Shown here in pieces: positions 1 to 46,229 of a DNA stretch of 46,229 nt. Origin of the DNA: Candidatus Gastranaerophilales bacterium. GTDB lineage: Bacteria > Cyanobacteriota > Vampirovibrionia > Gastranaerophilales > Gastranaerophilaceae. Position 1 is the stretch's first letter, and every line of letters begins with the position of its first letter. The notes beneath the pieces are model-generated. The model searched no databases. It had not been told where the DNA came from and saw only the letters and a program-made list of their open reading frames with translations. The stretch is taken from contig CALUYU010000011.1 of assembly GCA_944325075.1 (NCBI GenBank), positions 1 through 46,229 of the forward strand. Direction: 5' to 3'. Made by a program: the position numbers and the translations under genes.

Positions 1-105
1 TTGGTGAAAAATTTGAAGAAAGCTAATTTTGGTGTTTTCCCTTGTCTCCCTTGGGGTTCGTTCCCCCCCCCCCCCCGTATGCCGTACTATACTTGACTTT
101 CCCAT
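1..105 (-). CDS. Partial 5' end of a pilin-like gene, off the left edge
   Basis: The minus-strand ATG at 105 follows AGGAGG with a 7-nt spacer. The first residues read MGKSSIVRHTGGGG and then meet G14. As written, the frame stays open to the edge. Removing one G gives NEPQGRQG followed by FFKFF, which matches NEPQGRQG and FFKVF in the pilin-like gene at 32241-33365. The one difference between the copies inside the NEPQGRQG codons (CCC versus CCT) is synonymous only in that shifted frame. I therefore infer the start of a second pilin-like gene that is out of frame by one G in this assembly. Its body lies outside the window, so the product is not proven. Confidence 0.4.
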   Translation of the reverse strand, partial: MGKSSIVRHTGGGGERTPRETRENTKISFLQIFHQ

Positions 106-128
106 GTGTTTACCTCCTTTTTTCTTTT

Positions 129-156
129 ATTATATACTATTTCTAATATTTTTCAA
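129..156 (-). promoter_or_regulatory. Promoter of repeat copy A
   Basis: On the minus strand TTGAAA (151-156), a 16-nt spacer and TATAAT (129-134) form a good sigma-70 type promoter about 24 nt upstream of the ATG at 105. Spacing and sequence are conserved in copy B at 33458-33485, which supports function. Confidence 0.6.
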
Positions 157-199
157 GTCTTGATTTTGAATTTTAAATCACACGACTTATAGTGCTTTC

Positions 200-600
200 T
201 TTTTGCTTCCTTTTTCTTTGCGCTAAAGAAAAAGGAAGTTGGGCTTTCAGCCCAACATTTGTTTTTTGTGTGCAGATAGTCGAACATTTTTGTTGGTGGC
301 TAGATCCTGAAACAAGTTCAGGATGACAGTTGGTTAATTCTTGAAATTCATTATTTTTTTTGTTGGGGTGGAAACCCCAACCTACATTTAACTGGATGTT
401 TCCTGACACCTCACGGGTTCACTTTGTTCACCCTTCCGAAAATCCGCTTTCTGCTAAAGAAAAAGGAAGTTGGGGTAGAAATCCCAACATACATTATCTT
501 AGATTATTCGGGGTGTCAGAAAACTGGACGTTTTTGGACTTGCGTCGCATTCAATTATGTAAAAGTATATTTTTTTGGTAAAATAAAAGCGACAAAAGGA
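200..600. repeat. Island of palindromic intergenic repeats
   Basis: No gene was found here. The stretch holds a perfect 14-bp inverted repeat (206-219 with 225-238), a GTTGGGC..GCCCAAC stem-loop near 237-256, a palindrome around ATCCTGAA..TTCAGGAT (304-324) whose minus strand reads CHPELVSGS, a GTTGGGGTGGAAACCCCAAC palindrome (362-381) and a degenerate second copy near 469-491. The segment with AAAGAAAAAGGAAGTTGGG occurs twice (about 225 and 456). The same families recur at 33068-33293 in the pilin leader. Confidence 0.75.
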
Positions 601-607
601 GCAAAAT

Positions 608-1447
608 ATGGAAAAGTTTGGACTTATAGGTTATCCCTTAGGGCATTCAATGTCCGCGGTAATCCACAATGCAGGATTTAAAAGCATCGGAGTTAACGGA
701 TCATATGACATTTTAGAAACAGCACCGGAAAACCTTGTAGACCGAATTAAATATCTGAAAAGAGAAAATTACGGCGGGTTTAATGTAACAATACCGCATA
801 AAGTTCCGGTTGCCCTTTTTGTAGATGAAGTAGATAAATATGCAGACGTCACCGGCGCAATAAATACCGTAAAAATTAATCCCGATAAATCGCTAAAAGG
901 ATACAATACCGATGTAATTGGTTTCAAAAATGCAATTTCTGATGAAAGAGATTTAAATGGAAAAACCGGCGCAATCCTTGGTACCGGCGGCGCAAGCCGT
1001 GCGGCAGTTATGGGACTTTCAGAAAAAGGGGTTACGGAAATAGGAATTTACACAAGAAGTATCCCTAATTCTATGGATTATATGGCTTATGTAAGAAGGA
1101 AATTCCCAAATATCACATTTAATGTGTATCAAATTGACAGAATGCGTGATTTGTCTAAATATGACATTCTGGTTAACACAACCCCGATTGGAATGCTTGG
1201 CAAAGCCGCTGACATGACTCCCATAGAAGAAAATGTTTTAAAAACACTTCCTGCAAACGCAATTGTATATGATATTATTTATAATCCTAAAAAAACAATT
1301 CTCCTGAAAATTGCAGAAAAATCCGGCTACAAAACAATTAACGGAATAGACATGCTTGTACATCAGGCAGTTGCGGCTCAAAATATCTGGCTTGGGAAAA
1401 AACCGGATTTTATGACAATGAAACTTGCGCTACTGGAAAATTTGTAA
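608..1447 (+). CDS. aroE: Shikimate dehydrogenase
   Basis: This 279-aa protein reduces 3-dehydroshikimate to shikimate with NADPH in the shikimate pathway, in the cytoplasm. The N-terminal substrate domain has GYPLGHSMS (8-16) and NVTIPHK (59-65) with the catalytic Lys65 and, later, Asp102. The Rossmann domain starts with GTGGAS (125-130), and NTTPIGM follows. Length is normal for the family. The ATG follows AAAGGAG by 7 nt, which decides the start. It stands alone downstream of the repeat island; the next gene is a small membrane protein 66 bp on. Confidence 0.95.
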   Translation: MEKFGLIGYPLGHSMSAVIHNAGFKSIGVNGSYDILETAPENLVDRIKYLKRENYGGFNVTIPHKVPVALFVDEVDKYADVTGAINTVKINPDKSLKGYNTDVIGFKNAISDERDLNGKTGAILGTGGASRAAVMGLSEKGVTEIGIYTRSIPNSMDYMAYVRRKFPNITFNVYQIDRMRDLSKYDILVNTTPIGMLGKAADMTPIEENVLKTLPANAIVYDIIYNPKKTILLKIAEKSGYKTINGIDMLVHQAVAAQNIWLGKKPDFMTMKLALLENL

Positions 1448-1513
1448 ATTTTATTTAAATTATTAGCAAAAAATTCTAATATTCTGATTTATATTATTAA
1501 ATCAGGAGAATAT

Positions 1514-1762
1514 ATGAAAATTTCTGCAACTCTAAAATATCTTGTATTAACCAGTACACTTTGTACCGCAGGATTTGGTGCCTTTAAATTTATTGACAAA
1601 CATATTGCTAACAACAAAATTGAAAACATTATTACAGATTTCAATCCGGAAATAGATGAATATAAAAGTATTATTCATAATGAACCGGAGTACTTTAAGG
1701 CCAAATATTACCAAAATGTTATTGATTCATTAGAAAATATTAAAAAAGTAAAAATTAAATAA
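1514..1762 (+). CDS. Small single-pass membrane or secreted protein
   Basis: I do not recognise this 82-aa protein. Residues 6-25 form a hydrophobic segment after a single Lys near the start (signal anchor or signal peptide). The rest is a short, charged, Lys/Glu/Ile-rich stretch likely to be helical and outside the membrane. AGGAGA lies 5-6 nt before the ATG. An 8-bp stem-loop (1484-1491 with 1498-1505) ends inside this ribosome binding site and could affect translation. The 230 bp downstream hold no gene that I can see. Confidence 0.6.
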   Translation: MKISATLKYLVLTSTLCTAGFGAFKFIDKHIANNKIENIITDFNPEIDEYKSIIHNEPEYFKAKYYQNVIDSLENIKKVKIK

Positions 1763-1940
1763 AAAAAGCTTAATTATAAAATTTACAAAAAATATCCTGC
1801 CATACACAAGATAATCTTAACCTGACAAATTTAAAGTTTTACATCACTGGATTTAGGAGTTACAAATTTGTTTAGGGAAAATATGATAATTATTATTTAC
1901 CAAAACATCTCATGGCCTCAAATCTTTTATTTTTTGCTGC

Positions 1941-1974
1941 AAAAAAGGGATAGAATAAATATTCCATCCCTTTT
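1941..1974 (-). terminator. Rho-independent terminator of the fab cluster
   Basis: On the minus strand an AAGGGATGGAATA..TATTCTATCCCTT hairpin is followed by a run of six T, 20 bp after the fabF stop codon. The A-run on the other arm means it could also act in the opposite direction. Confidence 0.8.
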
Positions 1975-1993
1975 ATCGTTGTATATTAAAAAA

Positions 1994-3247
1994 TTACTTA
2001 ACTTCTTTTAAAACGATAGTAGCATTTTGTCCACCGAACCCGAATGAATTTGACAATGCAGCATGAACTTCAGCCTTACGAGCCTTATGAGGAACGTAAT
2101 CTAAATCAGCTACAGCTTCATCTTGATTATCAAGGTTAATTGTCGGAGGAACAATACCTTCAGTAATTACCTTAGCACAAGCAATACATTCAACAGCGCC
2201 GGTTGCACCAAGCAAGTGCCCATGCATACTCTTTGTAGAACTTACGAGCAGATTCGGATTAACCTTTCTATCACCAAATACTCTTGCAACAGCATGGGAT
2301 TCAGCAATATCACCTAAACCTGTACTTGTACCGTGAGTGTTAATATACTGAATATCAGAAGGTTTCATACCTGCATCTTCAAGCGCCAATTCCATTGATT
2401 TGGTAGCCCCCTTCCCTTCAGGGCAAGGAGCAACAACATCATAAGCATCAGCAGTCTGGCCATAGCCGGCAAGTTCTGCATATATATGAGCCCCGCGTCT
2501 TTTAGCATGTTCATACTCTTCCAAAACAACAACGCCTGCACCTTCTGACATAACAAAACCGTCACGGTCTTTGTCATAAGGGCGGGAAGCCTTAGTCGGC
2601 TCATCATTACGTTTTGATAAAGTTCTTGCACTGGAGAATGCTCCAATACCAACATCACAGATAGTTGCTTCACATCCGCCGGCAACCATTATATCTGCAT
2701 CTCCATACTGAATAGAACGAGCAGCATCTCCGATTGAGTGTGTTCCGGTTGCACAAGCAGATACTACAACTTTATTTACACCTTTAAATCCATATCTCAT
2801 TGAAATTCTGCCTGAGGCCATGTTTACAATCATCATAGGAATTGTAAACGGAGAACATTTATTCGGCCCTTTTTCCAAAATACGAATATGGTTATCTTCA
2901 AATGTTCTGAAACCGCCTGCCGCAGCACTAACAACTACACCTATTCTATAAGGGTCAACATCTTTTACTTCTTCCAATTTTGCATCTTTAACGGCTTCAT
3001 CAGCCGCAATCATTGCAAATTGAATAAACCTATCCATCTTTTTAGCTTCTTTAGGATCAAGATATTCTTCAGGTTTAAAGTTTTTAACTTCACCTGATAT
3101 TTTTACAACGTGTTTTGAAATATCTATCAACTCGGAAGTGCTAATTCCGCTTTTCCCTTCCACAAGGCTGTTCCAAAACTTATCAACACCTATACCAAAA
3201 GGGGAAACAGCTCCCATACCTGTGATTACTACTCTTCTTCTAGTCAT
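1994..3247 (-). CDS. fabF: 3-oxoacyl-ACP synthase II
   Basis: This 417-aa condensing enzyme elongates acyl-ACP with malonyl-ACP in fatty acid synthesis. The thiolase-fold triad is visible: Cys165 in SACATGTHS, His305 in NTHGTSTG, and His344 in the MHGHLLGATGA segment, where TGHLLGA is usual. Length is typical. It is the last gene of the fab cluster, separated from acpP by 118 bp that contain a strong stem-loop, and is followed by a terminator. Confidence 0.97.
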   Translation of the reverse strand: MTRRRVVITGMGAVSPFGIGVDKFWNSLVEGKSGISTSELIDISKHVVKISGEVKNFKPEEYLDPKEAKKMDRFIQFAMIAADEAVKDAKLEEVKDVDPYRIGVVVSAAAGGFRTFEDNHIRILEKGPNKCSPFTIPMMIVNMASGRISMRYGFKGVNKVVVSACATGTHSIGDAARSIQYGDADIMVAGGCEATICDVGIGAFSSARTLSKRNDEPTKASRPYDKDRDGFVMSEGAGVVVLEEYEHAKRRGAHIYAELAGYGQTADAYDVVAPCPEGKGATKSMELALEDAGMKPSDIQYINTHGTSTGLGDIAESHAVARVFGDRKVNPNLLVSSTKSMHGHLLGATGAVECIACAKVITEGIVPPTINLDNQDEAVADLDYVPHKARKAEVHAALSNSFGFGGQNATIVLKEVK

Positions 3248-3281
3248 CTCTTTACCTTTTTTATCCTCTTCGATAAAAGTA

Positions 3282-3315
3282 CGAGGGGAAAATTAATATT
3301 CAATTTTCGCCCTCG
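3282..3315 (-). promoter_or_regulatory. Stem-loop between acpP and fabF
   Basis: CGAGGG-AAAATT pairs with AATTTT-CCCTCG across the acpP-fabF gap. No T-run follows on the minus strand, so it looks more like an mRNA-stabilising, processing or attenuating hairpin than a full terminator. ACP is needed in far higher amounts than FabF, so a partial block here would make sense (inference). A second, weaker AATACC..GGTATT pairing lies just upstream. Confidence 0.45.
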
Positions 3316-3365
3316 CAATACCTTTCTTCGATTCTTTGCGGTATTAACTACCGGCTACAACTATT

Positions 3366-3596
3366 CTATTTGTGAGAATCAATATAGTTAACTGCATCTT
3401 GAACAGTTTGAATTTTTTCAGCTTCTTCATCAGGAATTTCGCATCCGAATTCTTCTTCAAAAGCCATAACTAATTCTACTGTATCTAAAGAATCTGCACC
3501 CAAGTCAGCTGTAAAACTAGCTTCCGGAGTAACTAAAGATTCATCAACGCTTAATTGATCTACTACAACTTTTTTTACTTTTTCAAATGTACTCAT
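3366..3596 (-). CDS. acpP: Acyl carrier protein
   Basis: This 76-aa acidic protein carries the growing fatty acid on a phosphopantetheine arm. The attachment serine is Ser36 in [10 protein letters not shown], the invariant DSL motif, preceded by TADL. Length and acidity match the family. It lies 122 bp downstream of fabG and upstream of fabF, the classical order. Confidence 0.97.
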
Positions 3597-3718
3597 CTTC
3601 TTTACCTCTTTTAATTAATTGTATTACGAATTTAATTCTATTTTATTATATCTGGCACAAAATTATTTTGCAAGATATTTGCATAAACAAAGATTATTTG
3701 TTAAAAATCTTTACTTTA

Positions 3719-4450
3719 TTATATAATCAAGCCGCCCGCAACTTCGATAGCCTGGCCAGTAACATAGTCAGTATCAAGAGCAAGGAACTTAACAACTTTT
3801 GCAATATCTTCAGGAGTCCCAAGTCGTCTCATAGGAATAGCTTTCAGATATTCATCAATGTTTCCAAGTTCAGCGGTCATTGCTGTTTGGATAAATCCAG
3901 GGCACACGGCATTAACTCTGATATTTCTTGAGCCGAATTCTTTTGCAAGAGTTTTTGTCAAACCAACCAAACCAGCTTTAGAGGCTGAATAATTTGCCTG
4001 ACCAGGGTTACCGTGAAGACCTACAACGCTTGACATATTGATAATAGAACCCTGACGGGCCTTCATCATATATTTAATTACGGCATGGGTAACACAATAT
4101 GCACTTGTTAAGTTGATTTTAATAACTCTTTCCCACTGCTCCATATCCATTCTCAGGAACAATCCGTCTTTTGTAATTCCGGCATTGTTAAGAAGAATAT
4201 CAATTCTGCCGTGTTCCGCAATCATTTTATCAACATTTTCTTTTACAGCTTCATCATTTGAAACGTCAAAACTGTAGAAATAAGCGTTAGCCCCGCAAGC
4301 CTTGATTTCGTCTAAAGCCGGTTTAGCTTTTTCAGCATCGCATATATCATTAATAATAATATCGCAGCCGGCTTTTGCAAGCTCTAATGCACAAGCCAAA
4401 CCAATACCGCGGGATCCGCCTGTTACCAATGCAATTTTTCTTTCTGTCAT
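3719..4450 (-). CDS. fabG: 3-oxoacyl-ACP reductase
   Basis: This 243-aa short-chain dehydrogenase reduces 3-oxoacyl-ACP with NADPH. Visible features are the TGGSRGIG cofactor loop (10-17), NNAG (88-91), the catalytic Ser140/141 region, and Tyr154-x3-Lys158 in YSASK. Length is typical. It sits between the 72-aa gene and acpP in the fab cluster. Confidence 0.96.
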   Translation of the reverse strand: MTERKIALVTGGSRGIGLACALELAKAGCDIIINDICDAEKAKPALDEIKACGANAYFYSFDVSNDEAVKENVDKMIAEHGRIDILLNNAGITKDGLFLRMDMEQWERVIKINLTSAYCVTHAVIKYMMKARQGSIINMSSVVGLHGNPGQANYSASKAGLVGLTKTLAKEFGSRNIRVNAVCPGFIQTAMTAELGNIDEYLKAIPMRRLGTPEDIAKVVKFLALDTDYVTGQAIEVAGGLII

Positions 4451-4486
4451 TAATTTTCTCCTTATTTAATGTTGAGTATTCCCAAC

Positions 4487-4705
4487 CTACACTGTTTTTT
4501 TATTAAACAAATTTCTTAAATTTGTAAAGTATCTTGCACATTTGTCAGAAAATGTCTCTTTGCCAAAGTTTTCAATATATTTATGAATCTTTTTCATATC
4601 TACAACTCTTCCGGCATTAAGGTATACATTTCTTGGTGCTAAATCAGGATGTTTTCTATAAAAATCCCGAGAGTTAGGATTAAGTTTTACACTTACTTTA
4701 AACAT
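4487..4705 (-). CDS. 72-aa basic protein inside the fab cluster
   Basis: I do not recognise this protein. It starts 1 bp after the fabD stop codon and ends 36 bp before fabG, so it is almost certainly translated as part of the operon. It is basic, with many Lys, Arg and Asn, no membrane segment and no obvious metal ligands. The tight coupling suggests a role tied to fatty-acid synthesis, or a lineage-specific insertion; the sequence does not decide. Confidence 0.65.
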   Translation of the reverse strand: MFKVSVKLNPNSRDFYRKHPDLAPRNVYLNAGRVVDMKKIHKYIENFGKETFSDKCARYFTNLRNLFNKKTV

Positions 4706-4706
4706 C

Positions 4707-5654
4707 TTATACCAAAGCCAGTTCTTCTTTTAAAGCGGCAATTGTACTATCTAAACTTGCCTTATCATATACATTAAACACTTTAGCTTCCGGCACAATT
4801 TTTTTGTTCAATCCGGCAAGAACCTTTCCAGGCCCGATTTCAACAAAAATTTCAACCCCGTCAGCCGCCATTTTTTGGATTGTCTGGGTCCAATGTACTG
4901 ATGAATAGATTTGTTTAGGCATTTTTGCCCTGAAATCTTCACTTGAAGTTGTCTCACTTGCGTCAACATTTGTCATAACCGGAAGTAAGGCATTATTTAA
5001 TTCAAGTGTATTTACAAAACTTTCAAATTCATGGCCTGCTTTTTCCATAAACTTAGAATGGAAAGCTCCTGATACGGCAAGAGGAACAACTCTTCTTGCG
5101 CCTTTAGCCAGGAGAATTTCTCCAGCTTTTGAAACAGCAGCTTCATCACCGGTAAGTACGACCTGAACCGGAGAGTTGTAATTTGCAACATCTACATAGC
5201 CCACAGAAGAGGCTTCTTTTAAAGCTTCCTCAACAGAACCTTCCGGTGCATTCAAAACAGCTGCCATGGCTCCGCCTTTTGTTTCTCCCATAAGATCTGC
5301 TCTTTTTTGAATAGCTCTCAATGTTGTTTCCAAATTCATAACACCTGCCGCATACATCGCGCAATATTCGCCCAAGCTGTGACCTGCAGCATAATCCGGT
5401 ATTATATTAAGCTCTGATTTCAAAGCTTCTAACGCTGCAATTGATGTTGTAACAATACAAGGTTGAGTATTAACCGTCTGTTTTAAATCCTCTTCCGGCC
5501 CTTCAAAACATAATGTCGTAATACTTTTACCTAAAATTTTGTCAGCCGTATCGTAAACATTCTTTGCAATACCGTAAGTTTCATACAAATCTTTTCCCAT
5601 TCCAACTGACTGAGCCCCTTGACCCGGAAATAAAAACGCGATTTTTTTTGTCAT
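4707..5654 (-). CDS. fabD: Malonyl-CoA:ACP transacylase
   Basis: This 315-aa enzyme loads malonate from CoA onto ACP. FPGQGAQSVGMG (9-20) forms the oxyanion loop and AAGHSLGEY holds the nucleophile Ser93; the partner histidine is in SGAFHSKFM near residue 200. Length is typical. AGGGATAACAT precedes the ATG. It begins a sub-operon (fabD, 72-aa gene, fabG, acpP, fabF) with its own promoter at 5718-5745, downstream of the MNT/HEPN pair. Confidence 0.96.
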   Translation of the reverse strand: MTKKIAFLFPGQGAQSVGMGKDLYETYGIAKNVYDTADKILGKSITTLCFEGPEEDLKQTVNTQPCIVTTSIAALEALKSELNIIPDYAAGHSLGEYCAMYAAGVMNLETTLRAIQKRADLMGETKGGAMAAVLNAPEGSVEEALKEASSVGYVDVANYNSPVQVVLTGDEAAVSKAGEILLAKGARRVVPLAVSGAFHSKFMEKAGHEFESFVNTLELNNALLPVMTNVDASETTSSEDFRAKMPKQIYSSVHWTQTIQKMAADGVEIFVEIGPGKVLAGLNKKIVPEAKVFNVYDKASLDSTIAALKEELALV

Positions 5655-5717
5655 ATGTTATCCCTCTCAAATACCGGACATCCACCCGGCCTGCTAAATC
5701 TTAATAACCCTAAAGTA

Positions 5718-5745
5718 ATTATACTATAAACACACGAAAAGTAAA
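5718..5745 (-). promoter_or_regulatory. Promoter of the fabD sub-operon
   Basis: On the minus strand TTTACT (5740-5745), a 16-nt spacer and TATAAT (5718-5723) lie about 65 nt upstream of fabD. A short CCGG..CCGG stem follows in the leader. It would free fabD-fabF from transcription through the MNT/HEPN and poly-C region. Confidence 0.5.
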
Positions 5746-5790
5746 CCGTATAATTTGAATGTGCTTGAGTCATTGAGTATATGAATTATT

Positions 5791-5890
5791 AAAAGCGCCT
5801 CCCCCCACTTGGGAAAAGGGGGGATGGGGGGGGGGGGATGGAACAAGATGGACTTTCCCGGATTGTTTCGCCCCCCCCCCCCCTGCCGAA
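5791..5890. repeat. Poly-G and poly-C element
   Basis: C-run, a short spacer and GGGGGG form a strong hairpin (5801-5823), followed by G12 (5826-5837) and C13 (5871-5883), which can pair with each other. No convincing gene covers them. It lies between the MNT gene and the fabD promoter, marking an insertion site in the cluster. It lacks the promoter/RBS/ATG module of the other two homopolymer loci. Confidence 0.7.
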
Positions 5891-5952
5891 AATCCGAACT
5901 CATAATGACGGGAAGTCACCCTCACTTGGTCACTTAGTAACACAAAAAATCC

Positions 5953-6246
5953 TTAATTTATTTTATACAAATCGTTCTTTATCACTGCAAGAAATTTTTC
6001 ATCCAGACTGTTCAAATCCACAACATCAACTTTGTAAGGGAATGTAGAATCTTCAAATAAAGCCCTGACATTTAACAAATCTTCAAACGAAACATCCCCT
6101 TTCAGTGCAATATCGACATCAGAATATTCATAAGCCTTACCCTGAGTTCTTGATCCGTAAATAAAAATTTCCACATTAGGCAGTACCTTACCTATAGTCT
6201 CTTTAATAAAAGAAACATATTTTTCATCCAAATCAAGACCGGACAT
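5953..6246 (-). CDS. Minimal nucleotidyltransferase (MntA-type)
   Basis: This 97-aa protein has the Pol-beta superfamily nucleotidyltransferase signature: Gly31-Ser32, ten residues, then Asp43-x-Asp45 (GSRTQGKAYEYSDVD). In characterised MntA/HepT systems such a protein is the antitoxin that AMPylates the HEPN partner; the related HI0073/HI0074 pair has the same architecture. Its start overlaps the end of the HEPN gene by 14 bp, so the two are translationally coupled. It is an accessory module embedded in the fab cluster. Function as an antitoxin is inferred. Confidence 0.8.
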   Translation of the reverse strand: MSGLDLDEKYVSFIKETIGKVLPNVEIFIYGSRTQGKAYEYSDVDIALKGDVSFEDLLNVRALFEDSTFPYKVDVVDLNSLDEKFLAVIKNDLYKIN

Positions 6247-6649
6247 TTTGATTATCCCTTAATTGTTTAAGCAAAAAACTTACCTCTTCATAAAAATCAG
6301 GGACAATACCGGAAACTTTCATCGCTATATTTTCATCATATGTATGGGAGGTTATATTCCGCATCTCTCTGAATTGAGTCCATTTTTCAAGATGTGATTT
6401 AAGCAAGTTTAATTGATTTGCAGTTCTTATAATTTCATTAAATGACATTTGCTTTACATCATCAAAAGAATACAGCGCTAAATATTTACTTAAAGTTTAA
6501 AGAGCAATTGAATAAGTAAATTTAAAGCGTTGAATAGCGGAATCTCTTAACACATCATCACTTAAAACATTTTTGTACCTGACAAGCACTTCGCCTAATC
6601 GTTTTACAGCATTTTCCAATGATGTTACATTAAAAGTTTCTTCTATCAT
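6233..6649 (-). pseudogene. HEPN-domain partner (HepT/HI0074-like), interrupted by a stop
   Basis: From the ATG at 6649 the frame reads 50 codons (MIEETFN to RFKFTYSIAL), meets TAA at 6499-6497, then continues in the same frame to 6233, for 138 codons in total, the usual size of HI0074-type proteins. The stop falls where the family normally has Lys in the AWKTL segment, so a single AAA to TAA change would explain it. The 3' part keeps the HEPN RNase motif R-x4-H-x-Y (RNITSHTY, full-frame residues 97-104) and could restart at the Met at 6448, though no clear RBS is present. It follows fabH by 21 bp. Confidence 0.75.
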
Positions 6650-6670
6650 ATGAACTTCTCAGAAACGCTT

Positions 6671-7681
6671 TTAACAAATGCCTTCACGTAATCTTACAAT
6701 AGCTCCGCCCCAAGTCATGCCGGCGCCAAACCCGCAAAGAACAGCTGTTGTCCCAAGCTTAACATTACCCTTTTCAACACTTTCGGCCAATGCAATCGGA
6801 ATAGATGCAGCTGAAGTATTGCCGTAATATTTAATATTAGTAACAACCTTTTCATCGCTGTACCCAAGCCTTTCTTGAACAGCCTGAATAATTCTGATAT
6901 TTGCCTGATGAGGAATCAAATAATCAATATCTTCCGCTTTTAAACCTGCATTAGCAATCAACTCTTCTACATAATGAGGCAAAATCTTTGCAACAAATGT
7001 ATATACTCCGCGGCCATTCATTCTAATACCCTTAGGTTTTTCTTCATATTGTTCGACAAGCGGACAGTTTTTACCATCAAAAGAAAGTTCTATTAAATTA
7101 CCATAATTTCCGTCCGCTTTAATATCAATAGCAATAATATCGTCAATGCCGTCTTCAGCCTGAGTAACAACCATAGCACCGGCTCCGTCGCCAAACAGGA
7201 TAGAAGTACTTCTATCCTCCCAGTTTACCAGCCGGGAATTGTTATCAGTCGCAACAAGCAAAATATTTTTATACATGCCTGATGAAATATAGGCCTTTGC
7301 AATACTTAAAGCATAAATTAACCCGGAGCATGCTGCCGTGATATCAAAAGCAGGGATTTGTGCCTTTATACCCAATCTTTGATGAATATGACAGGCAATA
7401 GCCGGATACAAATCAGGCGGAGCTGAAGACGCTGCAATAATTAAATCAATCTCATCCGGAGATATTTTAGATTTTTCTAATGCCTTTTGAGCAGCTTCAA
7501 AACCCAAATCAATTGCATTTTGCTCGCCGGATACAACTCTTCTTTCCTTAATTCCGGTTCGCGTATATATCCATTCATCTGATGTTTCGTATAATTTAGT
7601 TAAGTCATCATTGGTTATAACTGTTTCGGGTAAACTGTATCCTACCCCCGCAATTCTTAGCGGAATTAACTTATTTGTCAT
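6671..7681 (-). CDS. fabH: 3-oxoacyl-ACP synthase III
   Basis: This 336-aa enzyme starts fatty acid synthesis by condensing an acyl-CoA with malonyl-ACP. The nucleophile is Cys118 in ITAACSGLIYAL; His in IPHQANIRI (near 257) and Asn in YYGNTSAAS complete the triad. The C-terminal GFGAGMTWGGAIVR is typical. It starts 3 bp after the plsX stop codon, so the two are co-translated. Confidence 0.96.
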   Translation of the reverse strand: MTNKLIPLRIAGVGYSLPETVITNDDLTKLYETSDEWIYTRTGIKERRVVSGEQNAIDLGFEAAQKALEKSKISPDEIDLIIAASSAPPDLYPAIACHIHQRLGIKAQIPAFDITAACSGLIYALSIAKAYISSGMYKNILLVATDNNSRLVNWEDRSTSILFGDGAGAMVVTQAEDGIDDIIAIDIKADGNYGNLIELSFDGKNCPLVEQYEEKPKGIRMNGRGVYTFVAKILPHYVEELIANAGLKAEDIDYLIPHQANIRIIQAVQERLGYSDEKVVTNIKYYGNTSAASIPIALAESVEKGNVKLGTTAVLCGFGAGMTWGGAIVRLREGIC

Positions 7682-7684
7682 TAT

Positions 7685-8746
7685 TTACTCTTCCTCATGA
7701 AATTTAGCAATCTTTTCATTAACACCTGATTCCACAGCATATTTAGCTACTCTTATAGCATTTTTAATAGCGTAAGCATGGCTTCTTCCGTGTGAAATTA
7801 CAGTAATTCCCTTAACACCAAGGAGTAAAGCCCCGCCAAACTCTTCATAGTTAATTTTTGTATATATTCTTTTCATAAAAGGCTTAGCCAATAGTCCGAT
7901 AATTTTACCGGCTATATCGGCCTTAAATTCCTGCTTAAGCATTCTAAACAGCATAGAAGATGTTCCTTCCGTAACTTTTAATGCAACATTGCCTACAAAA
8001 CCGTCACATACAACAACGTCACATACACTTAAGAAAATTTCTTTACCTTCTATATTTCCAACAAAATTAATTTTTTCCTGATGCTCCTCTAAAAGTTTAT
8101 AAGTAGCCTGAGCAAGTTCATTGCCTTTTCCGGCCTCTTCACCAATATTTAAAACACCTACTCTCGGATGTTCAATGCCAAGAACGTTTTTAGAGAAAGT
8201 AGCCCCCATAACAGCGAACTGGAAAAGCATTTCCGGTGTACAATTACTATTCGCGCCGCCATCAATAACAACAATAGGTTTTTTTATTGTAGGAAGAGTT
8301 ACTGCAATAGCCGGCCTGTCGATTCCCTGCAAACGGCCAAGGCCAAATAAACTGGACGCCATAGCAGCCCCTGTTGAGCCCGCTGCAACCACAGCATCAG
8401 AACTCCCTTGGGCAACAGCATCAACAGCCAAAACTATTGAAGATTTTTTCTTTTTTCTAATTGCCTGACCGGGAGCTTCGCCCATTTCAATAACCTCAGA
8501 GGCATGGGTAATTTTTATATCAAGCTTGCTTGTATCAATCTTAATACGGTATTTTTTAGGTCCGCCTTTCCCCTTATCAGTCATGAAACCTTCATGAGTG
8601 ATTTTATCAAGTTCCTGTTCAATCCTATCCTGTTTACCGACCAACTCAATCGCAACACCATAGTCTCTTGCGGCCCATACAGCTCCGGCAACTATCTCAT
8701 GCGGGGCATGGTCGCCACCCATCGCGTCTACTGCTATTCTTGTCAT
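7685..8746 (-). CDS. plsX: Phosphate acyltransferase
   Basis: This 353-aa enzyme makes acyl-phosphate from acyl-ACP, feeding phospholipid synthesis. MTRIAVDAMGGDHAP opens it as in the family, and GADSNxxP-like and GNxxLK-like segments follow (GGANSNCTPE, GFVGNVALK). I chose the ATG at 8746 because GAGGGA lies just upstream; an in-frame TTG at 8761 would add five residues without a better site. It sits between rpmF and fabH, the classical order. Confidence 0.95.
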   Translation of the reverse strand: MTRIAVDAMGGDHAPHEIVAGAVWAARDYGVAIELVGKQDRIEQELDKITHEGFMTDKGKGGPKKYRIKIDTSKLDIKITHASEVIEMGEAPGQAIRKKKKSSIVLAVDAVAQGSSDAVVAAGSTGAAMASSLFGLGRLQGIDRPAIAVTLPTIKKPIVVIDGGANSNCTPEMLFQFAVMGATFSKNVLGIEHPRVGVLNIGEEAGKGNELAQATYKLLEEHQEKINFVGNIEGKEIFLSVCDVVVCDGFVGNVALKVTEGTSSMLFRMLKQEFKADIAGKIIGLLAKPFMKRIYTKINYEEFGGALLLGVKGITVISHGRSHAYAIKNAIRVAKYAVESGVNEKIAKFHEEE

Positions 8747-8839
8747 CTTTCCCTCTCTCAACGTCTGTAATTTTCCTTATAACTTTACAAGAAATGATAT
8801 TGAGGCTGGAAGAGGTATCCTCCAACCTCTTATATCTTA

Positions 8840-9217
8840 TTACTTTGCTTCCTCTGATTCTTCAGAAGTTTCAGCTTTAACATCTTCAGTTTTTACTTCT
8901 TCTTGTGTTTCGGCTGTTTCAGAAGCTGAATTAGCTGTATCTTCGGTAACAACTTTTTCTTCTGCTTTAACAGCTTTTTCACTGTCTGCTTTTTTAGATG
9001 ATTTTTTAGACGGTTTAACTTCTTTAACAGCTTCTTCCTGTCTGTCTTTAAGACGAACCGGTTGACCTTTGTAAGTTCCGCATTCTGTACAAACTGTATG
9101 AGTTAAAACTGTTGCACCGCATGAAGGGCATTTAGTAGTTTCAGGCTTTGTTGCCTTCCAATTGCTTCTTCTGTGTCCTTGTGCGGAGTGTCCTGTTCTT
9201 TTCTTTGGTACTGCCAT
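8840..9217 (-). CDS. rpmF: Ribosomal protein bL32 with long acidic tail
   Basis: Residues 1-57 are a standard bL32: MAVPKKRTGHSAQGHRRSNW followed by a zinc ribbon with Cys30, Cys33, Cys43 and Cys46. The protein then continues for about 68 residues of Lys, Glu, Ala, Ser and Thr, low in complexity and acidic toward the end. Typical bL32 is about 57-60 aa, so the length doubles. The tail is presumably disordered and on the ribosome surface. The gene follows yceD as usual. Confidence 0.93.
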   Translation of the reverse strand: MAVPKKRTGHSAQGHRRSNWKATKPETTKCPSCGATVLTHTVCTECGTYKGQPVRLKDRQEEAVKEVKPSKKSSKKADSEKAVKAEEKVVTEDTANSASETAETQEEVKTEDVKAETSEESEEAK

Positions 9218-9246
9218 TTTCCTTTTTCCTTTTTATTTTTTTTGTA

Positions 9247-9744
9247 CTATTTACTTTTCGGTTGTATTTGAATGTTTTTAAATACATCCATTCTTGGATC
9301 GGATAATTCTTCTTCTTTTAGAAAATTATCCCCATTACAATTTATACCACAAACTTTTTTATTTGGTAAATTTAATATTACAGATTGATACAATAAGTCA
9401 TAAATATCGATTTTATCTGCTCCGTTGAGGTCTGTAACAAACTGGCCTTCCTTAAGTTCGGTTTCCTGAGCATAGCTATCTTGCAGCGCTTGTTTTGCAT
9501 ATAACTCATCAATATCAAAATCGAGGTTATATTTAAATGGTTTGAGGCAAAGATCGCATTCTAAATTTAAAATACTTTTCACATGCCCGCTTACCTCAAT
9601 AAAATCACCAAGAGATTTTAACACAAGTTCTGCATTGATTTTACCGTCGGAATTAACGCCTTCTATATAATCATTGAAATCAAAAAAGACTGTTTTATCG
9701 TCGGAATTTTCAATATCTTCAATTGTCACAATATAATCCGGCAT
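9247..9744 (-). CDS. yceD: YceD/DUF177 family protein
   Basis: This 165-aa protein sits directly upstream of rpmF, the diagnostic position of the DUF177 (YceD) family. It shows the family pattern of an early beta-rich region, a CDLCLKPF segment (CxxC) in the middle, an acidic stretch, and the late DLLYQSVILNLPNKKVC helix with further cysteines (VCGINC). YceD is linked to rRNA and ribosome assembly, with a role in 23S rRNA accumulation reported in plants and bacteria. Confidence 0.85.
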   Translation of the reverse strand: MPDYIVTIEDIENSDDKTVFFDFNDYIEGVNSDGKINAELVLKSLGDFIEVSGHVKSILNLECDLCLKPFKYNLDFDIDELYAKQALQDSYAQETELKEGQFVTDLNGADKIDIYDLLYQSVILNLPNKKVCGINCNGDNFLKEEELSDPRMDVFKNIQIQPKSK

Positions 9745-9768
9745 AAATATTACCTCTAAATACTCTAA

Positions 9769-10017
9769 TTAAACATATTGTTCTTCCTGCATAGCTACAG
9801 CCGCAATCTGATTTGCTATAAAACACACTTTTTTAATTGGTCCCTGGGTGTCTTTTTCAATAAGGACATTTGATGCAGATTTAACCAGCTGTACAAGCTC
9901 GGAATATAATTCCTGCGGGTTATCCACATACAGAACCAGAGGAGCTGTGGAGCCTTTAAGAAAAACCAGCACAGATACCCTTTTTTTTATATTTTGAGCA
10001 TTAAATTGTTGAGCCAT
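9769..10017 (-). CDS. 82-aa protein, first gene of the yceD-fab cluster
   Basis: I do not recognise this protein. It appears as a compact alpha/beta domain (VSVLVFLKGSTAPLVLYV, then a helix, then KKVCFIANQIAAVAM), resembling small cyanobacterial proteins of unknown function. No catalytic motif or membrane segment is seen. It lies 24 bp upstream of yceD with an AAAGGAG site before its ATG, so it heads the operon. It is divergent from the OmpH-like gene. Confidence 0.75.
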   Translation of the reverse strand: MAQQFNAQNIKKRVSVLVFLKGSTAPLVLYVDNPQELYSELVQLVKSASNVLIEKDTQGPIKKVCFIANQIAAVAMQEEQYV

Positions 10018-10205
10018 AGTTTTCTCCTTTAATGTTTATTTGAATATTATTACAAACAACACAATTATGCAAGGAGGTTTAATAATAAACAGAAGTTATA
10101 TAAATTTCATTCGTCAAGTTAATTTAAATTTCCCCGCCCGGGTAATTACTTATATAAAAATTTTAGACAAAAATAGTAATGTAAAAAAGGAAAGAGGATT
10201 TAATT

Positions 10206-10667
10206 ATGTACAAAAAATTTCACATTGCGATTATAGTTGCGTTAGCTTTTGGTTTGGGATATTCGGTAAACAACATAGCAATTTCTGACACGGCCCCTAA
10301 AATTGCCGTAATTGACGCAACAAAAATTGTTGCAAACTCTTCAGCGGTTAAGACACTTAAAGCCGAACAGGAGAAAAAAATGAAACAAATGCAGGCAACA
10401 GTTGATAAAGCAAGGGCTGAAATTTCTAAAGAAACAGATCCTGCAAAGGCTGCTAAATTAGAAGAAAAATACAGAGATGAAATTAATAAACAAAAACTTG
10501 CATTAGATACAGATTATAACAAAAGACTTACGGATCTTGACACTGAAATCAGAGCCACAGTAGTTGAAAAAGCAAAAAGTTTAAATTACGATTTAGTACT
10601 TCCTAAAAATATAGTTTTTTTCGGAGGGGATGATATAACAGATATTATTGCAAAGGACATAAAATAA
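10206..10667 (+). CDS. OmpH/Skp-family periplasmic chaperone
   Basis: This 153-aa protein has an N-terminal signal segment (about 6-22), then KIAVIDATKIVANSSAVK, the conserved OmpH/Skp opening strand, a long charged coiled coil (about 50-115) and a terminal strand ending YDLVLPKNIVFFGGDDIT. Family members are periplasmic holdase chaperones for outer-membrane proteins. AGAGGATT precedes the ATG. Its presence points to a double-membrane envelope. It is transcribed away from the yceD-fab cluster. Confidence 0.85.
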   Translation: MYKKFHIAIIVALAFGLGYSVNNIAISDTAPKIAVIDATKIVANSSAVKTLKAEQEKKMKQMQATVDKARAEISKETDPAKAAKLEEKYRDEINKQKLALDTDYNKRLTDLDTEIRATVVEKAKSLNYDLVLPKNIVFFGGDDITDIIAKDIK

Positions 10668-10707
10668 AATTATAGAGGTTAAAATATTACTTAAGAATTT
10701 TAACAGA

Positions 10708-10737
10708 TTGTAAAGATATATTACAATCATTTATAAT
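10708..10737 (+). promoter_or_regulatory. Promoter upstream of the 536-aa gene
   Basis: TTGTAA (10708-10713), an 18-nt spacer and TATAAT (10732-10737) lie about 90 nt before the ATG at 10827. An inverted repeat (GATTGTAA..TTACAATC, 10706-10728) covers the -35 and spacer and could be an operator. No regulator is known. Confidence 0.5.
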
Positions 10738-10826
10738 ATGCCTTAAAGTTTTGCCTGCTGAAAGCCGTTAAACTACATGAAAAACTAGGAAATGTTACTA
10801 AGATTTGAAAGGAATAAAATCAGAAC

Positions 10827-12437
10827 ATGGGTTTAGCAGCATCACAAGCCAGATTATTAACAATCACAGCCCGGAAATCAGACTGTGAATATGAATCAAT
10901 GGCTTTATCACACCAAAAAATTGCGCTTTCCCGTGATATGAACATTGTGTCTGCCGAATATCAGGAGGCAATGGAACAGACAAAATTAGTTTATGATTTT
11001 TATGGTACCGGAGACACAAGTACACAGTTGTCTTACGGGCTGTTAATGCAGCCATCAAAACTTAACGACTATATGCCTTCTCCGGTAACGGATCCGTCAG
11101 GCCGGGTTGTATTAGATGCCGGCCTTGCCGCTGCAGCCCAGGCTGCAGGAATTCCTCAGGAAGGGCTTGGCTCAACACCTTCTTCAGATATAAGAAATAA
11201 ATTTATACAAGGGCTTGCAAATAACGGCATTATTACACAAACAGTTGCTGACGGTGTTATGAATGTAGAGTATAACCCTAATACCGGACTTGGCTCTTCC
11301 GATCTGGTTACTACAAAAACAAGTACTGTAACTTGGTCAGAATTTGTAGATATTATGGGGGGAGTAGAATTTGACTTTGGAGATTTAATTCTCGATTCAG
11401 GAGGTTCAAATTTAAATTTATACAATATTACAACCGGTACAGTTTGTGCAGAACCTGAAGACGGAACAACAACAGTTTCTCTTTCAGACTTAATAAACGG
11501 AAATTATGCTTTATACGGATTACAAGATGATAAACAAGAATTAGATGCATATGGCGGACGAGGATGTGTTGTTGACAAAGTAGGTTCCAGCTCTTTCTGG
11601 GATCAGTTATTTGAAGTATTAGCTTCTGTTTTAGACACCAATGACGGACAAGCACAAGCGGCTTTAGAATACGCAAAAAAACAGACTCTGAGTAAAGTCG
11701 AAAGTTTAAGTACAGAAGATTCTTTTGATATATCTAACGCTGCTAATGTTCAGGTTTATGGCAAAAAACACAGTGCTGATACTACAAATAAAGATGCCAA
11801 AGAAGCATCTGATGACTATGTAGGTTTTGCCTATGTCCAAAATAAATGGAAAAACAAGTACAATGATGGTTATGCTCTGAACTTAACCAATATAACAAAA
11901 GCATTCTTTACATATTTTGCACAATATATGGAAGGCCTCACAACAAGTGAGTATAGTGTTGCAAATGAAGAATCCAACTGTAACTTTGTTGATGATAATT
12001 TTTCTTTCCAAATAGTTGAAGAAGTTGACATAAGCGGTGACAATCTCATGATTGCAAACTTCTATGATGCTTTATTTAACCAAATTGCAATGCAGGGATG
12101 GGTTCAGAATGATCAGGTAACTGATAATGAATACCTTGCCTCAATGCTCAAAAACGGTTCAATGTATATATCTACCTTAGCTGATGATGACTATTATTAC
12201 CAAGGAAACTATGCCGTTAACCAATACATAAAAGAAGTAACGGATGAAGAAGGAATCGCCCAGGCCGAGGCCAAATACAACAGAGAAAAAGAAAAAATAA
12301 ATGCCAAAGAAAATATTCTTGATATGAAAATGAAAAATCTTGATACTGAAATTTCAGCTCTTACTACAGAATACGATACTGTAAAATCCGTTATATCGAA
12401 AAATATTGAAAAAGCTTTTAAACGGTATAGTGCATAA
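10827..12437 (+). CDS. 536-aa protein with terminal coiled coils
   Basis: I do not recognise a named family. The N-terminus MGLAASQARLLTITARKSD and the following 40 residues are helical, the middle (about 60-460) is Asp/Asn/Thr-rich and low in lysine, and the last 70 residues are a strong coiled coil. Helical ends with a variable centre recall flagellin or hook-associated proteins, but this is only an analogy: no flagellar genes are near. No signal peptide is obvious. The RBS AAAGGA lies 13 nt from the ATG. A short GC-rich stem (12442-12458) follows without a T-run. Confidence 0.8.
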   Translation: MGLAASQARLLTITARKSDCEYESMALSHQKIALSRDMNIVSAEYQEAMEQTKLVYDFYGTGDTSTQLSYGLLMQPSKLNDYMPSPVTDPSGRVVLDAGLAAAAQAAGIPQEGLGSTPSSDIRNKFIQGLANNGIITQTVADGVMNVEYNPNTGLGSSDLVTTKTSTVTWSEFVDIMGGVEFDFGDLILDSGGSNLNLYNITTGTVCAEPEDGTTTVSLSDLINGNYALYGLQDDKQELDAYGGRGCVVDKVGSSSFWDQLFEVLASVLDTNDGQAQAALEYAKKQTLSKVESLSTEDSFDISNAANVQVYGKKHSADTTNKDAKEASDDYVGFAYVQNKWKNKYNDGYALNLTNITKAFFTYFAQYMEGLTTSEYSVANEESNCNFVDDNFSFQIVEEVDISGDNLMIANFYDALFNQIAMQGWVQNDQVTDNEYLASMLKNGSMYISTLADDDYYYQGNYAVNQYIKEVTDEEGIAQAEAKYNREKEKINAKENILDMKMKNLDTEISALTTEYDTVKSVISKNIEKAFKRYSA

Positions 12438-12510
12438 AAATAGCCGGATTAACCGGCTTGCAATCCGAAATATTCCATGATAAAATCCCTTTCAGAGGTG
12501 GTAAAATATT

Positions 12511-13269
12511 ATGCTTAAACCGACTTGTCCAAAGGACAGAATTATTTTGGCTCTTGATGTAGAAACGCTGGATGAAGTAGAGAGTCTTGTTAACGAATTA
12601 AAAGATTATGTAGGATATTTTAAAATCGGGCTTCCTTTAATGGTTAGTTACGGGTTTGAGGCTGTAAGACTTATAGAAAAACTTGGCGGCCGCTGTTACT
12701 ATGACAGTAAATTTCATGATATCCCAAATACAGTTCAAAAAGCCTGCATAAGTCTTGTAAAAAATAATATACATTTTTTTAACATTCATATACAAGGTGG
12801 TTCCAAAATGATAGCAGGAAGTGTAAAAGCCGTTAATGCTGCTGCAAAAAGAATGGAAAAAAAGCCTCCTGTTATCTTAGGTGTAACATTACTCTCAAGT
12901 TTCGGGCAAAGAACTCTTACAACTGAACTTTGCGTTGAAAAAAGTATTGAAGATTATGTTGTACAGCTTGCAAAAGTTGCCTATGACTCCGGTCTTGACG
13001 GAGTTGTTGCAAGTGCGGAAGAGGCAAAGAGAATACGTAGAGAAATTCCTGACAAAGATTTCATAATAGTTTGTCCTGCAACACGTCCAACATGGGCTTC
13101 AGTAAACGATCAGGTTCGGGTAGATACTCCGCGTGACGCAATTTTATCAGGTGTTGATTACATGGTTGTAGGCAGACCTATTACAACCGCGGATGACAGA
13201 GTTGCCGCAGCAAAATTAATTCTGGATGAAATAACCACCGCCCTTGAAGAACAAGCTGCTGTTGTATAA
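12511..13269 (+). CDS. pyrF: Orotidine 5'-phosphate decarboxylase
   Basis: This 252-aa TIM-barrel enzyme converts OMP to UMP, the last step of pyrimidine synthesis. LALDVETLDE (13-22) starts the barrel, and YDSKFHDIPNTV holds the Asp65-x-Lys67-x2-Asp70 catalytic array. VVGRPITTADD near the end binds phosphate. Other pyr genes are absent from the window. It converges on hydF with 9 bp between the stops. Confidence 0.95.
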   Translation: MLKPTCPKDRIILALDVETLDEVESLVNELKDYVGYFKIGLPLMVSYGFEAVRLIEKLGGRCYYDSKFHDIPNTVQKACISLVKNNIHFFNIHIQGGSKMIAGSVKAVNAAAKRMEKKPPVILGVTLLSSFGQRTLTTELCVEKSIEDYVVQLAKVAYDSGLDGVVASAEEAKRIRREIPDKDFIIVCPATRPTWASVNDQVRVDTPRDAILSGVDYMVVGRPITTADDRVAAAKLILDEITTALEEQAAVV

Positions 13270-13278
13270 ATTTATCGC

Positions 13279-14472
13279 TTATTGGAATATTTTGATTGCT
13301 CTTGGTAAAATGCCAAGGCAGTATGATATTACAACCCCGTAATTTGTAATCGGAACACCAGCTTTATGTGCGGTTAAAATTCTTGATAAGACTTCCCTTC
13401 TGTTGGTCATGCAGGCTCCACAGTGGATAATCAGCTTATAATCAGCTATCGAAGGGAAGTCATGTCCGGAATAATTATCTATAATTAAATCTTTCCCGGT
13501 TTTTTGTCTAAGCCAGCGGGGGATTTTAACTCTCCCTATATCATCCTCTATTGCATGATGTGTACAGCTTTCAAGAATAAGAACTTTATCTCCGTCCTGA
13601 AGTTTTTCAACAGCCTCTGCCCCTTTGACAAACTCAGATAAATCACCTTTAAGTCTTGCAAAAAGAATTGAAAATGACGTAAGGTTTACGGAATCTGGAA
13701 CAATTTCACTAACCTGCTTAAACGCCTGTGAATCTGTTATTACAAGAGAAGGGGACTCTTTTAAGTTTGCCAGTGCCTGCTTTAATTCGGTTTCTTTTAC
13801 AACATAACTCAAACACCCGCTATCCAACAAATCCCTGATAGTCTGAACTTGTGGCAAAATAATTCTGCCTTTTGGAGCTTCCTTATCAATAGGTATAACA
13901 AGAATAACCGTACTCCCCTCCGGCACAAGATCTCCGGCAATTTTAGGAGAATTTACAAAATCATCAGGAAGAAGTTTGATTATTTCATCTTTAAACTTAA
14001 AAACCATATTTTTATCATCAGATGCAGAAGTTACAAGAACATGCGGAGTTATACTGAAAAGTTCCTCCAATTTAGTATCAGAAATCTGTTGTACATCACT
14101 TTTGTTTACAAGTATAAGAAACGGAATATTTAATTCCTCAAATTGTTTAATTAAATTACGTTCATAATTATCTATTCCGTTGAAATCACAAACAATAACC
14201 GCAATATCAGTACGATTAACAACTTTCAATGTTTTTTCGACACGCTGGCTGCCAAGAGAGGTATTATCATCAATTCCCGCGGTATCAAGCAGGCGTACCG
14301 GCCCGATAGGAAGAAGTTCCATTGACTTTTCCACAACATCGGTTGTTGTACCCGCAATTGTTGAGACAATCGATGTATCCTGATTTGTAATTCTGTTAAG
14401 AATTGATGATTTACCAACATTGGTTTTTCCAAAAAATGTAATATGCAGTCTCTGAGATTTTAATACAGCCAT
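13279..14472 (-). CDS. hydF: [FeFe]-hydrogenase maturation GTPase
   Basis: This 397-aa protein is the scaffold on which the H-cluster 2Fe subcluster is assembled with HydE and HydG before transfer to the hydrogenase. The N-terminal GTPase has GKTNVGKS (15-22), DTAG and NKSD. The C-terminal cluster site is seen as Cys-x-His in ESCTHHA and His-Cys-x2-Cys in IIHCGACM. Length matches the family. HydE, HydG and the hydrogenase are not in the window. It implies an anaerobic, hydrogen-metabolising organism. Confidence 0.95.
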   Translation of the reverse strand: MAVLKSQRLHITFFGKTNVGKSSILNRITNQDTSIVSTIAGTTTDVVEKSMELLPIGPVRLLDTAGIDDNTSLGSQRVEKTLKVVNRTDIAVIVCDFNGIDNYERNLIKQFEELNIPFLILVNKSDVQQISDTKLEELFSITPHVLVTSASDDKNMVFKFKDEIIKLLPDDFVNSPKIAGDLVPEGSTVILVIPIDKEAPKGRIILPQVQTIRDLLDSGCLSYVVKETELKQALANLKESPSLVITDSQAFKQVSEIVPDSVNLTSFSILFARLKGDLSEFVKGAEAVEKLQDGDKVLILESCTHHAIEDDIGRVKIPRWLRQKTGKDLIIDNYSGHDFPSIADYKLIIHCGACMTNRREVLSRILTAHKAGVPITNYGVVISYCLGILPRAIKIFQ

Positions 14473-14493
14473 TTTAACTCCCTCGTAAGATAT

Positions 14494-14538
14494 TATAAAA
14501 GATACGACACCTTGTTAATCAGGTGCCGTATCTTTTTA
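14494..14538. terminator. Terminator between rpsO and hydF
   Basis: AAAGATACG-CACCT pairs with AGGTG-CGTATCTTT around an 8-nt loop, with A and T runs on both sides. It serves rpsO on the minus strand. A TATAAT lies in its distal flank just before hydF, so hydF may start from its own promoter. Confidence 0.8.
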
Positions 14539-14547
14539 TGTTGAAAA

Positions 14548-14817
14548 TTATCCTCTGATACCAAGTTTTTTAATTAATGCTCTGTATCCTTCAAGGTCAC
14601 GGCCTTTCAGATAAGAAAGCAGTCTTTTTCTTTTACCTACCATCATCAAAAGACCTCTTTTGGTCGCAAAGTCTTTTTGATTAGACTTAAGGTGTTCAGT
14701 AAGTTCTGCAATTTTTTTGCTCAGCATAGCAACCTGAACTTCAGTTGAACCGGTATCTTTTTCATTAGCACCATATTCTTTTATGATGTCCTGTTTGTTT
14801 TTAAGATTAATTGACAT
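14548..14817 (-). CDS. rpsO: Ribosomal protein uS15
   Basis: This 89-aa protein binds 16S rRNA early in assembly of the 30S platform. The family helices are clear: the N-terminal KQDIIKEYG, then [23 protein letters not shown], and the terminal [12 protein letters not shown] with the Lys/Arg-rich RNA face. Length is exact for the family. It stands alone, with a terminator downstream; no pnp gene is adjacent. Confidence 0.97.
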
Positions 14818-14949
14818 AATAATTTTCCTTTATTTTCGTATGAGTACAAATTGGGCGTAAGCACTCTACACAAAAATAATATTATAGTAAACAAAAAAAA
14901 TCAACATGGAGATTTATTTTTATTTACATAATATAAAGAAAATAAGCAC

Positions 14950-15540
14950 TTAAACAATTACCCGATGTGAAATATCCATGGCCTTATCGAGAAGAATTTC
15001 CTTATTCAAATCGGCATCAGCATAATTCTTATATGCATTATTGTAGTTAGTTTTATCCGTAACACTTTGTGATGTTTCGTATTCTTTTAAAAGTTGTTCG
15101 CATATTTTTTTATATAATTGAGTTTGATTTTTTGTGGCTTGGTATTGAGCCCAAACTTCCTCAAATTCAGCCTGATGTTTTTCGTGGCGTTCAATAAGCA
15201 TATCTATAAAAGCCCTTGAAGGATTACCTGAAACCATTGCTTTTTTTACAATTTCTCTAGTTTTAGCATCTTTTATTCCATCAAGCAGTTTTTCCATCTC
15301 TTCCATTTTTTTAGTGTCTTGAGGCGGAACCATAGCAATACTTTTTGTCCCGAAAAATAAACTTACACGGTTTAAGTCAGGAACAGAACGATAGCCTTGG
15401 CTTGCCATACGGAAAGTAGATGTACTCTGTAGAGTTTTTGCAAAAGTGCTGAGGTATTTCCCGTAATCCCCGCCAAATTGCTGCTGGAGTTCCGGATTGC
15501 TATTAAACTGTGTTAACGTTACAAGATTTTCGTTAGGCAT
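14950..15540 (-). CDS. Hypothetical 196-aa helical protein
   Basis: I do not recognise this protein. It lacks a signal peptide or membrane segment. Residues about 75-165 are strongly helical and charged, with heptad-like spacing and many Gln, Glu and Lys (EEMEKLLDGIKDAKTREIV, later a long EFEEVWAQYQATKNQ stretch). The Asn/Gln/Tyr content and neighbours suggest a lineage-specific protein. It is transcribed alone; about 235 bp separate it from the next gene on the other strand. Confidence 0.65.
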   Translation of the reverse strand: MPNENLVTLTQFNSNPELQQQFGGDYGKYLSTFAKTLQSTSTFRMASQGYRSVPDLNRVSLFFGTKSIAMVPPQDTKKMEEMEKLLDGIKDAKTREIVKKAMVSGNPSRAFIDMLIERHEKHQAEFEEVWAQYQATKNQTQLYKKICEQLLKEYETSQSVTDKTNYNNAYKNYADADLNKEILLDKAMDISHRVIV

Positions 15541-15776
15541 AATAAACCCTTAAATTTATACTCTTATATATTAATAAACTATTTTTTTCTGCAGAAATTG
15601 CTATTTCTAACCAAATTATTAAGAAATATTAAACATCCAAAACTCCAATTTATATTTATAATTTTAAACCGGAAAAAATTAGCAAATATTACTATTTTAT
15701 CTTAGACCTGAGAGGGATTATTTGAACTCCAAAAACAATTACAATTTTGATATAGAAATTTTGTGGAGTATTTGGT

Positions 15777-16085
15777 ATGTTTACTGAAAACAATTGTCAC
15801 GATTGTAATAAATACAATCGCTTGGAAATGAAAAATGTTAATAAGGAAATTGTTGGCTGGCTTGAAGATATTGTAGAAGAAAATAACAGCCGGATTGAAA
15901 GAAAAGAATGGAAAAGTAAATACAACAGCTATGTAGTCTATGATTACGAACCATTCTGTACTGATGGTTTTGAAATAAATCTTACGATAACTTCATATGA
16001 TGAGGCGTACTTAAACTTTATAAAATACCTCTATGATGAAAAAATAAGTACTATAGATTATCTGAATGCCTGTATAAGCCAGTAA
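15777..16085 (+). CDS. Hypothetical 102-aa protein
   Basis: I do not recognise this protein. CHDCNKYN near the N-terminus gives a CxxC pair, with two further single cysteines later. The rest is acidic and Tyr-rich, alternating short helices and strands, with no membrane segment. A perfect bidirectional terminator follows immediately, so it is a monocistronic unit. No strong RBS is seen before the ATG. Confidence 0.55.
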   Translation: MFTENNCHDCNKYNRLEMKNVNKEIVGWLEDIVEENNSRIERKEWKSKYNSYVVYDYEPFCTDGFEINLTITSYDEAYLNFIKYLYDEKISTIDYLNACISQ

Positions 16086-16111
16086 AAAATCCGGAATATT
16101 CCGGATTTTTT
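16084..16111. terminator. Bidirectional terminator
   Basis: AATCCGGAA-TATTCCGGATT is a near-perfect palindrome flanked by A6 and T6, starting at the stop codon of the 102-aa gene. It lies directly before the purB promoter. Confidence 0.85.
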
Positions 16112-16114
16112 AAT

Positions 16115-16144
16115 TTTACATATATATAGTTTTCATGATATAAT
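16115..16144 (+). promoter_or_regulatory. purB promoter, leaderless geometry
   Basis: TTTACA (16115-16120), an 18-nt spacer and TATAAT (16139-16144) are followed by only six bases before the purB ATG at 16151. Transcription would therefore start at or next to the A of ATG, and no Shine-Dalgarno sequence is present. Confidence 0.65.
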
Positions 16145-16150
16145 GAATTC

Positions 16151-17443
16151 ATGATTGACAGATACTCAAGAGACGAAATTAGAAATATATGGACATTGCA
16201 ATCAAAGTTCAACTATTACCTTTCAGTAGAGCTTGCTGTATGTGACGCTTATGCTGAAATAGGCAAATTCCCTAAAAAAGATATTGAACAGTTAAAAGTT
16301 CTTGCAAAATTTGATCTGAAAAGGATTGAAGAAATCGAAAGAGAAGTTAAACATGATGTTATCGCATTTTTAACAAGCGTTAACGAAAGTCTTGGCGAAT
16401 ATGCAAAATATATGCATGTCGGAATGACAAGTTCCGACGTAATTGATACGGCTTTTGCACTTCAAATTCAGGATAGCGGGAAAATAATACTTAATGACTT
16501 AAATGAAGTAATAAATTCTCTAAAAAATTTGGCGGAAAAACACAGACAAACAATATGTATTGGACGCTCACACGGGGTTCATGCAGAAATTATGACCTTT
16601 GGGATAAAAATATGCTCTTGGATTGATGTTTTAAGACGTCAAAGAAGCAACTTTGCAGCAGCACTTGAGCAGATACGTGTTGGACAAATTTCAGGCCCGG
16701 TAGGAACATATAGCAATATTCCGCCGGAAATTGAAGAAATTACATGCAAAAATTTAGGATTAAAACCTGCCAAAATTTCTACCCAGATTATTGCACGTGA
16801 TTATCACGCGCACTTTATGCAGTCGGTTGCATTGATTGCAAGCGTAATAGAACAGTTTGCAACAGAAATAAGACATCTCCAGAGAACTGAAGTTTTGGAA
16901 GTAGAGGAGGGTTTCGGGCAAAACCAAAAAGGCTCTTCTGCAATGCCTCATAAGAAAAATCCGGTGCTTAGCGAGAATTTGTGCGGACTGGCAAGAGTTG
17001 TTCGTGCAAACTCCATTGTTGCGTTGGAAAATATTCCGCTATGGCACGAACGCGACATATCACATAGTTCTGCTGAAAGAATAATATTCCCGGATAGCTT
17101 AACGCTTATTGATTTCATGCTTGCAAGGTTTAACAACATTGTACAAAACCTTGTTGTTCATCCGAAAAATATGCTTAAAAATACCGATAAATTCGGCGGG
17201 ATTGTTTTCTCCCAAAAAGTATTGTTAAGATTAATTGACAAAGGGTTAACGAGAGAAGAAGCTTACCGGGTAGTTCAAAGAAACGCAATTGAGGCGTTTG
17301 AACATGACGGAAATTTCAGACAAAATCTTGAAGAAGATAACGACGTAACCTCAAGGTTATCAAAACAAGACTTAGATGAAATTTTTGATAAAAACGAATT
17401 TTTAAAGAATATTAACGTAATTTATAACCGGATATTAGAATAA
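16151..17443 (+). CDS. purB: Adenylosuccinate lyase
   Basis: This 430-aa enzyme of the fumarase/aspartase superfamily cleaves SAICAR and adenylosuccinate in purine synthesis. The N-terminal YSRDEI and TSSDVIDTA segments, the HGVHAE catalytic histidine and the superfamily signature GSSAMPHKKNP are present. Length is typical. No ribosome binding site precedes the ATG; the promoter geometry predicts a leaderless mRNA. It converges on bioB with 5 bp between stops and no terminator between them. Confidence 0.96.
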   Translation: MIDRYSRDEIRNIWTLQSKFNYYLSVELAVCDAYAEIGKFPKKDIEQLKVLAKFDLKRIEEIEREVKHDVIAFLTSVNESLGEYAKYMHVGMTSSDVIDTAFALQIQDSGKIILNDLNEVINSLKNLAEKHRQTICIGRSHGVHAEIMTFGIKICSWIDVLRRQRSNFAAALEQIRVGQISGPVGTYSNIPPEIEEITCKNLGLKPAKISTQIIARDYHAHFMQSVALIASVIEQFATEIRHLQRTEVLEVEEGFGQNQKGSSAMPHKKNPVLSENLCGLARVVRANSIVALENIPLWHERDISHSSAERIIFPDSLTLIDFMLARFNNIVQNLVVHPKNMLKNTDKFGGIVFSQKVLLRLIDKGLTREEAYRVVQRNAIEAFEHDGNFRQNLEEDNDVTSRLSKQDLDEIFDKNEFLKNINVIYNRILE

Positions 17444-17448
17444 AAAGT

Positions 17449-18363
17449 TTAAATAACCACTTTGCCAAGAGATTTGACCGTATTATAATCTTCAACCGGG
17501 TCTTTGCCAATAGTTGTAAGATAATTTCCGACCATCATACCCTCAACACATGTTTTAAGTGCAAGCTCCTGATTTTCAGGAGAAAGTCTCATTCGTCCGC
17601 CGCAAAAACGTAAAACAGATTTGGGATTTGCAATTTTAAAAACGGCCAAAGTTCGTAAGATATTCTCTTCATCAATCTTATCAAAATAATTTTCAAAAGG
17701 AGTTTGAGGAATAGGCATTAAAATATTAACAGGAATACTTTCAGGCCCAATCTCAGCAAGTTCCAATGCCATTTCCACTCTCTGTTCAACACTTTCACCC
17801 ATTCCAAGTATGACACCGCAGCACAACTCCATTCCGAACTTTTTAACAAGCTTGCAGGTGTTGTAACGCTCATCCCAGCTGTGAGTAGTACAAACCTCCG
17901 GATAATATGAACGGGCCGTATTAATATTATGATGGAAACGAACAAGCCCCGCCTCTGCTAAAGCTTTAGCCTGATCCTCATTAAGTATTCCTATAGAAGC
18001 ACAGCTTTTTAATTCTCCAATTTTATTTATTACTTTAATCATATCAAGCATAGTTGAAAAATCGCTTTCATCCGGAGTTTTACCGGATGTTACTATAGCA
18101 AACCTTGAAGCATGATTAGATTTTGCATCGTACGCGGCTTTTTGAACCTCTCTTATACTGACAAGCGGATAACTCTCAATATCCGTCCTATAAAATGAAC
18201 TCTGCGCGCAGTATTTACAATTCTGGCTGCATCGGCCGTTTCTTGCGTTTATAAGGGAGCAGAAGCTTACCTCATTCGACATATATTTTGAAGAAATTTC
18301 CAATAACTCATGCAAATCAAGATTATATAAGTTTAGTAAAGTATTTTTATCCGGGGTAAACAT
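17449..18363 (-). CDS. bioB: Biotin synthase
   Basis: This 304-aa radical-SAM enzyme inserts sulfur into dethiobiotin. The cluster motif is Cys45-x3-Cys49-x2-Cys52 (CSQNCKYCAQS), with the family's FCSLINARNGRC before it and RFCGGR near the end. GAGGAG lies 6-7 nt before the ATG. It follows the zinc-ribbon NTPase gene by 17 bp, so it may be read from that operon. No other certain biotin gene is present; a degenerate BioD-like gene lies at 34051. Confidence 0.94.
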   Translation of the reverse strand: MFTPDKNTLLNLYNLDLHELLEISSKYMSNEVSFCSLINARNGRCSQNCKYCAQSSFYRTDIESYPLVSIREVQKAAYDAKSNHASRFAIVTSGKTPDESDFSTMLDMIKVINKIGELKSCASIGILNEDQAKALAEAGLVRFHHNINTARSYYPEVCTTHSWDERYNTCKLVKKFGMELCCGVILGMGESVEQRVEMALELAEIGPESIPVNILMPIPQTPFENYFDKIDEENILRTLAVFKIANPKSVLRFCGGRMRLSPENQELALKTCVEGMMVGNYLTTIGKDPVEDYNTVKSLGKVVI

Positions 18364-18380
18364 TGTGTCTCCTCATAAAT

Positions 18381-21353
18381 TTAAAGTTTAATTCCGTTAA
18401 CAGCAGTAAAAGATTTAAAAACATTTTTTGCCTCTTCAATTTGAATATGAATATGGTTGTTACGGGTTTGACGCACAAGGTCAGAGGCATAGTCAAACAT
18501 TTTTTTAGCAGCAGCAAGATAATCGTGCTGTTTTGCAGATCTTGCAAGCCCCATTTCCTGAAAATATTTTCCATATAATAAATATAATCTGGAAAGGAGA
18601 TCATTCATATTGTATTTTCTGGCAATCTCAATTGCACTTTCAATATGCATTTTAGCAGATTCATAATCAGAAGTTGTCATACTTGCCTTAGCCATTACAA
18701 TTCTTAGCAAGACAGCAAAGAAATAATTATCAATTTTAGGGTTCTGAGCGACCTCTAAAGCTTGAGAGGCAATTTCTGAAGCAGCATAAGGCCCTTCCGT
18801 AACAAGAGTTGCCTCAGCAATAAGATACCAGGTCAAAAGTGCGCCAAGTGCCATTTTCTCTTTGGAGAAGTACGCTATTTGGTCATTAAAAATGTCCATT
18901 GCCTGCTTAACTTTATCATTATCTTTAAACAACTTACCCAGTAATGACTTCATAATGTTTTTAGTAAAGTTATCACCGCAGTTGTTTGCATAAGTAACAA
19001 CATGGAATAAATCCTGCTGAATATCTTTGTATTTATGGCGCATAAAATTATTTATTATATTAATAGAATTCCACTTAACTACAGATTCATCATCCATATT
19101 GTTTTCTTCATACTGTTTCATAATTTCTTCCAAAATCTTTTCGGAAGTATTGAAATCCCCCTTCATTGTATTAGCCATGGCAAGTGTAAGCTTGCAGTGG
19201 CAAATAAAAGGTTCTTCATGAAGATTGTTCCTATCAAGCACATCAAATATAACCGTCAGAACTTCAAATGATCTGTCATCCCCTTGTAATACAAGTGCCT
19301 GGGCAAGAATAAGATGAACCTTAAGCCATGTTTCAATAATAAACGGAAGAGAAAAATCCGTTCTGGAATAAGGCTGTCCAAAAATTTCTTCAAACACCGG
19401 TATAATTTCGGTATCAATCATGTTTATAATCTGCCCGCAATTTCCTATTGCAAGAAGAGATTTTAGTTTAGTACACTTAATTAAAATAGTTTCAAGTTTT
19501 TTCTCAGGATTTACAACTTCCAGTACAGAATCAACACATTCGACATTGCCAAGATAATTCCCGGTCTGCCGGCAGCATTTTGTCATATAACCAAGAAGTT
19601 CAATCTCACGCGGGACATCATTTAATGCTTTTGCATTTGCAATTGCATCAGGTAAATAATCCATAGCCTCAGACGGATTATAGTCAGTCAGAAGTTTACC
19701 CAAGCGTTCGGAAATATTATATCTTATTTTAAGAGTAGAGGTTTCATCAAGTTCATTAATAAGCGCCAAACACTGCTTCTGAGAAATTGAATAAAGACTC
19801 ATATCCCCAATATATGCAGCCAATCTGGTATTTCTTGTCCAAATATCCAATGCAAGCTTAGGATTTTTAATATTCTGGGCAATTATGCCGAAAATTGCAT
19901 TTGAATTAGGCGTGAAATTTTCCAAGGCATTACATACTTTTGTATTCAGCAGAATGTACTGTTCATCATTTTTGGCAACATTTAGAATTGTTTCCCACAA
20001 CAATAAGTCTTTGAACTGATAAAAAATATCGTTCAGCGGAGCTATAAAATTCATCTTTTGCAAATATGAAATTATATTTTCAAAATTCTCATCACTATAT
20101 TCAAAGATCTGTTTTATTAAGTTAAGATTAATTTTGTCACCCAAAATTGCCGATCCCATTATAAAAGTATATGCTTCCTTATTTATTGCACTTAAAAAAC
20201 AAATACGTTTAGCAATTAAATCTTCATAAGACTGAGGGAGTTCAAACGGTCTGTCAGCAATTTGTGAATCCAAACGCAATCCGCAAGCTTGCTCTATATA
20301 TGCCGGATTACCGAGACTTTGGGCAAGTATCAGCTCTCTTTCGGCATCATTCATAGGCGGGAACTCAGAATTTTTTGACTGTTTTTGCTGTAAAAAACTT
20401 ATCATCTTTACCCGGTTAAAAGGAGTCAGGCGCATGTCAAAATATATGTCCCCAACCTGATTTTCAGGAAAATTAAAATATCCTTTGGATGGTTTTACAT
20501 CAGAATATATCAGCAAAAGTTTTAAATCTTTAAATACTGACTCTTTTTTAACATAATTATGTAAAAATTCGTACGACAACCCGTCTATAGACTCAAAATT
20601 ATCCACAACAATTACAAATTTTGAATACATAATTATGTTATCAAAAATCTTATTTAAAAGGTCATAGGTTTTAGACTTCCGTTCTGCAATCTCCTCAAAA
20701 AAACCAAACTCTGTCGGGTAAAGAAAATTCAGAAAGTCAGAAATTTCTTCATTGTTAAGATAAGGAAATTTATTTCTAAATAGTTTAGTTGCATCTTTTT
20801 TAAACTTAGAACTATTAATACAAAAATTCGGAATATTATAGAGATTAAATATAATATCCTGGATTAACCCGCCAGGAGTGAGTTGTGTAATAGGGGTACA
20901 CTTTCCGTAAAACCATACAAACTGATTATCTTTAAGTTTATGAATAACGCGAGCCAGAATATAGCTTTTGCCGACCCCGCGGGAACCGCACAAAGATATT
21001 ATCTTTTTGTTGCCAGATAAAAGAACTTTAGGAAGAATTTTTTCAATATCTTCCTGAGAATATGTACCCGCTGGTTCTTTAGCAGATTTAGAATTTTTCG
21101 GAGAAATCCTATGAATTTTCACAGGTTCTTCAAATTTAAACCCGCATTTACGGCACATAACAGCGTTAGGAAAGTTCACACAACTGCATTCCGGACACAA
21201 TTTTAAAATTTCTTCCCCGCATTTTTTACATGTAATATCAAAAATTGTATTGACTGTGTGGCAGTTTTTGCAGATTAAACCGGTTCGTGTCTTACAATAC
21301 GGACACTTTAAAGAATCGTCCGGTATTGTGTTTTTACAAATTGGACATTTCAT
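18381..21353 (-). CDS. Zinc-ribbon NTPase with TPR-like C-terminal half
   Basis: This 990-aa protein has three N-terminal zinc ribbons (Cys3/6/17/20, Cys28/31/42/45, Cys53/56/67/70). An AAA/STAND-type NTPase follows, with Walker A GSRGVGKS (123-130) and a hydrophobic-DNF Walker B near 245. A long helical region (about 480-990) consists of tetratricopeptide-like pairs (IARKYNMNDLLSRLYLLYGK type). The plan resembles signalling STAND proteins and adenylate-cyclase-associated ATPases, but no cyclase or output domain is seen. It follows the sigma-factor gene by 14 bp, suggesting one pathway. The function is unknown. Confidence 0.75.
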   Translation of the reverse strand: MKCPICKNTIPDDSLKCPYCKTRTGLICKNCHTVNTIFDITCKKCGEEILKLCPECSCVNFPNAVMCRKCGFKFEEPVKIHRISPKNSKSAKEPAGTYSQEDIEKILPKVLLSGNKKIISLCGSRGVGKSYILARVIHKLKDNQFVWFYGKCTPITQLTPGGLIQDIIFNLYNIPNFCINSSKFKKDATKLFRNKFPYLNNEEISDFLNFLYPTEFGFFEEIAERKSKTYDLLNKIFDNIIMYSKFVIVVDNFESIDGLSYEFLHNYVKKESVFKDLKLLLIYSDVKPSKGYFNFPENQVGDIYFDMRLTPFNRVKMISFLQQKQSKNSEFPPMNDAERELILAQSLGNPAYIEQACGLRLDSQIADRPFELPQSYEDLIAKRICFLSAINKEAYTFIMGSAILGDKINLNLIKQIFEYSDENFENIISYLQKMNFIAPLNDIFYQFKDLLLWETILNVAKNDEQYILLNTKVCNALENFTPNSNAIFGIIAQNIKNPKLALDIWTRNTRLAAYIGDMSLYSISQKQCLALINELDETSTLKIRYNISERLGKLLTDYNPSEAMDYLPDAIANAKALNDVPREIELLGYMTKCCRQTGNYLGNVECVDSVLEVVNPEKKLETILIKCTKLKSLLAIGNCGQIINMIDTEIIPVFEEIFGQPYSRTDFSLPFIIETWLKVHLILAQALVLQGDDRSFEVLTVIFDVLDRNNLHEEPFICHCKLTLAMANTMKGDFNTSEKILEEIMKQYEENNMDDESVVKWNSINIINNFMRHKYKDIQQDLFHVVTYANNCGDNFTKNIMKSLLGKLFKDNDKVKQAMDIFNDQIAYFSKEKMALGALLTWYLIAEATLVTEGPYAASEIASQALEVAQNPKIDNYFFAVLLRIVMAKASMTTSDYESAKMHIESAIEIARKYNMNDLLSRLYLLYGKYFQEMGLARSAKQHDYLAAAKKMFDYASDLVRQTRNNHIHIQIEEAKNVFKSFTAVNGIKL

Positions 21354-21367
21354 AATTCACATCCCGA

Positions 21368-21934
21368 TTAATTGAAAGATTGTTTAACCTTTTGCATTAA
21401 TTTAAATAATCTTTTAGACACTTCAGACTGTGACAATCCTAATTCCTGAGCAATCTCAGACTGAGTCATGCCTTCCTGATAACGCAATTTATAAATATCA
21501 AGATATTTTTCTTCAGGTTCCTCATTATTAATTCGGTGCAAAGAATCAACGACAATTTGTAAAACTTCATTCTTAACAGCAATATCTTCCGGCCCGTTCT
21601 CAAAATCAATAGGTTCGTACTGAATATTTATGTTAGAATAAACATTTGAATATGAATTCGTATCATTAAGAGAGACTTCTTCTGTAGGAACAAAACTTTC
21701 CCTGGTTCTTCTTAAACGGCCTGAATCCTTCAAGACATTAAGAATACTTGAGGTTGCAACCTTTTTTAAGTACACTTCCAAAGTTGTATCTGAAGATATT
21801 GTACTTATAATCGGCAGAGAACGCTTGCACGTTTCATTGAAAAAATCGTCGTATAAATCTTCATTATTTACAAATTTTCGATTTGTTTTAATTAATCTCT
21901 CAATTAAATTTATCTTATCTTGTGCTAATTCCAC
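21368..21934 (-). CDS. Sigma-70 family RNA polymerase sigma factor
   Basis: This 188-aa protein has a region-2-like N-terminal half (NEDLYDDFFNETCKR, then a helix ending RLRRTRE) and a clear region 4: YLDIYKLRYQEGMTQSEIAQ continuing to LGLSQSEVSKRLFKL, a helix-turn-helix for the -35 element. I chose GTG at 21934 because AGGGGA lies 6 nt upstream. An ATG at 21967 would add 11 residues but overlaps the promoter. The size suits group 3/ECF-like sigma factors. It lies between the DUF1822-like membrane protein and the zinc-ribbon NTPase. Confidence 0.82.
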   Translation of the reverse strand: MELAQDKINLIERLIKTNRKFVNNEDLYDDFFNETCKRSLPIISTISSDTTLEVYLKKVATSSILNVLKDSGRLRRTRESFVPTEEVSLNDTNSYSNVYSNINIQYEPIDFENGPEDIAVKNEVLQIVVDSLHRINNEEPEEKYLDIYKLRYQEGMTQSEIAQELGLSQSEVSKRLFKLMQKVKQSFN

Positions 21935-21955
21935 TTGTATTCCCCTACTTATTAC

Positions 21956-21984
21956 ATTATAACACAATTATAAATAAATGATAA
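21956..21984 (-). promoter_or_regulatory. Internal promoter before the sigma factor
   Basis: On the minus strand TTATCA (21979-21984), a 17-nt spacer and TATAAT (21956-21961) overlap the stop codon of the upstream gene and lie about 22 nt before the GTG start. This would let the sigma factor be made independently of the 4-kb gene ahead of it. Confidence 0.45.
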
Positions 21985-24900
21985 GCGCCAAATTATAATT
22001 TGGGGTCGGAACCTCACCCTGAGGCGGTTTTACGACACTTAATGTATCTTTAACAGTTTGTAACACAATTTTATCAACCTGCTCGGAACCGCTTGATTTT
22101 GCTATCTGGGCACTTTGTATATTTCCGTCTTTAGAGAGTTTTAAATTTACTTTAACCTGATTTGAATATATGTATTCATCAGTAAGTAATAAATCACTTG
22201 AAAGAGTAAGCTTTATACTTTTTCCGGCAGTTTGTAAATATCTCTTAATATTATCGCTGTATGAGAGGTAATCAGGAACTTCCCATGACAATTTTTTAAG
22301 AGTAACTGTTTTACTGCTGTTCAAAGGTTTTTGCGGAGCTGGTTGTTTTAAGGATTCCTTTACATCTTTAACAACTTCTTTCTGAACCTGTTTGCTTGTA
22401 GCATTTATATTTGCAGCAGAAGTCTCAGATTTATTATCAGATGCAGAAGAAGACTCTTCTGGATTTTCTGTCGGAAGGTCGTCTTCAACAGATGCATTTG
22501 CCAAAATATTTGAATTATCCGTTTCCGGAGAAGCAAGAGCTTCATTTTCAGGAGATGACTGAATTAAAGTTTCAGCATCAATACTATTTTTATTTTTCAT
22601 CAAAAATCCAACAACTGCACCTGCAATAACTACTGCTGCTAAAATAGCAAAAACCGGCATTAATTTATTGCCTTTTTTCGCAGGAGCATATTCCTCATCA
22701 TTTGTAGATAAATCTTCTTCAGTTTGTTCCAGTTCGGAAGTATTAAGTTCTGCAGGAGTTTCTGACGAGTATAACACTCCAAGCTGCTCTTCACTTACAT
22801 CGTTAGTAAGATCATCTTTAGACTCTTCACATATTTCGATATCCGGAATATCATCATTTCCTGCAACGGTAGCAATACTATTAACGTTTCCGATATTCGC
22901 ATTAACATTTAAGGAAACATCCGCCGAATTTCCCGAAATATTATTATTCACTACATTTTCAGCCATGTCTGAAATAGCTGTATTAGCATTAATTCCACCA
23001 GGCTGCATAGAAACCGAAGTATTCAATTCTTCATTAATAACTGGTTCGGAGATATTATTTTCTATATTTGACGGTTCAGATGACTCAAATTCATCAAGTT
23101 CATCCAATATTGATAAATCATCAACATTAGAATTATTTTCAGTATCTAATGTGTTATCTTGCGAATCGGTTTGCTCCACTATGGTAGGAGTAACTTCCAT
23201 ATTATTATTTACAGTCTCTTCAGGCAAATTCAACGGTCCAACTTCTGCCATGTCAGAGAAATCAACCTGCAAATTGCTGTTGAACATCGCTCCTGAATTT
23301 TCCATCGAAATTCCGCCTTCAAACTCTGAACCGAAATTAATTTCAGGTTCAACCAGTTCTTGCAGATCTTCAGCATTATTTTGTAGATTTTCAGAACCTG
23401 CCGGGTCTTCTGATAATTGGTTCGTTTCCTGCTCTTCCGGCAATGTCTGAAGAGTGTTCGCCTCAAGAGAAGTATCTTCTACAAAATCATTTGATACAGT
23501 ATCTTCTGCATGCGCCGGAGCCGAATCTTCCAGTTCCGGGATATCTTTCACAAAGTCGTCAGATGTTACATCGTCGGAATGTACCGCCGGAGCCGGAGCT
23601 TCCATTCCTGATATGTCCTTCACAAAGTCATCGGATGTTACATCATCTGCATGTGCCGGTTCAACACTTTGCATATCAGAGATATCTTCTAAAAAATCAT
23701 CAGATGTTAAATTATCTGCGTGTCCTAATTCCTTTTTTTCTTCAGTTTTTTGTAATTCATTAAAATCAGGTAACTCCTCTTCATACTCGTCATCTTCATA
23801 ACGTTCTACCGGAACTTCCACAGAGGCACGACCTTCAGGCATAGAATCCAAATCTGCTAATTCCTGCTCACTATGTGGTTCGGTTCCATCGTTAGTCCCA
23901 CCGTTTTGAGTTTGGGCATGCCCTGTAGAAAGACTGTTAAAATCAATAGTCTCTGATTCATCTTTAATTTCCTGTGGTACATAGCTATTCACAAGGTTAT
24001 GGAATTCGTCCATTTCCATTGTTTCCATTTGATCTTCAACATTTTTAGGGATATTTGACGGAGGGATGTTACCTAATTGGATATCTTCCAAAGAAGTAAG
24101 TTCAGTTGCCTCTGAAATAGGAGTACGAATTACAGTTGAAATAGAAGGCCTTCTTGAAGTTCCTGCTGCGCCAAACGGAGACGGGGAAGAAGAATGAGAT
24201 GATGATGTGCTGCTGCTTGCCGAACCATAATCATCGTCACTGTTATTTTCGAAAATAATATCATCATAGTCATCGTTATTAGTAAAAGTAATTTCATCAT
24301 CACTTTCCGAATTTGTAAACACCGGTTCTTCAACCGAAAGTCCCATGGATTGGTCACTTTCTGAAGAAGCCTGTGGTGTCTCTTCTTCCATTCCACTTAA
24401 AAAGTCATCTAAATTCCCAGTGAAATCAAGTCCGTCCAAATTATTATCAGCAACAGCGTTTTGAATATCCGGTTCCGCATCGCCGGTCAGACTTGCTGCA
24501 GCAGAATCTTCTGCCGGAGTAGTCTGATTTTCTACAGAATCAGGCAAAGTTAAATCAGCCATGTTTAAGTCCAATTCATTCAGCCCGTCAGCTGAAATAC
24601 TATCAGCAGCAGAAAGTTCCTCAAGATTAACATTAGAAGTATCTTCTTCTAAATTAAAATCAGACAAATTGGCGGTTTCAGCAGAATTATTTGCGTTTAA
24701 ACTTTCACTATCCGGATTATTTTCATCCAAGCTTGGAATATCTTCAAAAGTTAAACTGTTAGAAACTGGCATTTCGGCATCTGACTCAGTAGTTTCAACC
24801 GAACCATTTTCTATACCGGCAGAGGGAGAATTTTCCGGAACAGACGAATTGTTCACGTCTTGTGAGTCTTCATCTTTAAAAACTTTTTCTGCCATATTTT

Positions 24901-25957
24901 GAATACTTGAGGCCATATCAATTGCATCAGAAACATTATTTGCAACATGGGCAGCTGCATTAACTATATTTGAAGTACTATCAACAAGACCCTTAACATT
25001 TTCAACAGCATCTAAAGCTTCACCGGTTCCTGAAAGGGCCGCCGAAACAGCAGCAGATCCCGCAATTTCAGCACCTAAAACAGCCGCTCCGCCAAGTACT
25101 TCAGATATATCACCGGATGGCTGTTCAGATGTTTCTTCATCACTAAAAGCTCCGGCAAGATTTTCTATATTGGACGCTTCAATATCTTCCGCAACATCCT
25201 CCGGCATTTGCTCGGAAGATAAAGCCTCTAGATCTACTTCATCAGCATTAACAGGAAGATCAACGCCAATAGAATTTACTGCCTGATATGAAAGCATCTC
25301 AAAACTTTCAAATTCAATAAACTTATCTCTTAAATCAGCACTTTGCTTTAAATAGCCTATCAGTTTTTTCTTATCATCTTCAGATACATTATGATCCGCC
25401 ATTGAAACAATCAAAAATTCCGCGTCTTCTACTTCTTTATCACTGCATCCTTTCGATGTATCACCTTGGAAATCTTTAATAAAGTTTTTCAAGTCAACAG
25501 GAGAAAAGAGTTTTTCTTTCTCCATAAAATAATATTCACCATTAGTATTGTTTTTATTTATCATTTTAGGTTCAAAAAAGCCTAAAAATTCGGTATTAGA
25601 ATGATCTTTTGCAAGTTTAAGCACTAAATAAATATCCGGAGTAAGGTTATAATCAAAATGAGATTTCGGGATAAAAATCTGGTTTTCATCAAACACAACT
25701 CTTACATCAATATGAATGTTCGAAAGCATAATATCGGAAATGTCAAATTCCTCAAGAAGTTTTCTTATATTATGAAGATTATATGTATGCTCATCGGAAA
25801 TTTTTTCATCTTTTAAATATTTAAGGCAAACTTCTGCACCTAAGGCATTTATATAAGCCCTGCTTTTAACATCATTTCTGGCAAAACTTTGAGTTAATGC
25901 TCTTGCTTCTTCTTTTTCTCTCTCATCAATTAATAAAGTTGTATTTGTATTTTCCAT
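21968..25957 (-). CDS. DUF1822-like, TonB-like acidic membrane protein
   Basis: This 1329-aa protein has a folded N-terminal domain (about 1-230) that resembles cyanobacterial DUF1822 proteins (pattern ALGAEVCLKYL, DIMLSNIHIDVR, PDIYLVLKLA, EFLGFFEP). About 860 Asp/Glu/Ser/Asn-rich residues follow, with four imperfect repeats around TSDDFVKDI (about 740-830). One membrane helix lies near 1099-1123 and a TonB-C-like domain at about 1230-1329 (SGSEQVDKIVLQTV, then VKPPQGEVPTPNYNLALII). The acidic part should be cytoplasmic and the C-terminus periplasmic. ATG at 25957 has GGAG and AGGGAT upstream; the frame is open to 26065 without a better site. Low-complexity coding limits certainty about its role. 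Confidence 0.8.
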   Translation of the reverse strand: MENTNTTLLIDEREKEEARALTQSFARNDVKSRAYINALGAEVCLKYLKDEKISDEHTYNLHNIRKLLEEFDISDIMLSNIHIDVRVVFDENQIFIPKSHFDYNLTPDIYLVLKLAKDHSNTEFLGFFEPKMINKNNTNGEYYFMEKEKLFSPVDLKNFIKDFQGDTSKGCSDKEVEDAEFLIVSMADHNVSEDDKKKLIGYLKQSADLRDKFIEFESFEMLSYQAVNSIGVDLPVNADEVDLEALSSEQMPEDVAEDIEASNIENLAGAFSDEETSEQPSGDISEVLGGAAVLGAEIAGSAAVSAALSGTGEALDAVENVKGLVDSTSNIVNAAAHVANNVSDAIDMASSIQNMAEKVFKDEDSQDVNNSSVPENSPSAGIENGSVETTESDAEMPVSNSLTFEDIPSLDENNPDSESLNANNSAETANLSDFNLEEDTSNVNLEELSAADSISADGLNELDLNMADLTLPDSVENQTTPAEDSAAASLTGDAEPDIQNAVADNNLDGLDFTGNLDDFLSGMEEETPQASSESDQSMGLSVEEPVFTNSESDDEITFTNNDDYDDIIFENNSDDDYGSASSSTSSSHSSSPSPFGAAGTSRRPSISTVIRTPISEATELTSLEDIQLGNIPPSNIPKNVEDQMETMEMDEFHNLVNSYVPQEIKDESETIDFNSLSTGHAQTQNGGTNDGTEPHSEQELADLDSMPEGRASVEVPVERYEDDEYEEELPDFNELQKTEEKKELGHADNLTSDDFLEDISDMQSVEPAHADDVTSDDFVKDISGMEAPAPAVHSDDVTSDDFVKDIPELEDSAPAHAEDTVSNDFVEDTSLEANTLQTLPEEQETNQLSEDPAGSENLQNNAEDLQELVEPEINFGSEFEGGISMENSGAMFNSNLQVDFSDMAEVGPLNLPEETVNNNMEVTPTIVEQTDSQDNTLDTENNSNVDDLSILDELDEFESSEPSNIENNISEPVINEELNTSVSMQPGGINANTAISDMAENVVNNNISGNSADVSLNVNANIGNVNSIATVAGNDDIPDIEICEESKDDLTNDVSEEQLGVLYSSETPAELNTSELEQTEEDLSTNDEEYAPAKKGNKLMPVFAILAAVVIAGAVVGFLMKNKNSIDAETLIQSSPENEALASPETDNSNILANASVEDDLPTENPEESSSASDNKSETSAANINATSKQVQKEVVKDVKESLKQPAPQKPLNSSKTVTLKKLSWEVPDYLSYSDNIKRYLQTAGKSIKLTLSSDLLLTDEYIYSNQVKVNLKLSKDGNIQSAQIAKSSGSEQVDKIVLQTVKDTLSVVKPPQGEVPTPNYNLALIIYL

Positions 25958-26127
25958 ATCCCTTTTTCTCCTTCTAATATATAAGATTACACGAGCTTTA
26001 AAATTATTCCAAAATTTTTGTAAATTTTTGTAACAATTATTGAAAAATAATTCTGTTTTGCGCAAAATTAAACTATGAGTCGTTTTTCATGTTGTAAGAA
26101 AAGTGTGTAGTAAAAGGAGGTTTTCCA

Positions 26128-26625
26128 ATGGTAAGTCCAGTTTCATTTAATAGTAACCCAAGAGTTTACTTCCGCGGAGAAAATGATAATCTTTTCAGTG
26201 CTCCGGGAAGATTTACAATGGCAGAAGATAAAGGTGATCAGGTAGATATAAGCGCTAAAGCAGCAGAAGAAGAATTAGCTGATGAGCCTAAAAAAAGTAA
26301 AACAGGTAAAATTATAGGGGCTGTTGTAGGAACCCTTGTAGGATTAACAGCAGCATCATTTGGTTTATTCAAATGGAAAGGAGCTAAATGGCTTGCGGCT
26401 GAACAAAAAGGCACAATGGCAACTATCAAAAAATGGCTTGTTAAACCTGGTGAATTTGTAGATAATCAAATTATTAAAAAAATTGGAAAGTTGTTCTCCA
26501 AAAAAGATAAAAAAGTAGATCCGGAGCCTGAAATTAAACCTGATCCACAACAAGGCGGCGGCCCTACTTCCGGACCGGAAGGAGGAGGAACTCCGGACGG
26601 TGGAGAAATATTAATGGGGGCATAA
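26128..26625 (+). CDS. Small membrane protein with SFN N-terminus
   Basis: I do not recognise this 165-aa protein. It opens MVSPVSFNSNPRVYFRGEND, the kind of short N-terminal motif also found at 33632-33925. One membrane helix lies near 56-78 (IIGAVVGTLVGLTAASFGLF). A basic stretch and a Pro/Gly/Glu-rich tail (about 128-165) follow. AAAGGAGG precedes the ATG by 6-7 nt, a very strong site. It is divergent from the DUF1822-like gene and ends at a bidirectional terminator. Confidence 0.7.
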   Translation: MVSPVSFNSNPRVYFRGENDNLFSAPGRFTMAEDKGDQVDISAKAAEEELADEPKKSKTGKIIGAVVGTLVGLTAASFGLFKWKGAKWLAAEQKGTMATIKKWLVKPGEFVDNQIIKKIGKLFSKKDKKVDPEPEIKPDPQQGGGPTSGPEGGGTPDGGEILMGA

Positions 26626-26656
26626 TATATAGGCCCATTTAGAAAGTTAATAGAAT

Positions 26657-26694
26657 AAAATTCCCTATTTTATAAATTAAATAGGGAATTTTTT
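26657..26694. terminator. Bidirectional terminator
   Basis: AAAATTCCCTATTT pairs perfectly with AAATAGGGAATTTT around an 8-nt loop, with T6 downstream. It separates the convergent SFN-protein gene and hemW. Confidence 0.85.
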
Positions 26695-27781
26695 ATTGTA
26701 AAAAATCCGCAAGAATAAAATTACTAACAAGAATTCCGTTGTTTGTCAGTTTATAGCCGGCGGAAGTTTTTATAAGATAACCGTACGATATATATTTATC
26801 AATTATCTTTTTATATTCCCAGTCAAAATTTATTGAAAATTTTTCGTTAACAGAACGAACATTAATACCATCCATCTTTCGGAAACCAAGAAAGATTTCT
26901 TCTTCCAAAATTTCCCGGGTTGATAAAATATGTTCGTTAGCATGTATAAGAGGATTTGAAATATATTCTTCAAGATTTTCAAAATTTGAGTAGCGAGTAT
27001 TGCCTATGTAGCCATGCGCGGCAGCACCAAAACCATAATAAGAATTATTTCGCCAATAGTTTAGATTATGTTTTGACTCATAACCCTTTTTAGCAAAATT
27101 ACTTATTTCATAATGATTAAATCCATGTGACTCCAAAAAATCTATGGCTTTAAGATACATCTGAGCCTGAACGCCCTCATCAGGAAGCCCGTCAGGCCTA
27201 TGTAAATAAAAATAACACCCCTCCTCAATCTTTAGACCATACAGAGAAATATGAGGAACCCCCAAATCAACTGCAATTTTTAAATCATTCAGAAAATCAT
27301 TTATATTTTGATTAGGAAGTCCATATATAAAATCTAAGCTTAAATTATTAAATCCTTCCTGCTGCGCTGCTTGTACCACATATTTAACTTGGGTAGAAGA
27401 ATGCCGGCGCCCGATAATATTTAATATATTGTCATTAAATGTCTGACAGCCTATACTGAGACGGTTTATACCCACATGCCTTAAGTCATTAAGATATTTT
27501 GGAGTTATATTCTCAGGATTAATTTCACAGGTTAGTTCTGTATTGCTACTGATATTAAATAGTTTAATAATTTGCGAAAATTCACTACCATCCAAAAGCG
27601 ACGGAGTCCCTCCTCCGAAATATAACGTTTCCAAAAGCTCGTTCTTGTAATTGTATCTTACCTCTGATATAAGAGCTTTAATATAATCCTGCCTGCAAGA
27701 TAATTTAGGATACGAAATAAATGAACAGTACCTGCATTTTTGTCTGCAAAAAGGGATATGAATATAAACATTTCTTACCAT
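26693..27781 (-). CDS. hemW: Heme chaperone HemW (radical SAM)
   Basis: This 362-aa protein belongs to the coproporphyrinogen-III-oxidase-like radical-SAM family. HIPFCRQKCRYCSF carries Cys12-x3-Cys16-x2-Cys19. FGGGTPS, the IGCQTF segment and the late HGYIGNTRY segment fit HemW rather than HemN, which has extra N-terminal residues and a further cysteine pattern. HemW delivers heme to target proteins. The start codon is directly behind a promoter, with no RBS. Confidence 0.88.
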   Translation of the reverse strand: MVRNVYIHIPFCRQKCRYCSFISYPKLSCRQDYIKALISEVRYNYKNELLETLYFGGGTPSLLDGSEFSQIIKLFNISSNTELTCEINPENITPKYLNDLRHVGINRLSIGCQTFNDNILNIIGRRHSSTQVKYVVQAAQQEGFNNLSLDFIYGLPNQNINDFLNDLKIAVDLGVPHISLYGLKIEEGCYFYLHRPDGLPDEGVQAQMYLKAIDFLESHGFNHYEISNFAKKGYESKHNLNYWRNNSYYGFGAAAHGYIGNTRYSNFENLEEYISNPLIHANEHILSTREILEEEIFLGFRKMDGINVRSVNEKFSINFDWEYKKIIDKYISYGYLIKTSAGYKLTNNGILVSNFILADFLQ

Positions 27782-27788
27782 AGAAATA

Positions 27789-27839
27789 ATTATAATCTTT
27801 CACAATAAATTTGCCAACCATGATTTTATTTGCTAAGAT
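27789..27839. promoter_or_regulatory. Divergent promoters sharing one -35 element
   Basis: Minus strand: TTGGCA (27812-27817), 17 nt, TATAAT (27789-27794), 7 nt, hemW ATG. Plus strand: TTGCCA (27811-27816), 17 nt, TAAGAT (27834-27839), serving the amylase-like gene. The two -35 hexamers overlap almost completely in TTGCCAA, so polymerase can occupy only one side at a time. Confidence 0.55.
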
Positions 27840-27867
27840 TAAAGATAAAGAAAGAGGGATATAAATA

Positions 27868-29406
27868 ATGAAAAAGTTATTGGTAACAGCAGCAATTTTA
27901 CTGCTTACTGCGTCGCAAATCAATGCAAAAGAAGTATGGGTAAATAATTTAAGAAATTCATTTTTAAACAATTCGACAATTATATATGCCATTAATATGC
28001 GTACGTTCAATGCGAACGACAAAAACGGCGACGGGATAATAGAATTTGATGAAGGCGAATATAGCGGAAATTTTATGAATGCTATTGACCGGCTGGATGA
28101 ATTAAAAAGCAAAGGAATTACTGCCCTTCACATATTACCAATAACTCCTGTAGGGAAAATGAAGGCACTTGGTACGGCGGGATCTTTATATTCTGCTGCC
28201 GGGTTTGACTCTCTTAACCCTCAATTAAAAAGTAATTCAGTTGATTTATCAATAGAAGAGCAGGCAATAAAATTTATTCAGGCAGCCCATGACCGGGGAA
28301 TTGCAGTAATTGTTGACCTGCCGGCTTGCGGGGCCTATGATCTTTATCTCCAAAGACCTGAATTATTTGTAAAAGACTCCTCAGGCCAACCGGTTATTCC
28401 TGCGGATTGGACTGATGTCAGACTTCTTGATGCAGGTAATGAAGATAAAATTAATCAGGATGTTTTAAAAGTATACAAAGAATTTGTTGATTACATGATG
28501 ATGCTTGGAGTTGATGGAATAAGAGCTGATGTTGCTCACTGTAAACCCGCAAAATTCTGGAAAGAACTGATAGATTATTCAAGACAAAAAGATAAACAAT
28601 TCCTTTGGCTTGCAGAATCCTCGGATTCATGGAAAGATGCCGTCTCTAACAAGGCCGTTTATACACCATACGACAAGCTTTTAAAAGCAGGTTTTGACGG
28701 CTATTACGGAAGCTATTTTAACTTAAAAAACTGGAAAACTGCAAAAGAATTAGAAAACCAGGTAAATCTAAACTTATCACTTGAAAAAGAAATTGGAGAA
28801 CCAAAAAGTGTTATAGGAAGTTTCACAACACATGACGAACTCAGCCCGATTTTGGAAAAGGGCAGTGAATACAGCAGGATGATTATGTGGCTTAATGCGA
28901 CACTTCCAATAAATTCATATTTTGTAGACGGATTTGATTCCGGAGATAAATATATATATTTCTGGGCTAACAAAAAAGCTCCAAAAACATATACTGATGA
29001 TGATTACTATTTTACGCACAGAGGGAAAATAGATATTTTCAACTTCTCCAGAAAACCCGGAGGAAATGACATAAAACTTGCCAAAGATTTTGTGCTTGCA
29101 AACCAGACAAAAACCATTGTTAAAGATATTTACAAAGGCGGAATTTTTAAATTTTTAAAAACTTCCTCTCCATCAGTGTTCGCATATGCAATCTCAAATA
29201 AAAGCCAGACTGTTATTGTAATAGGAAACCTGAATTTCAGAGCACCTGATAAGGTTAAAGTAAAGGTACCAAAAATTAAACAGGAAGACAGCGCTATACC
29301 GGTAACGTTAATTAATGCGCCGGTAGTCGGAAAAGGGAAAATAACAACGGAATTAGCGCCGGGAGAAATTCAAGTGTTAATTTTTGATAAGTTTTCTATG
29401 ATTTAA
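27868..29406 (+). CDS. Secreted GH13 alpha-amylase-like hydrolase
   Basis: This 512-aa protein has a cleavable signal peptide (1-20, ending INA) and a GH13 (beta/alpha)8 barrel acting on alpha-glucans in the periplasm or outside. The nucleophile is Asp221 (VDGIRADVAH), the acid/base Glu250 (WLAESSD), and the third acid lies in FTTHDELS near 313. An EF-hand-like loop (Asp51, Asn53, Asp55, Glu59, Glu62) sits in the first barrel segment and probably binds calcium. A beta-sandwich C-terminus follows. AGAGGGAT precedes the ATG. Confidence 0.88.
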   Translation: MKKLLVTAAILLLTASQINAKEVWVNNLRNSFLNNSTIIYAINMRTFNANDKNGDGIIEFDEGEYSGNFMNAIDRLDELKSKGITALHILPITPVGKMKALGTAGSLYSAAGFDSLNPQLKSNSVDLSIEEQAIKFIQAAHDRGIAVIVDLPACGAYDLYLQRPELFVKDSSGQPVIPADWTDVRLLDAGNEDKINQDVLKVYKEFVDYMMMLGVDGIRADVAHCKPAKFWKELIDYSRQKDKQFLWLAESSDSWKDAVSNKAVYTPYDKLLKAGFDGYYGSYFNLKNWKTAKELENQVNLNLSLEKEIGEPKSVIGSFTTHDELSPILEKGSEYSRMIMWLNATLPINSYFVDGFDSGDKYIYFWANKKAPKTYTDDDYYFTHRGKIDIFNFSRKPGGNDIKLAKDFVLANQTKTIVKDIYKGGIFKFLKTSSPSVFAYAISNKSQTVIVIGNLNFRAPDKVKVKVPKIKQEDSAIPVTLINAPVVGKGKITTELAPGEIQVLIFDKFSMI

Positions 29407-29466
29407 AGAATCAAAGGCAAAAAAAAAAATTTACAGGTTTTAAAACCTCTGATAGGATTTTAAGGC

Positions 29467-30546
29467 ATGCCAAATAATACAGTTGATACAGTCTTTAATA
29501 AACCGCGGAATACTTTTTTATTAAGTACTCCGGCCAAACAATCTCCGGCAAAAGATGCTGCTAATGCTCAATTAAACAAAAAGAATACTGATCTTGGCCG
29601 TAATAATACTCCGGAAGAAAAAAATTCTTCCAAAAATGTGTTACTTGGGACATTAAGTGGTCTGGCAGTATTAGGAGGATCTGTTTACTGGATAAAATAT
29701 CGAAAAAACATGTGGAATAATTTCCCGGCGCATTCAGGAACTCTTTCAAATAATCTGGATGTTTTAATTGAAGAAGTTGGCAAATTAAAAAAATTAATAA
29801 GAGAAGATTATCTATCTAAACGCCAGGCACTTATTAACAAAATGAATGATCCCGGAGAATTCGGTTTTGAGCTGTCATTCAAAGATAATAAAGATTTGAA
29901 GAAAAAAGTTAATATTATAGAAGAACAATACGGCCCGGCAGCGGAAAATGCTAAAAAAGTTTTGGAAGAAAACAGACAGATAATCATAGACAAATTAAGA
30001 AAATTATCTTCTGATCCTGAATGGAATGAACTTAAAATATTACGGAAAAAACTTGTCAAAACAATGACAACAAGTCCTTCCATGGATCAAAGAAAAATTG
30101 CCGAAAATAAAATACCGATGGTAAATGATTTAATAACTAATAAGGTATATCCGGACGAGGTGGAAAATTATAAATCAATGTATGGAATTGATAACCAAAA
30201 AATATCCGAACTGGTGAGAAAAGAGTTTGCATCATATGACGAATTTGTAAATGAATATACAAGCCTAAACCAGGAAAATGTATTTGATATTCCATTTATG
30301 GACAGAAGATTCAGCCATACAAGCAGACTTTCATTTGAGACTGTTTTTCCAGAAGAAACCGGGATTATGAAAACTTGTAAATCTCTAATCGATATAAATA
30401 AAGCAAGACTTGATTCCGCAAAGAAATTATATTCTGATTTCAACAACAAAATCCGGGATCTTGGAGTTGAGTATCGGGAAACTGAAAGTATAAAAGATTT
30501 AAAAAAATACAACGCACGCATAGAAGCGCTGAGAAATAATGATTAA
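29467..30546 (+). CDS. Hypothetical membrane-anchored coiled-coil protein
   Basis: I do not recognise this 359-aa protein. A Pro/Asn/Lys-rich N-terminus precedes one membrane helix (about 60-77, LLGTLSGLAVLGGSVYWI). The rest is helical and highly charged, with coiled-coil heptads at about 95-200 and 310-355. It starts 60 bp after the amylase-like gene; an AGGTTTTAAAACCT palindrome lies in the gap, and no strong RBS is present. Lineage-specific by appearance. Confidence 0.65.
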   Translation: MPNNTVDTVFNKPRNTFLLSTPAKQSPAKDAANAQLNKKNTDLGRNNTPEEKNSSKNVLLGTLSGLAVLGGSVYWIKYRKNMWNNFPAHSGTLSNNLDVLIEEVGKLKKLIREDYLSKRQALINKMNDPGEFGFELSFKDNKDLKKKVNIIEEQYGPAAENAKKVLEENRQIIIDKLRKLSSDPEWNELKILRKKLVKTMTTSPSMDQRKIAENKIPMVNDLITNKVYPDEVENYKSMYGIDNQKISELVRKEFASYDEFVNEYTSLNQENVFDIPFMDRRFSHTSRLSFETVFPEETGIMKTCKSLIDINKARLDSAKKLYSDFNNKIRDLGVEYRETESIKDLKKYNARIEALRNND

Positions 30547-30616
30547 AATTTAAAACCAATGAAAAAATAATGTTATTGTAGTAAAATTTAGCAATAAATA
30601 AAAGCGGAGAGTTTTT

Positions 30617-31063
30617 ATGAATATATCTTTATTAAAATTAATCACAATAATAAGCGTAATAATTGGTGCAGTATGCGGATTTCTAACATTATTACCATAT
30701 ATCGGCGGGGTTATATTTTTTATATTAATGACGTTATCATCTGTAATAGGAATTATTCTTCTTATGCATTTGGGAGGATTACGGTTTGATTCGGCCGCGG
30801 AAAGCGCGGTAATCGGAGGAATTATAGGATTTGTATCATTCATTGCATTTTCAATTATTTATATGCCGCTTGTAATAATATTTTTAAAAATTTTTAAATA
30901 TTATACAAACTATGGGGTAGCACTTGCTTTAAATAATGCGAATTTATTTATAATAATTGTATTATCCGTGTTTATTGCAATATTAAGTGCTACAATAAAT
31001 GCTTTTACCGGATTTTTAACTTACTATTTTACAGAACTTATTAAAAATATGAATAGCAGATAA
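30617..31063 (+). CDS. Polytopic membrane protein, four helices
   Basis: This 148-aa protein has about four membrane helices (roughly 5-30, 34-54, 66-95 and 112-140) and few charged residues, with a cytoplasmic C-terminus rich in Lys, Asn and Arg. It does not match a family I know. GCGGAGAG lies 5 nt before the ATG. It lies only 17 bp upstream of mtnA and is probably cotranscribed with it. Confidence 0.7.
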   Translation: MNISLLKLITIISVIIGAVCGFLTLLPYIGGVIFFILMTLSSVIGIILLMHLGGLRFDSAAESAVIGGIIGFVSFIAFSIIYMPLVIIFLKIFKYYTNYGVALALNNANLFIIIVLSVFIAILSATINAFTGFLTYYFTELIKNMNSR

Positions 31064-31080
31064 TAGATATGGAGAAAAAA

Positions 31081-32148
31081 ATGACAGAATTTCAATCGAA
31101 AATAAGAACAATACAATGGATAGACAATTGTTCAAGAATGGTAGATCAAACCCTTGTACCTTATGAATTTAAATATGTTGATATAACAAACGGTCAGGAA
31201 ATGTTTGATGCAATCCGGAATATGATAGTCAGAGGCGCTCCGGCAATAGGAATAGCAGGAGCACACGGGGTTGTGTTATATGCAATAGAACTTGCTAAAG
31301 AAATTACTTCCCGGGAAATATTTATAAAAAAACTTATAGAAAAAGCTGATTACCTGAAAACATCGCGTCCGACAGCAGTAAATTTAATGTGGGCAATTGA
31401 AAAACAAAAAGAAATTATTAAACAATCCAAATCAGATATAAGCGGAATTATAGAAGAACTTAAACAAAATGGAATAAAACTTGAAAACGATGATATAGAA
31501 ATTAATAAAAAAATAGGCGATAACGGGGCCAAGGTAGTACCCAAAGGTGCAACCATTTTAACACACTGCAATGCCGGTGCATTAGCAACAGTAGGTTACG
31601 GAACAGCACTTGGCGTTGTAAGATCAGCATTCGCCAATGATCCGACAATTCAGGTTTTTGCAGATGAAACACGTCCAAGACAACAGGGCGCAAGAATTAC
31701 AACATTAGAACTTACAATGGACGGTATTCCAACAACTCTTATCACAGACGGAATGTGTTCATACTTTATGAAAAAGGGTATGATAGATATGGTTGTAGTA
31801 GGGGCTGACAGAATTGCCGCAAATGGTGATACTGCAAATAAAATAGGAACTTATACAGTAGCTATTGCTGCAAAATATCATAATATACCATTTTATATTG
31901 CAGCTCCTCTTTCAACAATTGATACAAGTATCAAAAGCGGAAACGAAATTGTTATTGAAGAACGCTCAAGGGAAGAGGTAACCCATATCAACGGAAAAAT
32001 TATTTGTGCCCCGGAAGTTAATGTTATTAATCCCGGATTTGATGTAACACCTCATGAGTTAATATCAGGTATCATAACAGAAGTTGGCATACTACGTCCA
32101 AACTATAATGAAACAATAAAAAAAGCTTTTGAAAATAATCTGCCGTAA
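31081..32148 (+). CDS. mtnA: Methylthioribose-1-phosphate isomerase
   Basis: This 355-aa enzyme isomerises 5-methylthioribose-1-phosphate to the ribulose form in methionine salvage. IRNMIVRGAPAIG, the catalytic Cys in THCNAGALATVG and Asp in VVGADRIAANGDTANKIG are all present. I chose ATG at 31081 because GGAG lies 7 nt before it; the ATG at 31069 has no site and would add four residues. The related eIF2B fold could be confused, but these motifs are specific. No other mtn gene is nearby. Confidence 0.93.
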   Translation: MTEFQSKIRTIQWIDNCSRMVDQTLVPYEFKYVDITNGQEMFDAIRNMIVRGAPAIGIAGAHGVVLYAIELAKEITSREIFIKKLIEKADYLKTSRPTAVNLMWAIEKQKEIIKQSKSDISGIIEELKQNGIKLENDDIEINKKIGDNGAKVVPKGATILTHCNAGALATVGYGTALGVVRSAFANDPTIQVFADETRPRQQGARITTLELTMDGIPTTLITDGMCSYFMKKGMIDMVVVGADRIAANGDTANKIGTYTVAIAAKYHNIPFYIAAPLSTIDTSIKSGNEIVIEERSREEVTHINGKIICAPEVNVINPGFDVTPHELISGIITEVGILRPNYNETIKKAFENNLP

Positions 32149-32168
32149 ATGTTTACGGCAGATTATTT
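32135..32168 (+). terminator. mtnA terminator overlapping the stop codon
   Basis: AATAATCTGCCGTAA pairs with TTACGGCAGATTATT around a 3-nt loop. The left arm includes the last three codons and the TAA of mtnA. TTTT continues on the plus strand, weakly. Confidence 0.65.
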
Positions 32169-32240
32169 TGGAAGATTTCGCCAGTCATCTTCGTCGGTTA
32201 AGGCTTGATATGTGCAAGCAATACCATTTTAGAATCATGA

Positions 32241-33356
32241 TTATTTACAAGTTTTCTTTGTCTGCCAATTCAAATCATCGCATTTAAGATATTCCATATT
32301 TTCTTTGTAGATAACCCATCCTGTACAACCTATTCCACCAAGCCTGTAAGATTTATCCATACATTTCATTTTAAAACCATAATCTTCCACGTTTATATTA
32401 TCCAATCCCGAAGGAATTAGGCCATCTTTTGTTAACAAGAATTCAAATATATCCTTTCCGTAAGTATTCGGTTGTTTATCACCATTTAAATCGATGTGAA
32501 TAGATCCGCAAACATTCCTTAAATATTTTCCAACCCCAATATTCAAGCTACAAGTTGGACTATTTATAAATAGGTGGGCCAATACAGAACCATCTGCAAG
32601 TACAAGCAAATTTTCATATATATCTTTAGCATCTTCAGCTCCGCCTAAATTTTTAGCAGACCAGGAATTGCAATTTTGTTCGGAATGTTTACACTTATAT
32701 ACTGTATTTAAATAAACCGAAAGTTTATCAAGAAAGTAATCTTTTGAATTATCTGATTCATTTTTTGCATCATCCGATTCATCATCATACGCCGATTCAC
32801 TTAGCCCCCATGTATCTAATGTTCCATTATCAAATATTAATCTGTTATAAGCATTACTATAGACAGAATAAACCTTTTTCAATTGAGTAACAGTCTGCTT
32901 TTCCTTGTAATCAGCAATTAATATTGGTAAAGTCATCGCAGCCATAACACCGATTATCCCTAGGGTTATTAGAACCTCGGCAAGAGTAAATGCAACCCTG
33001 CGAGGCGAATGGGGCCTGAGGCACTGCCATATTATGCTGCGCTCTTTAGTATTCAGCGAAATATTATTGTAGGTTGGGGTTTCCACCCCAACATTAGATT
33101 TATTGATATTGAAATCTGTATATTCTTGCAGGTGGTAGGATCCTGAAATACTCTGCGAGCACCCTCCCTTGTAAGCCTCCTTTTCGTCAGCAACAAGAGG
33201 AGCTGCGAGTTCAGGATGACATGGAGAATCTTTTATCAACCTTTTCTCTATGCGGCCCACACAGTTCATTGTAGGTTGGGGTTTCACCCCAACATAATAT
33301 TTATTTATAGCTGATACAGAAAACTTTGATTTGGAGAAAACTTTGAAGAAAGGCAT
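32241..33356 (-). CDS. Type IV pilin-like protein with repeat-built leader
   Basis: The mature part opens AFTLAEVLITLGIIGVMAAM, a class III prepilin signature with Glu at +5 and Ala instead of Gly before the cleavage site, then a helix and a Cys-rich globular region of about 230 residues. The frame stays open upstream to 33365 over palindromic repeats, giving a leader far longer than the usual under 25 residues. No RBS supports ATG 33356 or TTG 33365. A strong RBS and ATG at 33435 are separated by G13 and out of frame by one base. Real start therefore uncertain. Surface or secretion-filament role is inferred. Confidence 0.6.
   Translation of the reverse strand: MPFFKVFSKSKFSVSAINKYYVGVKPQPTMNCVGRIEKRLIKDSPCHPELAAPLVADEKEAYKGGCSQSISGSYHLQEYTDFNINKSNVGVETPTYNNISLNTKERSIIWQCLRPHSPRRVAFTLAEVLITLGIIGVMAAMTLPILIADYKEKQTVTQLKKVYSVYSNAYNRLIFDNGTLDTWGLSESAYDDESDDAKNESDNSKDYFLDKLSVYLNTVYKCKHSEQNCNSWSAKNLGGAEDAKDIYENLLVLADGSVLAHLFINSPTCSLNIGVGKYLRNVCGSIHIDLNGDKQPNTYGKDIFEFLLTKDGLIPSGLDNINVEDYGFKMKCMDKSYRLGGIGCTGWVIYKENMEYLKCDDLNWQTKKTCK
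33068..33293. repeat. Palindromic elements read as protein
   Basis: Two copies of TGTAGGTTGGGGTTT(C)CACCCCAAC (33068-33092 and 33270-33293) flank a CHPEL..SGS-type element (33138-33221). The latter, compared with the copy at 302-331, carries about 57 extra bases between two CTGCGAG direct repeats (33153-33159 and 33203-33209). All three keep the pilin-like frame open on the minus strand. Confidence 0.75.
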
Positions 33357-33485
33357 TTTTGACAAAAACCCTTGTCTCCCTTGAGGTTCGTTACCCCCCC
33401 CCCCCCGTATGCTCTGCTACTATTGACTTTTCCATGTGTTTACCTCCTTTTTCCTCCATTATATACTATTTTTTATTTTTTGCAA
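33327..33485 (-). repeat. Pilin-leader repeat with poly-G tract, copy B
   Basis: Homologous to 1-160 in promoter, RBS, ATG and downstream segment. The tract is G13 then T (33406-33393 on the minus strand) where copy A has G14. From ATG 33435 the frame ends at TAA right after the tract; one G fewer joins the pilin-like frame through NEPQGRQG. Confidence 0.8.
33433..33485 (-). promoter_or_regulatory. Promoter, RBS and ATG of repeat copy B
   Basis: Minus strand: TTGCAA (33480-33485), 16-nt spacer, TATAAT (33458-33463), AGGAGG (33443-33448), 7-nt spacer, ATG (33435). All spacings equal copy A. This is the best transcription and translation start near the pilin-like gene. Confidence 0.6.
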
Positions 33486-33542
33486 GGGGGCAGTCTATAC
33501 TTATTTAATAAACTATTTCAACGAAAAAATTTTTTGGAAAAT

Positions 33543-33592
33543 AAAAAAGCCTCTGTACATGTTCTATGTTTTTCGCAACAGCAGGCTTTTTT
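33543..33592. terminator. Terminator after the SFNG protein
   Basis: AAAAAAGCCT-CTG pairs with CAG-AGGCTTTTTT around a long loop of about 24 nt. On the minus strand it follows the 97-aa gene by about 40 bp. The long loop lowers confidence. Confidence 0.55.
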
Positions 33593-33631
33593 ACAATTTG
33601 GAAGTTCGTAAAAATTATTTTATGAAAATAA

Positions 33632-33925
33632 TTATACTGAAATGTCAATCACTGTACTCTTCGGAGCAGACATTGCAGCTGTGTAAGCTGTCATAACCTT
33701 ATACGGATTTACCCCGGAAATAAGACCGCGGACAACTTTGTTATTTTCTTTGGAAATCCAAACCAACTCAGTATTTGAAGTACCATCCAAAGGATGAATT
33801 TTTATTATATCTGAAGCCGGAATATTTCTTGTTTTAGAATTATTGGTTCCCGATAAATTCCAATTCCTTATATCTGCTTTTAATACTCCGTTAAATGACA
33901 ATGGATTAATCTTACTTACCTGCAT
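33632..33925 (-). CDS. Small SFNG-motif protein
   Basis: I do not recognise this 97-aa protein. It opens MQVSKINPLSFNGVLKAD, sharing the SFN motif with the protein at 26128. The rest is a small beta-rich domain (ELVWISKENNKVVRGLISG) with no membrane segment or cysteine. It stands alone with a terminator downstream. An intergenic of about 125 bp separates it from the BioD-like gene. Confidence 0.7.
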   Translation of the reverse strand: MQVSKINPLSFNGVLKADIRNWNLSGTNNSKTRNIPASDIIKIHPLDGTSNTELVWISKENNKVVRGLISGVNPYKVMTAYTAAMSAPKSTVIDISV

Positions 33926-34050
33926 TTTTTATACCCCTGATTTTGTAATAACACGAAAATTATAGCATAAAAATAATTTTTTTAATAATAAATAAATTTT
34001 TAATTGATAAATATAAACAGTAAATCCAAAATTCTATAAAAAACTTATAT

Positions 34051-34770
34051 TTAAGAACTCAATTTAGCAATCTTTACATTAAAAATTGCCTCAATATCAG
34101 TACAGCTCAAAATATATCCAATCCAATCTTCAGGCTTAAAACATCTTATATTAGACAATCGCGGCAAAATCCCCAAAACAGAAATGCCTGTTCTTGTTTC
34201 AATAATTTTTTGGATTTCTCTCACGTCATAATCCAGACTCCTTATAGGACATTCATTGATAATTACTCCCCTTATATATAAAACTTTTTTGCTTACCACG
34301 TTTAAATAATCCAATATTTCTTCAAGTGTTGAGTTCCTCAATGAAGCCACAAAAACTATAGGAATATTCATAGCCTGAATAAGCTCTTCTTCATTAAAAT
34401 TTTTTTCGATCATAGTTTTTAAATCAGATTGCCCGTTAACAAGGAGACATTCATATTTATATGCAACATTCATGTAGTCTTGGAATATAACATTTTTGTC
34501 CATAAACAATTTTTCGCGTTCAAAGACTTCCGGACACAACCGTTTGTTTCTGTACAGATAGGAACAGTAAGTCGTAATATTTCTGTCCATATATTTCATA
34601 AACAACAAATCAGGAGCCTGAATAAATCCGTCCTTAACCCTTGCGCCTGTTTGAACGGGCAGGTACACAGCCGTAGAATATCCAAGGCTCTGCATTGTCG
34701 CAGAAATCCCTCCTGTTATAAATGTTAAGCCCGAATGGGGTTTAATACCTGTTAAATAGATTTCTAACAT
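34051..34770 (-). CDS. BioD-like P-loop protein with degenerate active site
   Basis: This 239-aa protein aligns with dethiobiotin synthase: an N-terminal strand, then TGIKPHSGLT (7-16) where BioD has the TGTDTGVGKT P-loop, a following helix, and YLPVQTGA where BioD has YKPVxxG. Both catalytic lysines (P-loop and the KPV lysine) are replaced by Leu. NGQSDLKTMIE and the VRGVIINECP segment match the general fold. It may be a non-catalytic or ATP-independent relative. It starts 5 bp after the Xer recombinase gene. Confidence 0.65.
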   Translation of the reverse strand: MLEIYLTGIKPHSGLTFITGGISATMQSLGYSTAVYLPVQTGARVKDGFIQAPDLLFMKYMDRNITTYCSYLYRNKRLCPEVFEREKLFMDKNVIFQDYMNVAYKYECLLVNGQSDLKTMIEKNFNEEELIQAMNIPIVFVASLRNSTLEEILDYLNVVSKKVLYIRGVIINECPIRSLDYDVREIQKIIETRTGISVLGILPRLSNIRCFKPEDWIGYILSCTDIEAIFNVKIAKLSS

Positions 34771-34775
34771 CCGTA

Positions 34776-35642
34776 TTACCTGTTAATAGCAAAATAGACT
34801 TCCTTAAGCCGTTTTTTACTTATATGAGTGTATAACTGTGTTGTAGAAACATCGCTGTGCCCAAGAAGTTCCTGAACAATACGCAAATCCGCGCCGTTTT
34901 CTATCAGATGAGTAGCAAAACTGTGCCGCAAAGTATGCGGAGAAATTGTTTTATGAATTTTTTCCCCCTGCTCGTGTACAAAATTATATACATCCTGGCG
35001 TGTAATGTCTTTTCCATTTTCGTTTACAAAAAGATGATTATCAGCTAATGAAAATTTTTTAACTATAAATTCCCGAACCGGTAAATACTTTTTTAATGCA
35101 GCAACAGCCGGCCGCCCAAGCGGAATAATTCTCTCTTTAGACCCCTTGCCAATACATTGAAGATATTTTGCTTTAATATTTATATCCGAAATTTTAAGCT
35201 CCGTAAGTTCCGAAACTCTCAGCCCGCAGCCATATAAAAGTTCTACAATAACTCTTTGCATAGCAGTCAGATTTTGGTTTAAAATTTCTTCTACCTCTTT
35301 AACCGAAATAACTTTCGGCAAACGTTTAGGCATCTTTGGCTGTTCAATAGTAAGTGTAGGATCAGACTTACAAAAACCATTTGCGCACAACCATTTAAAA
35401 AAGCCGCGCAGAGAGGCTATCTTCCGCATAATGCTTGAAGGGGAATATTTATTATCATGCAGAAATAATATATACAAGCTGATATTATTTCTCGAAACAT
35501 TTTCAAGTTCCTCCACGCCTTTTGAGATACAAAAATCCCAAAACTCGCTTAAATCCCTTCTATATGCATCGATGGTATTTTGGGCAAGACCTTTTTCAAC
35601 ATCTAAATATTCAAGATATTCTGCCAGAATTTGTACACTCAT
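34776..35642 (-). CDS. Xer-type tyrosine recombinase
   Basis: This 288-aa protein has the SAM-like N-terminal core-binding domain (1-90) and a catalytic domain with the full set: Arg in GCGLRVSELTEL, Lys in GKGSKERIIPLG, His-x2-Arg in HTLRHSFATHL, His in LGHSDVSTTQLYTH and the nucleophile Tyr there. Length and the lack of any mobile-element context fit XerC/XerD, which resolve chromosome dimers at dif. XerC versus XerD cannot be decided here. The BioD-like gene follows at once. Confidence 0.92.
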   Translation of the reverse strand: MSVQILAEYLEYLDVEKGLAQNTIDAYRRDLSEFWDFCISKGVEELENVSRNNISLYILFLHDNKYSPSSIMRKIASLRGFFKWLCANGFCKSDPTLTIEQPKMPKRLPKVISVKEVEEILNQNLTAMQRVIVELLYGCGLRVSELTELKISDINIKAKYLQCIGKGSKERIIPLGRPAVAALKKYLPVREFIVKKFSLADNHLFVNENGKDITRQDVYNFVHEQGEKIHKTISPHTLRHSFATHLIENGADLRIVQELLGHSDVSTTQLYTHISKKRLKEVYFAINR

Positions 35643-35756
35643 TTATAATATTATATATTCTTTTAATTCTCTTTTAATAATATAAATGTATTATTTTTTT
35701 CATTTAAATTAGAATTTTTTTTGAGTTTGCAGAAACAAAAACGGCAAAATTCACAA

Positions 35757-35781
35757 ATAAAAAGCCCGATTGCTCGGGCCG
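35757..35781 (-). terminator. Terminator of the hom-thrC operon
   Basis: On the minus strand GCCCGA-GCAA-TCGGGC is followed by TTTTTATTTG, about 10 bp after the thrC stop codon. Confidence 0.9.
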
Positions 35782-35787
35782 TCTCAC

Positions 35788-36840
35788 TTATACATTCATC
35801 ACCTTTAAGATTTTATTCATATCCGCCTCTGCCTTTCTAACATTACAGTTAGAATGCTTTATGGCATTATCCGGATCTTTCAGACCATTTCCGGTTAAAA
35901 TACACACAATTTTTGAACCGGAAATAATTTGGTCTTTAACTTTTATTAAACCTGCAACTGATGCGGCGCTTGCAGGTTCAGCAAGAACACCCTCTGTTGA
36001 GGCAATAAGTTTATATGCATTCAAAATTTCATCATCGGTTACAAAGTTAATCATACCGTTACTTTCATCTCTTGCCGCCTCTGCCTGCTTCCAGCTCGCC
36101 GGGTTACCAATTCTTATGGCCGTTGCCACTGTTTCAGGGTTCATAATTCTTTCACCTTTAACAATTGCGGCAGCACCTTCAGCTTCAAACCCCATCATCT
36201 TAGGTAATGCAGGGATTTTGCCAATAGCATGCCATTCCTTATACCCCTTCCAATATGCAGTTATATTTCCGGCATTTCCAACCGGAATAAAATGATAATC
36301 CGGCGCCTGGCCTAATGCTTCACAAATTTCAAAAGCTCCGGTTTTTTGCCCGTCAATTCTAAATGGATTTACAGAGTTAACAAGAGTAATCGGATAATTT
36401 TCGGAAATTTTTCTGACAAACTCTAATGCCTGATCAAAATTTCCCTGAATAGCAATAATTTCCGCTCCGTACATCATAGCCTGGGAAAGCTTGCCAAGAG
36501 CAATATAGCCGTCTGGAATCAAAACATAAGTTTTAAGTCCTGCTTTAGCTCCATAGGCGGCGGCTGATGCGGATGTATTTCCGGTTGAGGCACAGATTAT
36601 TGCTCCTGAGCCTGACTCTTTTGCCTTAGTCACTGCCATAGTCATGCCGCGGTCTTTAAAACTTCCGGTAGGATTGCAGCCTTCAAATTTCAAATAAATT
36701 TCTGCCTCAACACCTATTTTTTTTGCTAAGTTATCGGCCTTAATTAACGGTGTATTTCCTTCATTCAATGTAACAATCGGTGTTGCATCGGTTACCGGTA
36801 AATACTCTCTATACTTGTTAATTAAACCTTGATAATACAT
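35788..36840 (-). CDS. thrC: Threonine synthase
   Basis: This 350-aa PLP enzyme makes threonine from O-phosphohomoserine. The PLP lysine is in [15 protein letters not shown], and [15 protein letters not shown] and the SVNPFR segment follow. The short form, without the long N-terminal domain, is common in cyanobacteria and Gram-positives. AAGGAGA precedes the ATG. It is the last gene of a six-gene cluster, 27 bp downstream of hom. Confidence 0.95.
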
Positions 36841-36867
36841 TTTTTCTCCTTTTTTGAAGTTCTGCTA

Positions 36868-38145
36868 TTATATCTGAACCCTGATAATACTATTTACAAC
36901 ATTAATATATTTACTTTCTTTAAACTGGGAAAGTGCCTTTTGCATATCTTTTTCTTTACACAATTCAGTAATAACAGTTATATCAGCGGTATTGTTATCT
37001 CTAAGCCCGCGCTGCACAATACTTGCAAGACTAATTCCGTTATCTTCACAAATTTTACCGATATTACCGATAACTCCAAGCTTATTTTTTGCATTTATGG
37101 AAAGATAATATTTATTCTCCGTATCAAGAATACTAATTGTTTTAGCACTATTATGATGGTTACATCTCATCATTGGAAGAATATAATCAGTTTTTCCAAA
37201 TTCAGCAACAATCGAGAGGATATCACCTACGACCGAACTTGCCGTCGGGAATTCTCCGGCTCCGGGGCCTGAGAGTGTAACAGAACCAACCGGGTGTCCT
37301 TCAAGGCTTATAGCATTTGTAACGTAATCTATATGTGCCAAAGTTGACTTCTTAGATACCAGCATCGGATGAACTCTTACATCTGCCCTGTTCTCTTTAT
37401 CAAGGTAGGCTGAGGCAATAAGTTTTATTTTATATCCAAGATCATTTGCAGCTTTCATATCTTCAGCCCGAACTTTTGTTATACCTTCTCTGTAGACATT
37501 TTCAATTTTAATTCTTTGTCTGAAAGCAAGAGTTGCAAGAGTTGTAATTTTATATGCCGCATCAAATCCCTCAACATCACCGGTCGGGTCAGCTTCCGCA
37601 TATCCAAGCTGTTGGGCCTCCTTTAATACATCCTCGTATGAGGCACCGTCAACATCCATTTTAGTCAAAATATAGTTAGTTGTGCCGTTTAAAATTGCTT
37701 CTACACGGTTAATTTTATTGCCGGCAAGAATTGTTTTTATAGGCATTATAATTGGAATACCTCCGGCAATAGCAGCCTCATAAAGGATTACCTTATTATG
37801 TTCTTCCGCAAAATTAAATAATTCTTCTCCGCGTTTTGCCAAAAGTTCTTTATTTGCTGTTACAATATGTTTGCCGTTAAGAATAGCTGTTTTTATCAGG
37901 TCAAATGCCGGATCCAAACCGCCTATAAGTTCAACAACAATATCAGCGTCGGAATTTACAACATCATAAGGATTATCCGTTAAAACAGACTTATCCAAAC
38001 CATTAATATTTCTTGGTTTATTAATATTTTTTACTGCAATTTTTATAATTTCAACTACAGATGAATCCTTTAAAGTTTTATAAACTCCGGATCCAACTGT
38101 TCCAAGGCCGATCAATCCGATTTTAATTTTCTTATTATTTTCCAT
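36868..38145 (-). CDS. hom: Homoserine dehydrogenase
   Basis: This 425-aa enzyme reduces aspartate semialdehyde to homoserine. The NAD(P) domain opens GLIGLGTVGSGVYKTL; NKELLAKRG, NGTTNYILTKM and GYAEADPTGDVEGFDAAYK are catalytic-domain hallmarks. The last 80 residues form an ACT domain (KNKLGVIGNIGKICEDNGIS), where threonine usually feeds back. It pairs with thrC as a threonine unit. Confidence 0.96.
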   Translation of the reverse strand: MENNKKIKIGLIGLGTVGSGVYKTLKDSSVVEIIKIAVKNINKPRNINGLDKSVLTDNPYDVVNSDADIVVELIGGLDPAFDLIKTAILNGKHIVTANKELLAKRGEELFNFAEEHNKVILYEAAIAGGIPIIMPIKTILAGNKINRVEAILNGTTNYILTKMDVDGASYEDVLKEAQQLGYAEADPTGDVEGFDAAYKITTLATLAFRQRIKIENVYREGITKVRAEDMKAANDLGYKIKLIASAYLDKENRADVRVHPMLVSKKSTLAHIDYVTNAISLEGHPVGSVTLSGPGAGEFPTASSVVGDILSIVAEFGKTDYILPMMRCNHHNSAKTISILDTENKYYLSINAKNKLGVIGNIGKICEDNGISLASIVQRGLRDNNTADITVITELCKEKDMQKALSQFKESKYINVVNSIIRVQI

Positions 38146-38182
38146 AAAGAAAGTTTAACACAAACTTAAAAATTTTGTAACA

Positions 38183-38518
38183 TTACATAAATTTCTCGGC
38201 CCAATATGGCAACGACATAATTGCAACAGCCAAAACGATTACAACAGTTCCGGTTAACACGAGTGACGCAAGAGTTCCGTTATAGTCTTCAAGCTCATTG
38301 CCATATTTATCCTTGTAAGTATTAAAACACATAGAAATAAGGTCTATTGCCCACCATATAAAAAATCCGCCTAAGGTGAAAAGCTGCACAAAACCTATTC
38401 TTTTATAACTTGTATAAAATCTGTGAATACCAAATATGCCTAAAATCCAGCATAATAAAATAGCTCTTGCAAAACTTTTTGGATAATGAGGTGTTGTTCT
38501 CTTCTTAACTTCAATCAT
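38183..38518 (-). CDS. TM2-domain membrane protein
   Basis: This 111-aa protein has a basic N-terminus and the TM2 pattern: a helix (ARAILLCWILGIFGIHRFY), a short turn with Gly-x2-Gln, and a second helix (LFTLGGFFIWWAIDLIS), followed by a third hydrophobic segment (87-104). TM2 proteins are small bacterial membrane proteins without an assigned reaction. It lies between dut and hom, 17 and 37 bp from them, in the same operon. Confidence 0.85.
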   Translation of the reverse strand: MIEVKKRTTPHYPKSFARAILLCWILGIFGIHRFYTSYKRIGFVQLFTLGGFFIWWAIDLISMCFNTYKDKYGNELEDYNGTLASLVLTGTVVIVLAVAIMSLPYWAEKFM

Positions 38519-38535
38519 ATTCCTGCTCCTTAAAA

Positions 38536-39003
38536 TTATTTTCCGGTTGAACCGAACCCGCCTTCCCCTCTGTTAGTGTCACTTAATTGAGTGACGACTT
38601 CAATGTTCACCTGTTCAACCCGTGCAATAATCATCTGAGCAATTCTTTCATCGGGTTGAATTGTATATGGTTCATTAGAAATATTTACAACCGGGATACA
38701 AACTTCTCCGCGATAATCTTCATCAATTGTACCAACGCAATTAATTAATGTTATTCCATGCTTAATAGACAACCCCGAACGCGGTCTTACCTGAGCTTCA
38801 AAACCATGTTCAAGTTCGATCTTTATTCCGGTCGGAATAAGTTTTCGTTCCAATGGTTTTAACGTAACCGGCTCACTTATTGCTGCGCATAAGTCCATGC
38901 CGGCTGCTCCTTCTGTTTTGTACTCCGGAATAAATTTATTATGAGGAAGTTTTTCTATTTTTAAAACTGTTTTTGAATTTGTTTTTTCTAAAGTAGTCTG
39001 CAT
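38536..39003 (-). CDS. dut: dUTP diphosphatase
   Basis: This 155-aa trimeric dUTPase makes dUMP and keeps uracil out of DNA. All five motifs can be read: AAGMDLCA (1), RPRSGLSIK (2), NCVGTIDEDYRGE (3), ERIAQMII (4) and RGEGGFGSTGK (5). Its ATG overlaps the nagZ stop codon by one base (TAATG), so translation is coupled. Confidence 0.96.
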   Translation of the reverse strand: MQTTLEKTNSKTVLKIEKLPHNKFIPEYKTEGAAGMDLCAAISEPVTLKPLERKLIPTGIKIELEHGFEAQVRPRSGLSIKHGITLINCVGTIDEDYRGEVCIPVVNISNEPYTIQPDERIAQMIIARVEQVNIEVVTQLSDTNRGEGGFGSTGK

Positions 39004-39971
39004 TAAATCTTTTTCTCCTGTTTTAATTTTAATATAAGCTGATATGATTTTTCAATATTATTCTTTAATTCTAAATCATGCTCAGCCTTTTGTGCAATTT
39101 TTTCAATAATATTAATAGTATTTGGGGAAGAATTTCTGTATATAAGCATATTTACGCCGGCGCGAATTGCCATCTCGCATGCATTTACGTCTCCGAATTC
39201 CGCAACGCCTTTCATAATCATATCATCCGAAATAATAATTCCATGATAATTCAACTTTTCACGTAAGTAACTCACAGCATGCCTGCTTAAAGAAGTAGGA
39301 ACAATATCTTTCTCAAAATACGGCACATACAAATGCGCAATCATTATCATTTCAATGTTATTTTTAACTGCATCTTCAAAGGGTTTTATATGAATTTTTT
39401 CCAACTCATCAAAGCTTAAGTTTATTTTGGGAAGTGTTAAGTGGCTGTCCGCATCAGCATCTCCGTGCCCGGGGAAATGCTTGACACAAGGGATAATACC
39501 ATTTTCTCTATATGCACTGACCGAAATTCTTTCCCCTTTTATTACATCTTCCGGGTTATCCGAAAATGACCTCTCGCCTATAATAGGATTTAACGGATTA
39601 GTATTAACATCAATACACGGAGCAAAATTTAAATTCAATCCGTAAGAAACAAGTTCCCGGGCAATTTCTTTTGTCTGATTTCTTAAAAAATCATCGCCTT
39701 TTTCAAAAGCAAATTTTGCAGATAGATATTTTTTTCCGTGATGAATATTTTCTGTTCTCTCAACTCGGCCGCCTTCCTGGTCAATTGACAAAAAGGGAGC
39801 TGTCAGGGCTTTTGATTTAACAAAATTTACAAGCTTTTTAAACTGCTCCGGCGATTGAATATCTTTTGTAAAGAATATTATACCGCCAAGACCTTCCTGT
39901 AAAGCCTTTACATAACCTTCACCCTCTGTGCCGAGAATGAACATCTGATATAATTTATTTTTTAAATCCAT
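39003..39971 (-). CDS. nagZ: GH3 beta-N-acetylhexosaminidase
   Basis: This 322-aa enzyme removes N-acetylglucosamine from muropeptides in cell-wall recycling. The GH3 NagZ motif KHFPGHGDADADSHLTLP holds the catalytic His-Asp dyad, and SIDQEGGRVERT and the nucleophile in ISDDMIMKG are present. There is no signal peptide, fitting a cytoplasmic enzyme. It starts 2 bp after the stop codon of the upstream 194-aa gene. Confidence 0.93.
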   Translation of the reverse strand: MDLKNKLYQMFILGTEGEGYVKALQEGLGGIIFFTKDIQSPEQFKKLVNFVKSKALTAPFLSIDQEGGRVERTENIHHGKKYLSAKFAFEKGDDFLRNQTKEIARELVSYGLNLNFAPCIDVNTNPLNPIIGERSFSDNPEDVIKGERISVSAYRENGIIPCVKHFPGHGDADADSHLTLPKINLSFDELEKIHIKPFEDAVKNNIEMIMIAHLYVPYFEKDIVPTSLSRHAVSYLREKLNYHGIIISDDMIMKGVAEFGDVNACEMAIRAGVNMLIYRNSSPNTINIIEKIAQKAEHDLELKNNIEKSYQLILKLKQEKKI

Positions 39972-39973
39972 AC

Positions 39974-40558
39974 CTATGCCTTTAAGATTGGAATTATTAT
40001 TTCCTTAAGTTCAAAAAGCCTGCCGGTTTCGATAACTTCTTCAATCTTATCAAAAATTGCCTTTGTATCATCCACTTTTTTTACACAATCAGGCAAAAGC
40101 AAATCGTCGGTTTTTTCAACTTTTACAAAACCCTTATTGATTTTCAAAAAATCCCTGTAAGCATTCAAAATCCGTAAATCATCATCCGAAATTTTATAAT
40201 CACTTCCAATATAATATTTTACATCTTTAGGAAGATGATTTAAATAACCGGTTAAAAAATTAACCTCTCCTAAAGTTTCTTCCTCATTGTATTCCCCGCC
40301 GCAGCAAAAGTTTCCCGTAAAAGGCTTATCTTTCAGAGTTTTTACGGCCACAGCCCAAAGAATACATCCTGCATAAAATCCTATGTAATTATTAATCAAC
40401 CCTTCCAATTTAGGAAAAAGCATTTTAAACTGCATTTTTTTCTGCCCGAAATTTTTATATTTATTCAAATTTCCGTAAGCATATTCAATATTAGGGATAA
40501 TAGCTGAAATGTGCTGAACAAATCCCGGATCAAACGGAACTCCGCCATCAAAATTCAT
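39974..40558 (-). CDS. Hypothetical 194-aa protein, head of the operon
   Basis: I do not recognise this protein. I chose ATG at 40558 because AAAGG and, farther, GGAG lie before it; the frame is open to 40624. It opens MNFDGGVPFDPGFVQHISAI, is mostly helical and has a CCGG turn in NFCCGGEYNEEE. A hydrophobic helix (NNYIGFYAGCILWAVAVK) may be buried. It sits 2 bp before nagZ. A 10-bp hairpin (40662-40686) lies upstream without a T-run. Confidence 0.65.
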   Translation of the reverse strand: MNFDGGVPFDPGFVQHISAIIPNIEYAYGNLNKYKNFGQKKMQFKMLFPKLEGLINNYIGFYAGCILWAVAVKTLKDKPFTGNFCCGGEYNEEETLGEVNFLTGYLNHLPKDVKYYIGSDYKISDDDLRILNAYRDFLKINKGFVKVEKTDDLLLPDCVKKVDDTKAIFDKIEEVIETGRLFELKEIIIPILKA

Positions 40559-40699
40559 AACCTTTTTCACTCCATTTATTGTAATTACATAAGAAATGTT
40601 AGCACGAAAAGCAAATACTGGCAACCTTCAATTCCAAACAATTTCTTTGCTGTTAAACGAATCAGGGCAGGTAAAACTTGCCCTGAAATTGATAGTCTA

Positions 40700-41140
40700 A
40701 ACCGAATAAGTTTAATTTATTATGTTATTTTGTAAAAAATTGTTTTATATCTTTTTCTGTTTTTAATCTGGTTATTTAATCCGGTTATTTTGATATGCAA
40801 AATAAAAATTCGTTTTTGGCATTCAGTTGAAAATAATCCCCAATGTTAAATAAAAAAAATATTATTAAATAATAAAATAAATCTTTAAAAACTTATTCCG
40901 GCCGCAAAAATAATTTATACAAATCTCTAAACTGCCACCACCTGCCTTTGTTATAATTGCTTATTCATAAAACCAACAATACTAATATTATTGCAATTTT
41001 CAAGTTTATTTAAAAGTCTTATAACCAATATTTTTACATTTCATAGTGTAACGATTTATTAAACATAGATTATTATAAAATTCTTCGTAACTGAACTTTC
41101 ACACGCTCAAAATTAACATCAATAATTTACAGAAAACATA
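40700..41140. other. AT-rich intergenic stretch
   Basis: I see no gene, tRNA or clear repeat in this 440-bp stretch. On the plus strand TTAACA, 18 nt, CATAAT at about 41114-41143 could be a promoter reading into the structured element that follows. Confidence 0.5.
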
Positions 41141-41142
41141 AT

Positions 41143-41335
41143 AAAAGGTCCCTGATGTCTTTGATAACACCGGGACCTTTTTATCGGAACCGTTGACCGG
41201 TACAATTCCGATTTCCAAACCCCGCCGCTTACCTGGCTGACAATCATTCATCAGGTATTATATCCGGCTGTTCATTGAAAACAGCGCCCGTAACGTCTCG
41301 GGAAAACTCGGCTTTAGGGTTCGAAACTTGTTATT
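41143..41335. ncRNA. Candidate structured RNA beside hsp20
   Basis: Stems: GGTCCC..GGGACC terminator-type hairpin (41143-41181), ATCGGAA..TTCCGAT hairpin (41183-41212), and a domain closed by AACCCC-GCCG (41218-41227) with CGGC-GGGTT (41309-41321). This domain encloses three hairpins, near 41232-41255, 41266-41285 and 41287-41302. GC content is well above the flanks. Strand is unresolved: the terminator favours minus (after hsp20), a promoter-like sequence favours plus. I recognise no Rfam family; 6S RNA was considered and not supported. Confidence 0.4.
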
Positions 41336-41818
41336 CTATTTTTCCTGAATCTCCAATTTCTTTTTGGTTGTCGTTTCAATTTTCTGTTTAGGAATTGTTA
41401 TTATTAATAAACCGTTTTTATATTGGGCATTAGCATCTTCTACTTTTATCGGATTGTCAAAAGATATTGTACGCTGGTATTTTCCATATCGAAATTCACA
41501 AGTATGAAAACGTTCATTTTTTTCTTCCTCTGCTTTTTCTTCCTTGTCTTCATGAATTTCAGCAGTTATAGTCATAAAATCATTATCCAGTTCAATATCT
41601 ATATCATCTTTATTTACGCCGGGCAGCTGAACTTTAACTTTATAATTAGCATCATTTTGCCTAACTTCTATTGCAGGCCGCCATATTGACTTTTTCTTTA
41701 TATTAAGCGGATTGGCAAAAGAGTTAGTTATAAATGTGTCTCTTAAGAAATTATTTAATTCCTGATGTATACTATCAAAATATAATTCAGGTTCTCTTAG
41801 CATAAGCTCGTTTTTCAT
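41336..41818 (-). CDS. Small heat-shock protein (Hsp20)
   Basis: This 160-aa protein has an alpha-crystallin domain (about 45-145): WRPAIEVRQNDANYKVKVQL opens it, GVNKDDIDIELDNDFMTI follows, and A-x-x-x-n-GLL is seen as AQYKNGLLIITIPK. It is an ATP-independent holdase that keeps unfolding proteins soluble. AAAGGAG precedes the ATG. I see no CIRCE repeat upstream. Confidence 0.93.
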   Translation of the reverse strand: MKNELMLREPELYFDSIHQELNNFLRDTFITNSFANPLNIKKKSIWRPAIEVRQNDANYKVKVQLPGVNKDDIDIELDNDFMTITAEIHEDKEEKAEEEKNERFHTCEFRYGKYQRTISFDNPIKVEDANAQYKNGLLIITIPKQKIETTTKKKLEIQEK

Positions 41819-41987
41819 TAAAAGCTTCTCCTTTCTTGTTTTTATACATTACAATTTTTCAAATCCGTTTTCATTAGATTTTAGGAGAATATTTTTAATA
41901 ACAAAATCTACACTTTTGTACAATAGAAAAATATGTACTTATAAATTATTACATTAAGAGTTAGTGAACTTTACGGAGAAAAAGGAT

Positions 41988-43013
41988 ATGACAATAAATA
42001 TGTTAATGTTTGAATTTAGGGAGCCTGAAAAAAAATTTTTCGAAAAAAATAATTTTAAAGACTATAATATATCCTTTTTTTCAGAATGCTTAAATGAAGA
42101 TTCCGTTGAAACACTGCCGCAAGAATTATTGGAAAATACAAATATTATAAGTGTGTTTATCAACTCAACCATCACACAAAAAATAATAAACAAATTCAAA
42201 AATTTAAGAATAATTTCAACCCGTTCAACTGCGTATGATCACATATGTTTAAATGGGTGTGAAGATAAAAATATCGCGCTTGTTAATGTTCCAAAGTACG
42301 GAGAAACAACTGTTGCACAGTATATAATGGGGCTTATCATTGCACTTGTAAGAAATATTATAACCGCAGACAAAATTACCCAAAAACATGAACCATATGA
42401 AAACTTTGTAGGCAGAGATCTTACAAGCCTCACATTAGGAGTAATCGGAACAGGTGCAATAGGATCTTCCGTATGCAAACTTGCCCAGGCTTTTGGAATT
42501 AACGTTGCCGCATACGACGTAAGAATTAAACACGAGCTTATTGATAAGTACAATTTAAATTACGTCTCTTTAGAAGAACTATTTAAAATTTCAGATATAA
42601 TAAGCCTTCACATCCCATACGGCCCCGAAACTCACCACATTATTAATGATGATGTTCTTTCAATCTGCAAACAAAATGTATATATAATAAATACCTCAAG
42701 AAGTGAACTCATTGATTTATCTGCATTATATAAACATCTTAATAATGGAAAAATTAAAGGAATAGCACTGGATATTACAACATGCGAAAGCCTTTCTTAT
42801 AATTGTAAAAATTTATCTGATAAACTAGGCAATACATCTTTAAAATGCATGGAAGAGGCGCTTTATATTGATAAACTGAAAAGCCATGATAATGTTATAA
42901 TAACGCCCCATATTGCATACGCAACACAAGAAGCCATTGACACAATATTGGAAAAAACAATGATAAATATTAAAAATACTATAAATGGCGATAAAATGTG
43001 CCGTATTGTTTAA
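41988..43013 (+). CDS. D-lactate dehydrogenase-like 2-hydroxyacid dehydrogenase
   Basis: This 341-aa NAD enzyme has the D-2-hydroxyacid dehydrogenase layout: STRSTAYDHI, the Rossmann motif GVIGTGAIGSSV, Arg in INTSRSELID, the Asp-Glu region DITTCES and the catalytic His in ITPHIAYATQEA. I chose ATG at 41988 after GGAG and AAAGG; the frame extends to 41964. Reduction of pyruvate to D-lactate fits an anaerobic fermenter, though other 2-keto acids are possible. Confidence 0.88.
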   Translation: MTINMLMFEFREPEKKFFEKNNFKDYNISFFSECLNEDSVETLPQELLENTNIISVFINSTITQKIINKFKNLRIISTRSTAYDHICLNGCEDKNIALVNVPKYGETTVAQYIMGLIIALVRNIITADKITQKHEPYENFVGRDLTSLTLGVIGTGAIGSSVCKLAQAFGINVAAYDVRIKHELIDKYNLNYVSLEELFKISDIISLHIPYGPETHHIINDDVLSICKQNVYIINTSRSELIDLSALYKHLNNGKIKGIALDITTCESLSYNCKNLSDKLGNTSLKCMEEALYIDKLKSHDNVIITPHIAYATQEAIDTILEKTMINIKNTINGDKMCRIV

Positions 43014-43016
43014 AAT

Positions 43017-43045
43017 TTGCAAAGAAATCATATTTTTTGTAAAAT
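43017..43045 (+). promoter_or_regulatory. rsgA promoter, near-leaderless
   Basis: TTGCAA (43017-43022), 17 nt, TAAAAT (43040-43045). The expected start of transcription is near 43052, only a few bases before the tandem ATGs at 43056 and 43059, and there is no RBS. Confidence 0.5.
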
Positions 43046-43055
43046 CGTCTTTGAT

Positions 43056-44042
43056 ATGATGCAAGGACAAATATACAAGATTCATTCAGATTTTTATTAT
43101 ATTGATACCGGCTCAGCTGATTTTGAATGTAAAGTCCGTGAAGTTTTAAAAAAACAAAAAGAAAAAATCCTGGTAGGGGATTTTGTAGAATTCAATAACG
43201 GATATATAGAAAAAATCCTGCCGCGTAAGAATTACATCGCCAGACCAAGCGTTGCAAATATTGATCAAATCATTATTGTTTCTGCATTAAAACAGCCTGA
43301 TTTAAATCTTGTACAGCTCAACAGATATATTGCATTGTCAAAATACTACAGTATTCCTGCTGTCTTATGCTTTAATAAAGAAGACTTGCAATTTGAGAAA
43401 GGGTTAAAAAACAAAATTACAAATATATATAAAAAACTTGGCTACCAAATAGTCTTTACATCCGCAACCGAACATGTCGGAATAAATGCGTTTAAAAAAT
43501 TATTGAACGGGAAGATAAGTGTATTATGCGGGAATTCAGGGGTTGGGAAGTCAAGCCTTATTAACGCAGTAAATCCGGACCTTAATTTAAAAACAAAAGC
43601 AGTAAGTGAAAAATTGCAGCGCGGAACACATACGACCAGACACTGTGAAATTATTAAACTTACTGAAAATTCCAAAATTGTTGATACTCCGGGTTTCAGC
43701 AACGTAAAATTTGATTTTATACTTCCAGCAGATGTAGATTTGCTTTTTGAAGAAATGATTCCCTACCGTGAAGGATGTAAATACAGTGACTGCCTTCATA
43801 TAAATGAAGACAACTGTAATGTGCTTGCGCACCTCAATGATATTGATAATTCGCGTTATGAAAGTTATCTGACTTTTGTTGAGGAGGCAAAAGAGTATAA
43901 AGAGAGAATTAAATCTGAAGGCAAAAAAGTTGAAAAAGCAAAAAAAATAATAAATAACAAATATGTTGCAAAGATATCGGAAAGGAAACGCCAAAGGGCA
44001 AGAAATAACTTAAAAAGTCAAATATACAAAGAAATAGAATAA
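43056..44042 (+). CDS. rsgA: Ribosome biogenesis GTPase RsgA
   Basis: This 328-aa circularly permuted GTPase checks 30S subunit maturation. An OB-fold comes first, then G4 NKED, G1 GNSGVGKSS, the DTPG of G3 in that permuted order, and a C-terminal zinc site with Cys in EGCKYSDCLHINEDNCNV. I chose ATG at 43056; the TTG at 43017 lies in the promoter. It follows the dehydrogenase gene by 42 bp but probably has its own promoter. Confidence 0.93.
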   Translation: MMQGQIYKIHSDFYYIDTGSADFECKVREVLKKQKEKILVGDFVEFNNGYIEKILPRKNYIARPSVANIDQIIIVSALKQPDLNLVQLNRYIALSKYYSIPAVLCFNKEDLQFEKGLKNKITNIYKKLGYQIVFTSATEHVGINAFKKLLNGKISVLCGNSGVGKSSLINAVNPDLNLKTKAVSEKLQRGTHTTRHCEIIKLTENSKIVDTPGFSNVKFDFILPADVDLLFEEMIPYREGCKYSDCLHINEDNCNVLAHLNDIDNSRYESYLTFVEEAKEYKERIKSEGKKVEKAKKIINNKYVAKISERKRQRARNNLKSQIYKEIE

Positions 44043-44068
44043 CAAGGATTTATATAGAAAGGTTTCGT

Positions 44069-44965
44069 ATGAAGAATATAGAAGAATATATAGAACTTAT
44101 AAACAAAAAATTAGACCAATATATTCCTGAAGATATTTTTCCCGAGGATATATTTAAAGCGATGAAATATACCGTAACACTTCCCGGAAAACGCCTGCGT
44201 CCAATAATGTGCATGGAATCATGTGAAATATTCGGAGGGAAGTATGAAAACGCAATCCCGACTGCTTGCGCGATAGAAATGCTGCATGCACAAACATTAA
44301 TTCATGATGATCTTCCCTGCATGGATAATGATGATTTCAGAAGAGGGAAACCGACAAATCACAAAGTCTTTGGCGAGGCAAATGCAGTTCTTGCAGGAGA
44401 TGCACTGTTAAGTTTTGCGCCACAGATAATTATAAAATATTCCAAACATCTTGGAGCAGAAAAACTCTTAAAAATTATAGAAGAATATACTCAATATTCC
44501 GGGGCATACGGGGTAATAGCAGGGCAGGTTGCAGATATAGAAGCAGAAAAAAACTGGAAAAACAATATTTTCGGACTTAAACCTGAAGAACTTCTTGCAT
44601 TTATACATTCCCATAAAACAGCGGATTTATTTAAACTTTCACTAAGAACCGGTGCAATAATTGCGGGTGCAAATGAAAAAGATTTGGAAAAAATCACGGA
44701 ATTAGGAGAAAAACTAGGTGTAGCATTCCAAATCAGTGATGACATTCTGGATGAGACCTCAACATTTGAAGAAATGGGGAAAACTCTTGGCAAGGATAAA
44801 GCAACAGAAAAACTAACATACGTAACATTATATGGGATTGATGAAGCGAAACATAAATTAACTTGCATTCTGGATGAATGTTGTGTTATGATTAGCGGGT
44901 TCGAAAAAAAATCGGCGGCATTATTAGAAATAATAGAAGGAATAAAAAAGAGAGTAGGAATATAA
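44069..44965 (+). CDS. ispA: Prenyl (farnesyl/geranylgeranyl) diphosphate synthase
   Basis: This 298-aa enzyme builds C15 or C20 diphosphates from IPP and DMAPP. The first aspartate-rich motif is HDDLPCMDND and the second ISDDILDE; LPGKRLRPIM and GQVADIEAE are also family hallmarks. The chain-length residues cannot be judged with confidence. AGAAAGG precedes the ATG. The stop codon touches the start of the next gene. Confidence 0.92.
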   Translation: MKNIEEYIELINKKLDQYIPEDIFPEDIFKAMKYTVTLPGKRLRPIMCMESCEIFGGKYENAIPTACAIEMLHAQTLIHDDLPCMDNDDFRRGKPTNHKVFGEANAVLAGDALLSFAPQIIIKYSKHLGAEKLLKIIEEYTQYSGAYGVIAGQVADIEAEKNWKNNIFGLKPEELLAFIHSHKTADLFKLSLRTGAIIAGANEKDLEKITELGEKLGVAFQISDDILDETSTFEEMGKTLGKDKATEKLTYVTLYGIDEAKHKLTCILDECCVMISGFEKKSAALLEIIEGIKKRVGI

Positions 44966-45433
44966 ATGATTACCATAGTTAACAGCGGCTATGAAGTACT
45001 AGTAACCGGATTGTTTTCAGCTTTTCTGGCACAAGTCATAAAGTTTTTCATATTTACAATAAAAAACAAAAAAATGAATTTCAAGATATTTACAACAACC
45101 GGGGGAATGCCAAGTTCACATTCTGCGGGTGTAATGGGACTTTCAACATCAGTAGGCTTAATAGCCGGATTTGATTCGCTATTTTTTGCAATAGCGCTAG
45201 GGTTTTCATTGGTAACAATGTATGATGCAGCCGGGGTTCGTCGGGCGGCCGGAAAAACAGCAGCCTGCCTTAACAGAATGATGGAAGATTTTTATAAACA
45301 TGATGTTCAGGCAATCGGAGGAAAATTAAAAGAACTTTTAGGACACACTCCGTTTGAAGTTATAATGGGAGCAGTATTTGGTATATGTTTTGCAATTTTA
45401 TTACATAAATTTTTACTTGAACATATGATTTAA
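44966..45433 (+). CDS. Divergent PAP2 family membrane protein
   Basis: This 155-aa protein matches the DivPAP2 (DUF212, YuiD) family: GGMPSSHSAGVMGLSTSVG carries the phosphatase-like Ser-His, and MYDAAGVRRAAGKTA follows. It has about four membrane helices. Its ATG directly follows the stop codon of the prenyl synthase. This suggests a membrane phosphatase acting on prenyl diphosphates or their lipid products; this is inference from position. Confidence 0.9.
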   Translation: MITIVNSGYEVLVTGLFSAFLAQVIKFFIFTIKNKKMNFKIFTTTGGMPSSHSAGVMGLSTSVGLIAGFDSLFFAIALGFSLVTMYDAAGVRRAAGKTAACLNRMMEDFYKHDVQAIGGKLKELLGHTPFEVIMGAVFGICFAILLHKFLLEHMI

Positions 45434-45504
45434 AAATACTCCACTTGAAATTTAAAGAATATAGGTTATAATATAATATACTGGCATAGGAATGCTAAGT
45501 ATAA

Positions 45505-45533
45505 GCGGTATTGCACTTTTATAATTAAATATG
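45505..45533 (+). repeat. Duplicate of the tmRNA promoter segment
   Basis: The segment AGCGGTATTG-ACTTTTATAATT-AAATATG occurs here and at 45661-45690, with one mismatch (C/T) in 29 bases. In the second copy it holds the tmRNA -10. The 150 bp between hold CTGGATTAGACA, which is also the tmRNA 5' sequence, and an ACCGCTC-AAA-GAGCGGT hairpin. Confidence 0.7.
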
Positions 45534-45676
45534 AATAGTGTTGTCTTCTTTTCTTAATGAGAGCTTGCTCAAATTTTAGAAAATGGCGTCACGAATTCTT
45601 TATTTCGATAAGCAATATAGATATCCGGGAAATAGTGACTGGATTAGACACCGCTCAAAGAGCGGTATTGTACTTT

Positions 45677-45690
45677 TATAATTAAATATG
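45677..45690 (+). promoter_or_regulatory. tmRNA -10 box
   Basis: TATAAT (45677-45682) ends 7 nt before the first G of the mature tmRNA at 45690. No convincing -35 hexamer is seen; the hairpin (45650-45667) lies in that region. Confidence 0.6.
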
Positions 45691-46093
45691 GGGACGTTCT
45701 GGATTAGACAGAATGTATTGGTTGAAACAAGTTGCGAGTCCGTGCGCTGTTCACGGTTATCAACGAGCAAACTAAATTAAATGCTAAAAATAATGTAATC
45801 GAAGCAGACTTCTCTAGAGCATATGCTTTAGCAGCATAGTCCTTTGACGAATAGCTACTCATAGAACCCAGCTTGCCGGTTTTATGGGTCCATCATGCAA
45901 GACGCAGTGCTGAGATGATGGTAACAGCATCAAGATAACCATCAAAGGTTTAGAGTTTCCTTCAAATAAAACCTAGGGCTGATTTAACGGTTTTGAAACT
46001 TTCCGGAATCAGTTGAGCGAATAAGTTTCTACACTCGTAGAGATTTGTTTTGATCCATTTTGGACAGGGGTTCGACTCCCCTCGTCTCCACCA
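45690..46093 (+). ncRNA. ssrA: Transfer-messenger RNA
   Basis: GGGGACG at 45690 pairs with CGTCTCC before ACCA at 46090-46093, forming the acceptor stem; GGTTCGACTCCC is the T arm. The tag frame runs from GCT (45783) to TAG (45837-45839) and reads AKNNVIEADFSRAYALAA, ending in the expected ALAA protease signal. A pseudoknot (CCGTG..CACGG with GCTGTT and AACGAGC) lies 14 nt before the resume codon. It rescues stalled ribosomes. Confidence 0.95.
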
Positions 46094-46102
46094 TTAAAAT
46101 TC

Positions 46103-46127
46103 AGAGGCTTGTGATAGCCTCTTTTTT
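46103..46127 (+). terminator. tmRNA terminator
   Basis: AGAGGCT-TGTGAT-AGCCTCT is followed by TTTTT, 10 bp after the CCA end. Confidence 0.9.
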
Positions 46128-46193
46128 AATGCCAAATTCACCGCACTGTGCGGGCTTTCGCGGATTTAAGAGAATTTATTTTATTTGATTTGT

Positions 46194-46227
46194 AGAGAAT
46201 TTTACACTACTTATGACAAAATTCTCT
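46194..46227. repeat. 10-bp inverted repeat at the window edge
   Basis: AGAGAATTTT (46194-46203) and AAAATTCTCT (46218-46227) are perfect inverted repeats around 14 nt. What they belong to lies beyond the window. Confidence 0.45.
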
Positions 46228-46229
46228 TT

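Follow-up and report, generated by a model that had tools for sequence, protein, structure and literature searches.

Architecture of the locus

The window, by which we mean the entire stretch of 46,229 nucleotides that was analysed, originates from a Candidatus Gastranaerophilales bacterium (Cyanobacteriota) whose own genome, G000, comprises 2.26 Mb in 107 contigs. The locus considered here lies on the minus strand. It begins with a sigma-70-like promoter (33458..33485; hexamers TTGCAA at 33485-33480 and TATAAT at 33463-33458, spacer 16 nt), and continues with the ribosome-binding site AGGAGG (33443..33448), which belongs to a pattern with 31 matches in the own genome at ≤2 mismatches, and with an ATG start codon (33433..33435) that opens the short frame MEKSIVAEHTGGGG. 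When the register is read from this ATG, MEKSIVAEHT is followed by a tract of 13 G (33394..33406) and then immediately by TAA, the assembled product being MEKSIVAEHTGGGG and a stop. With 12 G (or 15), the frame reads through GGGGNEPQGRQGFLSKMPFF into an open reading frame of 374 codons (32241..33365), which yields a total of 397 aa, and with 14 G it stops after 43 codons. By register reading, the assembled tract is thus OFF, and G12 and G15 are the productive lengths.

The 374-codon frame, which forms the downstream half of the putative switch, lacks a convincing ribosome-binding site of its own: no in-frame ATG with such a site was found between the tract and the pilin-like core at the window locus, and the TTG at 33365 has no better candidate than a more distant GGGAGA, itself a piece of the common leader sequence. 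Between the tract and the core lies an extension (32991..33393) that is built in part from dispersed repeats and in which openness of the frame is kept and the amino-acid sequence is not. Inverted repeats of the dispersed type GTTGGGGT..ACCCCAAC are located inside it at 33073-33092 and 33275-33293, and the productive frame stays open across them. The core itself, FTLAEVLITLGIIG, starts at 32990 and together with a variable C-terminal domain comprises 249 aa (32241..32990). A preliminary description, made from the sequence alone, had proposed exactly this anatomy, that is, promoter, AGGAGG, ATG at 33435, G13, immediate TAA and a 374-codon frame one G out of register that is devoid of an RBS-bearing start; it held to the base, and no ATG with a ribosome-binding site is in frame downstream of the tract.

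The promoter score taken alone is unremarkable (7 promoter-like sites in the window versus 6.0 expected in shuffles) and was dropped as evidence. Conservation between copies was used instead: exact TATAAT with a TTG hexamer 16–17 nt upstream is present in 43 of 44 leader copies in G000. G/C runs of ≥9, for which 0.1 matches are expected, occur at 4 places in the window. One of these belongs to a second leader copy of the same family (L024; G14 tract at 63..76, minus strand), which is truncated by the contig start and would be productive with one G less. Two further long G/C runs (5826-5837 and 5871-5883) are intergenic and have no RBS/ATG leader context.

The pilin-like protein and the assembly genes

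The window protein carries a putative class III signal, with A directly preceding FTLAEVLITLGIIGVMAAMTLP; the canonical signal is (G/A)FTLxE followed by about 20 hydrophobic residues. Its profile scores are below cut-off for both TIGR02532 (14.9 bits versus 16.3) and PF07963 (13.2 versus 21.2); the paralog L280 attains the 16.3 of TIGR02532. Type IV pilins have a long N-terminal helix and a C-terminal domain rich in beta strands; an AlphaFold2 model of the window protein (mean pLDDT 67) consists of a helix comprising residues 3-55 and subsequent strands, and a fold search of the PDB gave no match at E≤0.001. The short cleaved leader of such proteins, usually <30 residues, is not present, since about 150 residues stand ahead of the core in the productive frame, and we therefore refer to the protein as pilin-like and not as a proven pilin. 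Among the aligned paralogs the C-terminal parts are strongly divergent (30–42% identity to the window protein). The genome encodes a prepilin peptidase (PF01478; C20:11276-11671) as well as assembly ATPases of the PilB/PilT type (PF00437; C37, C12 and C57).

A leader family dispersed across the genome

When G000 was searched with 201 bases of the leader, 126 first-look candidates yielded 40 scored matches with 82–100% identity, and at least 46 distinct, near-identical leaders with promoter, RBS, ATG and poly-G tract were collected; a loose pattern (GGAGG, ATG, ≥9 G) gave 86 matches, some of them possibly counted twice. The material analysed consists of the stretches around leader copies and not of the whole genome. 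The core FTLAEVLITLGIIG occurs exactly 126 times in G000. Among the first 30 cores by coordinate, 18 have an upstream poly-G leader, 6 are truncated by contig ends, no leader is visible for 5, and one has a conventional start, so that 18 of the 24 assessable cores stand behind a poly-G leader. A single-locus oddity is ruled out by this family, which the preliminary description had missed along with the second copy at 63-76, and it thereby underestimated the scale of the phenomenon. Among named records that contain this leader, the MAG CALUYR01, likewise Candidatus Gastranaerophilales, is the closest, and no copy of the window leader was found in the viral contigs searched.

Two peculiarities of the own genome may be mentioned separately. 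Four cores (L143, L149, L157, L160) carry a repeat-built extension without leader, promoter or start and are possible silent cassettes, and four other loci (L144, L152, L161, L165) contain tandem FTLAEV motifs (AFTLAEVFSPYY..SPRKVAFTLAEVLITLG), as though the core had served several times as the junction between cassettes.

The window cassette is flanked by two genes (31069-32148 and 34051-34770) that are direct neighbours in the genomes G006, G009 and G010; in G000, about 1.9 kb including the pilin are inserted between them, and in G011 a different pilin is found on the same side of the first flanking gene. Cassettes therefore seem to come and go. No poly-G tract is present in the 513 nt upstream at the corresponding site of G011, and hence no same-locus comparison of tracts could be made.

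One productive register per copy

In an unconditioned count of the full-length leader loci of G000 and CALUYR, 39 of 43 lead into the pilin core by one, and only one, register. Among about 100 fused copies read in about 15 genomes, none has more than one register open. The extensions of 35 complete copies contain 0 stops in 4240 codons of the productive frame, versus 232 and 255 in the other two frames, and only about 1.4 of the 35 copies would be expected to be open by chance; both figures are conditioned on copies having an open route. At the assembled length, stops are located directly or a few codons after the tract. A third-codon-position bias, which might have served as proof of coding, is absent from the extension (66, 48 and 41 substitutions by position), and the argument thus rests on conserved openness. 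That openness alone is conserved fits a peptide that would be translated and then cut off by prepilin peptidase, a role inferred here from the presence of the peptidase gene.

Distribution and alternative couplings

Of 188 genomes of the family to which the bacterium belongs, 74 contain the poly-G leader pattern (tallied by hand from the table). Outside the family, only two of 101 other genomes of the class contain one match each, and a reversed control pattern gives a similar background. Leaders differ in sequence across species and are alike within a species. With the pattern used, no poly-G leader was seen in G001-G003, G005 and G008-G010, all of the same genus, and gain or loss inside the genus seems to be frequent. 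In G284, an Acyl_transf_3 gene (L311, 189-1274; PF01757, E 1.2e-23) is found behind a poly-G leader of this style; the switch is therefore not limited to pilins.

Two further arrangements do not rely on fusion. In the type III leaders of G000 (L150, L166, L172), one register constitutes an ORF of 82–85 codons whose TGA overlaps the pilin ATG (ATGA) in three of three cases, the other registers stop after 17–23 codons, and all three loci are OFF as assembled. We infer from this layout translational coupling via the ATGA overlap. In G021 (within L173-L192), a poly-G leader peptide is followed by a terminator-like hairpin, CCGTG...CACGG, and by a separately started pilin gene. Each of the 16 hairpin leaders has a register that would bring the ribosome to the hairpin (32–44 codons; L178 reads on through the pilin), and where translation along this register ends there, the stop codon is located between -11 and +18 nt relative to the start of the hairpin. 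Stops in the remaining registers are met about 50–65 nt upstream of it, except in L185 and L188, in which a second register also ends near the hairpin. The layout suggests that the register of the leader decides whether the ribosome reaches the hairpin, with termination itself being likewise inferred. Coupled and attenuator leaders provide an independent argument that what is read out is the register of the G tract.

One might object that the leader is a mere dispersed repeat or mobile promoter residing beside pilin genes, and that the copies represent decaying silent donor cassettes for recombination, like pilS of Neisseria. This is supported by (i) the 46 or more near-identical leaders, (ii) the 5 of 30 sampled cores without leader or start, (iii) duplicated FTLAEV motifs, which suggest recombination at the core, and (iv) insertion of the window cassette between two genes that G006, G009 and G010 have side by side. 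However, decay would bring stops into the extension, whereas the productive frame is open in 39 of 43 loci, and other species possess unrelated leaders of the same design. We consider this explanation very unlikely, although it is conceivable that recombination acts in addition to phase switching.

Tract lengths and assembled states

Across 46 copies in G000 the tracts comprise 11–15 G, with one of 18, and 13 is the commonest length (29 of 53 tracts read exactly 13); the productive register is assembled in 9 of 45 classifiable copies. In CALUYR, tracts range from 11 to 14 G and 13 of 28 copies are productive. Paralog pairs with a flank divergence <4% differ in tract length in five of eight cases, and lengths likewise vary in G004, G012 and G014. 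Overall, 22 of 125 copies are assembled ON, which is below one third (p about 7e-5; paralogs are not independent). The shift required to restore the productive frame differs in direction between genomes, and both -1 and +1 occur within each of G000, G004 and G012.

Other genomes are strikingly uniform: 13 of 13 tracts are G10 in G033, 10 of 10 are G9 in G301, and 21 of 22 are G9 in G255. Every fused copy fetched from these genomes (10, 4 and 6, respectively) is OFF by the same +1, that is, one G short, and the same relation holds for 5 of 6 fused copies in G150. One may suspect that constancy arises as an artefact of collecting long tracts only. This is not supported by a re-search of four genomes down to G7, which revealed no shorter tracts in G033, G301 and G255. 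Longer tracts tend to be more variable, but the trend is not significant (Spearman 0.50, p 0.14). Nor is there an indication that hypermutability is driven by lost mismatch repair, MutL having been found in 14 of 15 genomes tested.

Short-read tract lengths of 8–13 or more are error-prone, and any single assembled length may be wrong by one. The preliminary description had considered sequencing error in the window tract to be the main rival explanation. Taken generally, this would mean that the G counts are wrong and that the genes are in frame as a rule. In its favour, Illumina errors and contig breaks are documented at poly-G ≥8 (PMC4235727), many G000 leaders are located at contig ends, and more than half of the G000 tracts read exactly 13. 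Yet the same error would be needed at dozens of loci in many independent genomes and in differing directions, and it would leave unexplained both the existence and persistence of long, pure G runs in leaders and the fact that coupled and attenuator leaders, too, have a single productive register. Error at one tract is no longer sufficient because dozens of copies share the design, and we regard a general miscount as very improbable.

A more serious alternative is programmed recoding, in which the tract is a fixed slippery site. A -1 shift by ribosomes (or a +1 shift at the stop next to it), or the gain or loss of a G by RNA polymerase, would then allow all pilins to be made at a low and constant level regardless of the length of the DNA tract. 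It is supported by (i) the constant G9/G10 tracts with the same +1 in all fetched fused copies of G033, G255 and G301 and in five of six of G150, (ii) the position of the stops, which at assembled length immediately follow the tract or lie within a few codons of it, and (iii) retention of the register in copies whose tract edge is altered (L172 versus L166; L187; L017). Against it stand the varying lengths in G000, CALUYR, G004, G012 and G014 and the differing directions of the required shift. Moreover, about 7 nt suffice for ribosomal slippage, yet the tracts reach 13–15. A shift during transcription is less likely, given that no slippage of RNA polymerase was seen on G/C runs in Escherichia coli and Buchnera (PMC5574713). 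Programmed frameshifting calls for a fixed length and shift direction, which are constant in G033, G255 and G301 but not in G000, G004, G012 and G014. Finally, a G10 locus of Bifidobacterium breve is likewise of one length in 93% of molecules, although replication slippage controls it (PMC9187656), and constancy of the consensus is therefore weak evidence. As a general explanation we consider recoding unlikely.

Probable slipped-strand phase variation of a pilin-like repertoire

In our view, the evidence is best explained by a very large type IV pilin-like repertoire that undergoes slipped-strand phase variation and whose genes are mostly OFF in the assembled consensus. We consider this likely. 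What the sequences show directly is the anatomy, the size of the family, the single productive register of each copy, the differing tract lengths of paralogs and the distribution; slippage within a population, ON/OFF expression, surface display and processing by the peptidase are inferred. A short dispersed leader would carry promoter, Shine-Dalgarno sequence and ATG, and its G13 tract would act as the slipped-strand phase switch. The pilin-like protein would be made only in cells with a productive tract length (12 or 15). A tract of 13 or 14 G would bring translation to a stop 0 to about 30 codons further on, and no pilin would be produced. In the ON state, the long N-terminal extension would presumably be cut off by prepilin peptidase before FTLAEV. 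Dozens of pilin-like genes that differ in their C-terminal domains share this leader, and most of them are OFF in the assembled state; each cell would therefore express a small, shifting selection of its own from a repertoire of about 100.

The locus satisfies three sequence-level criteria for a translational contingency locus of the simple-sequence-repeat type, the fourth, mixed tract lengths within a population with heritable ON/OFF expression, being inferred: (i) a pure repeat, G13, stands between the start codon (ATG at 33435) and the body of the ORF (32241-33365), (ii) one register of three gives the full product, and (iii) tract length varies between copies and genomes. The third point is qualified by the constant lengths in G033 and G301 and the nearly constant ones in G255. 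Constant G9/G10 with a uniform +1 OFF counts against a simple stochastic model, since a freely drifting switch would not predict such uniformity, and programmed frameshifting is therefore not excluded. The low share of copies assembled ON (22 of 125) is a further point against it. In these three species, either the consensus is a common OFF length accompanied by an ON minority, or frameshifting is programmed. The claim that slippage at the G tract switches the pilin is strongly supported by the comparison because about 100 fused copies have one productive register, lengths vary between close paralogs, and two further one-register architectures exist; slippage in DNA versus that of ribosome or polymerase remains undecided, and actual switching is inferred.

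It is tempting to speculate further that a family-wide system for surface display exists, in which each genome would have up to about 100 type IV pilin-like genes that can be switched separately and are kept alike by a self-homogenising poly-G leader. The commonest length would be OFF and one slip would turn a gene ON, the tract being wired into fusion, translational coupling or attenuation across leaders and lineages to yield cell-specific combinations. We see as much reason to doubt this bolder reading as to accept it. If phase variation is confirmed, the repertoire would count as one of the largest known sets of phase-variable surface proteins, and this in commensals; single cells could display different surface proteins, and it would be explained why gene finders would see pilins without proper starts. 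For gut metagenome reads, the question is then raised whether a consensus-OFF and minority-ON pattern is found at scores of loci simultaneously.

Comparison with known systems

No report of phase variation in this gut lineage was found in the literature searched, but several systems share parts of the design. The opa genes of Neisseria comprise about 11 dispersed surface-protein genes, each with its own stochastic phase switch (PMC3745409), and resemble the window family in being dispersed and individually switched, with about ten times fewer loci. They encode outer-membrane proteins, and their repeat in the leader consists of pentamers in the signal sequence. Campylobacter jejuni possesses 12–29 poly-G contingency loci of mixed function (PMC4235727, PMC4965091), which likewise are poly-G tracts that switch surface functions in an AT-rich genome; in contrast to the window family, these are not known to share a leader. 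The pilE/pilS system of Neisseria is a large pilin repertoire with a constant N-terminus and a variable C-terminus, as is the window family. However, it employs one expression locus and gene conversion, whereas here many loci each have their own promoter and putative switch.

The G021 leaders resemble pil1 of Streptococcus gallolyticus, one of the two closest precedents, for which leader-peptide attenuation with this layout was shown experimentally (Danne 2014, PMC3894217). Both have a repeat tract in a leader peptide gene, and in pil1 only an out-of-frame change gives the long peptide, with a stop in or near the terminator hairpin. Unlike pil1, which has GCAGA repeats at one locus, G021 has poly-G in 16 analysed copies; the window gene, being a fusion, does not meet the definition of pil1-type attenuation.

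The other of the two closest precedents is found in the gut commensal B. breve UCC2003, in which replication slippage at G tracts controls the sortase pili bbr_0113 and bbr_1889 (Penno 2022, PMC9187656), the G10 locus being G10 in 93.4% and G9 in 6.5% of molecules (PMC9187656). The systems share a promoter, a Shine-Dalgarno sequence and an ATG on a short upstream ORF, a G tract (G10/G11 in B. breve), a pilin ORF without its own Shine-Dalgarno sequence, and an OFF reference state in a gut commensal; in B. breve, other lengths are present in part of the population. They differ in that B. breve has two loci encoding sortase pilins, whereas here dozens of type IV pilin-like loci stand behind one shared leader and related leaders exhibit two further modes of coupling, and in that switching was measured in B. 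breve and is inferred here. The window gene thus appears to work like the pili of B. breve, by G-tract phase variation with switching within populations being inferred, but on a very large type IV pilin-like family. Hitherto, G-tract switching of pili was known at single loci; here, one leader serves dozens of pilin-like genes, in many genomes of a gut lineage.
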